This document shows positions 1 to 64,000 of a DNA stretch of 64,000 bases, piece by piece; the first letter of the stretch is position 1, and each line of letters begins with the position of its first letter. Origin of the DNA: Hysterangium stoloniferum (taxonomy: Eukaryota > Basidiomycota > Agaricomycetes > Hysterangiales > Hysterangiaceae); the NCBI GenBank assembly GCA_015178975.1, contig WHVD01000063.1:310001-374000 (forward strand), given 5' to 3'. The translations under genes were made by a program, and so were the position numbers. The notes under the pieces were generated by a model, which worked only from the letters and a program-made list of their open reading frames with translations, did not search any database and had not been told where the DNA came from.

Positions 1-645
1 ATGGGAATATTCGATCAAGTACCAGTCTCTCAATGCAAAATGGTAGACGTCAAGGATGGTTTTGGGAGGGTCCTAGGACAATTCAAGGAACGGGACTGTT
101 TGTCGCCCGAATGTTCATCTTCTGCACTCTATGTCTCTCCTAAAAAGAATTAAGAGGGGCTACCACGTTGGATGTTCTGATAGGCCACCACTGCTCTGCT
201 TCATCGTTAACTTCATGTACTTCATTATATATAGTTCCGACAGTTGCATTCAGGAGAGTTACAGAAACAAATCAGTCCCCAACAATGATATGTAGAATTA
301 CATGTGTTCAAATGATATTTCGCTATATTGAATCACCTGCGAGCAGTCCGGAATGGGGAAACTTTTGCCTTGGGGTGTAACGCTTCTGGATGATTTTAAC
401 TCATAAGCTTCTGAACACTTCTCTATCCTAAATCTTCTTGGACGTAATGCGGCAGTTTGTGTTGCGGTGACTCAATTTTTTATGTCCAATCCTGCCTCGA
501 GAACAGCAACGTTGGGGATTTGAGAATGTCAAGGGAAATTATATCCGTATGTACATACCGCGTAGACTCTCCTAGACTCCCTGAATCAACAATACGCTAT
601 CATATTGGCCGGTAAATAGGGAGCTTGGAACGTAGTGTGTCTATC
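1..645. other. Leading intergenic stretch, no gene recognised
   Basis: No reading frame here has a recognisable motif, and the short open frames look like chance. Base composition is mixed and lacks the pyrimidine-rich leader seen before the RRM gene downstream. It may be the eroded 3' part of whatever lies at 646-984 on the minus strand, but I cannot show that. Confidence 0.4.
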
Positions 646-984
646 TCAGTCTAGCTGAACACTAGAGAACACTCCCCTACGCAATACTTGCAGCATATTT
701 ACTGGTATTCCTGGTTTCCTGATTTTTGGGGCGTATTCATATATCGTCCAACTGATTCTTGCCAGAATTACATACGTGAAGAAATCATAGTAAACATAGT
801 CCTGAAGAAATGGGGTTACGCACGCCACACCTATTTCACTGGGGGTGGACAAAAACTGGAGCCACACGAGAAACATTGAAGTATTAAGTAGATGGTTCCG
901 TTTAATTATGAGAATTGAAATAGTCAGAGTCAAGAGTACTGTGTAGGGTGACACAAGTACTCGTTTCAGACAATCGGAGTTCAA
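646..984 (-). CDS. Hypothetical membrane-type ORF, probably an exon or gene remnant
   Basis: About 112 codons on the minus strand with strongly hydrophobic stretches (TVLLTLTISILII, FLVWLQFL, FFTYVILARISW) followed by a basic segment (YAPKIRKPGIPVNML). This is the composition of an integral membrane protein. The frame has no ATG at its 5' limit; the first possible start is a TTG, and it is open back to a stop near 1008. It is therefore more likely an internal exon or a remnant than a whole gene. The loops and C-terminal basic segment vaguely recall multi-pass membrane proteins of agaricomycetes, but I cannot name a family. No convincing neighbouring exon was found on the same strand. Chance coding is possible. 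Confidence 0.3.
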   Translation of the reverse strand: MNSDCLKRVLVSPYTVLLTLTISILIIKRNHLLNTSMFLVWLQFLSTPSEIGVACVTPFLQDYVYYDFFTYVILARISWTIYEYAPKIRKPGIPVNMLQVLRRGVFSSVQLD

Positions 985-1697
985 CTTAAAGTTGACTTGG
1001 ATGGTTCATCACAACTCTGTTGTTGTTGTCTGCTTCCGTCCTGGATTTTGTAGTGTTGGGCTCTCATGACACCTCTGCAACTGTTTATCTATCTATCAAA
1101 GATTCAACTGGCAATTGGGGCGCGTCATTCGCACCAATTTGTCCAATAGTTCTGCAACTGCGGGATACGACGTTTTCGGAATACTTTAGCTCGCGCGCTG
1201 CCTATTACATTCACCGATTTCTATGGCACATCTTTGAAACAAAGTTGAAATTAGAATCAAATGACTTCCTTCTTGATGGTCGGTCGATCCTCACTATAAT
1301 GCCGATGTCACTCCACGGCGACTCCGCCTGTACAGCGATCTCAGTACCAAACTCAGTGTCCTTCTCGTCGGCACTCTTTCACAATCCCCTCCCAGTGACT
1401 TTGAAGTCTTGACAGAGGTTTTTGGCACACTATGCACATGCGTATTGCCTGCCACTGGAATTCGGGTTTAGCGCTTGCGCCGTTCTTCTCAGATGAGGAT
1501 AATGAGGTGCGGTTCTGACGTTCGAAATTGCACTGCCACCGCCGCATTGAGGTTCTCGCACTTCTAAATGCATTAAATTCGCGATATACGGACGGTCTAC
1601 GTAAAAAACTGTCGCTGGGCCATATTCTTGTGTCAACGTTATGTAGTAAACCCGCTGCTTGGGCCGAGCTAACTTTCCGGTTTCTTTAAAAGCCCTC

Positions 1698-1812
1698 AAT
1701 CTACCCCACTCTCTCCTCTCATCTTCCTTTTCCCCATCTCACTCGCATTCCCAACATCACCCGTCCCTTCCACTCACTAGCAAATCTCAAGCAAATCCAC
1801 ATCTACACCCCA
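1698..1812 (+). promoter_or_regulatory. Pyrimidine-rich leader / initiator of the RRM gene
   Basis: Between about 1700 and 1780 the plus strand is almost pure C and T (runs such as CTCTCTCCTCTC), directly before the first ATG of the RRM gene. CT-rich tracts just upstream of transcription starts are typical of highly expressed filamentous-fungal genes that lack a clear TATA box. I infer the transcription start and 5' UTR lie here. Confidence 0.5.
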
Positions 1813-4800
1813 ATGCCATCTACGCCGCAGCTCCATCGCACATGGGGAACGCGCTACGACTCACTCGTCGACACGCCACCCTCCACATCCACCATGTCAA
1901 GCCCAGAATTCGTGCTTCATCATGAGAGTTCTATGGAGAAAGATCGCCCAGTTATCTCCGGTCCCGTCTCTATCCCCGCCACCACCGAGAATGCCACGCA
2001 AGCCCATGTTCAGACGCGCATGCCACACGATGCGAGCGTGTTTGTTGCGAGGTCAGTGTCAGTTGGTCCTTTTAGCCACGTGCGAGCCTCGTGTTTGTCG
2101 CCTTGCCCATTCGCCCTGCGTGGTGTACCTCCTTTCTCTCCTTGGGTTTTGCCTCGCTTTTATGCCATCATTCTTATTCTCTGAAAAATTTCACTAATAT
2201 ATTATCAATTTGCAGTCTCCCCGCCCAAATTCCTGAAATAGAGCTTCTTGCCCTCCTTACCGCCCATCTCGCTCCCCATGCGACCATAAAGCACATTAAA
2301 CTCATCAGGGACAACCGTGGTGCCGTGTGCGCCTTTGTGCAGGTTGAGGTATGTTCATCTTTCCATCGATTCCCGAGACGCCTGTCATTCATATCTTTTA
2401 TTCTAATTACTTTGTGTTCTCGCCTTTCCCTTGTATTCCATCTCTTTCTTCCCCACTTCTACTACCATATTCCATCGACCGCCGACGCCTCAGTCTGCAC
2501 TGCAAGCAACTGCTCTCATCTCCGCGTGCAACCTCTCGCTATTCATGGACCGTCAGATTCGCTGTGAACGCGCTCGCGCTTTCAGGACTCTCATAGTTTC
2601 GTGGCGAACCCCTGAAGATGGCATTGATAAGCAACCGATGCCTGTGAGGCTCAGAAGGTGTAGGGGGACCAGGTGCGTGTCTTGTCGACAATTTCTTCTC
2701 CGCTAGTATAAAATACGTTATTCTAGGTATATTCAAGTGAACTTTGGCCACGATGCGATCAATTTTGATGGGACGGGATTGGCGAATTATAGCATGCCGC
2801 GTGAAGATGACCCGCTCTCCGGTGCGGGTATCTTCTTTGAGGAGGGAGTTAAGGAGGGGGATTATAAGGTGAGTATGTGTACACTCAACTTATTCCTGGG
2901 CATGCTCAAAAGCTTTCGCCCCTTTTTATTCGTGCAAATTTTCTTTTAATTTGTACGGAGCTGGTGGTTATATGCATTTGAGTTTCCCAGCTCTTCCTTA
3001 TTCATTCATATCCAACATGTCATTTTTCTCGACCCTTTGACAACCGCACGACCCGTTATGTTCCATGCATCTTTATATTACTGGCTTATCTTCGTACGGT
3101 TTGATTGACACGCTTCATTTACCTACAGACCCTCGAAGCCCTTATGCATGCCTTTGGTCCCCTCGAGTTCATCAATCCCTGTGATCACCTTGTCGATATC
3201 AATAAGCCCGCTTTCACCACTGGAAGCGACTACGCGTCCTTTCAGAATTTGACCGGTGCTCAGGACAACAGCGCGATCGAAGTCGGCTGCGACGGCGGCA
3301 CCCAAAAGTCGCCCGACCATGACGAAAGCGGCAACTCCGACCCTATTCAAACGCCAAACTTGTTGAAGAAGCCTCGGATGTACGAGGTGAAGTGGGAACA
3401 TAGGAATGATGCTGTTTCGGCGGTTACTGTACGTATATGCTTTATTTTGTTCTACCTCTAGTTTATGCACCAGTCACTACCCTCTATTCCTTTGTGATAT
3501 TTGCGTGCATATACTTCCTTTATTTCGCGAGGGTTGATTCTCGTTTATACATCCTTATACCGTTGATGCTCTCCTCTTTTATTCTTTCCTTTATTTATCT
3601 CTGCTTGTACAGGCCCTTCAATCCATTCCGACGCTCTCAGTGTGTTGGTCACACACACATGGCACTGGTCGCCCACATCCGAACCACCTACACAACTGCG
3701 AAAGCGATGGGAGGAATCAGAGCGTATATGCGAACGAGAGGGGTTATGGCATCGATAGATCGTTTGGGAATGACGGAGGCAGGTCATTTACCGCGCCTGG
3801 CGACAGGTCTTTTAATGGCAGTAACGACAAATCATGCGGTGGCAACGGCGAGACTTCGGTTGGGGGTCAGAGCGACAGGTCGTTCAATGGTAGCAACAAC
3901 CGACCTTTTACCAGATACACCAACCCCAGCACCGAATTCACTCGCCGCAGTCCCGCATCCGTGACGTTCTCCGAGAGTGACTTTCCACCATTGGGTGGAC
4001 ACGGCGTAGGGATCAGGGGCGGGAGGAGGAGGGGCGCTTGGGGACGGAAAGGATTGTGGGTGCTTTTGTTTGGGGTTACTATCATACTATCATGAGACTG
4101 ATTACAACTATTTTTCCCAGCGTCCAGTCTTCTGCTCCTTCTCCGCCACTCTCTCTCGACACCTCTCCTCTTCCTCCCACGCCATCTCTCGACTCCCCAA
4201 CTGGTGTTGATCCTTCGCCTATTACCTCCGGGATCCCGGCGACACCAGATACGCCGGGCTACGGGACTCGACGACCACTAAATAATCAGAACGAATCGCA
4301 GAAAAAAGAGCCTGGCTTGGATATCCCACATGTTCCACAACTACCAGTTGGTAAAAAGGATTCCCAGGTCGTCGGAGATGAAAACCGTTTTATATACCGA
4401 GACGGGAACGGGACACTCCAACCTCAAGGCGAGGGCACAGATGGAGCAACCACGCTCAAAAATGCCGATGCTAACGTTATCAATAGCAGTAGTAATGATT
4501 ATATGGCCCATAGTCCTCTTGGAACGATTACTAACAATAACCCTCGTCCGTACAACCACCATCCCTATCATAATTATCCCCCACGCCATCAAAATCACAT
4601 CCAATATCATCACCCACCCCAGATGGACGAGGATCATTTGCCAGTACTGGACCCCCGGGAGCTATTTGTTGGAGGACTCAACAATGAGACATGGACGGAG
4701 GAGAGGGTGAAGGATGTGTTTGGTGCGTACGGGACTATCGAGGATTTAAGGTTTGTAAGGCCTGGGTACCATGGTAAGTCCCACCAGCGATATATTTGTA

Positions 4801-6344
4801 CGCGAGTAAGGCTACTGATTGATTTTCTCCTTTTGAAGCGTCAATGCATAAGAAGGCCTTTGCGTTTGTGAGGTTTACGGATGTGGATGGCCCGCAGAAG
4901 GCCATACAAGGCCAGGTGCATTTTCTCTCACAGACGCATATCGTCAGTACTAAATCCGTTTCCTTTCTTATAATCAGCATCTGCGTGTCTATGATGATCA
5001 CAAAATCAAAGTCCAACTGCGCGACACGAACCCTCCGAGGAGGCAACAGTGGGTTTACCGTGGCCGAGGGGGCCGATTTCATCAGGGCTTTAGCCCGGGA
5101 CATATGTATTTTGAGCAGCAGAACGAACAGCCCGAACTTGAAGCAGGTGCAGAAGTATACGCTGCTGCTGCAGGGAAACCCGAACAACCTACTGCAAGGG
5201 ATGAGGTCAATGCGAGCGCTGCCAAAACAGTGCCTGCGATCGAGGTTTCCCCCGAGGATATTGCATGTAATCCCGCCAGTGAAAACATTCCCTCTCCTAT
5301 GTCAGAAACTCGTTCGCCTGACGCGACACTCGCCGGGTCCCCCGTCAATATCAACATCACGCTCGCCTCTCCACTTCGTCGAGGTACGCAGTCTGAACCT
5401 GATACACAGACTTCTTCCCCGGGTTACGCACCTTCGTCCGCGAGTGCTGGTTCTGCGCCGGCAGGTACTACATACTATCAACAGGCAACTCCATCATGGA
5501 TGCCGCCATATACGATGCCCACAGCCCCGTATGCACCGTACGGGTATTATCCACAACAGACTACGCAGACGCCGCAGGAGGCGGGAGGTACGTATCCGTG
5601 GATGGCAGTTTATAGGGTATGTCGCTTTTGTTCATTTATACCTTTCCGAAGAATTTGACGGCACGAACAATACAGAATGTTCTTCCGGTCCTACCGTGGT
5701 TCAGCCCACCTCCTGGCGTTGAACTTGCCCCCGCCCCTGTCAGACCGACGGGGTACATCCAACGTGACGGCATTTTCATTCCCGTCTACCCTCCCGAGCG
5801 TCTTGGACAATACATGTCCACGACAGACCAGACCTCTACCTCTTCACAACAGGTTGCACCAACGAACTGGTCAAATATCCCACCACACCCACAGCTTTAT
5901 CCCGTGCCATACTCAATGATGATGTCGCAGGGGCAGCAGCATCAGACAGCGCTTCAGCATCAGAACCAACAGCCGAATCCGAACGGATGGGTTACATCGC
6001 CGTCCTCAGGCCTTGGTGTCGTATATCCTCCCTCCACCGCACCTCCTCCTTATCCAGCCCCTAACGCATATTACCCAAGTCAGCAAAATCTGGCTTCTTC
6101 ACGCCCTAGCGGGTATGCTGCGCCATATGAGAATACTGGTGCGCTTCAAGGGCAAGGGAAAAACGGCGTTGGTAATAGACGAGGCGGAGATTATAGCAGC
6201 GCTCAAAGGATGCCACGCGAAGGGAGACGTCGTGGCACCGGGTCTGGGGAGCAGTCTTATTCCGGGGGAGAGGCACCATGGATGAAGGCTACTGCGGGCC
6301 CCATCCAAACGGCGGCAGCTAGTGGAACTTCCCAGTGGAATTAG
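1813..6344 (+). CDS. Three-RRM RNA-binding protein with long disordered Q/P/Y-rich tail
   Basis: Ten-exon gene: 1813-2051, 2216-2348, 2494-2672, 2727-2868, 3129-3428, 3613-4055, 4121-4773, 4839-4915, 4978-5616, 5676-6344. All junctions are GT...AG, phases are consistent, and the product is about 1157 aa. The N-terminal RRM (about residues 76-160) has RNP2-like SVFVASL and RNP1-like GAVCAFVQV. A divergent middle RRM-like segment (about 210-350) contains TLEALMHAFGPLEF. The best RRM (about 657-735) has RNP2 ELFVGGL and RNP1 KKAFAFVRF. Arg-Gly-rich patches (GIRGGRRRGAWGRKG; GNRRGGDY) and repeated DRSFNGSN units occur between and after them. The last 400 residues are rich in P, Q, Y and S. It is a likely cytoplasmic or nuclear mRNA-binding regulator; its exact target is unknown. 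ATG 1813 keeps the longest frame, but the in-frame ATG at 1894 sits in a better ACCATG context and may be the real start. No damage seen. Confidence 0.85.
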
Positions 6345-7289
6345 AGATTGTCCGCATGGTGTCCCATTTTTTCTCTTTATCGCTCCTCCTTAACTGCGAC
6401 GTTCATTTTTCTCTCATTTTTTCCTTCTTTTAATTGGTCTTGCTCATTCTTTGTCGGGAGGTCTATCGTTAGAGACGTTATTTCCATTCCTCATTGGCTC
6501 ATTTTGTGCTCCCCATTGCCCCGTTTCCCGCCCGCCTTCCCTAATTCGCTTCTTCACGGCCATATCAGGGACTCTACACCGTATCCCTTCACGACACGGA
6601 ATGAAGGCCGCGTCTTTGTATGCATTTTCCATCGCATTTACCACGCTACTCGCATTTGCAATGATCTCGCCAGCACTCATCCGCCATTCTACTCATACAC
6701 GCATTCTAACATATCAAAACCTGCATTCTGCCGTTCCGTATTTTTTATTCTTACACTCGCGGCGGGCCAGATTGTCCGTCACTTCGTAGACCTCCACATT
6801 GTTTCCGTGCCAAATAACAATCACAAAAAAAACTGTTGTTTTACAACATGTAGATCTGTATTTTTTCTTACGTTACATGTAACCAGCTTACATCCCTGTA
6901 TTTTCGCATGTTTTCATTCGTATTTCCTCCCAATCACCCAAAATATTCGTTTCTTGCAGGTCTTGTCCACGTGTTCTCTTTCCCTTTCTGTTATTAGATT
7001 GTACCCTGTACCGAGTTATCCATATTGTCATGTTATAATTGAAATTAATAGAATTGTAAAGCATATGAACATATTAGGCCCACATTTATTATATCCAGTA
7101 TCTGCAAATTCTCTGCTGTATTTTGAACAATATTTCAACATACCTGCATAGACGATATATATACGGCAGTTGGTTAAGTTCATTATGGAAGTGTATAGGC
7201 TGACAGATGGGACCAGGGAAAGTTTACCAACCTTTTTGACAGGTAATAAGATAACATTTTGTCGAAGGCAAAGGTACATGTCGACAAAA
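6345..7289 (+). other. 3' UTR and intergenic DNA after the RRM gene
   Basis: T-rich sequence follows the stop codon (TTTTTCTCTTTAT and similar to about 7160), as expected for a fungal 3' UTR and 3'-end formation region. The long open frames here (for example 6348-7151) are low-complexity and hydrophobic by composition and show no motif. No further gene is seen. Confidence 0.45.
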
Positions 7290-7364
7290 AATACCTCACC
7301 AGGATTCAAACCCAAGCGCACAATAGCAACGAGATCTATTATCTTCCAACTATACTATAGAAGC
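7290..7364 (-). tRNA. tRNA-like sequence (degenerate tRNA or tRNA-derived SINE head)
   Basis: On the minus strand TAGTATAGTTGG (complement of 7346-7357) matches the pol III A box, and GGGTTTGAATCCT (complement of 7301-7313) matches the B box, at tRNA-like spacing. The T stem can pair only with several G-T wobbles, the putative acceptor strands (7358-7364 against about 7290-7297) pair poorly, and no clean anticodon stem forms. It is therefore probably not a working tRNA. A tRNA-derived SINE or decayed tRNA gene fits better. Confidence 0.25.
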
Positions 7365-7971
7365 TTACGATGTAAGCTCAATGTAGGGCTATATGATAAC
7401 TTCATAGGACATACCACAACGGCATATGACCTAATCATTTATATTATTTAAAAATCAGGCATCGCGGCTTTCGAAGTTATCATCCCGTCTTTTGAGCCTC
7501 AAGAGAACTGTACCCACTGGCAGCTGCAGCTTTTAAAATTTGTTGTCTGAGGATTTCGGGTTTTCTATAAAAACTGAGTGATTCCTACGTCTCTAAATTC
7601 AAGTCCTTGGACTTTGTCGTTCGTCCCCCGACTCGTTAGACCATTGCTTGTTGAGTGGTTACCTCTCTCGGCTCTCCCGATTTCGAGTGTCTTGTACATA
7701 TAGTATTTATGTTTTCCCCAATAATATTAGCTATATACCTGATTTATATATATGAGTTATCTTTATTTACGGAGCTGTAGTTACCGGCAAGTGCGAGAGC
7801 CGTCTTCCAAGATGATGCTAGTGTTTGACCTGAAGGCTTGAGGGCTAAGGGTTGTTGGTAATACCAGTTTAATATCTCAGTGTTAATACAATCGCTGAGA
7901 GATTTTTCCTACTAGACCGTATGTATATAATACAGTACATTTAGAAGGAGATTCATTGTAATAAAACATAT
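7365..7971. other. Intergenic DNA, no gene recognised
   Basis: AT-rich host-like sequence between the tRNA-like element and the miniature LTR element. No coding motif, repeat or structure was found. Confidence 0.4.
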
Positions 7972-8187
7972 TGTAATCCCGTCGTCAATTGGGATCACTG
8001 GCGGTCACACAAGTTGACAGGACCACGGTGTATTGTCCAGAGCAGAACAAGATACAGGCAAGTGCAGCGTACGGTAAGATCTAAGGTCCTGAAAACTTCC
8101 CGGCTACTTATACCGTAAAACACGGTGATTATGTAATCACGTAAAACTAAAGGGTCCGTGCGTAAGACTGGGGGCACCAGGATTACA
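7972..8187 (-). repeat. Left LTR of the TRIM
   Basis: 216-bp terminal repeat, TGTAATCC...GGATTACA, about 98% identical to the repeat at 8904-9119. It retains the CpG version at each of the four differing sites. CATAT precedes it. Confidence 0.85.
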
Positions 8188-8407
8188 CCCCTCCCCACAC
8201 AAAAACCAACCCACCACCCCAGATTCAACCCTGCTGGACCTCCTCTGTTAATGCGGAGCTTCAGGCGGCGGAGTCTGTATCCCGACCAAAAAAACACACG
8301 GCAGCGACGGAAATTGATACGGCACTAAAAAAACAAACAAAAAAAACAAGGGGATCCAAAATAATGGCTTCTAATCGTCAATTATTCACATAAAACATTT
8401 CTCCAAA

Positions 8408-8745
8408 ATGCAGGTGCTCGACTACGGTGCAGGGCATGCGGGGGCGCCTGTACGTGTGCAGTGTGCAAGGGTGTGCAGCAGCGTGGATGGGTGTGCATGT
8501 GCGCGTATGTGTGGGGGCGCTCGACGACGGTGCAGCGGCGTGCGCGGGTGCGTGGGCGCGCGTACGTGTGCAGGGTGCACAGCGGTGCGGCGATGCGGAT
8601 GTGTGCGCGTGCGAGGGTGCGGCGGTGTGCAGCGCTGCGTATTTGCAGGGGGAGCACTTGCAAGGGTGTGCGGCGGCACGTATACGCGAGGTTGTGAGGC
8701 GTGTACGGGACAAGGGAGTGAACGAGCGGTCTGACGAGTGAACGG
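8408..8745. repeat. GT/GC-rich low-complexity cargo inside the TRIM
   Basis: About 330 bp of irregular GTGTGCG/GTGCGCG runs with many alternating purine-pyrimidine dinucleotides, quite unlike the AT-rich surroundings. It reads open in several frames on both strands simply because stop codons are rare in such composition; I do not call a gene. Alternating GT/GC tracts can adopt Z-DNA. Confidence 0.6.
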
Positions 8746-8903
8746 TGGTGATGCAGATCAGGTTCGACCAGGAAGGTAAGAAGTCGGTTTCTTTTGGAAG
8801 GAATGAATGAGATCCAGTGGAACGAAAGAGCCAAGGGTCTGGAGGGCCAAACACAATGAAGTGCTGGATGAGAAATAACAAATGGCCGGTGTCAAAAAAA
8901 AAG

Positions 8904-9119
8904 TGTAATCCCGTCATCAATTGGGATCACTGGTGGTCACACAAGTTGACAGGACCACGGTGTATTGTCCAGAGCAGAACAAGATACAGGCAAGTGCAGC
9001 ATACGGTAAGATCTAAGGTCCTGAAAACTTCCTGGCTACTTATACCGTAAAACACGGTGATTATGTAATCACGTAAAACTAAAGGGTCCGTGCGTAAGAC
9101 TGGGGGCACCAGGATTACA
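8904..9119 (-). repeat. Right LTR of the TRIM
   Basis: Second 216-bp terminal repeat of the miniature element. CATAT follows it at 9120-9124, completing the target duplication. All four differences from the left copy are TpG or CpA in place of CpG. Confidence 0.85.
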
Positions 9120-9124
9120 CATAT

Positions 9125-9360
9125 GTTGTCATTCTGAGACACATTGTCTCATATTTGTTCATGTGCTAAGTTCTCATTTCCTAATACTCCTCCTTAAGTT
9201 TTGAAGGACTAAGACCTAGATCTAGATGTTGAGTGTGATAGGAATGAATGATGGGGAAAGTGGCATGGTTAATATATCTGCAGTCATTTCTTACACTAGT
9301 GAACCCTCCTCAAAGAAGTCCAAAAAGAAAAACAGGACTAACTTGACCTCCAATGATGCT
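9125..9360. other. Unassigned transposon-like debris
   Basis: No reading frame of note. Sequences such as CTCCTCCTTAA resemble the purine tract (on the minus strand) that precedes an LTR in copia-type elements, so this may be internal sequence of a decayed element. It is too short to classify. Confidence 0.2.
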
Positions 9361-9783
9361 TGTTAAGATTTAAAGTCTAGAGACAAAGGGGAAGTGATGT
9401 CAGAGGGCTGGAAGGTATTTCATACTTTAACTGGGAGGTCCAGTTCTACAAAACAAGTGGAGTTTGGCTTCAACTTATGTGTTGCACCCTCACATGAACT
9501 GTTAGGGTGCTCCATTATTTTGGAAGAGCAAGTAGTAGAATTTTTAGACTGGAAGACAATACTTAGCTGAATCAACCAGAAGGCCAAAATGTTATGGGTC
9601 ATGAGGATAAGAGTCATGGCTGGCCAACAATGTCTTCAAGGGTATTAGGAGTAAGCAAAGAGGCTTAATGCAAGCAGGGGAATCTAAGTTGATATTCAAA
9701 CTGGAGAATTATAGCATATGCGAGAGGGCCTTTATACAAAAGTATGATGCTCAGAAGGCTGATCAAGGAAGCAAGAAGTTGTG
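9361..9783 (-). mobile_element. Solo/partial LTR, family G3, minus orientation
   Basis: Starts TGTTAAGATTT on the plus strand, the reversed 3' end of an LTR whose other copies lie in plus orientation at 26194-26628 and 27344-27700. Read on the minus strand it contains the shared LTR cassette (CACATAAGTTGAAGCC) at about 9459-9493. The far end is cut where G1 copy I begins, so only the 3' two-thirds of the LTR remains. Confidence 0.6.
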
Positions 9784-10300
9784 TGGGGTTTTCCAGGGAC
9801 TGACCACATCAACAGAAGGCAAGGAAAGCAGCTCCAGTCTGCTTGCAGGTGAAAAATGATCCACAGTGCTCTGGTTGTAATGACCAGAACACTGACTGCC
9901 ATTGGAAGTCCAGGCAGGAACCAGGCTGTTGGTAATGTGCACACCTCAAAGCGAGGTGCTCACTGGTCCATAAACCCACAGGGTCATGGTATGGGATGTG
10001 GGTGGTTCAGACAGGCCTGCAGGCTTGGAGGAGGTCTTGGGGTGGATAGCCATGGGCATAGAGAACCAAAACCAGTTGCTTGAAGAGGGCAACTGGATGC
10101 AGGAGACTGTGGTGGAAATGCTCCAGGAACTCTGATTCTGGGTGTTTTTGGTGGAGTATGGCAGGTATGTCTATGTTGAACCACAGATTGGGAGTTCTGA
10201 GAAGCCTGGCAAGGATGAGGACAGGGTACCCGAGGAGGTGGAAGAACTCCGAAAGGAGCCTAAAGAAGTTGGGCAGAAACATAGCCCCATAAATGTAGAT
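9784..10300 (+). pseudogene. Remnant of opposite-strand Cys-cluster cargo gene in G1 copy I
   Basis: Plus strand, antisense to G1 gag-pol. Cysteine spacing CX2CX6C...CX2CX6C is visible (CSGCNDQNTDC and CAHLKARC), followed by a helical region and an acidic tail ending in SPINVD, as in the better copy at 37001-37967. The 5' part is lost at the junction with the G3 LTR. Clearly degraded. Confidence 0.5.
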
Positions 10301-10479
10301 TGAAAAGTAATAATATATATATTTTAAAATAAAAATAAAAACATGAAAAGTGTAAAAGTCCACAGGAAGGCCCGCTAAGACTTGAAGACATGTCAGAAAC
10401 CTGTAAAAGCAAAGAGACATACTGTAGGGTGACAGGGAAAAATGAAGTGAATCCAATGTATACACGGGGTCCATGGATT

Positions 10480-10984
10480 GCAGCTAGAGAGAGGATAGTA
10501 GTCTGGGTTTGAGTGGGTAAGCTGTGTGAAAGTCAGTGACAATCTCTGTGGCATTACCGAGTTCCATGGCCAAAATCCATGAAGTCTCTTTGTCTGTGCC
10601 CTTGTAACCTGCCCACTTGACCAAGTAAAGCAGTTTACAAGTGCGTCAACGCTTATCTATTTTTGAGTCTAAAATTTGTGAGATTTCAAACTTGGGTTCT
10701 CCATCAATAATGACCAGAGGGGGCAGAGATTGCACACAATCTGGGATAGTGTTAGTAGTACACAGTTCTAGCATAGAAACATGAAATACTGGGTGTACCG
10801 CATGCATGCTATCTGGAAGCTGTAAGGTCCATGAAACTGAACCTACTTGTGCTATTATTTCAAACAGACCTAAATATTTTTCAGTGAGTTTCTTTGATGG
10901 ATGGGTAGTCTGGAAGAATTGAGATTTGACAAAAACATGATCACCAATTTTGAAATTCGGTGGTGGAATCTGGTTTTTGCCCAC
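10480..10984 (-). pseudogene. G1 copy I integrase C-terminus and chromodomain region
   Basis: Contains the segment after the integrase core (GDHVFVKSQFF, KYLGLFEIIAQVG, HPVFHVSML) and the start of a chromodomain (FEISQILDSKIDK). It is homologous to 38150-38640 in copy II. Chromodomains in Ty3 elements direct integration to heterochromatin. Fossil. Confidence 0.6.
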
Positions 10985-10995
10985 TGAACATTGAT

Positions 10996-11402
10996 TGTGA
11001 GGGATATGCCCTAGCCATGGTTTTATTATAGTAAAATACTCCTTTTATTTTATTTATATTTTACATACCACTCATATTTTCCTATTCTTTACATTCTTCA
11101 AATATTGCACCATTTTATTAGTTCGAAGTGCTGTGTATACTTGTGGGTGCACTCAGCACCAAATAGAGAGACACACTTTTTACCCAGAAACCACCACTCG
11201 TAAGACACTAAACTAGGTCTACTACGAGTGGTGATTAGAGTAACATGCCAGCTACTACATACATAAGTAGCATTATCTGATCTATCTGAGCTAACTAACA
11301 TCTTAGGCTAGCTCTCTCTCTCTCTCTCACTCTCTCTAATATCACACTGCAATAGTTGATATTCTTCTTATACAGAGCAGTCCGAATACACAACTCTTTA
11401 CA
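10996..11402 (+). mobile_element. Solo LTR, family G5
   Basis: 407 bp, TGTGAGGG...CTTTACA, inserted in G1 copy I. Flanks TTGAT and CTGAT form a target duplication with one mismatch, and removing the insert restores the sequence seen uninterrupted in copy II near 38620-38650. It shares the internal CTTGTGGG...CACTC block with the second copy at 21408-22068. Contains a (CT)n microsatellite near 11310. Confidence 0.75.
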
Positions 11403-13020
11403 CTGATATTGCTCTTGGGAAGACATTATTGCAGTCTGGAGTTCCTCATGGAGCTCATGGAGGTCCGTGATGAACTCTTGAGCATGGGTAGAGGTGATAT
11501 TTCATTCTGGGTGTACTGTAATATTTGGATTGTACCCTGTATTTGCAAAGAATGGGGAAATGCCAGTAGTGGCCGAGGGTGCATTGTTGTAAGCAAATTC
11601 TGCAAGTGGTAACAGGGATTTCCAATTGTCCTGTTGATAGTTGCAATATATGTGGAGGTATTGTTCCAATGTCTGATTGACACATTCGGTTTGTCTGTCA
11701 CCTTCCGGGTGATGTCCAAGGATTTCCTGAGGGATCTAAAGAAGTGAGATACAAACTCTGATCTTGATCGGAAGTTATGTGGGACGGGACTCCATGCTTG
11801 GAAAATATATTGATAATGAAAAGTTCCACTAACTGCATGGATGTGATGGTATCATGTGTGGGAATGAATATACCTTGTTTTGAGAATCTGTCAACAATGA
11901 CTAGAATGGCAGAAAAGCCTTTGGAGTCCAGTAGGTGTTCAATGAAATCCATAGAAATGGAATTCCACAGGTGTTCCAGTACCAGGAGTTGTTTCAGAAG
12001 GCCATCTAGCTTGTGACACTGTGATTTAGAGCATGGACAAGTAATGCAAGATTTACAATAGTGCTTAATGAAGTCCAGGCCAAGTGTATTCTCTTCTTAT
12101 TAATGATAGAGTTTTGTTGAACCCAAAATGTCCCAAGAGTGGATGGTCATGTTTGTACTGGAGAATCCTGAGGTGGAGGCCGTCGGAGTCCAGTACATAT
12201 ATACGATCATCAAGTCTAATGAAACCATGCTGGTTGAGAGACCACCAGGGTTGACTGGGTCCATAGGATTGTCAAGGTGTGTTAAGTGCCATTTCGGGAA
12301 CTTATTCCGGAACTATCGGAAAGTCACCAGAAAGTCGGGAACTATCAGATAGGGTCAGGACGTTGGCTTCAGCTTATGTGCTGTGCCTCTACACAAACAC
12401 TCAAAGTCCTTAATTTCAGAGGTGAGACTTACAATGGAAGATACAGATATTCAGAGTTCCGAAGAGTTCCGAATATCGAGTGTACAGAAAGATGGAAGAG
12501 GGAATAAGAAACTAAGTTGATATCAGATCTAAAGTAAAGTACAAATTTGCAGAAACTAATATAAGTCTTCTTGTTATTGTACTACAAACTAAGACCATAA
12601 TATGACAGAAATAGGAGTATTTTCTAAAACGGAAATACAATAAGACATATCGGGGAGACAATATTCTGAATGGGAATATAATAGACAAACGAGTGAATAC
12701 TTGTCAACGGACAAATTACCAAATGTGGAACAAGGGAAGAATGCGGAGATACGGTAACTATGATGTTCTGTAGTCGGAGGTCGGAAGTCGGATATTGAAA
12801 CATCCGGGAACGGGTTGTAACAGTGTGCTTTAGTTATTGGGTCTAGTGGGATTGCTGATAGAATATCTTGATGTAACTTCTCAATATCCATGAAAATTCC
12901 ACAGATGATGGGATGAATGAGGAAAGTCATGCAGACTGATGTGGTAAGCTGCTGATTTGTGAAAATGGGTTTCAAGTTGTGCAGGTTTACCATGGCATAG
13001 TTGTTGCTCCCCTCTTTAGG
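11403..13020 (-). pseudogene. G1 copy I integrase region (split by a solo LTR)
   Basis: Minus-strand segments match integrase motifs also present in copy II: MDFIEHLLDSKGF, HDTITSMQL, FSKHGVPSHITS near 11700-11950, and the zinc-binding/linker part at 12823-13000. The G2 solo LTR at 12280-12822 interrupts it. Fossil with several breaks. Confidence 0.6.
12280..12822 (-). mobile_element. Solo LTR, family G2, minus orientation
   Basis: 543 bp homologous to the reverse complement of the 5' LTR of the G2 element (44602-45151). Ends read TGTTAAG...GTAACA. A GTGTG-like duplication flanks it. Copy II lacks it at the same place (near 39520), which confirms the insertion. Carries the shared LTR cassette at about 12359-12390. 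Confidence 0.75.
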
Positions 13021-13029
13021 ATAGACATC

Positions 13030-13870
13030 CTATCATCTAGTTAAAGTGTCAGGTTTGCTGCCAAGGTGACTGGGTCGAAAGCAGATAATCATATTAAAGG
13101 CTGATAGGTATTCAGGCCAGTGGGCCTGCTGACAGGTCAAAAGTTTCATGGTAGAAAAGTATTCCAGGTTCTTGTGATCTGTTACAATGTCAATCGGAAT
13201 TCCTGAGCCTTCCAAATAGTGTCACCATGATTTAAAAGCTGCACAAATTGCTAGGAATTCCTTGTCATGAACATAATAATTGAGCTCTGCTCCAGTGAAA
13301 GTCTGGGACAGAAAAGCCACAGGGTGGACTTCTTCATTGGAGTCCTGGATAGACAAAATGGCTCCAAGTGCATAGTCTGAGGCATCCATCTCAACAATGA
13401 GCGGGAAGTCTGGTTTCCAATGTGACAGAATTGGAGCTGAAGAAAAAGAATCTTTTAAAAGATTGAAAGCTTTGTGACACTTATCATTAAAATTCCATGG
13501 AGTATCCTTGCATGTAAGACGAGTAAGGGGGACTGTGATTTTGGAATATCCATGGATAAACCATCAGTAAAAATTGGCAAAGCTGAGGAAAGATTGTATA
13601 TCTTTGACTTTTCTGGGTTCTGGCCAATCTTTGATGACTTGTACTTTGGTTTCATCCATACAGAGTCCATTGGGTCCCATTATGAAACCTAGATACTCCA
13701 TGGAGTCTATGTCAAAAGTACATTTTTTACCATTCACAAATAAACCATGTTCTCTGAGTCTCTGGAGAACTTCACGGACTTGTTTGTTGTGTACTGTGGG
13801 GTCCTTGGAGTAGATAAGAATGTCGTCCAAGTAAACAATGATGCATACATCAAGCATGTCAGAGAAAATG
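13030..13870 (-). pseudogene. G1 copy I RNase H and RT fragment
   Basis: Shows TDHKNLEYF (RNase H, about 13170) and [13 protein letters not shown] (RT active site YLDD, about 13830) on the minus strand. The remainder of RT continues beyond the MITE-like insertion at 13882-14566. Fossil. Confidence 0.65.
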
Positions 13871-13881
13871 TTGTTAATAAA

Positions 13882-14566
13882 GGAGGTTGTCCGTAATCAT
13901 TATAATATCAAATGTTTACTAATAAAAGCAAAATTGCTACAAAAATCCATCTTTAAATAGTGACATATCCTCTGAGAGTATTATATTGTTAACCACCAAT
14001 CATAAGAAACAATTCTTCATATTACATCCTAAATAATTCAGAGTCAATTAATAGAACCTATTGTATATAGTTTTCCAATTTATGTAAATACTTGCTAATA
14101 CTTTTGTTGTCAATTTGTTTTTTAAAAACTAAACTGTAGTTATTTCCTAGTAAAATATATGAGATGTCATTGGAAATTTTTCATCCTATGGCCTTCTTCA
14201 TTTTATTGAGTGAAATTACCTATATATTCTGGGTATGTTGAATCAAGTAGAAATCTGTTCAGATTGACAGATCTATTCAGAAGTAATACATATGTATTTA
14301 GAGGTGCCAATGATATGATATACAGATGCATGGAATGGACTATCTAAAGGTATCTATTTTTTAAAAGTATTAGTGTTTCAAACTACTAATTTTTTTCATT
14401 GTTTACTTGTATCCAGAAAGATTCTTTAGTTTGTAATGTATGAGAGAGTTTAAAACTTTTTGAAAGTTTTAAAAACCAAATTATGTTTGAATCACATCCC
14501 AGATGTTTAAATGACCTTTAGAGTATATTAGAATTTGGTATACTTGATAGTTTTCAGATATCCTCC
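13882..14566. mobile_element. MITE-like non-autonomous DNA transposon
   Basis: 685 bp, very AT-rich, inserted in the RT of G1 copy I. Removing it restores the sequence of copy II near 40570. Termini GGAGG...CCTCC extend to imperfect inverted repeats of about 15 bp (left GGAGGTTGTCCGTAA, right complement GGAGGATATCTGAAA). The flanks suggest a 3-bp duplication (AAA). This fits a PIF/Harbinger- or CACTA-like MITE. It has no transposase and no second copy in this window. Confidence 0.55.
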
Positions 14567-15560
14567 AAAATGTTGAAAAACAGATGGAGCATTGGTGAGT
14601 CCAAAGAGCATCACCAACCACTCAAAGGCCCCATAACGGGTTCTGAAAGTGGTCTTCCACTCATCTCCCAGAGAGATCCAGACCAAATGGTAGGTGTGTT
14701 TAAGGTCTATTTTGGTATAAATCCGGGCATTCTGTGGAGCGTCAAGCAGGTCAGATATAAGCGGGAGTGGATACTTATCCTTTTTTGTGACAGCATTGAG
14801 TCCTCTGAATCAACACATAGTCTGAGGGATCCATCCTTCTTCTTGACAAACAGAACACATGCCCCACAAGGAGACTTAGAGGGTTTGATAAAACCTATGG
14901 ACAAATGTTCATCCAGGAAATCCCAGATTGCAGAAGGTTCTGTGGAGGAAAGCAGGTAGATATGTCCAAGGGGTGGCTGGGCACCTTCTTCGAGGTTGAT
15001 TTTTAAGTCATACTCTCTGTGGGGGTGGAAGCTGGTCAGCTTTATGTTTCTCCAGGATGCCTTCTAGATCAGTGGTTTGCTCAGATGCTGGAGTTGAAAA
15101 ACAACCAGTTGCTTTATCAATTTTCAAATTGATAGTGAACGCCTGGTATCCATCCATTTTTGTAGCTTTAATAAATGCTGCAGCATTAATAAGAGAAATA
15201 GATGGGGGTGTCATGGGTTCCGGGGAAGCCATGGGTGCCATAGGGATCACAGGGGCCACCAAGGCCACAGGTGCCAGGAAGGCCATGTCAGATACAGTTA
15301 TCTTGGGTGCCATGGGTGTCCAGAAAGTTATACTGTTTGATACCCAGTCAATCAATGGATTGCATCAGGTAAGCCAGTTATGTCCTAGGACAACCGAGCA
15401 ACTTGAATCTAACTGGGTCACATAGAAAGTGACCAACTGAGAGGTTCCACATGGGAAACAGATAGATAAATTGCAAGCTTGGGTGATAACTGAATTGCTT
15501 GTGCCATTGAATAGTCGGAGTCTGACTGGATTTATCGGATAAGTTGATAACAGATCTTTT
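14567..15560 (-). pseudogene. G1 copy I RT N-terminus, linker and protease region
   Basis: Minus-strand KPSKSPCGACVLFVKKKDGS and SLRLCVDS (about 14770-14890) are the start of the RT domain. Upstream coding matches the Pro/Ala/Met-rich linker of copy II (42700-42900) and the protease region near 15365-15600. Fossil. Confidence 0.55.
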
Positions 15561-15854
15561 TGCATGAATTTTGTATCTTAAAAACAATGAGTCGAGCTGG
15601 AATCTATGAATGCTGAAAAAATGAATTTCAGGATCATATTAGACATAATTTTAATAAACAACAAGTCAGAGTTCAAAAGAGCAGATGCGTTAAGACAGGT
15701 AAACTCATGAATGTGCAGAGAGGCAATGCAACCCCCAACCCACACAGAGTCCATGGGATTGCTTACTCTTTTTTCGAGTTGGAAGCTGGTTTGTCCTTTG
15801 ACAGGGATTCCATGGAGGAAGTCTTGGCTGTTTGACCTTTTGCAGAGTTTGCTT

Positions 15855-16668
15855 TCACCAATGGACATTCCGGAACTCAATGACCAGATTTTCCACACAA
15901 GAGACAAAGGCTGTTGTCCATATGCCACTGCCTTTCCTGTGGCGTGAGTTTGCCATCGGGTCTGAGCTTGCCTGTAAGGTTGGGTTTTCCAGTTTGCTTG
16001 CTGGACTGTTGACCTTTGTTGTTGTTGTTGTTGGAAGACTTTTTATCATTCTTCTTATTGGATTGTGTGGAGTTTTGGTTGTTGGTGGATGGGGTGTTAT
16101 TGTTGGGTTTGTTGGCCATGGACTTGTTGACCTTGTCCATGGAGGTCTCATGGGCAACCTCCATGTGACGTTCCCAATAGTGTGCATCCATGTTTTGAGC
16201 CTTGAGGTACATACAAGACAGTGTTTTTGGCTTGCAATATTCTCCTTGTGAGACTTCATCTTCAAGGCAGGATGGCAGACCAGCATAGAACTGGTGGTGG
16301 AGAGCAGGATCGCCCCACTGACAACGAGCTGCAAGATTGTTGAACTGGACAATATAGTTCGTGATGCACTGGGTGTCCTCCATATGAAGATTGGTGAGAC
16401 TATTCTCAGCTTCTCTGGTCAGGTCATATGGGCCAAAGTTTGTTTCTAGATCCCAATCTTCAAGCCAAAGTGGCTCTTCCTTGGAAAGTCCACTAAAAGC
16501 TGGTTTGAACCAGTTCAATGCAGATCCTGAGAGGTATGAAAGCGCATAATTGAACTTTTTAGGAGTCCATGGAGAATGCAGTGGATCGATCACAGAAATT
16601 GAAGCGACATTGCATGAGGAAAGTGGAAAGTTTGTTGGGGTTGGAACCTGTGAAGGGTTCTGGAGTGT
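15855..16668 (-). pseudogene. G1 copy I gag C-terminal region with zinc knuckle
   Basis: Encodes a Ty3-type gag segment (SALNWFKPAFSGLS, LETNFGPYDLT, CQWGDPALHHQFYAGL), a long Asn/Ser/Lys low-complexity stretch and a CCHC-type knuckle starting CLLCGKSGH. Homologous to 43225-44100 in copy II. Confidence 0.65.
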
Positions 16669-17399
16669 TGTTATGACCATGTCACAACCCAACGGTCCCT
16701 GAGGTTATCACCACCTATTGACATTTCAAGTTATTGTTCAAGTCGTTGCATCAGAAACTGTCGGTCTCCCGACACTGATGTGTGCTTTTGCGGCAATCAA
16801 ACTCTGTTTATTCCCCCATCAAAATATACTTGTACTATCTGGTTATACTCTGATATGTCCCCTTTTTATTATGATGATCCATTCTACTGTATGTTTCACA
16901 TATGTCTGTATATACTTGTAACCCTTGGACTATTTCCTTTTCTTATAATCCTGCTCTTGGTTATTTCACGGCATCCGAACTAATTGTAACCTTCCCATTC
17001 CTAGTCAAGCTTATTTGTCAATAATGTTTTTCACTCTTCTCCTAGTTAGTATTTTCTAGATGCCGAATACTTGTATATGAACCCACTGTAGTTGTAGTTA
17101 CTAGGCAAGCAGAATATCGCTCATACATCTCTAGAAGTCTCATACTAAGTATTCCACCCTCTGCCTTCATGTGCACTCGCCCACTCTCGGTCCCCGACTC
17201 CTTGGCCCGACACTCGACTTATCCTTCGGTCCCGATTGGTAACTCACTGAGAGGTACTTGTTAGGACTAGTCTTCACCTGTCTGAAATTTAAGGACACCT
17301 GACAGATATTTGTGAGGGTGCAGCACATAAGCTGAAGCCAAGTCCTTCCAATCGGTCCCCATCAGCCTACTGACATTAGTCAGTTTTCAGGTCTTAACA
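16669..17399 (+). mobile_element. Solo LTR, family G9
   Basis: 731 bp, TGTTATGACC...GTCTTAACA, inside the gag of G1 copy I, with a perfect target duplication AGTGT (16664-16668 and 17400-17404). It matches the G9 LTR at 47587-49660 and carries the shared cassette at 17314-17345, 55-85 bp before the 3' end. Confidence 0.85.
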
Positions 17400-17780
17400 A
17401 GTGTTGAATTTTGACCACAGAGGTTCCAGATCCTTCTTTTTGCCTTCTCCGAGCATGTGACTGATCAATCTTTCTAAAGTGATTGCTAACAGCTTGGAAG
17501 TAGGATCCACAAGTGGTGGTCAATCATTAGATGGGGAACTTTTGACACCTTTGCCCTTGTTGGGGGCCACAGGCTTGTCCTCATCCTCAGATTTGTCCAG
17601 GTTTTCCAGGACTTCTTTGATACAGGCTTCATCTGTGGTGTCCAGCTGGTTTGTGAGTGTCTGGCTGGTATACAAAGTAAGTGGGGAATGAAGAGTTGAA
17701 GGTCCAGGCAATGATTCCTGTACAGGTGCTTTTCTTCTTGGTAGCATATTGGCAATCTGTGAGTCTCAGTCAGAAAATAC
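17400..17780 (-). pseudogene. G1 copy I gag N-terminus and leader
   Basis: Begins MLPRRKAPVQESLPG and contains LHSPLTLYTSQTLTNQLD, matching the gag start of copy II at 44591. The short leader between gag and the LTR (17748-17780) would contain the primer-binding site. Confidence 0.6.
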
Positions 17781-17991
17781 TGCTAAGGAGTGTGCATGGA
17801 GCTTATTGGAGGGTTTCCAGAGAAACCCATGGGAAGGCCAGTAGGACTTAGCTTCAGCTTATAGGCTGCACCCTCATAAGATCGTGTTGTCCAATTTCAG
17901 ATGGGTGGATGGGAATCCTGGGGAATCCAGGAGTGGTTGGTGGGTTGAGAGGTTGGAGGTCAACTGCAGGAATCCCATGGAGGTCAAGGAC

Positions 17992-18425
17992 TGTCACAAC
18001 CATCACAAGTCATAATATTGTCACAAATATTCAAAGGTAATTTTCGACAACTCTTCGACTCATTGAATTCGACTTGACAAACCGGAACATTATTTGACAC
18101 CATTGAATCTCTTTCGACATGTCTCATTTCAATGCCATAAATGATTTCATTATTAGTTCATAATATAGTCATAATGATATGAAGAAAAGCATAAAAGGGC
18201 TACAAAAGGAGTGAGGGAAGTCAGTCGAAATATCTGTAAATTAGTGATATTAATAATCTACTTGTCATAACTTCTTTGACAAATACTTCCATGAGTTCTT
18301 GCGACTGGTAGGTAATAGCCTCTTACTTCATCAACAGGGCAAATATATACTTTGTCGAATGAAGCTTTCAAGTTCGATCAGTAGAATATTATTCGACTTT
18401 ATTGAAGAATAGTCGATTCGTGACA
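17992..18425 (+). repeat. 5' LTR of G4
   Basis: TGTCACAACC...TTCGTGACA, 434 bp, paired with 24268-24697. It keeps more CpG than the 3' copy. The shared cassette found in the other families is not evident here. Confidence 0.8.
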
Positions 18426-18713
18426 GTATATTTTGACTATCAACTGTTGATGAAGCCCAGGATGTGATCTGAGACTACCAAAGCATCGAGTTCCACAGCA
18501 CTTCAATCCGTAGCTTCTATTCCTTTGCCGAGAGTTATTCAGCCATCACAAATTCCAGTTTCTCCTTTAACCAAAACTAGAAGAGCTGTGATGTCTTCAA
18601 CCTGAGAATCTGAAGAAATTCGAGAAGAGCTGATCTTGCCAATTCAAGAAGAATCTAAATCTCCTTTGACACCCTTGCCCGAGTCTCCACCCACCCCCTG
18701 AAGCTGTTATGTC

Positions 18714-19670
18714 TGATGGTGAAACAATGTTACAACATTTCGGAGATGCGCTCAGAAAAGTATTGAAGGACCAGATGTCTTCGAAGGAGCCTGAAATTAC
18801 GGTGAATAAGCCCAAAGAATTTATGGGAGAAGAACCTTTGATGTTAAAGAATTTTATCGCTCAATGTGAAATGGTCTTTTGATCTTGACCAAAATCGTTC
18901 GAATCTGATCAATTGAAAATTACAATGGTAACTTCATATTCCGGAAAATGGCTCAAGAGTGGTGGAAACCTTTTCTATTAAATCCTCCGATTCTGCCTCC
19001 ATCTTTCCTTGTGGATTATCTCGATTTTCTGGATGAATTATATGCTCAGTTTGGAGAAATCGATGCAGAAGGGGAAGCTGAAGAAAAACTCGACAATCTT
19101 CGAATGAAAGCTCATCATCATGTTGCGAAGTATTTGATTCAATTTACAAGTCTCACTGCTCAAACTTGATATGACAAATTTGCTTTACGACAATGATTTT
19201 ATAAAGGACTTCCAAATTGAATTAAGGATGAAATAGTGAAGCTTCAAGTTCAGCCTGAAGGTTTTGCCGAATTGCAAATGGCAGCCATTCAACTCGATTC
19301 CTACTATTGGATGCGAGAGAATGAATGACAATGTGAAGCAGAATCAAGTTTGACTCCGTGAAGATTTGAAAGAAGACAACTGATGACACCCTCGACTTAT
19401 CCTTCGACATCACGAACACCTTCAACTTCAAAACCGACGACTTCAACTTCAAGAACATTTAGGCCTTCGACTCAAGTGAAACCATCTTCGACAATTTTAG
19501 GACCTGATGAACAATTACTTCCTGCCAAATGAGACAGAAGATTTAAAGAAGGGTTATGTATATTATGTGGAGAAAAAGGCCATTCAGTGAGGGATTGCCT
19601 GAAAAGAAAAACTTGTCAAATTGCAAAAGGACAAATTGTTGAAGTTCAAGATTCGACATACTGAACGTTC
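18714..19670 (+). pseudogene. G4 gag region with zinc knuckle
   Basis: Plus-strand pieces begin MSDGETMLQHFGDAL and include a Ty3-type capsid segment (EWWKPFLLNPP, FLDELYAQFGEID, HHVAKYLIQFTSL), ending in a CX2CX4HX4C knuckle (LCGEKGHSVRDC) near 19560. Fossil with multiple breaks. Confidence 0.6.
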
Positions 19671-20990
19671 CGACTGAATATTCTGACTTCTCAGATGTTT
19701 TCAACAAAAAAGAAGCTGAAGCTTTACCTCAACATCGAAGTTATGATCATGCTATCCCATTAGAAGAAGGAACTACTCCACCTAAGGGTCCGATCTATTC
19801 ATTATCCAAGACAGAAATTTAAGTGCTACGAGAATATCTCCAAGAAAACCTTTTGAAGAAATTTATTTGATCATCACAATCTCCTGCTGGTGCAGGGATT
19901 TTATTTGTTAAAAAGAAGGACAGAAGCCTACGACTTTGCATCAATTATCGAGGACTTAATAAAATTACGCAAAAAAACCAATATCCACTTCCTTTAATTC
20001 CTGATCTTTTCAATCGACTTCGAACGGTGAAATATTTTATGAAAATCAATCTCCGAGGTGCTTATAATTTAGTTAGGATTGCTCCAGGTGACAAATGGAA
20101 AACAGCCTTTTAAACTCAATATGGATCTTTCAAATATTTATGCCTTTTGGACTATGCAACACTCCGGCAACTTTTCAACAATTAATGAATGAAATATTTT
20201 CAGATTTACTTGATATTTGGGTAATTATCTATCTTGATGACATACTAATACTTTCCGACAATCTCAAAGAACATATACGACATGTTCAAGAAGTTCTTCA
20301 ACGACTTCAACAAAATCGATTATTTGCAAACCTGAAAAATGCGAATCTCACAAAACCAATGTCGAATTTTTAGGATATGTTATTTCTCCTCAAGGCGTGT
20401 ATATGGATGAAGAAAAAATCAAAGTTATTCAAGATTGGCTTGAACCACAAAAGTCCACAACATTCAATCATTTTTAGGATTCGCAAATTTCTATTGAAGA
20501 TTTATTCCAAGTTATTCTGAAATTGTTTTACTGTTGACTCGACTTACTTGAAAAAAGGTTCAATGGCATTTCGACAAAAAATGTCGACATGCATTTAACT
20601 ATTTGAAAAGATAATTTACTACAGCTCTGATTTTAATTCATTGGAATCCAGATTATAAACCTATACTTGAAACTGATGCTTCTGATCATGCCATAGCTTC
20701 AATATTTTCTATGCAGACCCCCAATAATGAAATTCATCCAGTCGCTTATCATTCAAGAACCCTTTCGACTTCCGAAATCAATTATGACACTTACGATAAA
20801 GAATTATTGGCAATATTCGAATCATTCAAAATTTGGCGACATTATTTCAAAGGAACAAAAGAACCAATTGAAGTTTTAACAGATCACAAAAATCTCAAAT
20901 ATTTTGTGACAACTCGAATTTTGTCCCAACGACAAGCTCGATGGGCAAAATATTTATCTACTTTCAATTTAATTATTCAATTTTGACTGG
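19671..20990 (+). pseudogene. G4 reverse transcriptase and RNase H region
   Basis: RT motifs: [14 protein letters not shown] near 19900, [20 protein letters not shown] near 20135, and the active site [11 protein letters not shown] near 20220. RNase H: ETDASDHAIAS and LTDHKNLKYF near 20660-20900. These define a Ty3-type pol order with RNase H after RT. Confidence 0.7.
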
Positions 20991-21000
20991 GAAAACTAAA

Positions 21001-23226
21001 TTTGAAAGCAGATGTTCTTTCAAGAAGAAATGACATTTATCCTAATGAACCCAACTACTCAAAAAAAAATCTGACTAATCTTCGACTGGTATTTACAAAT
21101 GAACAAATTCAAGCTTCCTTACGTGCAACATATTATCTTCCAATAGCGAGAAAAGCTACTCTTATTATGGATACGGAACAACTATTGAAAGATATATTCA
21201 AAACTCAAAAATAAGATCAATTTACTCTCAACAAAATTTGACAAATTTCTGACAGTACCAAAGAAGATTGGCAAAAGAATGAACAAGACTTTTTATGTTT
21301 CCGAAACAGAATTTACATTCCCGATTATCAAAATCTCTGACTTTGAACTCTTCAATCAAGACATGATCATATTACTGCAGGCCATTTCGGTCAAACGAAA
21401 ATGTATCTGTGAAGGATAGGTCATATAGGAAGCGCGACTAAAGGCTCTAAGCCTAGACCTTAAGCCGCTTTATAATACAATTATTTCATTTTGTTTTATA
21501 TTTTTTATTCTCTCTTTATCATTCATAAATACACTTTATAGTTCGAGAGCCCATGTATGCTTGTGGGCACTCTCGCCCACAAGAAGTATGCGTATGTCAC
21601 AGTAGTAGTCACACGACTAAATTTTAGACACTTTTCAACCCCGACAACCATCACCTGCACACGCAAGTACTGGTTTGGGGTCTTGTCTAAAACAAACTTC
21701 TACTTATCTCTCTTCATTGAGTTATAGTAATTACATTTCGTACTGAAACAGTCAAAATCCGTTATTACTATTTGACTCAACTTCAAGCTCTTGACTAGCA
21801 TGGTAAGAATATCCATCGTAACTAACTTTCTTAGGATATTCTCTCTCTTTCGCGCACTACATACTTTCTCTTGTCTATTCGGCCTTCAGCCCAACTAGCT
21901 AAACAATCGAATCGTACCGTAAGGTCAATCCGTCCTTGTAATTATCTGCTGATCGTACCTTAAAGGTTGATCGCAATCTACATCTTAAACTACTAGTCGA
22001 TTGTATTTCGTACTATTGTTAGTCGATAACAATTGTACATTGAGTGGTAAACTACTCGACCCTTTACAGTATCGAACAATATATCGATATTTCTTTTGGC
22101 CACGACTCTGACAAGATATTCAAGATTTTATTCGATCATGTGTAACATGTACAAAATTGAAAACTCCACGACATCGACCCATTGGATTACTTAAGCAACT
22201 TCTGATCCCCCTTTGACCATGGCATTCGATCTCGATGGATTTTATTGAACAATTACTGACCTCAAATGGTTACGACTCAATACTCCTAATCGTCAATTGA
22301 CTTTCGAAACAAGCAATATTTATTCCAACTCATACTATGATCAATGCTCCCGAACTCGCTCGACTTTTTGTATTACATGTCTTTTCAAAACATGGAGTCC
22401 CAAGTCATGTAACTTCTGATCGAGGATCCGAATTTGTGTCGCATTTCTTTCAATCTCTTGGAACAGCACTTGACATGAAATTACATTTCACTTTGGGATA
22501 CCATCCTGAAGGCGATGGACAAACCGAACAAGTCAATCAAACTCTCGAACAATATTTACAAATATATTCCAATTATCAACAAGACAATTGGGCCGAATTA
22601 CTCCCTTTAGCCAAATTCGCTTATAACAATGCACCTTCTGAAACAACTGGTGAAACACCATTTTTTGCTAATAAGGGTTATCATCCATTGTTAGAAATTC
22701 ACCCCTGAAAAAGATCTAGCTTCTGCTCTAGCTTGCGATTATATGACAGATCTCAAAGCTTGATGTACATAAACATCTCAAATCAAATATCCAGAAAGTG
22801 CAAATACATTATCAAAAATATTCTGACATACATAAATTATTAGGCCCATTTGAAATCATTGCTCAACCAGGATCTCATTCATACACATTAAAACTTCCCA
22901 ATCATATCTCAAAGGAATTCATCCCATCTTTCACGTTTCAATGTTAGAACCATTTTATCCCAATACTTTCCCAATACTTTCCCAAATTGAAAACAACCTC
23001 CTCCACCACCAATTTATGTTGAAGAAGAACCCAAATATGAAATTCGAGAAATTTTGGATTCAAAATTTGATAAAAGATATAAAAATTCATTACAATATTT
23101 AGTTGTTGGTTAGGTTACGAAGGAACAGCCGAAGAAACTTTGTGGTTAGGATCTCAAGATCTCGAACATGCTTTCGACCTTATTGAAGAATTTCATCAAA
23201 AATATCCAAACCTTCCACGACATTAA
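21001..23226 (+). pseudogene. G4 integrase and C-terminal chromodomain-like region
   Basis: Integrase core motifs are visible: SMDFIEQLLTSNGYD near 22235, HVFSKHGVPSHVTSDRGSE near 22375 and GYHPEGDGQTEQVNQ near 22497. The last part (KYEIREILDSKFDKRYK near 23035, then ETLWL) resembles a chromodomain. The G5 solo LTR 21408-22068 splits the N-terminal part. Fossil. Confidence 0.65.
21408..22068 (+). mobile_element. Solo LTR, family G5
   Basis: 661 bp, TGTGAAGG...CCTTTACA (7 of 8 bp inverted termini), with perfect target duplication GTATC (21403-21407 and 22069-22073). Longer and less decayed than the G5 copy at 10996-11402, so it is the younger of the two. Confidence 0.85.
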
Positions 23227-23333
23227 AAATTTCATTCAATTATCTTTCAACACTTATTCTGACACTTATTCAACAAAATCGAAAAAAATTATCGAAACAC
23301 CAAAAACATCAATTATATCAAAATTTTAAGTAT

Positions 23334-24188
23334 CTATAAATCTTCAATTTCCTCCTCTCTTAACTCCGCCATCTTATCAAACCATGCCCCTCTAAATCTC
23401 CCACTATTAACGCTGATATCAGTCTCCTCACTAAAATCACCACGTTCGACCAATTTTTTTGACAGAACCAAAAAATCATCCCTAAATGCTTTCATCTCAC
23501 CAATTAAATCCTCCATTATTTCCTCCATTTTCAACATCCTTTCACTGATTGATTTCATCTCTTTCTCCAAGTGATTATCCGATCGATTTTCTGACCTTCT
23601 CGACCATCCAAAAAAATTTGACAATCTCGACATGATGTTGCGACGGATATTCTTCCTTTGCCCAAGTTTGCAAATTCCCAGACTGTCATCTTCACTCTCA
23701 TTTTCCGATTCTTCGATCATTTTCCAATTCTTTGATCATGTTTCAACTTTTCTTTCAGTTTCAACGCAGTTTTCCAGCTGGCCTATTTATGGTCCAGTAG
23801 CAGGCCTGATGCAATTGATTGCACCGATCGCAATTCAACAATGCATTTGTCTTCTTGCACATGAAATTCATGTTAAAACACATTGTGCAACTAGGAAAAA
23901 ACAAATTAGCAAAAATCGAGAAAAATTCGACAAATCAAAAAATTACAAATTTTCCGATTTTGCCTCAAATTCCCATTGCATTCCAATTCCCTTACAAGTC
24001 GCCTTATTGAACGGTTCTTCGCAATCTACTATGCACTTTTTGGGAATTTCTTCTAAAAAACAACTAATTAACTAATTTAAAGAAATCCCAGAAATTGACT
24101 TACCAACTGCATCAACAACCATATCCCTATCCTCGAAACCCAAAAACTCGGATTCTGATTCAAATTCATCGACTTCTATATCAGACAT
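23334..24188 (-). pseudogene. Opposite-strand cargo gene of G4: acidic start, Cys cluster, coiled coil
   Basis: Minus strand, antisense to G4 gag-pol and lying between pol and the 3' LTR. The first ATG (24188) opens an acidic segment (MSDIEVDEFESESEF). After intron-like GT...AG gaps comes a cysteine block around 23810-23890 with spacing CX2CX6CX8CX2CX6C, fitting the fungal Zn(II)2Cys6 consensus. The block nearest 23334 is a long charged coiled coil (RMLKMEEIMEDLIGEM, LVLSKKLVERGDF). Zn2Cys6 proteins are normally DNA-binding regulators; here function is inferred only. It may itself be decayed. The same architecture occurs in G1. No sequence-level relation between the two could be tested by eye beyond the Cys spacing. 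Confidence 0.5.
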
Positions 24189-24267
24189 TGATTTATGAGG
24201 ACAAAAATAGATGGTGAAAATTTTTTCAAACTCCGACCTCGTGGGCTCGGTCACAAGGGGAGGATAC

Positions 24268-24697
24268 TGTCACAACTGTCACAAGTCACAATATTGTCAC
24301 AAATATTCAAAGGTAATTTTTGACAACTCTTCAACTCATTGAATTCAACTTGACAAACTGGAACATTATTTAACACCATTGAATCTCTTTCGACATGTCT
24401 CATTTCAACATCATAAATGATTTCATTATTAGTTCATAATATAGTCATAATGATATGAAGAAAAGCATAAAAGGGCTATGAAAGGAGCAAGGGAAGTCAG
24501 TCGAAATATCCATAAATTAGTGATATTAATAATCTACTTGTCGTAACTTCTTCGACAAATACTTCTGTGAGTTCTTGCGACTGGTAAAAGCCTCTTACTT
24601 CATCAACAGGGTGAATATATACTTTGTTGAACGAGGCTTTCAAGTTCGATCAGTAGAATATTATTCGACTTTATTGAAGAATAGTTGATTCGTGACA
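24268..24697 (+). repeat. 3' LTR of G4
   Basis: 430 bp, preceded by a purine tract at 24255-24264. Differs from the 5' LTR mostly by loss of CpG. Confidence 0.8.
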
Positions 24698-24758
24698 GGT
24701 TGGGTGGTGATGGGTTGGAGGTTGAGTGATAGATAGGTCAGAGCCCATGGGCTCTGGC

Positions 24759-25599
24759 TGTTAGGATACACACACAGGCCGGGTTTCCGGAGAAACCCGT
24801 GGGATATCCGGTAGGACTTGGCTTCAGCTTATAGGCTGCACCCTCACTAGATCGTGTTGTCCAATTTCAAACGGACGGACGGGGAATCCGGGGAATCCGG
24901 GCGGGGTTCGTGGGTCGTGAGTCGTAAGTCGGAGGTCGTGGGTCATAGGTCAGGGGTCGTGGGTCGTGAGTCGAGTTGGTTGAGAGAGGTAGATGTGCCG
25001 GAGCCCGTGGGCTCCGACTTGTGCGAGCGATGTGAATCGAGTAAGGTTTTAGAGCGGAAAATATTATTAGATTACTGGGGGGAATCTAAGCTAATTTTCT
25101 GACTGGATTGTATGTACAATATCTGCCAGTTTATATAGACCGTGGAATGCATGACATACCAAATCCAGTAATAACGAAACAAGAACTAACAAAACATGAA
25201 ACGGGAATAGTAAACACCAAATTGGTGTTAGGAACGGAACGGAACGGAGCGGAGTCCGAATCATGACAAAGCATAACCCATAACGGGAAATGGAGCGGGA
25301 GCGGAGTCCTAAATCGTGACAGGTCATTTGACTAAAATGGGAACGGGGCTCGATTAGAGCGGTGATGGGATTCTAAGCGGGGACCGGTGACTGATGTGTG
25401 GGACGAAGACGGACATAGACAGAGACGGAGTCCGGGGGAAGTCCGGTGACTGATATGTGGCATAATGAGGTCGAACGTAACGAGTCTTGACATAACGGAG
25501 TCCGGGCGGGAAATCCTATAAACAGACGATTGGTGCTTGTAGCGTGTGGGGGCGTATGGGTTAGTGCCCGGAGTCCGGTGGGATTGTCCGGTCGTAACA
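24759..25599 (-). mobile_element. Young G1 solo LTR inside the old G1 LTR
   Basis: 841 bp, TGTTAGGATAC...GTCGTAACA, with perfect target duplication CTGGC (24754-24758 and 25600-25604). It is CpG-rich and close to the copy at 31574-32420. Contains the shared cassette (24813-24845), a GGTCGTGGGTCGT minisatellite (about 24900-24975), a perfect 18-bp palindrome (24999-25016) and GGAAC pentamer repeats (about 25230). Confidence 0.9.
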
Positions 25600-26193
25600 C
25601 TGGCGAGGTAAATAGCGGTGTGTTTCAAAGAGGAATAGAGTGGAAAATGTACTGAGATTACTAGGGGGAATCTAAGCTGATTTTCTGACTAGATTGTATG
25701 TACAACATCTGCCAGACTATATAGACTGTGGAATGTATGTCATACCAAATCCAGTAATAATAAGATCCAAACTAGTAATCATGAAACGAGATAAGTAAAC
25801 ACCAAATTTGGTGTTAGCAACAGAACAGAACAGAGTGGAGTGGAGCGGAGTCCAAAACATGACAGGTTGTTAGACCATAACTGGAATGGTGCAGGAGTGG
25901 AGTCCAAAATGTGACAGGTCATTTGACCATAACGGGAATGGGGCTCAGTTAGAGAGCTGATGGGTTTTCCAAGCAGAGTCCAATGACCGATGTGTGGGGA
26001 CAGACAGAGATGATGTGCATGGGGTCTGGGTGGGTATTCCAGCGACTGGTACATGAGATAACAAAGGTTGGGCATGGACAGATCTGAAATCTGGGTTCTG
26101 GCAGGTATTCCGGTAAACTGATAACTGGTGGGTAAAGGGTGCAGGTGCATATAGGGTAGTTCCCAGAGTCTGGTGGGTTTTCCAGTTGTAACA

Positions 26194-26628
26194 CTGACCC
26201 ATCATGACTTTCTGCTTCCTTGATTGGCCTTCCAATCATCCATTCTACTTTTTTATTAAACCCTATCATGTATGCTATAGTTCTTCAGTTCAAATATCAA
26301 CTTAGAATACCCCTTTTGTGTTTAAGCCTCTTTGCCTGCTCCTAATACTCTTGAAGACATCATTGGCCAGCCACAACTCTTATCCCCACAACCCTTAGCA
26401 CTTTGGCCTTCTGGTTGATTTAGCTAAGTATCATCTTCAGTCTAAAATTGTACTACTTGCTCTTCTCAAAATACCAGAGCACCCCAATAGTTCATGCAAG
26501 GGAACAACACATAAGTTGAAGCCAAGCTCCACTTGTTTTGTAGAACTGGACCTCCCAGTTGAGTCTGAAATACCTGTCAGCCCTCTGATATCACTCCCCC
26601 TTTGTTCCTTAGACCTTAGATCTTAATA
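26194..26628 (+). mobile_element. Partial LTR, family G3
   Basis: Begins mid-LTR (CTGACCCATCATGAC) directly after the G1 LTR end and runs to GATCTTAATA. Homologous to 9361-9783 (inverted). Shared cassette at 26500-26532. Confidence 0.55.
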
Positions 26629-26639
26629 GGCTCATAACC

Positions 26640-27343
26640 TATCATGTAGCTTATTTTCATATGTGAGTCCCATTTCTGGTGCTTTTATTTGGGAATTGCC
26701 ATCCTAACAGGCCTTCCAAATATACACAGATGCAACAAATCCATCTCATATACTTATATTTTTCACACCACTTCCAGCTTGCCTGCTAATGTTTTGACCC
26801 ACACAGTGCAGGAGAAGTTGTCAACAATAATAATGAAATAAGACTTTCTGTCAAAGCTCATAGTCTCCATAGGTCCAGCAAGATCCATATGAAGTAATTC
26901 TCCTAATTTTGTCTCTCTGTACATCCAGTTTTAAATGGGTTTCTGTGCTGTTTACTTCAATACATGCAATACAGTTGGCCTCAGGAGGAGCACTTTCATC
27001 AACTTCTATTCCAGATGTGAAATGATGAGCAAGATTCCTAATGATGGCCATATTCAAATGCTCTAGGCATTGATGCCATTTCATTATGTCACATGTCAAA
27101 TTCACAGAAAAGACTATAGGTACATCTTCTAGCCTATTTTGTAATTCATTGTCTGCTAAATTCATAAATCTGCATACTGTTGGTGATGTGGGAATTGTGT
27201 CTGCTGGCTGAAAAGGGTACACATTACCCCTCTCACTCACCTCAATGAGCATACAGCCTGATGAATCAATGATAGTAAAACCACTTTTACTCAGCATAAC
27301 ATGATAACCATCCTTAAAGAATTGCACAGGGTTTAGAAGTTGC
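26640..27343 (-). pseudogene. Ty1/copia fragment: GAG-pre-integrase and integrase start
   Basis: Minus-strand ORF with the GAG-pre-integrase signature (WHQCLEHLNMAIIRNLAHH) and a following CIACIEVN cysteine pair, then integrase sequence (SFDRKSYFIIIVDNFS). Only this part of a copia-type polyprotein remains. Confidence 0.65.
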
Positions 27344-27700
27344 TGTTAGGATCCCAGTCATTCAGACCCCTGCAACCTTGTTCTACTCTCACCACCCTCT
27401 GGCATCCCATCACCTGTTCTACTTGTAAATGATATTTTGCCACCTCATACCCCCTAGAATACTTCTATGACATCATATTTAGTGCTAGCCTGATCCTTAC
27501 CCCTTCCATGCTTCCCTGACCCATCACTGCTTCCCACTTCCTTGATCAGCCCTCCACTCATCCATTACACCTTTGTATAAAGTTCCTACCATATATGCTA
27601 CTACTCTTTTGTTCTAATATTGACTTGAATTACCCCCATTTAGTCTTCAGTCTACTTACTCCCTTCCTAATACCCTCTACAGTATCATCAGCAAGCCTAC
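27344..27700 (+). mobile_element. Partial LTR, family G3 (5' part)
   Basis: Starts TGTTAGGATCCCAG and matches 54870-55270 (CTTGTAAATGATATTTTGCC...) for several hundred bases. It stops before reaching the cassette. Confidence 0.55.
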
Positions 27701-29795
27701 CTTGAATAATTTAAGTATTTGATATCAATCAGTGGCAGTCTGAATAGATTTAAAACCCCTGAAGTCAAGAGTTTACTTGAATATATGCACCCTACTTCAC
27801 AAAGAAGGTTTTGAGAGCTGCTTTTGTAAGCTGTTCTTTTTCTGTGAAAACAACTACTAAAATATGAATAACAATTCACTGATTCTGAAACTAGATTTGA
27901 CTTCAATTCTAGCTAGTTTATATATATTTTATACTATTTAAAAAACAGTAAAAATATTTATAAACAGGTCAAAAGATTAGTTATAGAATAAAACACTATT
28001 TGGCTAATACTGTATATGCTTTATTTATACTAACCTACCAGATCTACTGTGATACTAACTTATCAGGATATTAATGTAGTCTCAAAGATTCTGCAAGAAT
28101 ATTCTCAGTATTTATTTATGCCTAAAACCGGGAGAAATTAGAATTGTGCTTCTAATCTTAAACAATGATAACAAGATTGTTTATTACTTTAATTGATAGC
28201 CAACAACTCAACTAGAGGTGGATAAGTAATATGTAAAGGCCAGCTACTCAACTAAGAGGTGGCAAGGGGGGACAGAACTCTTGTCAGAAGCTCAACTAGA
28301 GGTGATAAGGGATCCTGATTGGTGCCAGAAGCTCAACTAGAGGTGGCAATAAACTGCTTGCTGCAGTGACATGCAAATGTAGTGTAGTATATGGGTTAAG
28401 ATGGTTATATTTCATGGCTAGAGCAGAGCTCCTTATATACACTGAGATCTGAGACATTTAAAATATTCTAGAAACTATTTCTATCCTATTTTTAGCCATT
28501 CTACCTGGAAACTGCTGGAATATTCCAGGAGTTTCTGCCATTTTCCATTGTAGCATACACAATGACATAATGTTCCCACACATCATGAGGTCACTGCACA
28601 TGTGTCACACTACTCTTCATGTTTTAGTTCAGAGTGCTGCACAATCCCTGGCTTGCCAGGACCAGTTCAGCACTCAATGTCCAGCCAAGCACATGAAGAA
28701 TGCCTACACTCTTTTTCTCTTATGACAACTTGATCATCTTTCTTTCTTGACAGTTTTTCACTCTCTATCATATCAACAATCGCTTACTCCTGTTTCACAT
28801 CATTTTACCTACCCACTCCCCTTTGGGTTCTAATTACCGCCATCATCAATCTGTATGTATTTAGTGACAGCAATTAAAATACCAAGCTTATTAATAGCAA
28901 GAGTTGTAATTGCATAGAGAAAGCCTGCCCTCCCAAGTGGTGAGTCTTACCATGCATACCCAAAGAGCTAACACTCTTCCCCTACCCAACCATACAGCTC
29001 CTCATGATTATCAGTTTGGCATAGACAAAGCTGGAGTGACAAGTTGTTGCATTTTGTGACTGTCACCTGTTGTGATGAATATTCCTGTGTATCATGTAAT
29101 AAGTGCCAGATGGCTGGTTTGAAGATATACAATACTGTAGTTAAAAAAGAATGAAAGTAAAAATTTTGTAGTCTACTCAGCTTTTTGGATAAAAATACAA
29201 AGTAATTTGCATACTTTCAAGAAGTAAACAGTTTAAGTGATACAGTAAGCCAAGAGTTCCAAATTACACATCCATAGGATCCAAAGTATTTACAGATGGT
29301 ACTTCTGATATAAAACTTTACCAGCAGGAAATTCACCACAAGACAGTATAAGGATTTGAAGCTTATATATACATCTAAATGGTATTAAAATGTAAAAAGC
29401 AGATAATCACTAAACCTACACCTTAGAGTCTAGAGTCTAAGCCACTCACACTGTATAAATGGAAGAGGTACAAGGCTACAGCAAACTAGAATCTTGCAGG
29501 TGTAGTTCTGACTTAATAGTCTTGATCTCTCAGCCAGATACTCCCAACTTAATCAAAGAGTAAGCTATAAAAAGGAAGAAAAAGAGACAGCTATCTAAGA
29601 GAAAGGATAGTACCTTTCCAAAGTAAGAAATTCCCAAAACTCTTACAAAAGTGTGGAATAACTGGAAAGAAACAATCCTCAATAACACTGGATGAATAGA
29701 GAAGCTGATCAGAGTGTCACCAAAAAATGTAGTGTGGTTTGGCTCAGAAATTGCAGAGGTTGACTATCAAGGATTGAACAATTTTCAAACTCCAA
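27701..29795. other. AT-rich repeat debris, no gene recognised
   Basis: No convincing coding frame. About four spaced copies of CTCAACTAGAGGTGG occur between 28205 and 28345. A TATATAC motif near 28433 and CT-rich tracts suggest part of a long LTR, possibly of the copia remnant that follows, but the ends were not found. Confidence 0.3.
28205..28345 (+). repeat. Short interspersed tandem repeat (CTCAACTAGAGGTGG unit)
   Basis: Four imperfect copies of a 15-16 bp unit at about 28206, 28244, 28292 and 28328, separated by 25-35 bp of unrelated sequence. The repeat lies in possible LTR sequence; function unknown. Confidence 0.5.
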
Positions 29796-29930
29796 CACTC
29801 TGTGGGTGCTGTGCACTGCTGTGAGGGGTGCCATGAAAAGTGGACAATTGCCATGAATATACATTTTGGTTTAAAACTAAAACATAGCTATATTTTGAAT
29901 GGTAATAGTCAAAATACCACTTAAAAGGAA
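29796..29930 (+). repeat. Repeat R1, first copy
   Basis: About 125 bp starting CACTCTGTGGGTGCTG are repeated in the same orientation from 31552 (there interrupted by a G1 solo LTR). CACTNTG is repeated within the first 40 bp, as in subterminal repeats of CACTA-type DNA transposons. The far end and any target duplication were not identified. Confidence 0.4.
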
Positions 29931-29959
29931 TGGTTAAAGGAATGTCAATTGTAAAAAGT

Positions 29960-31551
29960 AAAATAAATGATAACTCACCTTGTGAATCATGCCTCCATGG
30001 AAAGCAAACCTGCAAACCCATTCCAAAGTCCACTGAAAGTTGAGAATCAACAATTCTTGTATGTATACATTCAGACATTTGTGGAAAAATTCAGACAATA
30101 TCCCAAAAAAGAAAATGATGGAAACTGGATGGGAAGACCATTAAATGTGTCTTCATTGGTTATGCAATAAATAAGAAAGCTTACCATTGTATTGACTGAA
30201 CCACTGGACAGGTGTATGAAAGCCACAATGTTATATTTGCTGAAGAAATGGCCAGAATGTCTGAAAGAGTCATTGTTGAGGTAGCCCCAAGCTCAAATAA
30301 CTGTCAGGGCAACACTTGCACAAGTGACAAGGCTAGCAAATCAAAACATAAACCACAAGGGCCTCAATTAAGAGGTAGATGAAATGAGAGAGATTGAGAG
30401 TAAATGAATAAGAATCAATGACTTATGTATGTTGGTTCTCACTTGTGAGTAGTGGGAATCCTAAGAGATTGAAGCTGAGGCTAACTACTGTACATGCAGG
30501 GTATTGATACTACTGGTGATATCTAGAACATGCCAGAAGTGATGCCCCTGACAATAACATAGAAACTGCACAAGTGGTCACCCCAGTTAAATATAATGAG
30601 GACAACAGTGATGTACCAGACCTAATGGAAGTTGAAGATTCAGATGATGAAGAGAGTGATAAACTACATGATAGTTACCTCAACAAGGCAGGCAATGATC
30701 AAGAGGAAGATATGTACATAACAACTCACATTCTTCAAAATACATGCAGTCCTCAACAGCATCAAAAAACTTGCAATTAATATCCCCACCTGTGGCACAT
30801 GAAAATCTGTGACCAACCCATATCTGAAAAGCTCCAATATGTGATGATGACAATCATTATTTTTGTCACTTTGTATGGACCTAAGAATCAAGAGTCAGTG
30901 AGTGAAACTCAGGCAGATGTGGTATGATCAGTCCTAAATGAGTCAGAGACATACAAAGAAGCAATGTCTTGACTCAATACCTCAGTGAAAGGCTGCATGT
31001 GCAGAAGAACTGCTATCATTCACCAAGACTGAGTTGTATGACAAAGTTGAATGACCAATGGGTCATTAAGCTTTTGACTGAAAATGGGTGTTTACCCAAG
31101 TCAAGGGGTTTGATTTCAATGAAACATTCACTCCTGTTGCAAAATTCACCCTAATTTGTGCCTTCTTAGCTTTGGCAGCTGAAATCAATTTAGAACTGCA
31201 CCAAATGGATGTCAAAATAGCATTTCTCAATGGCAACCTTGAGGAAGAAATATACATGAACTTACCTCCTGGTTTTCACAAGCTGAATACAGTCTGGAGG
31301 CTGAAGAAAGGCCTGTATGCTCTCAGGCAGGTGAGTTGCAAATGGTATAAATGACTATGTATTGAATTTGAAGCTTTAGGTTTCACATGTTGTCAATCAG
31401 ACCATGCAATATTCATCAAATATGAAGGAGACATCCTTGTAATTGTTGCTGTATATGTTGATGATCTGCTACTTCTGTCAAATTCTATGGATGTGGTTGA
31501 AAGGGTCAAAAGAGACTTAAAAGAAGTTTGAATGACTGCTCCATTGAATCT
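29960..31551 (+). pseudogene. Ty1/copia fragment: integrase end to reverse transcriptase
   Basis: Plus-strand pieces include integrase C-terminal sequence near 30060-30230, an acidic linker at 30574-30780, and copia-type RT (QVKGFDFNETFTPVAKF, LHQMDVKIAFLNGNLEEEIY, LKKGLYALRQ, and the active-site region VAVYVDDLLLLSNS near 31450). A small element sits at 30302-30553. Fossil with several breaks. Confidence 0.65.
30302..30553 (+). mobile_element. Short element G6: 252 bp with inverted termini
   Basis: TGTCAGGGCAAC...GCCCCTGACA, flanked by a perfect ATAAC duplication (30297-30301 and 30554-30558). Shares its ends and internal segments (GAGATTGAA, TGTACATGC) with the insertion at 40643-42129. 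Either a short solo LTR or a 5-bp-TSD MITE. Confidence 0.7.
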
Positions 31552-32540
31552 CACTGTGTGGGTGCTGCACACCTGTTAGGATACACACACAGGCCGGGTT
31601 TCCAGAGAAACCCGCGGGATATCCGGTAGGACTTGGCTTCAGCTTATAGGCTGCGCCCTCGCTAGATCGTGTTGTCCAATTTCAAACGGACGGGCAGGGA
31701 TCCCGGGGAGTCCAGGCGGGGTTCGTGGGTCGTAGGTCGTAAGTCAGAGGTCGTGGGTCGTAGGTCGGGGGTCATGGGTCGTGGGTCGTGAGTCGAGTTG
31801 GTTGAGAGAGGTAGATGCGCCGGAGCCCGTGGGCTCCGACTAGTGCGAGCGATGTGAATCGAGTAAGGTTTTAGAGTGGAAAATATTATTAGATTACTGG
31901 GGGAATCTAAGCTAATTTTCTGACTGGATTGTATGTACAACATCTGCCAGTTTATATAGACCATGGAGTGAATGACATACCAAATCCAGTAATGGCGAAA
32001 CGAAACTAACAAAACATGAAACGGGAATAGTAAACACCAAATTGGTGTTAGGAACAGAACGGAATGGAGCGGAGTCCAAATCGTGACAAAGCATAACCCA
32101 TAACGGGAAACGGAGCGGGAGTGGAGTCCTAAATTGTGACAGGTCATTTGACTAAAACGGGAACGGGGCTCGATTAGAGTGGTGACGGGATTCTAAGCAG
32201 GGTCTGGTGACTGGTGTGTGGGACAAAAGACAGACATAGACAGAGACGGAGTCCGGGGGAAGTCCGGTGACTGATATGTGTCGTAATGAGGTCAAATGTA
32301 ACGAGTCTTGATGTAACGGAGTCTGGGCGGGAAATCCTATAAACAGACGATTGGTGCTTGTAGCGCGTGGGGGCGTATGGGTTAGTGCCCGGAGTCCGGC
32401 GGGATTGTCCGGTCATAACACCACTGTGAGGGGTGGTGTGAAAAGTGGACAATTGCCATGAAAATACATTTTGGTTTTAGACTAAATAATAGCTATATTT
32501 TGAATGGTAATACTCAAAAACCATTTTAAATGATATATGG
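31552..32540 (+). repeat. Repeat R1, second copy, split by a G1 solo LTR
   Basis: CACTGTGTGGGTGCTGC at 31552 continues after 32420 (CCACTGTGAGGGGTGG...) and is similar to 29796-29930 for about 125 bp of R1 sequence. The solo LTR 31574-32420 lies within it. Confidence 0.4.
31574..32420 (-). mobile_element. Young G1 solo LTR
   Basis: 847 bp, TGTTAGGATAC...GTCATAACA, inserted in repeat R1. The flank ACACC on the left overlaps the LTR end on the right, consistent with a 5-bp duplication blurred by slippage. Contains the cassette (31628-31660) and the palindrome CGGAGCCC/GGGCTCCG (31821-31838). Similar in age to the copy at 24759-25599. Confidence 0.85.
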
Positions 32541-34030
32541 TCTTAAAAAAGGGGTTAATTCACAATTTTAAGCATTAAAACCCAGTCTTAAAAGTAAATT
32601 AGCAGAGCCCCAGTAGACAGATTGATATATTATGAAGAATATATACAAAACTATCTCTATTTTATGCTATTAAATGCATATTTGTGTTAAAATGAAGAAG
32701 GGAGGTGGATGTGAAACACAAGAAGTGTGAGAGCTCAGACACAGACACAGATGCAAATGAGTGAATGCAAATTTCACCAGCATGCACTATGAACCCACAA
32801 TGGTACACAACTTGTAGCTACTGTGCCGAGTCACTAAATCTAACAATTTGAGGGCATTTTGAGGTGCTCGCGGCAGTCGCGACACCTGCGCTGCACTTTT
32901 TTAATCATTATATCCTCGGGTGGGTGGTTCTAGGCGTCCAAAATGCTCAGTTAGGCGGACACGCCTGGGCAGAGTACGTCATGCCAGGAGTGGCGTGTGA
33001 CATCTACAACTTAAGTAGATCTAAAGTGTGTTGTAGTTATTGGTCTCATGCAGATGTACCGATTGTTGCTGGAGTATGCTTGGTGACCGGGAGGCAGCGA
33101 CCTACCATTTCTAATCTGATCTTTTGGAGATTGAGTAGCCTGGTTGTTATCCTCTTTTCAGATTGCAATTTTTATCGGTCCATTTGTATGGGTATATTAT
33201 TGGCCCACATGAACAATAAAAACCTCTAAGTTCATGCCTCTTTGCTAAATGTCAACCACCCACGCCAGCCCCAATCTCCTATCAAACTTTCCCGTAAACC
33301 TAGTAATCAGTTATCACGACCTGCAGTTGTATTTCGATCTTTTGTCGATTGATGCCTGGGTATGGTAAATCTTACTAGCGCAGTTGGTCAGTGAATGCCA
33401 GGGATGCAATGACCTTCCATTTCAGATCTAATCTTTTAAACACTATATATTAGAACATTGAGGAGCCTCTTTGTGGTCTTGCTTTACAAACTGGGAAGGA
33501 TATGGCATATTATTCATCAGTATATCTGAACGGTTACGCCGTATCAGCCGACATGGACAAGAAGATTGTAACGCCTTTTCTGATGTTTGTCAAACATAAA
33601 CGCAGTTTTATTGCCCCGGATCAATAATGCATGGCGACTTCTTTGCCTCAGCATCTATCTGAACAAAGAAAGACTCTCAAGCTGTGAGCGTGCGAGCAAT
33701 TCACTTAAATGTACAAATGCTGCTTCACGTGGGGTGAGAAAGAAGCGACAGAGAATTGAAGTTGATATATGGACGTGACAATGGTATCTAGACTGCCAGG
33801 ACATAGGAACTCTGTATGCACACTAGATTTAGAATGTATTTGATAATGTAGAAATGCAACAAAACAGCCAGCAAACAAGGGAGACAGGGAGTATCACGAG
33901 GTGTTTTGGAGGAAGAGCACTGGGAGACAGCTTTAAATTGATAGTTTGACATTAAAATGTCAAGGTTTATTATGTTTGATCAAATTCTTGTTGCGACGTC
34001 GCTGCGGTCGTCGCTGCCAGCGAGCCTACA
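32541..34030. other. Host-like intergenic DNA, no protein gene recognised
   Basis: Composition returns to that of the host genes. The open frame at 32864-33229 lacks any motif. The only structure is the SINE-like duplication noted separately. Confidence 0.4.
33040..33480 (+). repeat. Two diverged copies of a SINE-like repeat
   Basis: Segments around 33060-33160 and 33380-33480 share GGCAGCGACCT/ATGCAATGACCT, CCATTTC...ATCTAATCTTTT and GAG.AGCCT. The second copy starts with TAGCGCAGTTGGTCAG (from about 33376), a good pol III A box. A weak B-box-like TTTCAGATC follows. This suggests a tRNA-derived SINE. Confidence 0.35.
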
Positions 34031-34944
34031 TTATACAACATTAGAGGGGGTTTCAAACCGAGGTGGAGAGTAAGCGCTCACCATATCATAATACATGAGT
34101 GTCCAAAGTACGGACAACTCGTGATGATGCTGATATATGGTCCATTCGGAGTGCATCACTTCAGACGGAAGGGTATAAGCATGTTCAAAGTCAATCTGAA
34201 AACACCGTCTGAGTCTCGAATGTAAACGAGAAAGACGCTTCTACCCAGAAAATTTTTCCATCAGAACGAACGAGTAGATTCTGCATCACAGCATCCCGAT
34301 GAATTATTCCAACAGAGTGGATCCGCTGTAGAGCATCAAGCGCAGCCGAAGCGATCTGAGGGGTATAATTCTCGGGAGAAAGCTGGGCCGTGTCTTCGAA
34401 ATACTCAAGAAGTAGTGCCCGAGGAGGCACCTCGTCTTCCCAAATACATGACATATTCGGATGGCTTTCTGCCAGAACGGCAGCACCATCCCGCAGCTCG
34501 GAAGCAAAATCATACCACCCATAACAGTGAGGCACCAGTCCCTGATCGCAGAGGCCAAAGTGAGTAAGATTGGAATATGCAACAAATTCGAGGATGAATT
34601 GATCAAGCATGGAATCCCTGTATACGGCTGGAACCCGATACTATCAATCAAGAAAAATTTCATCCGAGTTTCATAACATTTCCAGTTGAACTTACCAGTT
34701 TTAAAATGGCCAATTTCTCATTACCGTTAACTTTCGCATGTACCTTCATTACTTCCGTATTGTCATTTGAGTCAAACTGCTCAATAACCCTATACTCCAA
34801 AGAATCCAACTGTGGAATGCACGGGAATTGGGGACTCAATAAGATCCAATTGATCCAGTCGTAGTCAGTAACATGCTTGCAATCTTTCCAAGGATTAGAA
34901 CTGAGAAGCTTGTCGTCTTCCTCCTCGCTGTTAGCGTTAGACAT
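34031..34944 (-). CDS. Small protein-kinase-like phosphotransferase
   Basis: Three exons on the minus strand: 34944-34696, 34640-34245 and 34195-34031, with introns of 55 and 49 bp, giving about 269 aa. N-terminal acidic leader MSNANSEEEDD; a likely ATP-lysine in LAILKL (about residue 82); an alpha-C-like Glu in FILEFVAYSNL; hinge ALLLEYFED; catalytic loop IHRDAVMQN with Asp 199 and Asn 204; and metal-binding IDFEHA right after the second intron (Asp 217), replacing DFG. This is the compact APH/protein-kinase-like fold common as orphan kinases in basidiomycetes; its substrate is unknown. Reading through the 49-bp intron gives an apparent early stop and hides the IDF motif, so splicing matters for annotation. 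It sits alone between repeats with no obvious partner gene. No damage seen. Confidence 0.75.
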
Positions 34945-35034
34945 TGAGTGATCGCTGTGGCCGCCTGATTATAAATCTGTCCCACGATAAGAGGTCGGGT
35001 GAACCAGCACCCCCCACACCTTTACTTTGTATCA
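34945..35034. other. Upstream region of the kinase gene
   Basis: Short non-repetitive segment before the minus-strand kinase ATG. It should contain the promoter, but no TATA or CT tract stands out. Confidence 0.3.
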
Positions 35035-35500
35035 ACTATTTTAATTAATTTAAAATCATTCAGAAACATATGAGACTCATTGACATTTAAAATTATTTAC
35101 ACTCATTTAAGAAACTTCGGAAACATAGAGAAAGACTTATGTAAATGATATCAAATGCTTTTACATAACAACCATTTTAATGTATTAGAGAACATTTACA
35201 AGCATTTAAAGGGACTTAAAAGTGTTTAAAATGGATTAGACATATTTACAATTGTATAAAATCATTTAGAAACATCTGAAAGCACTTAAAAATGTTCGGA
35301 ATTGTGTAAGAAATATTCAAGGGAATTGAACAGAATTTGAAATCATAAAAAATGCTTTAAAAATATTTAGAACCATTTTAAATTGTCTAAAACCATTTAT
35401 AACCTTTTAACAACATGTAGAGCCATTCTAAACTGTTTGAAATAGTTTAAAAGTGTTTGAACACATTTAGAAAAATTTTAAATCATTTCAAAAAGAATCC
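35035..35500. repeat. Degenerate AT-rich minisatellite (CATTTAAAA-type units)
   Basis: About 465 bp built from variants of an 11-12 bp unit around CATTTAAAA/CATTTAGAA. Units recur every 10-24 bp with heavy divergence. No coding potential. Confidence 0.6.
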
Positions 35501-35966
35501 CCCCACACTGACAACTCTTCAGTATTCCTCAGCCTTCTTGTCAAAATAAATCAACAAAACACATTAAAACATTAATCTAATAATGCATCTTTGTACACTA
35601 TATTTTCAGTTCTCTCAATGGTTTAACAGTTGGGGGTCACAGAAATGGTCAATGGTTGCAGAAATGGCAGAAATAGTCAATAGTCCAGAAAGAAACAATG
35701 GTAGGTAAGGAAAGACATTGATTTGATTTTACTGGGATTGATTGACACTTAATTAAGCATTACAAGGATTTTGTATGGATGGCCTCAGATTTAATGGAAT
35801 TGATTGGTAATTTTGCAACAACAGTTGAGAAAGAAACAATGATTGGGAAAGGAATGGAACAACATTGTAACAATTTAACAATATCAAAGCTTTAAGACTG
35901 CTAACAGTTGAATTGATGGTGAATGGTTGAAGCATTGACCTCTGGAACTGAATGACTCTCGATAAA
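35501..35966. other. Unassigned AT-rich sequence with GAAATGG repeats
   Basis: Contains repeated CAGAAATGG/AGAAACAATGG motifs (35640-35850) but no gene. It borders the 3' LTR of G1 copy II. Confidence 0.3.
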
Positions 35967-36789
35967 TGTTAAGGGTACGTACACGGCAGGTTTCTGGGGA
36001 AACCCACGGAAAATCCAGTAGGACTTGGCTTCAGCTTATAGGCTGCACCCTCACGAGATCGTGTTGTCCAATTTCAAACTGGCAGATGGGAATCCCGGTG
36101 AGTCCGGGTGGGGTTCGTGGGTCAAGGTGTCATAGGTCAGAGTTTGTGGGTTGAGAGGTCGGGGAGTCAAGATAAATAAGAGAGTAGATGCATCAGAGCC
36201 CATGGGCTCCGACTAGCGAGAGCGGTGTAATTCAAGGAGGAGTTTAGAGTGGAAAATGTACTAGATTACTGGGGAGAATCTAAGCCAATTTTCTGACTGG
36301 ATTGTATGTACAACATCTGCCAGACTATATAGACTGTGGAATGAATAACATACCAAATCCAGTGATAATGAAATGAAACTAGCAAAACATAAAATGAGAA
36401 TAGTAAACACCAATTTTGGTGTTAGGAACAGGACGGAATGGAGCAAAGTCCGAATTGTGACAAATCATAAACCATAATGGGAAATGGAGCGGGAGTGGAG
36501 TCCGAATTGTGACAGGTCATTTTACTAAAATGGGAATGGGGCTCAGTTAGAGGGATGACGGGTTTTCTGAGCGGGGTCTGGTGACTGATGTGTGGGATGA
36601 GGTCAGACATAGACAGGGATGGAGTCTGGCAGGTATTCCGGTGACTGATACACAATATAACAAAGTTGAATGTGGACAAGTCTGATGTACGGAGTCTGGC
36701 AGGAATTCCAGTAAACTGACAATCGGTGTGTATAGGGCGTGGGTGTGTATAAGTTAGTGCCCAGAGTCCAGTGGGAATTCCAGTTATAA
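35967..36789 (-). repeat. 3' LTR of G1 copy II
   Basis: 823 bp, TGTTAAGGGTAC...GTTATAACA. Shared cassette at 36021-36052. The palindrome at 36194-36211 has one arm CpG-decayed. Intermediate CpG content. Confidence 0.75.
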
Positions 36790-36940
36790 CAGTACCCTCC
36801 CTTTATGCTGAAGTCCCAAAGAGGCTCTAGACCTTGATAAGGTTCTTTCAGCTACACACATGTGTCAAAAGTCATGTCGGTTACATGTATGTGTCAAAGA
36901 GTCACGTGATCTGGAAGATAAGGTTCAGACACGATGAGCC

Positions 36941-36948
36941 TATATAAA
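36941..36948 (+). promoter_or_regulatory. TATA box of the opposite-strand cargo gene in G1 copy II
   Basis: TATATAAA, 53 bp upstream of the ATG at 37001 and followed by a pyrimidine-rich stretch (TTTCTTCTTCTTTATTACCCCC). A CACGTG E-box lies at 36903-36908. The arrangement suggests an independent promoter inside the element, pointing against gag-pol. Confidence 0.5.
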
Positions 36949-37000
36949 GATTTGAAAAAATGAAATTTCTTCTTCTTTATTACCCCCATCTTCATCTTAA

Positions 37001-37967
37001 ATGGGTCCAAAACCAATGCCGTGAAGGCCAATGCTGACCACCAGGCCCTCCACAGGCAACCAATACCAGGCACTGCTCACCACTGCCCAAATTTTGGCAC
37101 AGTGGGAGGAACAATGATGACAGCGAGAGGAGGTGGAAAAAGAAGCCAGGGAGGTCAAGGAGGCCCTGGATAGGGAATACCAGGTGGCCTTGGCCACGGA
37201 GAAAGCGGCTGAGGAGAAAAGGAAGAAGGATGAGGAGGAGGCTGCATGGGTTGCTGCGGAGAGGGCTGCAGTTGCCGTGGGCAAAGTAAGTCCCATAGTT
37301 TCAACTTGTCATTTTTTTTTTGACTGACTTGGCATTTTCAGTGCAAGGCAACAGAGGTCAAATTGGAGTCTGAGGGGGAGCTGGAGAGCCCCCAAAAGGT
37401 AAGTCTCAGGTCCATGGGAAGTCTGGGGAACTAACCATATCAACAGAAGGCAAGGAAGGTGGCACCAGTCTGCCTACCAGTATGGAACGACCCACGGTGT
37501 TCCAGTTGTAATGACCAGAACACTGAATGCAATCGAATCAGAAGTCCAGGTGGGGACTGGGCTGCTACCAGTGCATGCACCTCAAAGTGAGGTGCTCACT
37601 GGTTCATGAGCAGCCCACGGGATCTGTGGCATGGGACATCAGCGGGTCCAATGGGATCTCCAGTTTGGACAAAGTTCTGGGACAGCTCGCCGAGGGCATA
37701 GAGGCCCAGAACAAGTTGCTCCAGAAGAGCAACAAGGTCCATATTGTGATGGCGAATGAACTCCGTGGGCTCCACTCGGAATATTTTAAGTTCCTAGTGG
37801 AGTTCAGCAACTATGTCTATGAGGAGCCACAGGCTGGGAGTTCTGAGGACACTGGTTTGGATGAGGATGGGGTGCCCATGGAGATAGTGGAGCTCCCTGA
37901 GGAGATGGCTGAGGCGGAGAAAGCGGAGGTGGGGAAAAAGGACAGCCCCATAAATGTAGATGATTAA
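37001..37967 (+). pseudogene. Opposite-strand cargo gene of G1: coiled coil, Zn2Cys6-type cluster, acidic tail
   Basis: Plus strand, antisense to G1 gag-pol, between pol and the 3' LTR. Starts MGPKPMP; a charged coiled coil follows (EVKEALDREYQVALATEKAA, then KKDEEEAA). Two canonical introns are visible (37286-37341 and 37399-37446). Next are two CX2CX6C groups (CSSCNDQNTEC; CYQCMHLKVRC), which together fit the Zn(II)2Cys6 pattern; then a helical region (EGIEAQNKLLQKSNKVH) and a strongly acidic tail ending SPINVDD. Zn2Cys6 domains in fungi bind DNA; a role in regulating the element or its host is inference. The copy is broken in a few places. An older relative is at 9784-10300, and a parallel gene of the same architecture is in G4. 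Confidence 0.55.
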
Positions 37968-38149
37968 AATAATAAAACTTGATAATAATTTTTTGAACAT
38001 AAAGGTGAAGCGTGAAAAACATAAGAATCAAAGTCCACAGAAAATCTGCTTGAAAAACATGTCGGAACCTGTAAAAGCAAAGAGAGACATAGGGCAACAG
38101 GGAATAATGAGAATGAGTCCAAATGTAACACAGGGTCTGCAGAGTGTGG

Positions 38150-38908
38150 TCAGAGAGAAGATAGTGGTCCGGGTTTGAGTGGGTAAGCTGTGTGAAAGTC
38201 AGTAACAATTTCCATGGCATTACTGAGTTCTGTGGCTAAAATCCATGAAGTCTCTTCATCAGTGCCCTCATAATCCACCCACTTGACCAAGTAAAGCAGT
38301 TTACAAGTGCATCGACACTTGTCGATTTTCAAATCTAAAATTTGTGAGATTTCAAACTCGGGTTCTCCATCAATAATGACCAGAGGGGGCAGAGATTGCA
38401 CGTGATCCAGGATAGTGTTAGCAGTACAAGGTTCTAACATAGAAACATGAAATACCAGGTGTACCATGCACATGCTATCTGGAAGCCATAGGGTCCAAGA
38501 GACTAAACCTACTTGTGTGATAATTTCAAAAGGACCTAAATATTTTTCAGCAAGCTTTTTTGATGGACAGGTAGTCTGAAAGAATTGAGCTTTGACAAAA
38601 ACATGTGGCAGGATCCAGTGTTTGTCCACTGAAAGTTGATATTGCTCTTGGGTGGACTTTATTGCAGTCTGGAGTTCCTTGTGGAGCTCATGGAGGTCCA
38701 TGGTGAACTCTTGAGTGTGGGCAGAGGTGAGATTTTGTTCTGGATGTACTGTAATATTTGGATTATATCCTTTATTTGCAAAGAATGGGGAAACACCAGT
38801 AATGGCTGAGGGTGCATTGTTGTAAGCAAATTCTGCAAGTGGTAACAAGAATTTCCAATTGTCCTGTTGATAATTGCAATATATGTGGAGATATTGTGGT
38901 TTGTCCAT
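38150..38908 (-). pseudogene. G1 copy II integrase C-terminus and chromodomain
   Basis: QDNWKFLLPLAEFAYNNAPS (integrase end), FEIITQVGLVSWTLWLPDS and HLVFHVSMLEPC, then a chromodomain with FEISQILDLKIDK, LYLVKWVDYEGTDEETSWI. The chromodomain is expected to recognise methylated histone tails and target heterochromatin. Confidence 0.75.
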
Positions 38909-38929
38909 CGCCTTCTGGGTGATGTCTGG

Positions 38930-39720
38930 ACGTGAAATGTAGTTTCATGTCCAAGAATTTCCCAAGGGATCTGAAGAAGTGAGATACGAACTCTGATCCT
39001 TGGTTGGAAGTTACGTAGGATGGAACTCCATGCTTGGAAAATACGTGGATAATAAAAAGTTCTGCTAACTGCATGGATGTAATTGTATCATGTGTAGGGA
39101 TGAATATACCTTGTTTTGAGAATCTGTCAACAATGACTAGAATGGTGGAAAAGCCTTCAGAATCCGGTAGGTGTTCAATGAAATCCATAGAGATAGAATT
39201 CCACAGGTGTTCTGGTACCGGGAGTTGTTTCAAAAGGCTGTATGGGTTGTGTTGCTGAGATTTCGAGCGGGAACAAGTAGTGCAATATTTACAATAGTGC
39301 TTAACGAATCCATGGATTCCAGGCCAAGTCTATTCTCTTCTTATTAATGATAGAGTTTTGTTGTACCCGAAATGTCTGGAGAGTGGATGATCATGTTTGT
39401 ACTGAAAGATCCTGAGGTGGAGGCCATTGGATTCCAGTACATAGATCTGATCGTCAAGTCTAATGAAACCATGCTGATCAAGAGACCACCGGGGTTGATC
39501 GGGGTGCACGGGATTGTCAAGGTATGCTTTAGTTATTGGGTCTAGCAGAATTGCTGATAGAATATCTTGATGTAACTTCTCAATACCCATAATGATAATT
39601 CCACGGACAATGGGATGGATGAGGAAAGTTGCGTGGACTGATGTGGTAAGTTGCTGATGCATGAAAATAGGTTTCAGGTTATGTGGGTTTACCATGGCAT
39701 AGTTGTTGCTCCCCTCTTTA
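38930..39720 (-). pseudogene. G1 copy II integrase core
   Basis: SMDFIEHLPDSEGFSTILV, HDTITSMQLAELF, HVFSKHGVPSYVTS and HHPEGDGQT mark the catalytic core. The HHCC-type zinc-binding N-terminus (HDHPLSRHFGYNKT) is near 39350-39400. Confidence 0.7.
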
Positions 39721-39734
39721 GGATAGACATCCCA

Positions 39735-40642
39735 TCATCTAGTTAAAGTGTTGGGTTTGCTGCCGAGATGGCCAGGTCGAAAGTGGATAGTCATATTGAA
39801 AGCAGATAGGTATTCAGACCAGCAGGCCTGCCGACGGGTCAAAATATTTGTAGTAGAAAAGTATTCCAGGTTTCTGTGATCTGTTACAACGTCAATCGGA
39901 GTTCCTGAGCCTTCCAAATAGTGTCGCCACATTTTGAAAGCTGAAAAAATTGCCAGGAGTTCCTTATCATGAAGGTCATAATTGAGCTCTGCTCTGGTGA
40001 AAGTCTGGGACAGAAAAGCCACAGGGTGGACTTCTCCATTGGAGTCCTGGATAGACAGAATGGCTCCAAGCACATATTCTGAGGTGTCCATTTCGACAAT
40101 GAGCGGGAAGTCCGGTTTCCAATGCGACAGAGTTGGAGCTGATGAAAAAGAATTTTTTAAAAGATTGAAAGCTTTTTGACACTTATCATTAAAATTCCAC
40201 GGAGTATCCTTATGTGTAAGACAGGTAAGGGAACTGTGATGTCAGAATATCCACAGATAAACTGTCGGTAAAAATTGGCAAAGCCGAGGAAGGATTGTAT
40301 ACCTTTAACTTTTCAGGGTTCCAGCCAATCTTTGATGACTGGCACTTTAGTTTCATCCATGTGGAGTCCGTCGGGTCCCATTATGAAGCCCAGGTATTCC
40401 ACAGAGTCCATGGCAAAAGTACATTTTTTACCATTCATGAATAATCCATGTTGTCTGAGTCTCCAGAGAACTTCATGGACTTGTTTGTTGTGTTCCACAG
40501 GATTCTTGGAGTAGATAAGAATGTCATCCAAGTAAACAATGATGCATACATTGAGCATGTAGGAGAAAATGTTGTTGATAAAATGTTGAAAAACAGATGG
40601 AGCATTGGTGAGTCCAAAGGGCATCACCAACCACTCAAAGGC
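39735..40642 (-). pseudogene. G1 copy II RNase H and RT C-terminal half
   Basis: RNase [56 protein letters not shown] and [13 protein letters not shown]. It ends where the G6-ended insertion cuts in at 40643. Confidence 0.75.
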
Positions 40643-40841
40643 TGTTAGGGCAACACTAACAAGGCTACCAAACACAAGATAAACACAGAAATATGAAGTG
40701 AAGCTGGGGGGAGCTCACACTTGTTTTAGTGGGATTCCTAAGAGATTGAAACTAAAGACTAGCTATGTACATGCCTACTATTTATACTATTTTTTTAATA
40801 TTTTTTTATTTATGAAAAACTGGAGAAGAATATTAAAATGG

Positions 40842-41658
40842 TATTAGGGTATGTACACAGTGGGTTTCTGGAGAAACCCGTGGAATATCCAGTAGGATCC
40901 AGTAGGACTTGGCTTCAGCTTATAGGCTGCGCCCTCGTGAGATCCTGTTGTCCAATTTCAGACAGGTGGATGGGAATCCTGGGGAGTCTGGGTGGGGTTC
41001 GTGGGTTGAGGGGTCGTGGGTTGGAGGTTGTGGGTTGAGAGGTTGTGAGTTGAGATAGGTAAGAGAGATAGATGCGTCAGAGCCCGTGGGCTCTGACTAG
41101 TGTGAGTGGTGTGATTCAAGTAGGAGTTTAGAGCGGAAAATGTATTAGATTACTGGGGGGAATCTAAGCCAATTTTCTGACTGGATTGTATGTACAACAT
41201 CTGCCAGTTTAAATAGACCGTGGAGTGAATGACATACCAAATCCAGTAATGATGAAACAAAACTAGCAAAACATAAAACGGGAATAGTAAACACCAAATT
41301 TGGTGTTAAGAATGGGACGGAACAGAGCGGAGTCCGAATCGCAACAAATCATAAACCATAATGGGAAATGGAGTGGGAGCGGAGTCCGAATCGTGACAGG
41401 TCATTTGACTAAAATGGGAATGGGGCTCTGTTAGAGGGAAGACAGGTTTTCCGAGCAGGGTCCGGTGACTGATGTGTGGGATGAGGTCAGACATAGACAG
41501 GGATGGAGTCCAGTGGGTTTTCCAGTGACTGAAACACAATGTAACAAAGTCGAACGTAGACAAGTCTGATGTACGGAGTCCAGCAGTAATTCCGGTGAAC
41601 TGATAATGGGTGCATATAAGTTAGTGCCTGGAGTCCAGTGGGATTTCCGGTCATAACA
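40842..41658 (-). mobile_element. G1 solo LTR inside the G6 insertion
   Basis: 817 bp, TATTAGGGTATG...GTCATAACA. Flanks AATGG and AATAG form a near-perfect duplication. Cassette at 40906-40936; palindrome 41078-41095 reads CAGAGCCC/GGGCTCTG, both arms decayed but still self-complementary. Confidence 0.8.
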
Positions 41659-41719
41659 AATAGCATGTATGCACCCTACATTGCATAGCCACACTTTTGG
41701 CACTTATGTAAGCCTGCCT

Positions 41720-42060
41720 GGTGGTGTGTAGGTCCGTGTGGCACCCCAGCGCTTGCATAGGCTCTGACTGCAGTTGCAGTGCCGGTGCACAAGGAGGCCT
41801 CCATGGGCACACAGTGCTTTGCACTGTGTGTCCATTGGGGTGTAGGTGGTGGTGGCATCCTTGCATTGGCACTGACATGAGGATGCCATATTGCCGTTGC
41901 ACTGTGCATGCACATTGCAACTGTGCAGTATGCACATTGCAACCTCCACAGTGCACGCACATTGCACCCGTGTGTTGTGATGGCATGACCGCTTTTGATG
42001 GTGGTGGTGGTGGCACGATTACACAATTGTTCTCGCACTGTGCCTACACTGCTACATGTA
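41720..42060. repeat. TGCAC/GTGCA-rich low-complexity block
   Basis: Dense TGCA, GCAC and GTGC words on both strands, with many short palindromes (TGCATGCA-like) and a (GGT)n run near 42000. Open frames on both strands are a composition artefact. Confidence 0.5.
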
Positions 42061-42129
42061 GATATAATTAAAATAAACTAAAATCAAAAACAAATGGCAA
42101 AAATATATATTATATATATTGCCCTGACA

Positions 42130-43140
42130 AAGGACCCATAGTGGGTTCTAAAAGTGGTTTTCTATTCGTCACCTGCGGAGATCTGGACCAAGTGATAGGC
42201 ATGTTTGAGATCTATTTTGGTGTAAATCCAGGCATTCTGTGGGGCACCGAGCAGATCAGATATAAGTGGAAGTGGATACTTGTCCTTTTTTGTGACAGCA
42301 TTGAGTCCTCTGAAATCAACACATAGTCTAAGGGATCCATCCTTTTTTCTGACAAACAGAACAGGTGCTCCAAAAGGAGGTTTTGAGGGTCTGATAAAAC
42401 CTATGGACAAATGTTCATCCAGGAAATCATGGATTGCAGAAAGTTCTGTGGATGAGAGTGGGTAACTATGTCCTAGGGGTGGCTGGGTGCCTTCTTCGAG
42501 ATTGATTTTTAAGTTGTATTCTCTGTGGGGTGGAAGCTGGTCAGCTCTCTGCTTGCTAAAAACATCTGCAAAGTCATGATATTTCTCTGGGATGCCTTCT
42601 AGGTCAGTGGTTTGCTCAGATTTGGATACCGGGGTTGAAAAGCGACCAATTGCTTCATCAATTTTTAAGTTGATAGTGAACACCTGGGACCTGTACATTT
42701 TTGTAGCCCTAATAAAAGCTGCAGCATTAATCAGAGAAATAGACGGAGGTGCCGTGGGTTCCAGGGAAGCCATGGGTGCCATAGGGATTACAGGAGTCCT
42801 CGAGATTGCAGGTGCCGGGAAGGCCATGGGTGCCATGGAGGCCATGTCGGGTACAGTTTCCTCAGCTGCCATGGGAGTCCAGAATGTTATACTGTTAGCT
42901 ATCCAGTCAATCAATGGATTGTAGTGGGTAAGCCAGTTGTGTCGTAGGACCACCGAGCAACTTGAGTCTAACTGGGTCACAAAGAAAGTGACCAACTGAG
43001 AAGTTCCACATGGGAAACAGATGGATAAATCACAAGCTTGGGTGACAACTAAATTACTTGTGCCATTGAAGAGGTGGAGGCCAATAGTATTTATTAGATA
43101 AGTTGACAACAGATGTGTTTTTGTGAATTTTGTATCTTAA
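42130..43140 (-). pseudogene. G1 copy II protease, linker and RT N-terminal half
   Basis: A long minus-strand frame with protease-end sequence (SCSVVLRHNWLTHYNP), a Met/Ala/Pro linker, the EYHDFADVFSKQRADQLPPH motif that precedes RT in Ty3 elements, then FIRPSKPPFGAPVLFVRKKD and [15 protein letters not shown]. The protease active-site region (ALIDSSSTHCF) lies at 43137-43170. Confidence 0.75.
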
Positions 43141-43199
43141 AAACAATGAGTCGAGCTGGAATCTATAAGAGCTGAAAAAACGAAGTTCAGAATCATATT

Positions 43200-44591
43200 A
43201 GATATAAGTTTAATAAAAAATGAATCAGAATGTGAAAGAGCAGATGCATTGAGATGGGTAAACTCTTGAATGTGCGGAGAGGCAATGCAACCCCCAACCC
43301 ACGTGGAGTCTGCGGGGTTGCTCATTCTTTTTTTGAGTTGGAAGCCAGTTTGTCCTCAATGGAGTTTCTGTGGAGGCCTTGGCTATTCGACCCTTTGCAG
43401 AGTTTGCTTTTGCCAGTGGACATTCCAGGACTTGATGACTGGCTTTTCCACACAAGAGACAGAGGTTATTGTCCATACAATGTTGTCTTTCCTGTGCGGT
43501 TAATTTGCCATCGGGTCCGAGTTTGCCTGTGAGGTCGGGTTTTCCAGTTTGCTTGCACTGTTGACCTTTGTTGTTGTTGTTGTTGTTGTCATTGTTTGAA
43601 GACTTTTTATCGTTCTTCTTGTCTGATTGTGTGGAGTTCTGGTTGCTGGTTGACAAATTGTTGTTGTTGTTTTTATTGGCCATGGACTTGTTCACTTTGT
43701 CCATGGAGGTCTCATGGGCAACTTCCATGTGATGTTCCCAATAATGTGCATCCACATTTTGAGCCTTGAGGCACATACGGGACAGGGTTTTTGGCTTGCC
43801 ATCTTCTCCTTTCAAGACTTCATCTTTAAGGTGGGACGGCAGACCGGCATAGAATTGGTGGCAGAGAGTGGGATTGCCCCACTGACAATGAGCTGCAAGA
43901 TTATTGAATTGGACGATATAGTCCATGATGCACTGTGTGTCCTTCATACAAGATTTGTGAGACTATTCTCGGCAGTCAGGTCATATGGGCCAAAGTTGGT
44001 TTCAAGCTCCTCAACAAAAGCATCCCAATCTTCAAGCCAGAGCAGCTCTTCCTTGGAAAGTCCACTAAAAGCTGGTTCGAACCATTTCAACATGGATCCC
44101 AACAAGTATGAAAGTGCGTAGTTGACTTTACAGGAGTCCATGGAGAATGCAGTGGATTGATCACCGAAATTGAAGCAACATTGCATGAGGAAAGTAGAGA
44201 GTTTGTTTGGGTTGGAACCCATGAAGGGTTCCAGAGCATTGACTTTTGACTGCAGGGGTTCCAGATCTTTCTTTTTGCCTTCTCCGAGCATATGATTCAC
44301 CAACCTTTCTAAAGTGATTGCTAAATACTCAGAGGTGGGATCCAAAAGTGGTGGCTGATCATTAGATGAAGGATTTCTGACACCTTTGCCCTTGTCGGGT
44401 GCCACAGACTCATCCTCATGCTCAGATTTGTCCTGGTTTTCCGGGACTTCTTCAATATGGGCTTCTTCCATGCCTTCCAGCTGGTTCGCAAGTGTCTGAC
44501 TGGTATACAAGGTTAATGGGGAATGAAGAGTAGATGGTCCAGGTAATGATGCCTGTGTGTGCACTTTTCTTCTTGGTGGCATATTGAACAA
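43200..44591 (-). pseudogene. G1 copy II gag
   Basis: Gag starts MPPRRKVHTQASLPGPST (ATG near 44582-44591). Capsid segment LKWFEPAFSGLSKEEL, LETNFGPYDL, CQWGNPTLCHQFYAGLPSHL; Asn-rich spacer; CCHC-type knuckle CLLCGKASHQVLEC near 43450. Broken in a few places. Confidence 0.75.
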
Positions 44592-44601
44592 TCTGTGAGT
44601 C

Positions 44602-45151
44602 TGTTACGACCTGTTCCCAGATGTTTCAATATCTGACTTCTGACCTCCGACTTCCGACTTCCAACCTTCATAGTTACCGTATCTTCCGCATTCTTCCCTT
44701 GTTCCGCATTTGGTAATTTGTCTGTTGACAAGTATTCACTTGTTTGTTTATTATATTCCCGTTTCAGAATATTGGCTCCCCCATTCATCTTGTTGTATTC
44801 CCATTTCAGAATACTTCCATTTCCATCTTATTGTGGTCTTAGTTTGTAGTACAATAATGAGAAGACTTATATTAGTTTCCACGAATTTGTACTTTACTTT
44901 AGATCTGATATTGGCTTAGTTCTTATTCCCTCTTCCATCTTTCTGTATGCTCGATATTTGGAACTCTTCAGAACTCTGAATATCTGTATCTTCCATCGTA
45001 AGTCTCGCCTTTGAAATTAAGGACTTCTGAGCATTTGCATAAAGGCACAGCACATAAGCTGAAGCCAATGTTTTGACCCTATCTGATAGTTCCCAACTTC
45101 CTGGTGACTTTCCGATAGTTCCGGAATAAGTTCCTGACACAGCACTTAACA
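44602..45151 (+). repeat. 5' LTR of G2
   Basis: 550 bp, TGTTACGACC...CACTTAACA, homologous to the inverted solo LTR 12280-12822. Cassette at 45043-45070, about 80 bp before the 3' end. GTATATCAGATC follows directly and may be the primer-binding site. Confidence 0.75.
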
Positions 45152-45185
45152 GTATATCAGATCTCAACTCTGTGACTCGCTCATA

Positions 45186-47519
45186 ATGGGTCCCAAATGC
45201 AAAGCTGCCAAAGGACCATCTCAACTTCAATCCCCATTGCAACTTTATACCACCCAACCCGAAACCCCAAATCAGCCGACAGCATTAGCTTCCATCGAAG
45301 AAGTTACCAAGGTAGCAAAGGATCCCAACACTCCCAACACTTCCAACAATGAAGCAGAAGAACAGCTGGTGACATCAAAAAAGAAATCTTCTGATGAACC
45401 GACTGAACTGTTGTTTGTCAACTCCATTGTCAAATTTGCTGACTATTTGAAATCCACTGAGGAAAGCAAAGAATCATCCCGCACCAGAGTCAAAGAACCC
45501 GCTGCATTTAAGTCTGACAGTCAAAAAGTCAATTTCATGCTCTCTTATCTCAAGGATACCACTCAGGATTGGTTCGAACCTGGACTATCAGGAATATCTG
45601 ACAAGACACCCATATGGCTCAATGACTGGGACACATTTGTGGAAGAACTGGAAACTAATTTTGGACCTTACGATCAATCCAGTGAAGTGGAAAATGAATT
45701 AATGACACTCAATATGAAGGACAATCAACGAGTCTCCAATTATCTCATCAAGTTCAATACCCTCACCACATGATGTGGATGGGACGATTCCACCCTCAGG
45801 CACCATTTCTATATGGGACTTCTTCCATCACACCTTAAAGACAAGATCTGCAAAGATGAGAAGCCAAAAACTCTCCAACTCATGTGGATTAAAGCTCAGA
45901 CATCCGATGCCCATTATTGGGAATGAAAAGCCAAGTTCTCCCGAGAGAATCTGATGGAACGTTCTCAAAACAACAGGCATCAACTAGCAAGTCTTCCGGC
46001 AATAACTCAGGCAATAACACTGGCAACTCTGGCACTAATACTGGCAAATCTAATTCCAATCGGAAAATAGACAAGAAATCCAACAAAGAAAAACAGTCAA
46101 CTTCCAACAAACCCAACATTTCCCACTTGTTGGGCACTGATGGTAAACTCACCCTGAAGGAGAAACAATGACACATGGATAACGACCTCTGCCTTTTCTG
46201 TGGGAAAAGTGGACACAAGGTTTCTGATTGTACTGTTAAGTCTAACTCTTCCAAGGCCTGCATGGCAACTTCCACTACGACTACAACGTCCAAGGAAAAA
46301 CCTGCCATGGAGTCGAAAAAAAGAGTAAGCAGCCCTCCGGAATCTGCACAGACAGAGGGTTGCATTGACTCTCTCCGTAGTTCCGAGATTATCCATCTCA
46401 ACGTGTCCACTCTCTCTAATACCGACTCATTATTTGTAAAACTCATCTCTGACCTTCTTGGAAATTTAGTGTTCCAAGCTCTGATAGATTCCAGCTCCAC
46501 ACACTGTTTTGTAGATACCACCTTTGCCATGAAACATAATCTGAAACTCCATTCTGTTCCCACAATTTCTTTGCATCTGTTTGATGGCACTAGCAATATG
46601 GCAATTACCCAAGCCTGCAACATGTCTATCTGGTTTTCGTGTGGAACATCCCAGATGGTTACTTTTTTCGTAACACAGTTGGACTCTAGCTGTTCAGTAG
46701 TTCTTGGATACAACTGGCTCACCTGATATGTATAATCTGTTGATTGACTGGGTATTGGGCAGTATTAATTTCCAGATTCCCGACACTTCCGTTCCTCCTG
46801 CAGCATCTTTTCTGGCCAGAGCCTCTTCAGCCTCGACAGCACCTCTGGCTTCTACCGAAACCTCCAAACCTCCAAAAATCTCTCTCATCAATGCTTTGGC
46901 ATTTGTTAGGGCGAGTAAACTGGACAGATCACAGTGTTTTTTGATCACCTTAAAAGTTGATGAAGCGTCTGGACGTTTTGCAACTCCAGAATTATCTGAG
47001 CTAAAAGCTGACCTGGAAGGAGTTCCTGAAAAATACCATGATTTCACGGATATTTTCAGTAAGCAAAAAGCTGACCAGCCTGCACCACATCTTCAACTCT
47101 GTGTCCATTTCAGAGGATTAAATTCCATCACATGGAAAGAAAAGTACCCACTTCCACTCATTACCGACTTACTCGATGCCCCACAGAAAGCTTGGATCTA
47201 CACCAAAATAGACCTTAAACATGCCTATCATTTGGTCTGAATTGCTGAGGGTGACGAATGGAAAACTGCTTTTTGGACTCACTATGGATCCTTTGAATGG
47301 TTGGTTATGCCGTTTGGCCTACCAATGCCCCTTCCACCTTTCAACATTTTGTTAACAATATATTTTCCAACATGCTTGACATATGTGTTATAGTCTATTT
47401 AGACGACATTTTGGTATTTTCCGAGGATCCCGCTCTTCACAACGAACAAGTCTGTGAAGTCTTCCAAAGACTCTGAAAACACGGTCTTTTCGCCAATGGT
47501 AAAAAATGCTACTTTGACA
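45186..47519 (+). pseudogene. G2 gag-pol 5' part
   Basis: Starts MGPKCKAAKGPSQLQ; gag capsid DWFEPGLSGISDKTPIWL, ELETNFGPYDQSS; a CCHC knuckle starting CLFCGKSGHKVSDC near 46190; protease region ALIDSSSTHCFVD near 46480; RT pieces [13 protein letters not shown] near 47205 and the active site [14 protein letters not shown] near 47390. Fossil. Confidence 0.7.
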
Positions 47520-47617
47520 TGGATATGTACAACATTAGCTAGACTATATAGACTGTGGAATGTATGCAATACCAAATCTGGTAATATGTTACAACTGTGT
47601 CACAACCCAATGGTCCC

Positions 47618-48939
47618 TGTGATGTATCAACATTATCTCATAATATTCTCTTAATTTTCTTTGAATTATTTAATATTTTCTTTAATTTCTATTGTATTTT
47701 TATTATGTTTATTGTGAAAAATAGGCCTTATTCCTTTTAACTTTGCATAAATAATAGCATATATGAACTCATATTATGCTATTATATCTTAGTTAATTTA
47801 TTATAATTTTTAACTAATTATTTATATTTTATTTACTTAGTTATTACCTTTCGGCACCTTGTGCAGCCTAGTTTGCGCATTTTTGGAGTCATGTGACCTA
47901 TTACATAAGCCTCCAGTGTCGGGATGTCACACGAGTCACGAATGTGACTACCCGAGTCACACAAGTCACGATTGTGACTACCCGAGTCACACAAGTCACG
48001 AACGTGACTACCCGAGTCATTATTAGGTTCCGCCGACTCATCGTTTGCTTCCGTCCCGGGACCGCGGCCTTGAACCTTCATGTTCAAGCAAGAGGTTAGA
48101 ACCCTTGTCTCAGAGAAGGGAATCACATGTTAAACAAAGGGTAAATAATGAGTAGAATATGAGGTCATTATGATCTCACTAATGACCTCATAAACTAAAT
48201 AGTTAGCTAATCATTGAGTTATCAAAATGTATATAAGGAGGGCTAAGTTTCCAATAAAATCATCTTATCTCACACATATTTGCAGCACAGCACCAGCTTA
48301 TCTAATCATCCTAAGGACAATAATAGCCTTAGTCTGATACACTCACTGCAAGCACCTACACTTGCAGCATCTTGAATCTTTGTCAGCAACTCTTGGACTT
48401 AGCTAATCATCTAAGTTCCCCAGCCTCACAGCTACCCTTTAGGCTTATTAATTAGATAATAAACCTAATAAGTATCTAAGTATCCTTACTGAAATCCCTG
48501 CCAATACTAGATTACTCAAGGCCCAGCCCTAAGTTTATTGAATTAATCAAGTACAAGCACTCAGATAATCCAATACAATTTATTTTCTCTATTAATAAAT
48601 TATTTAACACCTTGTTAAATAACTATTAATAGTTACAAATAAGCATACAAGAATCCGAAGCTCTTATATCAAGTCTCTGTCAAGTTACTGCGCATATATT
48701 CAGCTTCCAGCCCCTATTCTCAAGGAATAGTTCTTGTATTTGTTAAAGAGTCATACACAGTTCTATTGAACCTTTCAATAATCAAAATAAGCATTGATTT
48801 GAGTTGTTTAAGCTTCATAGCGCAGCTCATTAATCTATCAGTATTTAAATTACTGGACCTTTGCTTGTTTTATTGTTGAAGCTCTGTGACACTATAGCAT
48901 ATATTGAGCTATCTAAGAGAATCCCCTGAATACATTACA
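47618..48939 (+). mobile_element. Solo LTR (1.3 kb) nested in the G9 LTR
   Basis: 1322 bp, TGTGATGTAT...ATACATTACA (9 of 10 bp inverted termini), with perfect duplication GTCCC (47613-47617 and 48940-48944). Contains a TATATAAGG box near 48231 followed by CT-rich sequence, as in an LTR promoter, and a 30-bp tandem repeat. No coding sequence. Family not otherwise represented in this window. Confidence 0.85.
47925..48022 (+). repeat. 30-bp tandem repeat, about three units
   Basis: Units of about 30 bp built on CGAGTCAC...GTCACGA.TGTGACTAC. Each contains GTCACGANNGTGAC, an imperfect palindrome, so each unit can form a hairpin. Located upstream of the TATA box of the host LTR. Confidence 0.7.
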
Positions 48940-50879
48940 GTCCCCGAGGTTATTGCCACCTATCGACATTTCAAGTTATCGTTCAACTCATTGCATCAGA
49001 AACCGTCAGTCTCCTGACCCTGACATATGCTTACATGGTGATCAAACTCCATTTATGCCCCCGTCAAAATATACTCGTATTATCTGGTTATACTCTGATA
49101 CGTCCTCTTTTTATTATGATGATCCATTCAACTCTATGTTTCACATATGCCTATATACATATACTTGTAACCCTCAGACTATTTCCTTTTCTTGTAATCC
49201 CACTCTCGGTTATTTCATGGCCTCCAAACTTGTTGTAACCTTCCCGTTCCTAGTGAAGCCTATTTGTCAATACCATTTTCCACTTTTCTCCTAGTTAGTA
49301 TTTTCTAGACACCAAATACTTGTATATGAACCCGCTGTAGTTGTAGTTACTAGGCAATCAGAATGTCAACTCAGAATACCCTCTTACACCTCTAGAAGTC
49401 CTATACTAAGTATCCCACTATCCATCTTCATGTGTGCTCGCCCACTCTCAGTCCCTGACCCCTTGGCCCAACACTTGACTTATCCTTTGGTCCCGATTGG
49501 TGATTTGCCGAGAGGTACTCATTCAGACTAGTCTTCACCTGTCTGAAATCTAAGGACACCCAACAGTTATTTGCAAGGGCACAGCACATAAGCTGAAGCC
49601 AAGTCCTTCCGATCGGTCCCCGTCGGCCTACCGACATTAGTCAGTTTTCAGTTCTTAACATAATAATAAAGATCAAAACAAGTAATCATGAAATGAAACA
49701 AGTAAACACCAAACTAGGTGTTAGGGATGGAGTGGAACGGGAGTGGGGTGTGAAACATGACAGGTCATTTGACCATAACAGGAACAGGGCTCAGTTAGAG
49801 AGCTGATGAGTTGTCCGGGCAGAGTCTGGTGACTAGTGCATGAGACAGAGTCAGATATAGACAGGTGTGACATGCACAGGTCCCAGCAGGCACTCCAGTT
49901 GTGACTGTACTTTGGGTACCATATAGAGGGTCAGGTGTATATAAGGTGGGGTCCAGATGCCAGCAGGTTTTCTGGTTAACTGTAACCTGGTGGGTATAGA
50001 GAGTCGGGTGCATGTAGGATGGGGTCCAGAGCCCAGCAGGTTTTCTGGTCCTAACAGCATCTAAAAGTTGAGCTCCAAACAACTGATACTAACCTCCTCT
50101 GATCAACTTGTGCATTGGTTTATTGTGGTGCCACTGGTCTATTCATTGACTGAGACTATGTGCATGAAAATGGAATTGCCACACAATCACTCATCTACCC
50201 AATCCATGTGTACAATGTTGATGGAAACCAATGAAGTGGGTTCAATCACTGAGGTTGTTGAATTGGTCCTCCACTACAAGGATCACTCAGAAAAGGCATT
50301 GTTTGCAGTCACCAAGCTTGGGAAGGAATCCCTTCTGCTCAGATATACCTGGCTTCAGGATCACAACCCTGATATCAATTGGCAGACACAAGAAGTCAAG
50401 ATGACCCTACCCATTGCACCCCACACTGTAGGGAGTGTAAAATCTCAACCCTTTGGGCATGTGAAGAGATTTGATGTTTACAAGCTTGTAGAGATGCCCC
50501 AGCCCCAGTCTTCACATCTGAGGAAACAGAAGACAATTCCTGACTTACTACCTGATCAGTCTGATGAGGTTGAAGACCAAATTGATGACTCAATTGAAGA
50601 TGGAGATTGGTTATTTGTCACAGTGTTGCACCCAGAACTGACTCCAAGTCAGATTTGAGCATCTGCTACAGTGTCTCAGTGATTAGCAGAGGCTAGTGCA
50701 AGGTTCAACACACCAAGTCCAAAAGGTTTTTGAGACTTTGTCCCTGAGTATCTCCACACCTTTGAAGATGTGTTCTCCAAGGAGTCATTTGATTCACTAC
50801 ATGATTGAAAACCTTGGGACCATGCAATTGAACTAATCCCTGATCCAAGGTCAACCAACTGCAAGGTCTACCCCATGTC

Positions 50880-52000
50880 CCTCAATGAGCAGACAGAGCT
50901 AGATATTTTTCTTGCTGAAAACCTTGCAACTAGTTGGATACATCCTTCCAAGTCACCCATGGCATCCCCCATTTTCTTCATCAAGAAGAAGGATGGCTCC
51001 CTTTAACTTGTACAAGACTATTGCACACTGAATGCCCAAACCATAAAAAATTGATATCCACTCCCACTCATTTCAGAGCTGTTAAATCAATTAAAAGGGG
51101 CACAGTATTTCACAAAGCTTGATGTTAGATGGGGCTACAACAATGTTTGCATCAAGGATGGGGATGAGTGGAAGGCTGCTTTCCAAACAAATAGAGGGTT
51201 GTTTGAACCCTTGGTCATGTTTTTTGGTCTCACTAACAGCCCAGCAACCTTTCAGACTATGATGAATGACATCTTCTGGGATTTGATTGCTGAGGGAGTT
51301 GTCTGTGTCTACCTGGATGACACCCTCATCTTTACCAAGACACTTGAAGAACATCAGTGTGTCCTATTACTGGTTCTTGAGTGTCTTTGTGAGTTACATA
51401 AGCTCTACCTCAAACCAGAGAAATGTGAGTTTGAGAAGACAAAGGACAAATACCTTGGCCTAGTCATCTCTGAAAACCAAGCAGAGATGGACCCAATCAA
51501 GGTGTCAGGTGTGCATGATTGGCCCACTTCTACCAGTTGGAAGGAGGTACAAGCCTTCCTTGGGTTTACCAACTTCTATAGGTGATTCATAGCAGATTTC
51601 TCCCACCATGCATGACCACTGTTTGACCTCACAAAAAGGAATCAACTTGGAGGTGAACCATGACAAAGGACAATGCTTTCCTTCTCCTCAAGGATCTGGT
51701 TACAAATGCACCAATTCTGACAATGCCTGATGATTCAAAACCCTTTTGAGTTGAAGCTGACTCATCAGACTATGCCACTGGAGCAGTCCTCTCACAACAG
51801 CTGGATGATGGAAAGTGGCATCCTGTTGGCTTCTACTCAAAAAGCCTGTCAGCCATTGAATGCAATTATGAGATCCATGACAAAGAAATGCTTGCAGTGA
51901 TTCATGCCTTCAATGAGTGGAGACATGTCCTAGAGGGGGCATGACACTCAGTTGAGGTATGGACTGACCACAAAAACCTTGAGTACTTCATGTCCTAAAA
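50880..52000 (+). pseudogene. G7 RT and RNase H
   Basis: [16 protein letters not shown] near 50955, KLDVRWGYNNV near 51120, FGLTNSPATFQTMMNDIFWD near 51225, active site CVYLDDTLIFTK near 51305, and RNase H sequence [15 protein letters not shown] / TDHKNLEYF near 51860-51990 (first part seen with one difference). Confidence 0.65.
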
Positions 52001-52379
52001 AAAGCTCAATTGAAGACAGGCCAGATGGTCCCTGCTCCTGGCATGTTTCAATTTTCAACTGCACCACCAGCCAGGATGCTCTATGGGCAAAACTGATGCA
52101 CTCTCTTGTTGGCCTGACCATGGTTCTGGTGAAGGTGACAACTTGGACATCACCCTACTTAAACCAGAGTTTTTTGCAATTTGAGCCATGGAGGGTGTGT
52201 CAATGCATAGGCCAGAATGTGAATTCCTCACTGCTATTTGCCAAGGAAATGAGAAGGGTGAACAGGAGGAAGCAGTGATCAAGGCAGTGAAGGAACTCTG
52301 AAAATCTGGTGGCCGATCTATCAGATTAATAGAATGGCCAGAGAAGGATGGACTGGTGTTGTATCAGGGTAAGATATAT

Positions 52380-53680
52380 ACCAACAGATCCAGAACTGAG
52401 GCATAGGATTGTGGAACAGCACCATGACTCTCAGGTTGCTGGCCATGCAGGACAATGGAAAACCTTAGAGCTAGTGAGTCACAATTTCTGGTGGCCAGGC
52501 ATGTTGCGATATATATAAGGCAGTATGTCAAGACATGTGACACATGTATGCACACCAAGTTCCAGTGTCAGATGCCAATTGGTGAATTACACCCAAACAC
52601 CACACCAGAAAATCGATGGGATACAACCTGAATCCCAAGGGTATGATTTGGTCATGGTAATTGTAGATCTCATGACAAAGCGTGGACATTTCCTCCCCAG
52701 ACATAAGACTGTTGACTCTATGGTGCAGCTCAGATCTTTTTCAAGGATGTGTGGAAGCATCATGGACTTCCACAGTGAGTTATCTCAGATCGTGGATCAC
52801 AGTTTGCAAGCCAATTCACTGGGGAATTATACCAACTCCTTGGGATTCAACCAGCCTATTCCACAGCCTACCACCCTCAGGCTGATGGGCAGACTGAACG
52901 AGTCAACCAAAAGCTTGAGACATATCTGCAGATATTTGTAAATCAGCACCAATCAGACTGGGTTGACCTTCTCCCACTTTCAGAATTCCAGTACAACAAC
53001 CATATGCATGCATCTACACAACAGACACCATTCATGCTAGACTGTGGACATCATCCACAAATGGGCTGGGCTTTGAACCAGACCTTCAATCCAACAAGGT
53101 GGAATCAGCGAATGATTTTTGAGATCGAATGGCTGACACTCTTGAAGAGGCAAAAGCAGCACTGGCTAAAGCAAAGGATGAGATGACAAAATACTACAAC
53201 CATCGGTGAACCCCAGTACCAAGCTTCAAGACAGGAGACCGAGTTTTCCTGGATGCCAATGATATTCAAATGGCCCAACCATCAAAGAAACTTTCACACC
53301 TTCAACTAGGGCCATTCAAGGTACTTGAACAGGTCGATCCAATCACCTATAGGTTGGAACTGCCCAAGTCAATGAATAGACTCCACCCAGTCTGCAATGT
53401 GGTGAAACTGACACCAAAAATTGAGGATCCAATCATTGGCCACCATTCTAAACCACCATGAGATCCAATAGTAGTGGAAGGAGAGGTGGAGTATGAGGTT
53501 GAGAAGGTGTTGGACAGTAGATGGAGGTATGGGTGGATTGAATACCTCATAAAATGGCAAGGTTTTGGTATGGAACATAATAGTTGGGAACCAGGGAATA
53601 AGGTATTTGCCCCTGCCTTGACAGCAAACTTCCACACACAACATCTGGAGGCAGTAATGAGTCAGGGCCCTATTCAAGGA
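52380..53680 (+). pseudogene. G7 integrase and chromodomain
   Basis: Integrase pieces VMVIVDLMTKRGHFLP near 52650, then the C-terminal GDRVFLDAND and KKLSHLQLGPFKVLEQV near 53240-53330. A complete-looking chromodomain (EYEVEKVLDSRWRYG, EYLIKWQGFGMEHNSWEP) follows at 53490-53600. Confidence 0.7.
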
Positions 53681-53799
53681 TCAAGGCAACCTCAGAATGC
53701 CACAGTATGAGTAACCCAGATTCCAGGGTTTCAAGAGGTTAAGCCTGGACTTTATTGGCAGAAACAGCAAGTCGGGATACCATACCTTAAAAGGGGGGG

Positions 53800-54357
53800 T
53801 GATGTCAGGGGACAACCTTAAGTTCCCCAAATTCACTCTTGACCTTTCAAAGTCTAGTCTCATAAGTCCAGGATGAGGGCACCTTGTCTTTATCACATTT
53901 TCAAACTCTGCTACACCATTAGTTAGTCATCCACTAGCCAAGGGTTCCTTAGACTTTTCTCTTCAGATTCCCTCTGCTAGGTAAGTAGTACTGTACTCTG
54001 TATGTATATAAATAGTTAGATATAAACTTACTTCTGATTCCCTCTGCTAGTGCCCCAACTCAGTCATAGTGTGAGTTAGTGCAGTCTAGAGAGTTGCCCT
54101 TACATCTGGTCAATTAAGCTAAGTGTTGACCTTTACTTATATCATACTATCTGCTCTGTTCTGAAATACTGGAGCACCCTGACAGTCCATGTGAGGGCAC
54201 AACACATAAGTTGAAGCCAAGCTCCACTACAGTTATAGAGTTGGACCTCCCAACTAGTACAATCTCTATCATCAGCCCCCAATTATGTAACTTGTTTCCC
54301 ATCATCAGCCCTCCAACTAGAGCATTCCCCTTCTTCCTGGCTTAGATCTTAACATCA
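53800..54357 (+). repeat. 3' LTR of G7
   Basis: 558 bp, TGATGTCAGG...TTAACATCA, with unusual TGATGT/ACATCA termini. Contains TATATAAATA near 54005 and the shared cassette at 54191-54225, 130-165 bp before the 3' end. Confidence 0.65.
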
Positions 54358-54548
54358 GCCCTCTGATAATTTTTTCTATACTCACACATTTTTCCTTGAG
54401 ACAAAATACTGATTCATTATAATGATTCATTTATTCTAGGTAGCAATAGGAGGCAACCCCTCTGCCAATCTCTCCCCACTATTTATTGACCCCATATTCT
54501 CATCCCCATGCTCATCCCCACCAGAAATGACCAGAGTCCTTGTATTTG

Positions 54549-54800
54549 GCCAAATTTTCTAAGAGTTCTTTAAACTGATAAATTATTTGAAAATTTTAAG
54601 TTTTAGTAGGATTTTCCAAACTGGAAAATCATATCTGAAAACTTTAAATATTTATATTAGAAAATCTGAGGAAACATTATTAGTCAGAGTTTCTTGATAC
54701 AAATTTTTAAGGTTTTCAGATATGATTTCCCACTTTTGGAAAATCCTACTAAAACTTTAAAATTTTAAACAATTTATCAGTTGAAAAAATTCCTAGAAAA
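54549..54800. repeat. Long imperfect inverted repeat (foldback)
   Basis: Arms of about 90 bp (54549-54640 and 54705-54800), roughly 85% complementary, flank a loop of about 60 bp. Both are AT-rich (TTTTAGTAGGATTTTCC in one arm, its complement in the other). A related but less symmetric sequence lies at 56130-56430. Likely a foldback MITE. Confidence 0.6.
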
Positions 54801-54869
54801 TTTTGCCAAATATTGGGATTTTTGGAGGTTTTCAAACTCCAAAAACATTGGGATGCCTCCAGTGACAAC

Positions 54870-55480
54870 CTCATTCTACTCTTCCCACCCTCTGGTGTCC
54901 CACCATTGGTACCTCTGACCACAGTGTCACTGCCCATGGTGTCCTGACATGTTTTCCCTCTTCATCATCCCATCCTGTCTCCATCCCAACACTCTCCCAT
55001 TACCCATTCTACTTGTAAATGATATTTTGCCCACTCATACCCCCTAGAATACTTCTGCTACATCATATTTAGTTCTAGCCTGATCCTTACCCCTTCCTGT
55101 GCTTCCCTGACCCATCACTGCTTCCTGCTTCCTTGATCAGCCCTTTACTCATCCATTACACCTTTGTATAAAGTTCCTCCCCTGTATGCTACTACTCTTT
55201 AGTTCAAATATTGACTTAGATTATCCCCATTTAGTCTTCATTCTACTTACTCCCTTCCTAATACCCTCTAAGGTGTCATCAGCAAGCTGCAACCCTCTAC
55301 CTTATGACTCTTAGTATGTACATATATCGCCCCAGTCCAGTGAGCTAAGTGTTGTCTTCACTTCTTATCATACTATCTGCTCTGTTTGAAATACTGGAGC
55401 ACCTTAACTGTTTGTACATATGAGGGTGCAACACATAAGTTGAGGCCAAGCTCCACCTGTTTTATAAGGAAATCTGGTGA
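54870..55480 (+). mobile_element. LTR remnant related to G3
   Basis: Matches 27360-27690 and carries the shared cassette at 55421-55456. Ends are not defined. Confidence 0.5.
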
Positions 55481-55689
55481 CCAATGGGAATCTGAGAGTG
55501 TGGGTAATATTAGGTGACTTGGGGCCCCTCGGGATCCTGAATGTGGGTTGTAACATTTATCACCTACTCCTCAGAGGCATGTATTAGCCAGAGTAGTTGA
55601 TATCCACAAGGAGAGGGAAAGTGATGAAAGGCATGGGGTTGGACTGTGGACTCAGGACTTCAATAAGATGAGAAAATGGTACTCCCTAG

Positions 55690-56040
55690 GGTCTGTGACA
55701 GAGGGTCCCCTGACAGGTGACTCTGCACTCTATCATCAATTCTACTCCAGTTTGCCTTCCCACCTTAAGGATGAAGTCTCAAAAGGCAAAGATGGCAAAC
55801 CCAAGACACTTTCCCATATGCACCTCAAAGCTCAGAATGCAGATGCACACTATTGGGAATGTTGAGTGGAAATTGCCCACGAGACACCTGTGGACAAATT
55901 CAATAAGTCCATGACAAACAAAACCAACAATAACTCATCTACCAGCAATCAGAAATCCATGCAATCTGACAGGAAGAATGATAAGAAGTCTTCCAACACC
56001 AACAACAACAACCCTGGCAAGGGTCAGCAATCCAGTAATT
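55690..56040 (+). pseudogene. Ty3 gag fragment, plus strand
   Basis: SALYHQFYSSLPSHLKDEV, LKAQNADAHYWEC, and an Asn/Ser-rich spacer match G1-type gag. No other part of that element is nearby. Confidence 0.55.
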
Positions 56041-56430
56041 CTCACAGGATTTTTTCAGACAGGAAATCACAGTTTTCACTCAATTCCCTGAGGGGCAAAA
56101 TTGAGTAGAAATATGTAGTTTTTAATTAATTTCTCTAGGCACATTATTACAGTTTTCATAGGATTATGTATGTTGGGTGGAAAAACCCTACAGGGTTTTT
56201 TAAGAGTTTTCTCATTCATAAAATCCATAAAAAATAGACAATTTCTAACAATGTTTCCTCACAATTTCCTGATGCAAATTTTTTGGATTTTCAGATACAA
56301 TTTTTGGCCTCAGAAAAACCTGCTAATAGTTTTTGTGTTCAAAAAATACTTGGAAAATTTGGCCAAATAGCAAGATTTTCTGAAGGTTTTCCAACTCCAA
56401 AAATCTTGGGGTGCCTCTAGTGTAAGTACT
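56041..56430. repeat. AT-rich MITE-like repeat
   Basis: Related to the right part of the 54549-54870 region: GGTTTTCCAACTCCAAAAATC and GGGGTGCCTCTAG are shared with small changes. It interrupts the gag fragment. Termini not fixed. Confidence 0.4.
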
Positions 56431-56591
56431 GTATATCCTTATACCAACCTTGATCAACAAGGTTACCTGCATATTTGGTAATTGAAACAACATACACTTA
56501 TACAGGATAGCAAGGGAGTGGCACAAATTAAGCAACAAGGAAACTCTTATTTAAACATTCCGAGTTAATTTGATCAAAAAAAACTTGACAT

Positions 56592-59500
56592 TCACCACAT
56601 AATTTTAATTCTCTTGTGTGGGTTACTTTGACTAGAACGGGGCATCATAGCTTCCAGTGAATCGGCCATGGAACCAATATAACGTTCCACAACATCCCAT
56701 CGCAAAACAGCTACATCACCCTTCCATTCCCCTTTCAGACATTTCTGCTCTTCATCGTCAGGGGTTGCAATGATGCGAAGGAATCTGGGGGTCTGTCGGG
56801 TTGAGTGCGAAGCAGATTGTTGCTGAGCTTGGATACTGCTGCGGAGTTTTCTGTGATAACTGTTAGCTATTGGCGCGTATACGGCTGGCCCGAGAACCAT
56901 CTCTAAACTCCCTGTTAGATCATCTACGAGATTTGGGTAAGACACTCGTGTATATCGATCCCGTGTCCCTCCATTCTATAAATATCAGAATAAAGGTTGA
57001 GTGCAATAGGGTTTACGAGGTTTAATACCTACCTGCACCGTGTAAAAGAATTCGGGCGTAACAGAAGTGATGGCATCTCGCCATTTCTGAGAATTGAGGG
57101 TTGGTGAAACATTTCCTTGCACTGCAAGAATTATCAGCTCCTTCGTCTCCTTGTCTTGGAGGGTACACAACACGTCGGGGGCCATGTGGTTATCTGGAAA
57201 AAGAAAGGGCTTTCCATCTGGATCATGCAAGAAAGCGAGAACGTCTTCAGGGGAATTAGCCTTGAGACCCAAGCGATCAGAAGTGCCTGTCTTCCACGAT
57301 ACCGGGGAGCATTGCATTATGTCATCAGCCCCACGCTTCAGCGCGACTAAGGTAACCTTCCTCGACCCTAATGACTCGCTACAGTGGAAGGCGTGCGAGA
57401 GAGGTTTGAACTTCCCCCCAAAAGTCTCCATGAGCACGAGAAGGATCGCCTGTGCAAACATATATCCACGTAACGAGGCGCTACGAGCACTGCGAAATGC
57501 ATTGGTCATCCATGTCTCCCTGATCGCGTGATTGTGCTTTTGGAAAACCGAGCTGAGGGAGAGAACTACCAATGGTTCGGAAATGTATACAGGATAGTTC
57601 ATATTACGTTTGAATTGCCAAGGGTTCGTCATCGTGTCCAAAAAACCTATGCCATACCCAATTATGTCGTGCATATGGCCTTCGATGGGGATGTACGTAA
57701 GTTCACTTCCTAAAGTCCACCGCATAAGAACGTCAACTAAGTTTCCTAACAATTCCTCTCCTATCAAATATGCGGTCAGTCCATACATCAGTAAAAAATA
57801 TATCACACTTACTGTTCTGTTCTTTGCAAATGTGGTTCAAATCACAAATTGGGCTATAATGGCCGATCATCGAGGACATCTCAAGGGAAATGGGGGGTTC
57901 ACCAGCCTCCAGTTCGATTGTGTCAGTGAGTTTGAATCCAGTCAACTGCTCAACGAACGAGGTGAAGACACGGTGACGCGGAACATTTTCGAAGCAGAGG
58001 AAAAGCTCTATGAGGCTAGCTGTAAGGCGGTGACTACAATATGAACGATGAGAATGAATCTTGTAGGGTCAAATGATAGACATACCGGCCAGAAAACCAG
58101 TACATTATACGCTTCAATAATAGTCGATCTGAGTCATTTTCGGAGAGAGTGAGGTATCGGCGAATATAATCCTCTTGAGAAGAATCACCCCTCGTGAAAC
58201 GCCCAATATCAGTGAAGACTAGGGGCCGTGCAAACCTGTCTGTCCGTTTTGCGGAAAGAGAACCTGCGGTATTCTGCACCATTTCCATCGACAGACCCGT
58301 TCCCGAAAGAATAATCCCAGATATAATTTCAGAGTCCAAAAAAAAACTATACATTTCATGAAGAATGGGGCGCAGATCTGACCCAGTGTCGGAGCGAAAG
58401 TACTCTTTCAAATGGTCGGCAGCCACCTGTGCCTCGTCGATCACGGCGAATAGAGGTGTGAATCCCGCTGGAAACAAATCTTTCCTCTTATTCATAAACT
58501 GATTTAGCATGGAATTGATACTTGTGATCATGATATCAGTGTCAGCGTGCCGAATGGTTTGAAGGATTGTGACGAAGAGGTCGTCACCCTTCTGGGACAA
58601 GCGGGGTGGCAAAGCTTGAGCAAGAACCCATCGCCGTCGAGCTACCGTAGCATCTGTGTTAAGAGGAAGGTATTTCACAAGTTGCTTCAGGACGAAGACG
58701 CGCGCAAACAACAACATTGCGAAGACGCGGTCTGCAGATTCAGCGTTTTTGCTATGCCCATCACTGTCTCCTGTGTTCCAGGTGCTCATAGTTTGCAACA
58801 TTTTCGTCGCTACATTGAAGTCGTTGGAGCCAGATGCTGGGCCTCCTGTGTTCTTGCACGAAATATAAAGGCCCCAATTCCAGCAAAGACCGTCAAGTGA
58901 AAGGCGTGTTTTACCCGAGCCAGAAACGCCGAATAGATGGCTGGAAAGAGCAAGATTAGGATGAGCTGTTTTTACAATTGTGCGGATGCCACGAACACTG
59001 TATCATCGATGAACAATTTTTCGATCCGCTTGTTGTCCACATGCCTGCCGAGGTCGTGAAGGAGAAGAATTGGATCAAGGGGCAGATAAACGCCGAGGTC
59101 TGTAACTTTGTCGTGACGTTGGATTGAGTCGAGATATCCGTCCAATTTCCCAATAGCCAAGTATTTAATGTAGTTCTCAAAGTCTTTAAACGCGGCGGCA
59201 GTCTTCCTTTCGAGGGTGAGACGTGGGGATAATTCTAATGAAAACTGTTCACAACCATCCACACTAAAAAGTACACGACCTACCATCGGCTGCATTTCTT
59301 ATGCGTGTCCCGGCAAGCGGGGTGTGCGGTGGTTGGCTGTGGTCTGATTGGAGCATCTCTAATAAGAGCGATGAGGACAAATGGCGCGAGAGTAATAAAC
59401 TAGAAACTTACCAAGGCTCCGAATCTCTGAAAACGATTCTTTTTGTAAACATTCGCCCAATAAGTTGAAGAGCTCATCGTTCTCCTCGATACACTTGCGA

Positions 59501-59816
59501 ACATAGCGACGGTTGTTTAGGGCGGGGAGGAGAGGTGGATTGGCCGTTTCAGCGATTTGAGACAGAAGGGCGATAGCCAATGGCAAGCTGAATTTATCCG
59601 CGCCCGACTTGACGCCCCTGAGGATCATAGCGATATTAGAATCCTCCAACACCTCACGATCTTGCCTCTGCTCGTCTTCGAGATGTGCGTCTGGTGGCCA
59701 TACGAAAAAGTTTCTTGGTTGACGATTCGTTAGTAGACTGCGAGGGTGAAGTGTTAGTAATCAAGCCTTATAAACCGAAATCGGACTCAAACCTACAATG
59801 ACGAATGTATGCGCAT
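56592..59816 (-). CDS. Crinkler-like protein: P-loop NTPase with restriction-nuclease-like C-terminus
   Basis: Minus-strand multi-exon gene with short introns of about 50-60 bp (for example 59738-59796, 57761-57812 and 56976-57032) and a last exon at 56592-56975. N-terminal helical region (FFVWPPDAHLEDEQ, YVRKCIEENDELF); Walker A GVSGSGKT near 58920; a family-typical ISCKNTGGPASGSNDF segment; Walker B LFAVIDEAQ near 58440; and a C-terminal domain with PDVLCTL...LIILAVQGN near 57110-57180, the PD-(D/E)XK-like core with Gln in place of the second acidic residue. Crinkler proteins pair an NTPase with a nuclease-like domain; fungal members are thought to act in cell death or conflict. The N-terminus may extend differently: the proposed ATG (59816) is 15 bp from a copia LTR. 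About one break is apparent, so it may be a recent pseudogene; otherwise it looks whole. Confidence 0.65.
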
Positions 59817-59830
59817 ATATGCGCATATAT

Positions 59831-60069
59831 TGAGGTGCCGTCAAGGGGGGGAATAACTCCTAATCACGAATTTCTCCTTAATGATGCAATCGACTAGAAA
59901 CTTCAAGTATCTAAATTTCCCCTATTTACTCTCCTAATATCTCTCCTAAAATAATTAGAAATTAGATAAAAAGTCGTGATATTTCGCCATATACCTCAGT
60001 GAAGTTTACTCACTCACTGAGCTTCGCAAACAGACTCAATCCTTTTGAAATCTTGTCTACTACTTAACA
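59831..60069 (+). repeat. 5' LTR of G8
   Basis: Start set by TG after TATAT (a candidate half of a target duplication, unverified because the right end is outside the window). The end is set by TTAACA immediately before the primer-binding site. Confidence 0.55.
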
Positions 60070-60081
60070 GGTTATGGGCCC
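60070..60081 (+). promoter_or_regulatory. Primer-binding site matching the tRNA-iMet anticodon arm
   Basis: GGTTATGGGCCC begins at the base after the LTR. Its complement, GGGCCCATAACC, is the anticodon stem-loop of initiator tRNA-Met, the half-tRNA primer known for Drosophila copia. The ATG inside it (60074) opens gag. Confidence 0.7.
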
Positions 60082-63000
60082 CGCTATAGTCACACTCGAG
60101 AAACTCGCTGATAATGGCGAAAATTGGATTGCTTGGAAAAGCCGAATACTATCCATATTGGAATCAGGTGCACTGTTGAAACACATCGACGGAAGTGCAC
60201 AGTGCCCCCCAGATCCTACGATATATGTCGCAGGAACTGTATTAACAAATGATCAGCTAGATATTAGGGACAAGCAAGAGGAACGTTTGGATCGTTACCT
60301 CACACGTGAAGGACGAGTCAAAGCTCAGATCTTCCTATCTGTTGGCCCTTCTCTTATGCTCAGTCTTCAAAGACTCGGCACAGCAAGAGAAGTATGGCAG
60401 GCCATTTGCCAGGAATTCGAGTCGAAGCCGAAAATGGCTCAAGTTGATTTGCAGCGCATAATGTGTGCTCTAAAGTGCAAAGAAGGGGAAGATGTGCATT
60501 CCCACCTTGACAACCTGCTCGAAATGCATCAGCGATTAGCAGGCATGGGAATGAAGGTAGAAGATCCCGATTTCTTCAATATCATGTTGAGTTCACTCCC
60601 GGACTCTTACAACATCATGATGAACGCAGTAACAACTTCTGCAACAGCCACTGGAACTGTTTTAACTCCAACAAGTCTAATAACAATGATCAAAGCTGAA
60701 TATGAGCGTAGAAAATCAAAGAAAGCCCCAAACTCAACTAATAACAACAATCAAGCCCTCCTAGTCAATACTAAGGGCCAGCGACGAAGTACAGGTCCTA
60801 GCAATAACTCCTGGAACTCGAGAAACACCTCCACAACTCAAAATCGAAATCTGACATGCTTCAATCTGAATTGCAGATGGATTGGACATGTCATAGCCGA
60901 TTGTTGGGCCAAAGGTGGTGGTAAGGAGGGGCAAGGACCAAGATATATGCATGGAAATTCAAGGCGCAATAACACAAACCAAAGGGGATACAATACAGGG
61001 AATATCAGGAATGCAAACATCGCAAACGAAGAGTCATATACATTTGCTAGCTCATTAAACACGGGGATTTTAACAAATAACGAAACTAACAATAACGGCA
61101 CAAAAATCGTCGAAGTATGGGACTCTGGGGCCAATTCTCATATGTCCCCATATCTAAGCCTATTCTCAAACTTCAAAACAATAGACCCACCTCGGAAAAT
61201 TCGCGCTGCAGATAAGACAGAGTTCTTAGCCACAGGAATTGGCAATATGTGCATACAATTGCAAAATGGCAGCAAGCCCACTAATATCACATTACAAAAT
61301 GTGTTATACTCACCCGAATTAGCTTTCACTTTAGTATCCATCGCATGCTGCGATAAAGAGGGGTTCTCATGCACATTTGGTGATGGAAAATGCACCCTTC
61401 GAAATCCAGAGGGAGGTATATGCGGGCAAATTGATCAAATCAATGGTCTATATCAAAGAAGCTATATTATCCACAAGACCAATAATCTACAGGATGATGC
61501 CTGCACTACAATGACCATAAACGAGCTGCATACACGTATAGGACACATAGCACCAGCTGCTGCAAAGTGAATGGTCGAAAATGGGGCAATAGAAGGAATT
61601 ACGTTAGATCACTCGAAGCCTATCAAATTTTGCGAAGCCTGTATCAAAGGGAAGATTACTCAGGAACCAATCCCAAAAGTTCGGAAATCAGAACGAGCAA
61701 AATCTCAAGGCCAAAAGATACACACTGATGTATGGGGGCCATCCGAAGTTCAAACCATTGGAGGTTGTAGATGGTATATATCATTTACTGATGATTTCAC
61801 AAGGGAAACAAGAACCTACCTGATGAAAACGAAAGGAGAAGCATTCCAAAAGTACAAGTCATACGAGGCATTCCTAAATCAACAAAGGAACATTGTGATT
61901 AAGAAACTACAGTCAGACAATGGAGGCGAATATACATCCAATGAGTTTAAAGATTATCTATCCTCACACAGAACCCTCCAGCAATTAACTGTTCACGATA
62001 CTCCCCAGCAGAATGGTGTTGCAGAAAGACTAAATCAAACATTAGTTGAACACACCCGGTCAATGCTCATCGCTGCCAATCTGCCTAAATTCCTATGGGG
62101 CGAGTGCATACAACATGCAGTATATCTAAAGAATAGAACAGCAACATCAGCTCTCGATGGAAAAACACCATACGAGCTAGTTCATAACAAGAAGCTGAAT
62201 CTAAGTGACTTACTGGAATGGGGAGAGTTGTATATGTGAGGATGGAACCAGAGGGAGGTAAACTAGGACCCAAGGCAAAAGAGGGCCACTGGGTCAGGTA
62301 CAGTTTTAACAGTGAAGGTCACCGCATATATTGGCCAGAAAAACGCACCGTAACTGTAGAACGAAATGTAGCATTCCCCAAGCAAGCTGGGGCCCCTATA
62401 CTCGTATCAGGAAGGGATCCAGAACACAAAACATATAAGATACTTCCTCAAATGCCCACAGACATACCATTGCCTGAATTGCCTCAAATTAGCATTCCAG
62501 AGCTACCAGAAACTATGGAATCCTTACCTCAAGAGCAATTGAGACAAAGTTCAAGAACCAGATTTCCATCTGATTATATGCGCCGTCTTAGACAAGGGGA
62601 AGGTACCGCAGGTTCTAGTCAAATTGAATTCTCTCCAAGACTACAAGTACCAGAAGAATTTGAAAAGGCTACATGCGTTATATTAGAAGACGAAAATAGT
62701 TTTGATGAAGACTCAATTTTATGGGAAGACAATCCAAGTGAGCCGCCAATCATGGTCGATAAAAATATTTCGTATACAGACACATATAGCCCATTGGAAT
62801 GGATGGAGTTTACAGACAGGATGGACAGCGAGAGATTGGAAATGATAGGGATGATTGCAAACATTCAAGAAGGTGTACCAGCTACAGTGGAAGAGGCTAT
62901 GAGAGGAGACGATTGGTCATTGTGGAAGCCGGCATTTTTAAAGGAGTTGAAGGCCTTACACGATTTAGGCACCTGGGAACTCGTCGACAAACCCGAAGGA

Positions 63001-64000
63001 ATCAATATAGTCAGTTCTAAATGGACATTAAGAATAAAATGTGATGTGAATGGAAACATCAATACATACAAGGCATGACTAGTAGCTCAAGGCTTTACAC
63101 AAGTATTTGGGACGGACTATGAAGAGACGTTTTCTCCAATTGTTCATTTGGCTTCACTGAGGCTTATCACAGGCATAGCAGCCCAAAACAGCTGGCCTAT
63201 AGAGCAAATGGATGTTAACAATGCATACTTAAATGCAAAGCTTACGGAAACGGTGTATATGCACCAACCACCGGGATTTCCTCAAGGTCCACCATCAAAA
63301 GTACTCAAATTGAAAAAGGCTCTATATGGTTTAAAGCAGTCAGGCAGAGAATGGTACAAGCTACTCAGCAAGGTGATGAATCAAATGGGATTTACTTGCT
63401 CACTATCCGATCCAGCCGTATTCTACAAACGAGTGGAGCACAGTATTATTATTATTGCAGTAGCTGTGGATGATCTCACCATCACTGCAAATACGAACAA
63501 AGGGATAATTCAAACAAAGGAGTAATTCAAATCACATTTCAAAATGAAGGATATGGGTGAATTACATTGGTTACTAAATATAGAGGTCAAATATGATATA
63601 AAAGCACATACAATCTCATTTGGGCAAACCGCATATATCGACTTGATCATCAAATGTTTCAATTTACAAGATGCAGTCCCAATCACACTGCCTATGGACC
63701 CCAAACCATTATTATCAAAAGAACAATGTCTGACTACACCAAAAGAATGCGAAAATATGAAGAACATTCCTTATCGCGAAGCCATTGGTTCATTAATGTG
63801 GGCCACAATGGGTACAAGACCAGATATTGCTTTCGCAGTATCTATTCTATCTCAATTTATGGAGAATCCAGGACAAGTACATTGGGAAGCAACGAAAAGA
63901 GTACTGAAATATTTGAAGGGAACACAAGACTTCAAATTAACATTGGGAAGGAACGAGAGTGGAATAATGGGATATACAGATGCGGATTGGGGACAACAAC
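60074..64000 (+). pseudogene. G8 gag-pol polyprotein region
   Basis: Gag begins MGPAIVTLEKLADNGENWIA and contains the copia gag fold (LQRIMCALKCKEGEDVHSHL). A knuckle near 60860 has unusual CX4CX4HX4C spacing (CFNLNCRWIGHVIADC). Protease VWDSGANSHMSP near 61120; GAG-pre-integrase ELHTRIGHIAP; integrase HTDVWGPSEVQ, KLQSDNGGEYTSNEF, HDTPQQNGVAERLNQ; RT WPIEQMDVNNAYLNAKL, YGLKQSGREWYKLL and the active site VAVDDLTI; then the region before RNase H (GSLMWATMGTRPDIAFAVS). Nearly whole within the window, with a small number of breaks. Confidence 0.8.

Follow-up and report, generated by a model that had tools for sequence, protein, structure and literature searches.

Antisense open reading frames lying between pol and the 3' LTR have been described in plant Ty3 elements and in the fungal element Boty, according to the excerpted text of PMC7264820. 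The plant antisense frames (aORFs) named in these excerpts include Grande gene23, RIRE2, Retand and PvRetro13, of which PvRetro13 has an SMC domain and Retand a transposase 28 domain; the excerpts mention no zinc cluster (PMC7264820), whereas the genes of the two families described here, G1 and G2, have a cysteine cluster. The same text urges looking for possible spliced antisense transcripts (PMC7264820). Boty occurs in Botrytis cinerea and Sclerotinia sclerotiorum, as stated in extracts of three papers (PMC7264820; PMC8365987; PMC4227169). Its additional antisense gene, named brtn, occupies the interval between pol and the 3' LTR of Boty/BcGypsy1 (PMC7264820, in part; a title cited in PMC8365987), and the gag-pol of Boty/BcGypsy1 carries a chromodomain, according to the extract of PMC4227169. 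The geometry, antisense and between pol and the 3' LTR, is already known, fungi included. An earlier sequence-only reading of the present locus did not recognise a spliced, putatively DNA-binding cargo gene in fungal elements as described. That fungal elements lack a described antisense cargo gene is not supported, brtn being one in the extracts of PMC7264820, PMC8365987 and PMC4227169; brtn may or may not be spliced or DNA-binding.

G1 and G2, like Boty/BcGypsy1 as described in these extracts, are Ty3-type elements that carry an antisense gene in the interval from pol to the 3' LTR. The gag-pol of G1 shows a further likeness: the pol end of its copy B matches Chromo close to the threshold (22.7 bits against a cut-off of 25.1), compared with the chromodomain reported in the extract of PMC4227169. 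Compared by description only, brtn may share splicing or a cysteine cluster with the G1 gene. A spliced cysteine-cluster antisense gene in two Ty3 families seems to be a new variant; among the matches listed in a search of open-licence PMC papers, none reports a fungal Ty3 element whose antisense gene is spliced or encodes a zinc cluster, or a permuted Zn2Cys6 cluster. Our main reading, to which a probability of roughly 0.6 is given, is that this is an accessory gene of Ty3 retrotransposons, antisense and twice spliced, encoding a Cys-cluster protein that is likely a regulator of the element.

In the window (the whole 64-kb stretch of DNA analysed here), a three-exon gene at 37001-37967 on the plus strand lies opposite to gag-pol of copy B of the Ty3 element G1 (G1-B). 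Its slot extends from the end of pol (38150) to the 3' LTR (35964-36791). The position and coordinates given by the sequence-only reading hold. The features are as follows.

35964-36791, minus strand: 3' LTR of G1-B, TGTTAT...TAACA on the minus strand, with LTR family copies
36792-36806, minus strand: polypurine tract of G1-B, AAAGGGAGGGTAC, directly inside the 3' LTR
36903 and 36941-36948, plus strand: CACGTG and TATATAAA, putative promoter motifs, as motif matches only
37001-37285, plus strand: antisense exon 1 (285 nt), ATG at 37001, TGA at codons 8, 39 and 40
37286-37341, plus strand: predicted antisense intron 1 (56 bp), GTAAGT..CTGAC..CAG
37342-37398, plus strand: antisense exon 2 (57 nt)
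37399-37446, plus strand: predicted antisense intron 2 (48 bp), GTAAGT..CTAAC..CAG
37447-37967, plus strand: antisense exon 3, with Cys cluster (37498-37595), helical segment, acidic tail and stop
38150-38908, minus strand: C-terminal part of pol in G1-B, matching SH3_Tf2-1 and, near the threshold, Chromo

The end of pol is 182 bp from the stop of the antisense gene, and AATAAA follows just past that stop, at 37971. The two canonical short introns noticed earlier were recovered, both GTAAGT...AG and both predicted from consensus; their size, like the type of element, looks fungal. Exons 1 and 2 are each divisible by three, and both introns are in phase 0. The 56 nt of intron 1 would put the reading out of frame and intron 2 contains a stop, so the long frame exists only if the transcript is spliced. 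The pattern GTAAGT..CTRAY..YAG was found three times on the plus strand of the window (two of them being these introns) and twice on the minus strand, with about 1.0 expected per strand, and two such patterns less than 200 bp apart were seen in 0 of 300 first-order Markov resamples. As for the promoter signals of its own that had been ascribed to the gene, the positions of CACGTG and TATATAAA stand, as does an ATG 53 bp after the TATATAAA box, at 37001; these are consensus motifs in one copy only, the corresponding part being missing from copy A. On the plus strand of the window, CACGTG occurs seven times, which is unremarkable, and TATATAAA twice.

Exon 1, for which a coiled coil had been proposed, is rich in E, A and K by composition, a basic KKARK stretch precedes the Cys cluster, and the last 50 residues carry a net charge of -14, in agreement with the acidic tail proposed earlier. 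The G1-B antisense gene is dead, with three in-frame TGA codons and a frameshift inside the Cys cluster that places the triads at 37498-37530 and 37563-37595 in different frames; these lesions had gone unmentioned in the earlier reading. The gene region is CpG-depleted (observed/expected 0.28), and the TGA codons could have arisen from CGA via CpG decay. A single-sequence AlphaFold prediction of the 136-residue part after the frameshift gave a mean pLDDT of 62.8, with values of 64-94 in the helix blocks, and residues 31-89 were predicted as one long helix; the stretch holding the second Cys triad, the sole triad in this construct, had a pLDDT below 50. With exon 3, a profile search of the PDB gave no credible match (best E 0.045). 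NCBIfam returned nothing above cut-off, and in PHROGs there was a single weak match (E 0.037), to a family of unknown function. No relatives were found in IMG/VR (searched with gene and RT), GTDB (RT) or PLSDB (a piece of the gene), collections that are not fungal, so that their silence carries little weight.

That the antisense gene belongs to the G1 element is supported by a second copy, G1-A, with the following antisense remnant.

9796-10303, plus strand: exon 3 and the 3' end of intron 2 of the antisense gene in G1-A, with 9796-10258 found by DNA search

One continuous alignment of the two copies, with 74.5% identity, joins 9796-10939 with 37427-38605 and runs from intron 2 through exon 3 to the pol end. 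The 3' end of intron 2 is retained in G1-A with a branch-like CTGAC and AG; this copy has lost antisense exons 1-2 and the 3' LTR and still has the junction with pol. A single copy (G1-B) shows exons 1-2 and the promoter motifs, and exon 3 is known from two. The antisense gene is present in both of the G1 copies in the 64-kb window that retain the pol end, and a G1-like plus-strand fragment at 46139-47523 ends short of the antisense gene region. A search of the host genome for further G1 copies had been suggested earlier; the window itself yielded this second copy with the antisense gene at the same junction.

The LTR at 35964-36791 is aligned by 17800-17991, 24698-24757 and 25600-26196, and for each piece none of 300 shuffles scored as high. 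Since all three align to this LTR, the 5' LTR of G1-A belongs to the same family; it consists of three collinear pieces, interrupted by G2 and by a solo LTR. The solo LTR (24759-25599, with CTGGC on both sides) was inserted in the G1-A 5' LTR, as G2 was. The origin of the LTR at 35964 from another element was considered and rejected, as the purine tract abuts the LTR and resembles the G2 tract.

The comparison of the two G1 copies supports the conclusion that the antisense gene was a protein gene under selection. Over 152 codons of exon 3, the differences at codon positions 1, 2 and 3 number 45, 32 and 68 (chi-square p 4e-5), and 0 of 20,000 permutations were equally uneven. Between the copies, exon 3 has a dN/dS of 0.22 when read in frame, compared with 0.63 and 1.29 for the two alternative frames; four pieces of pol and gag gave dN/dS of 0.32-0.44 in their lowest-ratio frames. 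The true value is probably lower than 0.22, as both copies would have decayed since insertion. Some alignment gaps (3, 6 and 15 nt) leave the frame intact, two others (5 and 1 nt) disrupt it, and one of 4 nt lies at the stop codon. Conservation like that of the element's own proteins, which is asked of aORFs, is seen in dN/dS, and DNA identity is below that of pol. CpG decay as the source of the codon pattern was rejected, the CpG type accounting for 22 of 291 differences in the 1.2-kb alignment, which is too few. The idea that the antisense gene is a chance motif was likewise rejected on the codon pattern and on the statistics of intron patterns and paired Cys. The earlier proposal of an antisense, intron-bearing gene of the element, with a dN/dS below 1 as its suggested check, is supported by the second copy at the same junction, the codon-position signal and the ratio for exon 3.

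In 120-column windows, identity between the copies is 0.58-0.79 in the gene, with a peak over the Cys cluster, 0.59-0.66 in the spacer to pol, and 0.82-0.88 in the adjoining pol, with the step between pol and the antisense gene or spacer near 38086-38143 (G1-B). Two possible causes of this drop are that the gene evolved faster and that recombination or module exchange gave it a history of its own. The same contrast in identity would fit a host zinc-cluster gene captured by transduction or insertion, without a role for the element, as would the gene-like anatomy of introns, start, stop and AATAAA. We consider such a capture unlikely, since the two G1 copies share the junction at which the gene sits, G2 has its gene in the corresponding slot, coding constraint is seen between the G1 copies, and the cluster order differs from the Gal4-type profile.

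The reading as an accessory gene of the element draws on a second Ty3 family in the window, in which the layout is alike; this goes beyond what had been claimed from the sequence alone. The features of G2 are as follows.

17992-24697, plus strand: Ty3 element G2, nested in the 5' LTR of G1-A
24104-24188, minus strand: antisense exon 1 (85 nt), ATG at 24188
24053-24103, minus strand: probable antisense intron 1 (51 bp), GTAAGT..TAG
23947-24052, minus strand: antisense exon 2 (106 nt)
23891-23946, minus strand: probable antisense intron 2 (56 bp), GTAATT..GCTAAT..TAG
23334-23890, minus strand: antisense exon 3, with Cys cluster (23889-23800), TGA (23763-23761), a frame change and the end at 23334

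The LTRs of G2 (17992-18425 and 24268-24697) are 92.7% identical, and the 3' LTR, starting at 24268 with TGTCAC, is preceded by AAGGGGAGGATAC, similar to the tract of G1-B. The RT piece of G2 shares 52% identity with that of G1. The last pol-like frame of G2 ends at 23226, and a search with 48 residues from this end of pol found no chromodomain. The G2 antisense gene was recognised by a scan of both strands of the whole window for two CX2CX6C groups within 33-100 nt. Two such sites were observed against 0.005 expected, and two sites were reached in 0 of 200 Markov resamples; of these two, G1-B is not an independent case, as the spacing was taken from it, and G1-A was left out of the count because its second triad contains a stop. 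The second of the two sites (23889-23800, minus strand) falls within the antisense slot of G2. The gene starts 79 bp from the 3' LTR, and no TATA box is visible at its start. With the two introns removed, the frame is open from the ATG through the cluster to the TGA at 23763-23761; these introns were placed to hold the frame open, and neither fits the strict GTAAGT..CTRAY..YAG pattern. The C-terminal part continues to 23334 in a different frame. The antisense copies of G1-A, G1-B and G2 are all dead. Antisense placement between pol and the 3' LTR, the mark of an aORF-3R, was found in both G1-B and G2.

A third Ty3 family, G3 (about 50.9-53.8 kb), provides the comparison without the gene. Its pol frame runs to about 53700 and, after a stop, reaches a purine tract that immediately precedes TGATGTCAGGGG at 53800; the identity of this LTR rests on the purine tract, a second LTR copy not being found in the window. 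With pol extending as far as this tract, no space is left for an antisense gene. In the window, two of the three Ty3 families with a readable pol end carry the gene.

The cluster of the Gal4-type Zn2Cys6 proteins consists of C-X2-C-X6-C, a short spacer and a second C-X2-C-X6-C. This spacing is present in G1-A (with one stop inside), in G2, and in G1-B across the frameshift. The spacing noted earlier for G1-B (37498-37530 and 37563-37595) is confirmed, and the fit to the Gal4-type cluster holds to that extent; the suggested Zn2Cys6 profile search gave native scores below the cut-off of 21 bits for Pfam Zn_clus (PF00172) in both G1 copies (16.2 and 13.5 for whole proteins, 20.2 and 14.9 for pieces), with the halves in exchanged order. 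The first triad of G1 corresponds to positions 16-35 of the profile and the second to positions 2-18. When the triads were exchanged, both copies matched Zn_clus in one stretch with 26.5 and 24.7 bits, above the cut-off. Shuffles of the exchanged pieces with Cys fixed matched in 5 of 16 cases, the best with 19.1 bits, and none of the 16 reached 21; since only one of the four native scores lies above this best shuffle, a native Zn_clus match alone proves little. Against the PDB, the exchanged piece gave only three matches, all GAL4 and all weak (E 0.77-3.8). An exchanged order of the halves in G1, compared with the Gal4-type profile, is supported by these profile scores. G1 is like the Gal4-type proteins in its two C-X2-C-X6-C groups, the predicted helix behind the cluster and the acidic tail, but differs from them in the exchanged halves and the native score below the Pfam cut-off, and G2 differs in having no Zn_clus match.

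For G2, the native cluster did not match Zn_clus, and the two exchanged versions gave no match and 13.8 bits, so an exchanged order is not supported by the profile. The second triad of G2 matches PHD_2 better than Zn_clus (20.1 bits, below the cut-off of 28). The similarity between the G1 and G2 proteins is carried by the cysteines. When all residues were shuffled, 2 and 27 of 5000 sequences scored as high, compared with 276 and 804 of 5000 when Cys was fixed. The best local alignment of G1-A with G2 is out of register, and hhalign paired all six Cys with P 0.0084 and a probability of 4.8%. Common descent of the G1 and G2 antisense genes is likely but not proven by these comparisons. A Gag zinc knuckle, C-X2-C-X4-H-X4-C, was rejected, as its spacing does not fit.

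The six Cys could belong to another zinc fold, for example PHD-like or treble-clef-like, with the G1 and G2 genes acquired independently. The PHD_2 match of G2 points this way, as do the lack of significant likeness in the non-Cys residues and the differing intron phases (both phase 0 in G1; exons of 85 and 106 nt in G2). We regard this as improbable, since the C-X2-C that would complete a PHD finger is missing after the second triad in the G1 and G2 sequences, the Zn_clus halves are matched by both G1 copies, and two C-X2-C-X6-C groups lie in the same slot. That the region acts via antisense RNA, as dsRNA control of the element with the protein incidental, has very little in its favour, for although a dsRNA role of antisense transcription is discussed for plant elements in the excerpts of PMC7264820 and every copy in the window is broken, the low dN/dS and the codon-position pattern point to translation, and paired Cys triads occupy the slot in two families.

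In the favoured explanation, a regulator encoded by the retrotransposon itself, transcription would start near the 3' LTR and head toward the pol end, and the transcript, judging by the consensus signals, would be spliced twice. The introns would persist as the genomic RNA is the opposite strand, in which the splice sites are read backwards; survival of introns through antisense placing is established reasoning. The G1 product would be a protein of about 290 residues with a charged N-terminal part, a six-Cys cluster with exchanged halves, a long helix and an acidic tail, and the cluster would presumably bind zinc. An element-borne nuclear regulator is suggested by the Cys cluster together with the preceding KKARK, the helix that follows and the acidic tail. 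The role thought most likely is that of a regulator in the nucleus, probably a dimer, that would bind DNA or chromatin and whose target may be the element itself, at LTR transcription or integration, by analogy with the accessory factors proposed for the plant antisense ORFs. A further-reaching version is put forward only tentatively: an ancient spliced antisense gene, common to several Ty3 families, might encode a Zn2Cys6 protein in circularly permuted form, of a regulator lineage that is carried by the elements and distinct from the host Gal4-type factors, with introns long kept through the antisense position and with exchange between elements separately from pol.

Should the arrangement hold throughout the genome, a spliced regulator would be part of what these LTR retrotransposons carry. 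What antisense accessory ORFs do is likewise an open question for plants, according to the excerpts of PMC7264820. One window with two families that have the gene and one without it offers a ready comparison, and the exchanged zinc-cluster halves of G1, if true, would be a structural novelty with respect to Gal4.

Other features of the window were also recorded. A TRIM-like miniature LTR element lies at 7972-9119, with a 226-nt terminal repeat pair that is 97% identical and CATAT on both sides. At 54543-54812 there is an imperfect inverted repeat with arms of 78 nt at 88% identity, 114 nt apart, possibly a hairpin or MITE. The minus strand at 56985-58801 holds a pair of long open frames, of 273 and 255 aa, for which no Pfam match was listed at E 10; a 52-nt intron-like pattern from 57812 adjoins them, and they possibly form one spliced host gene.
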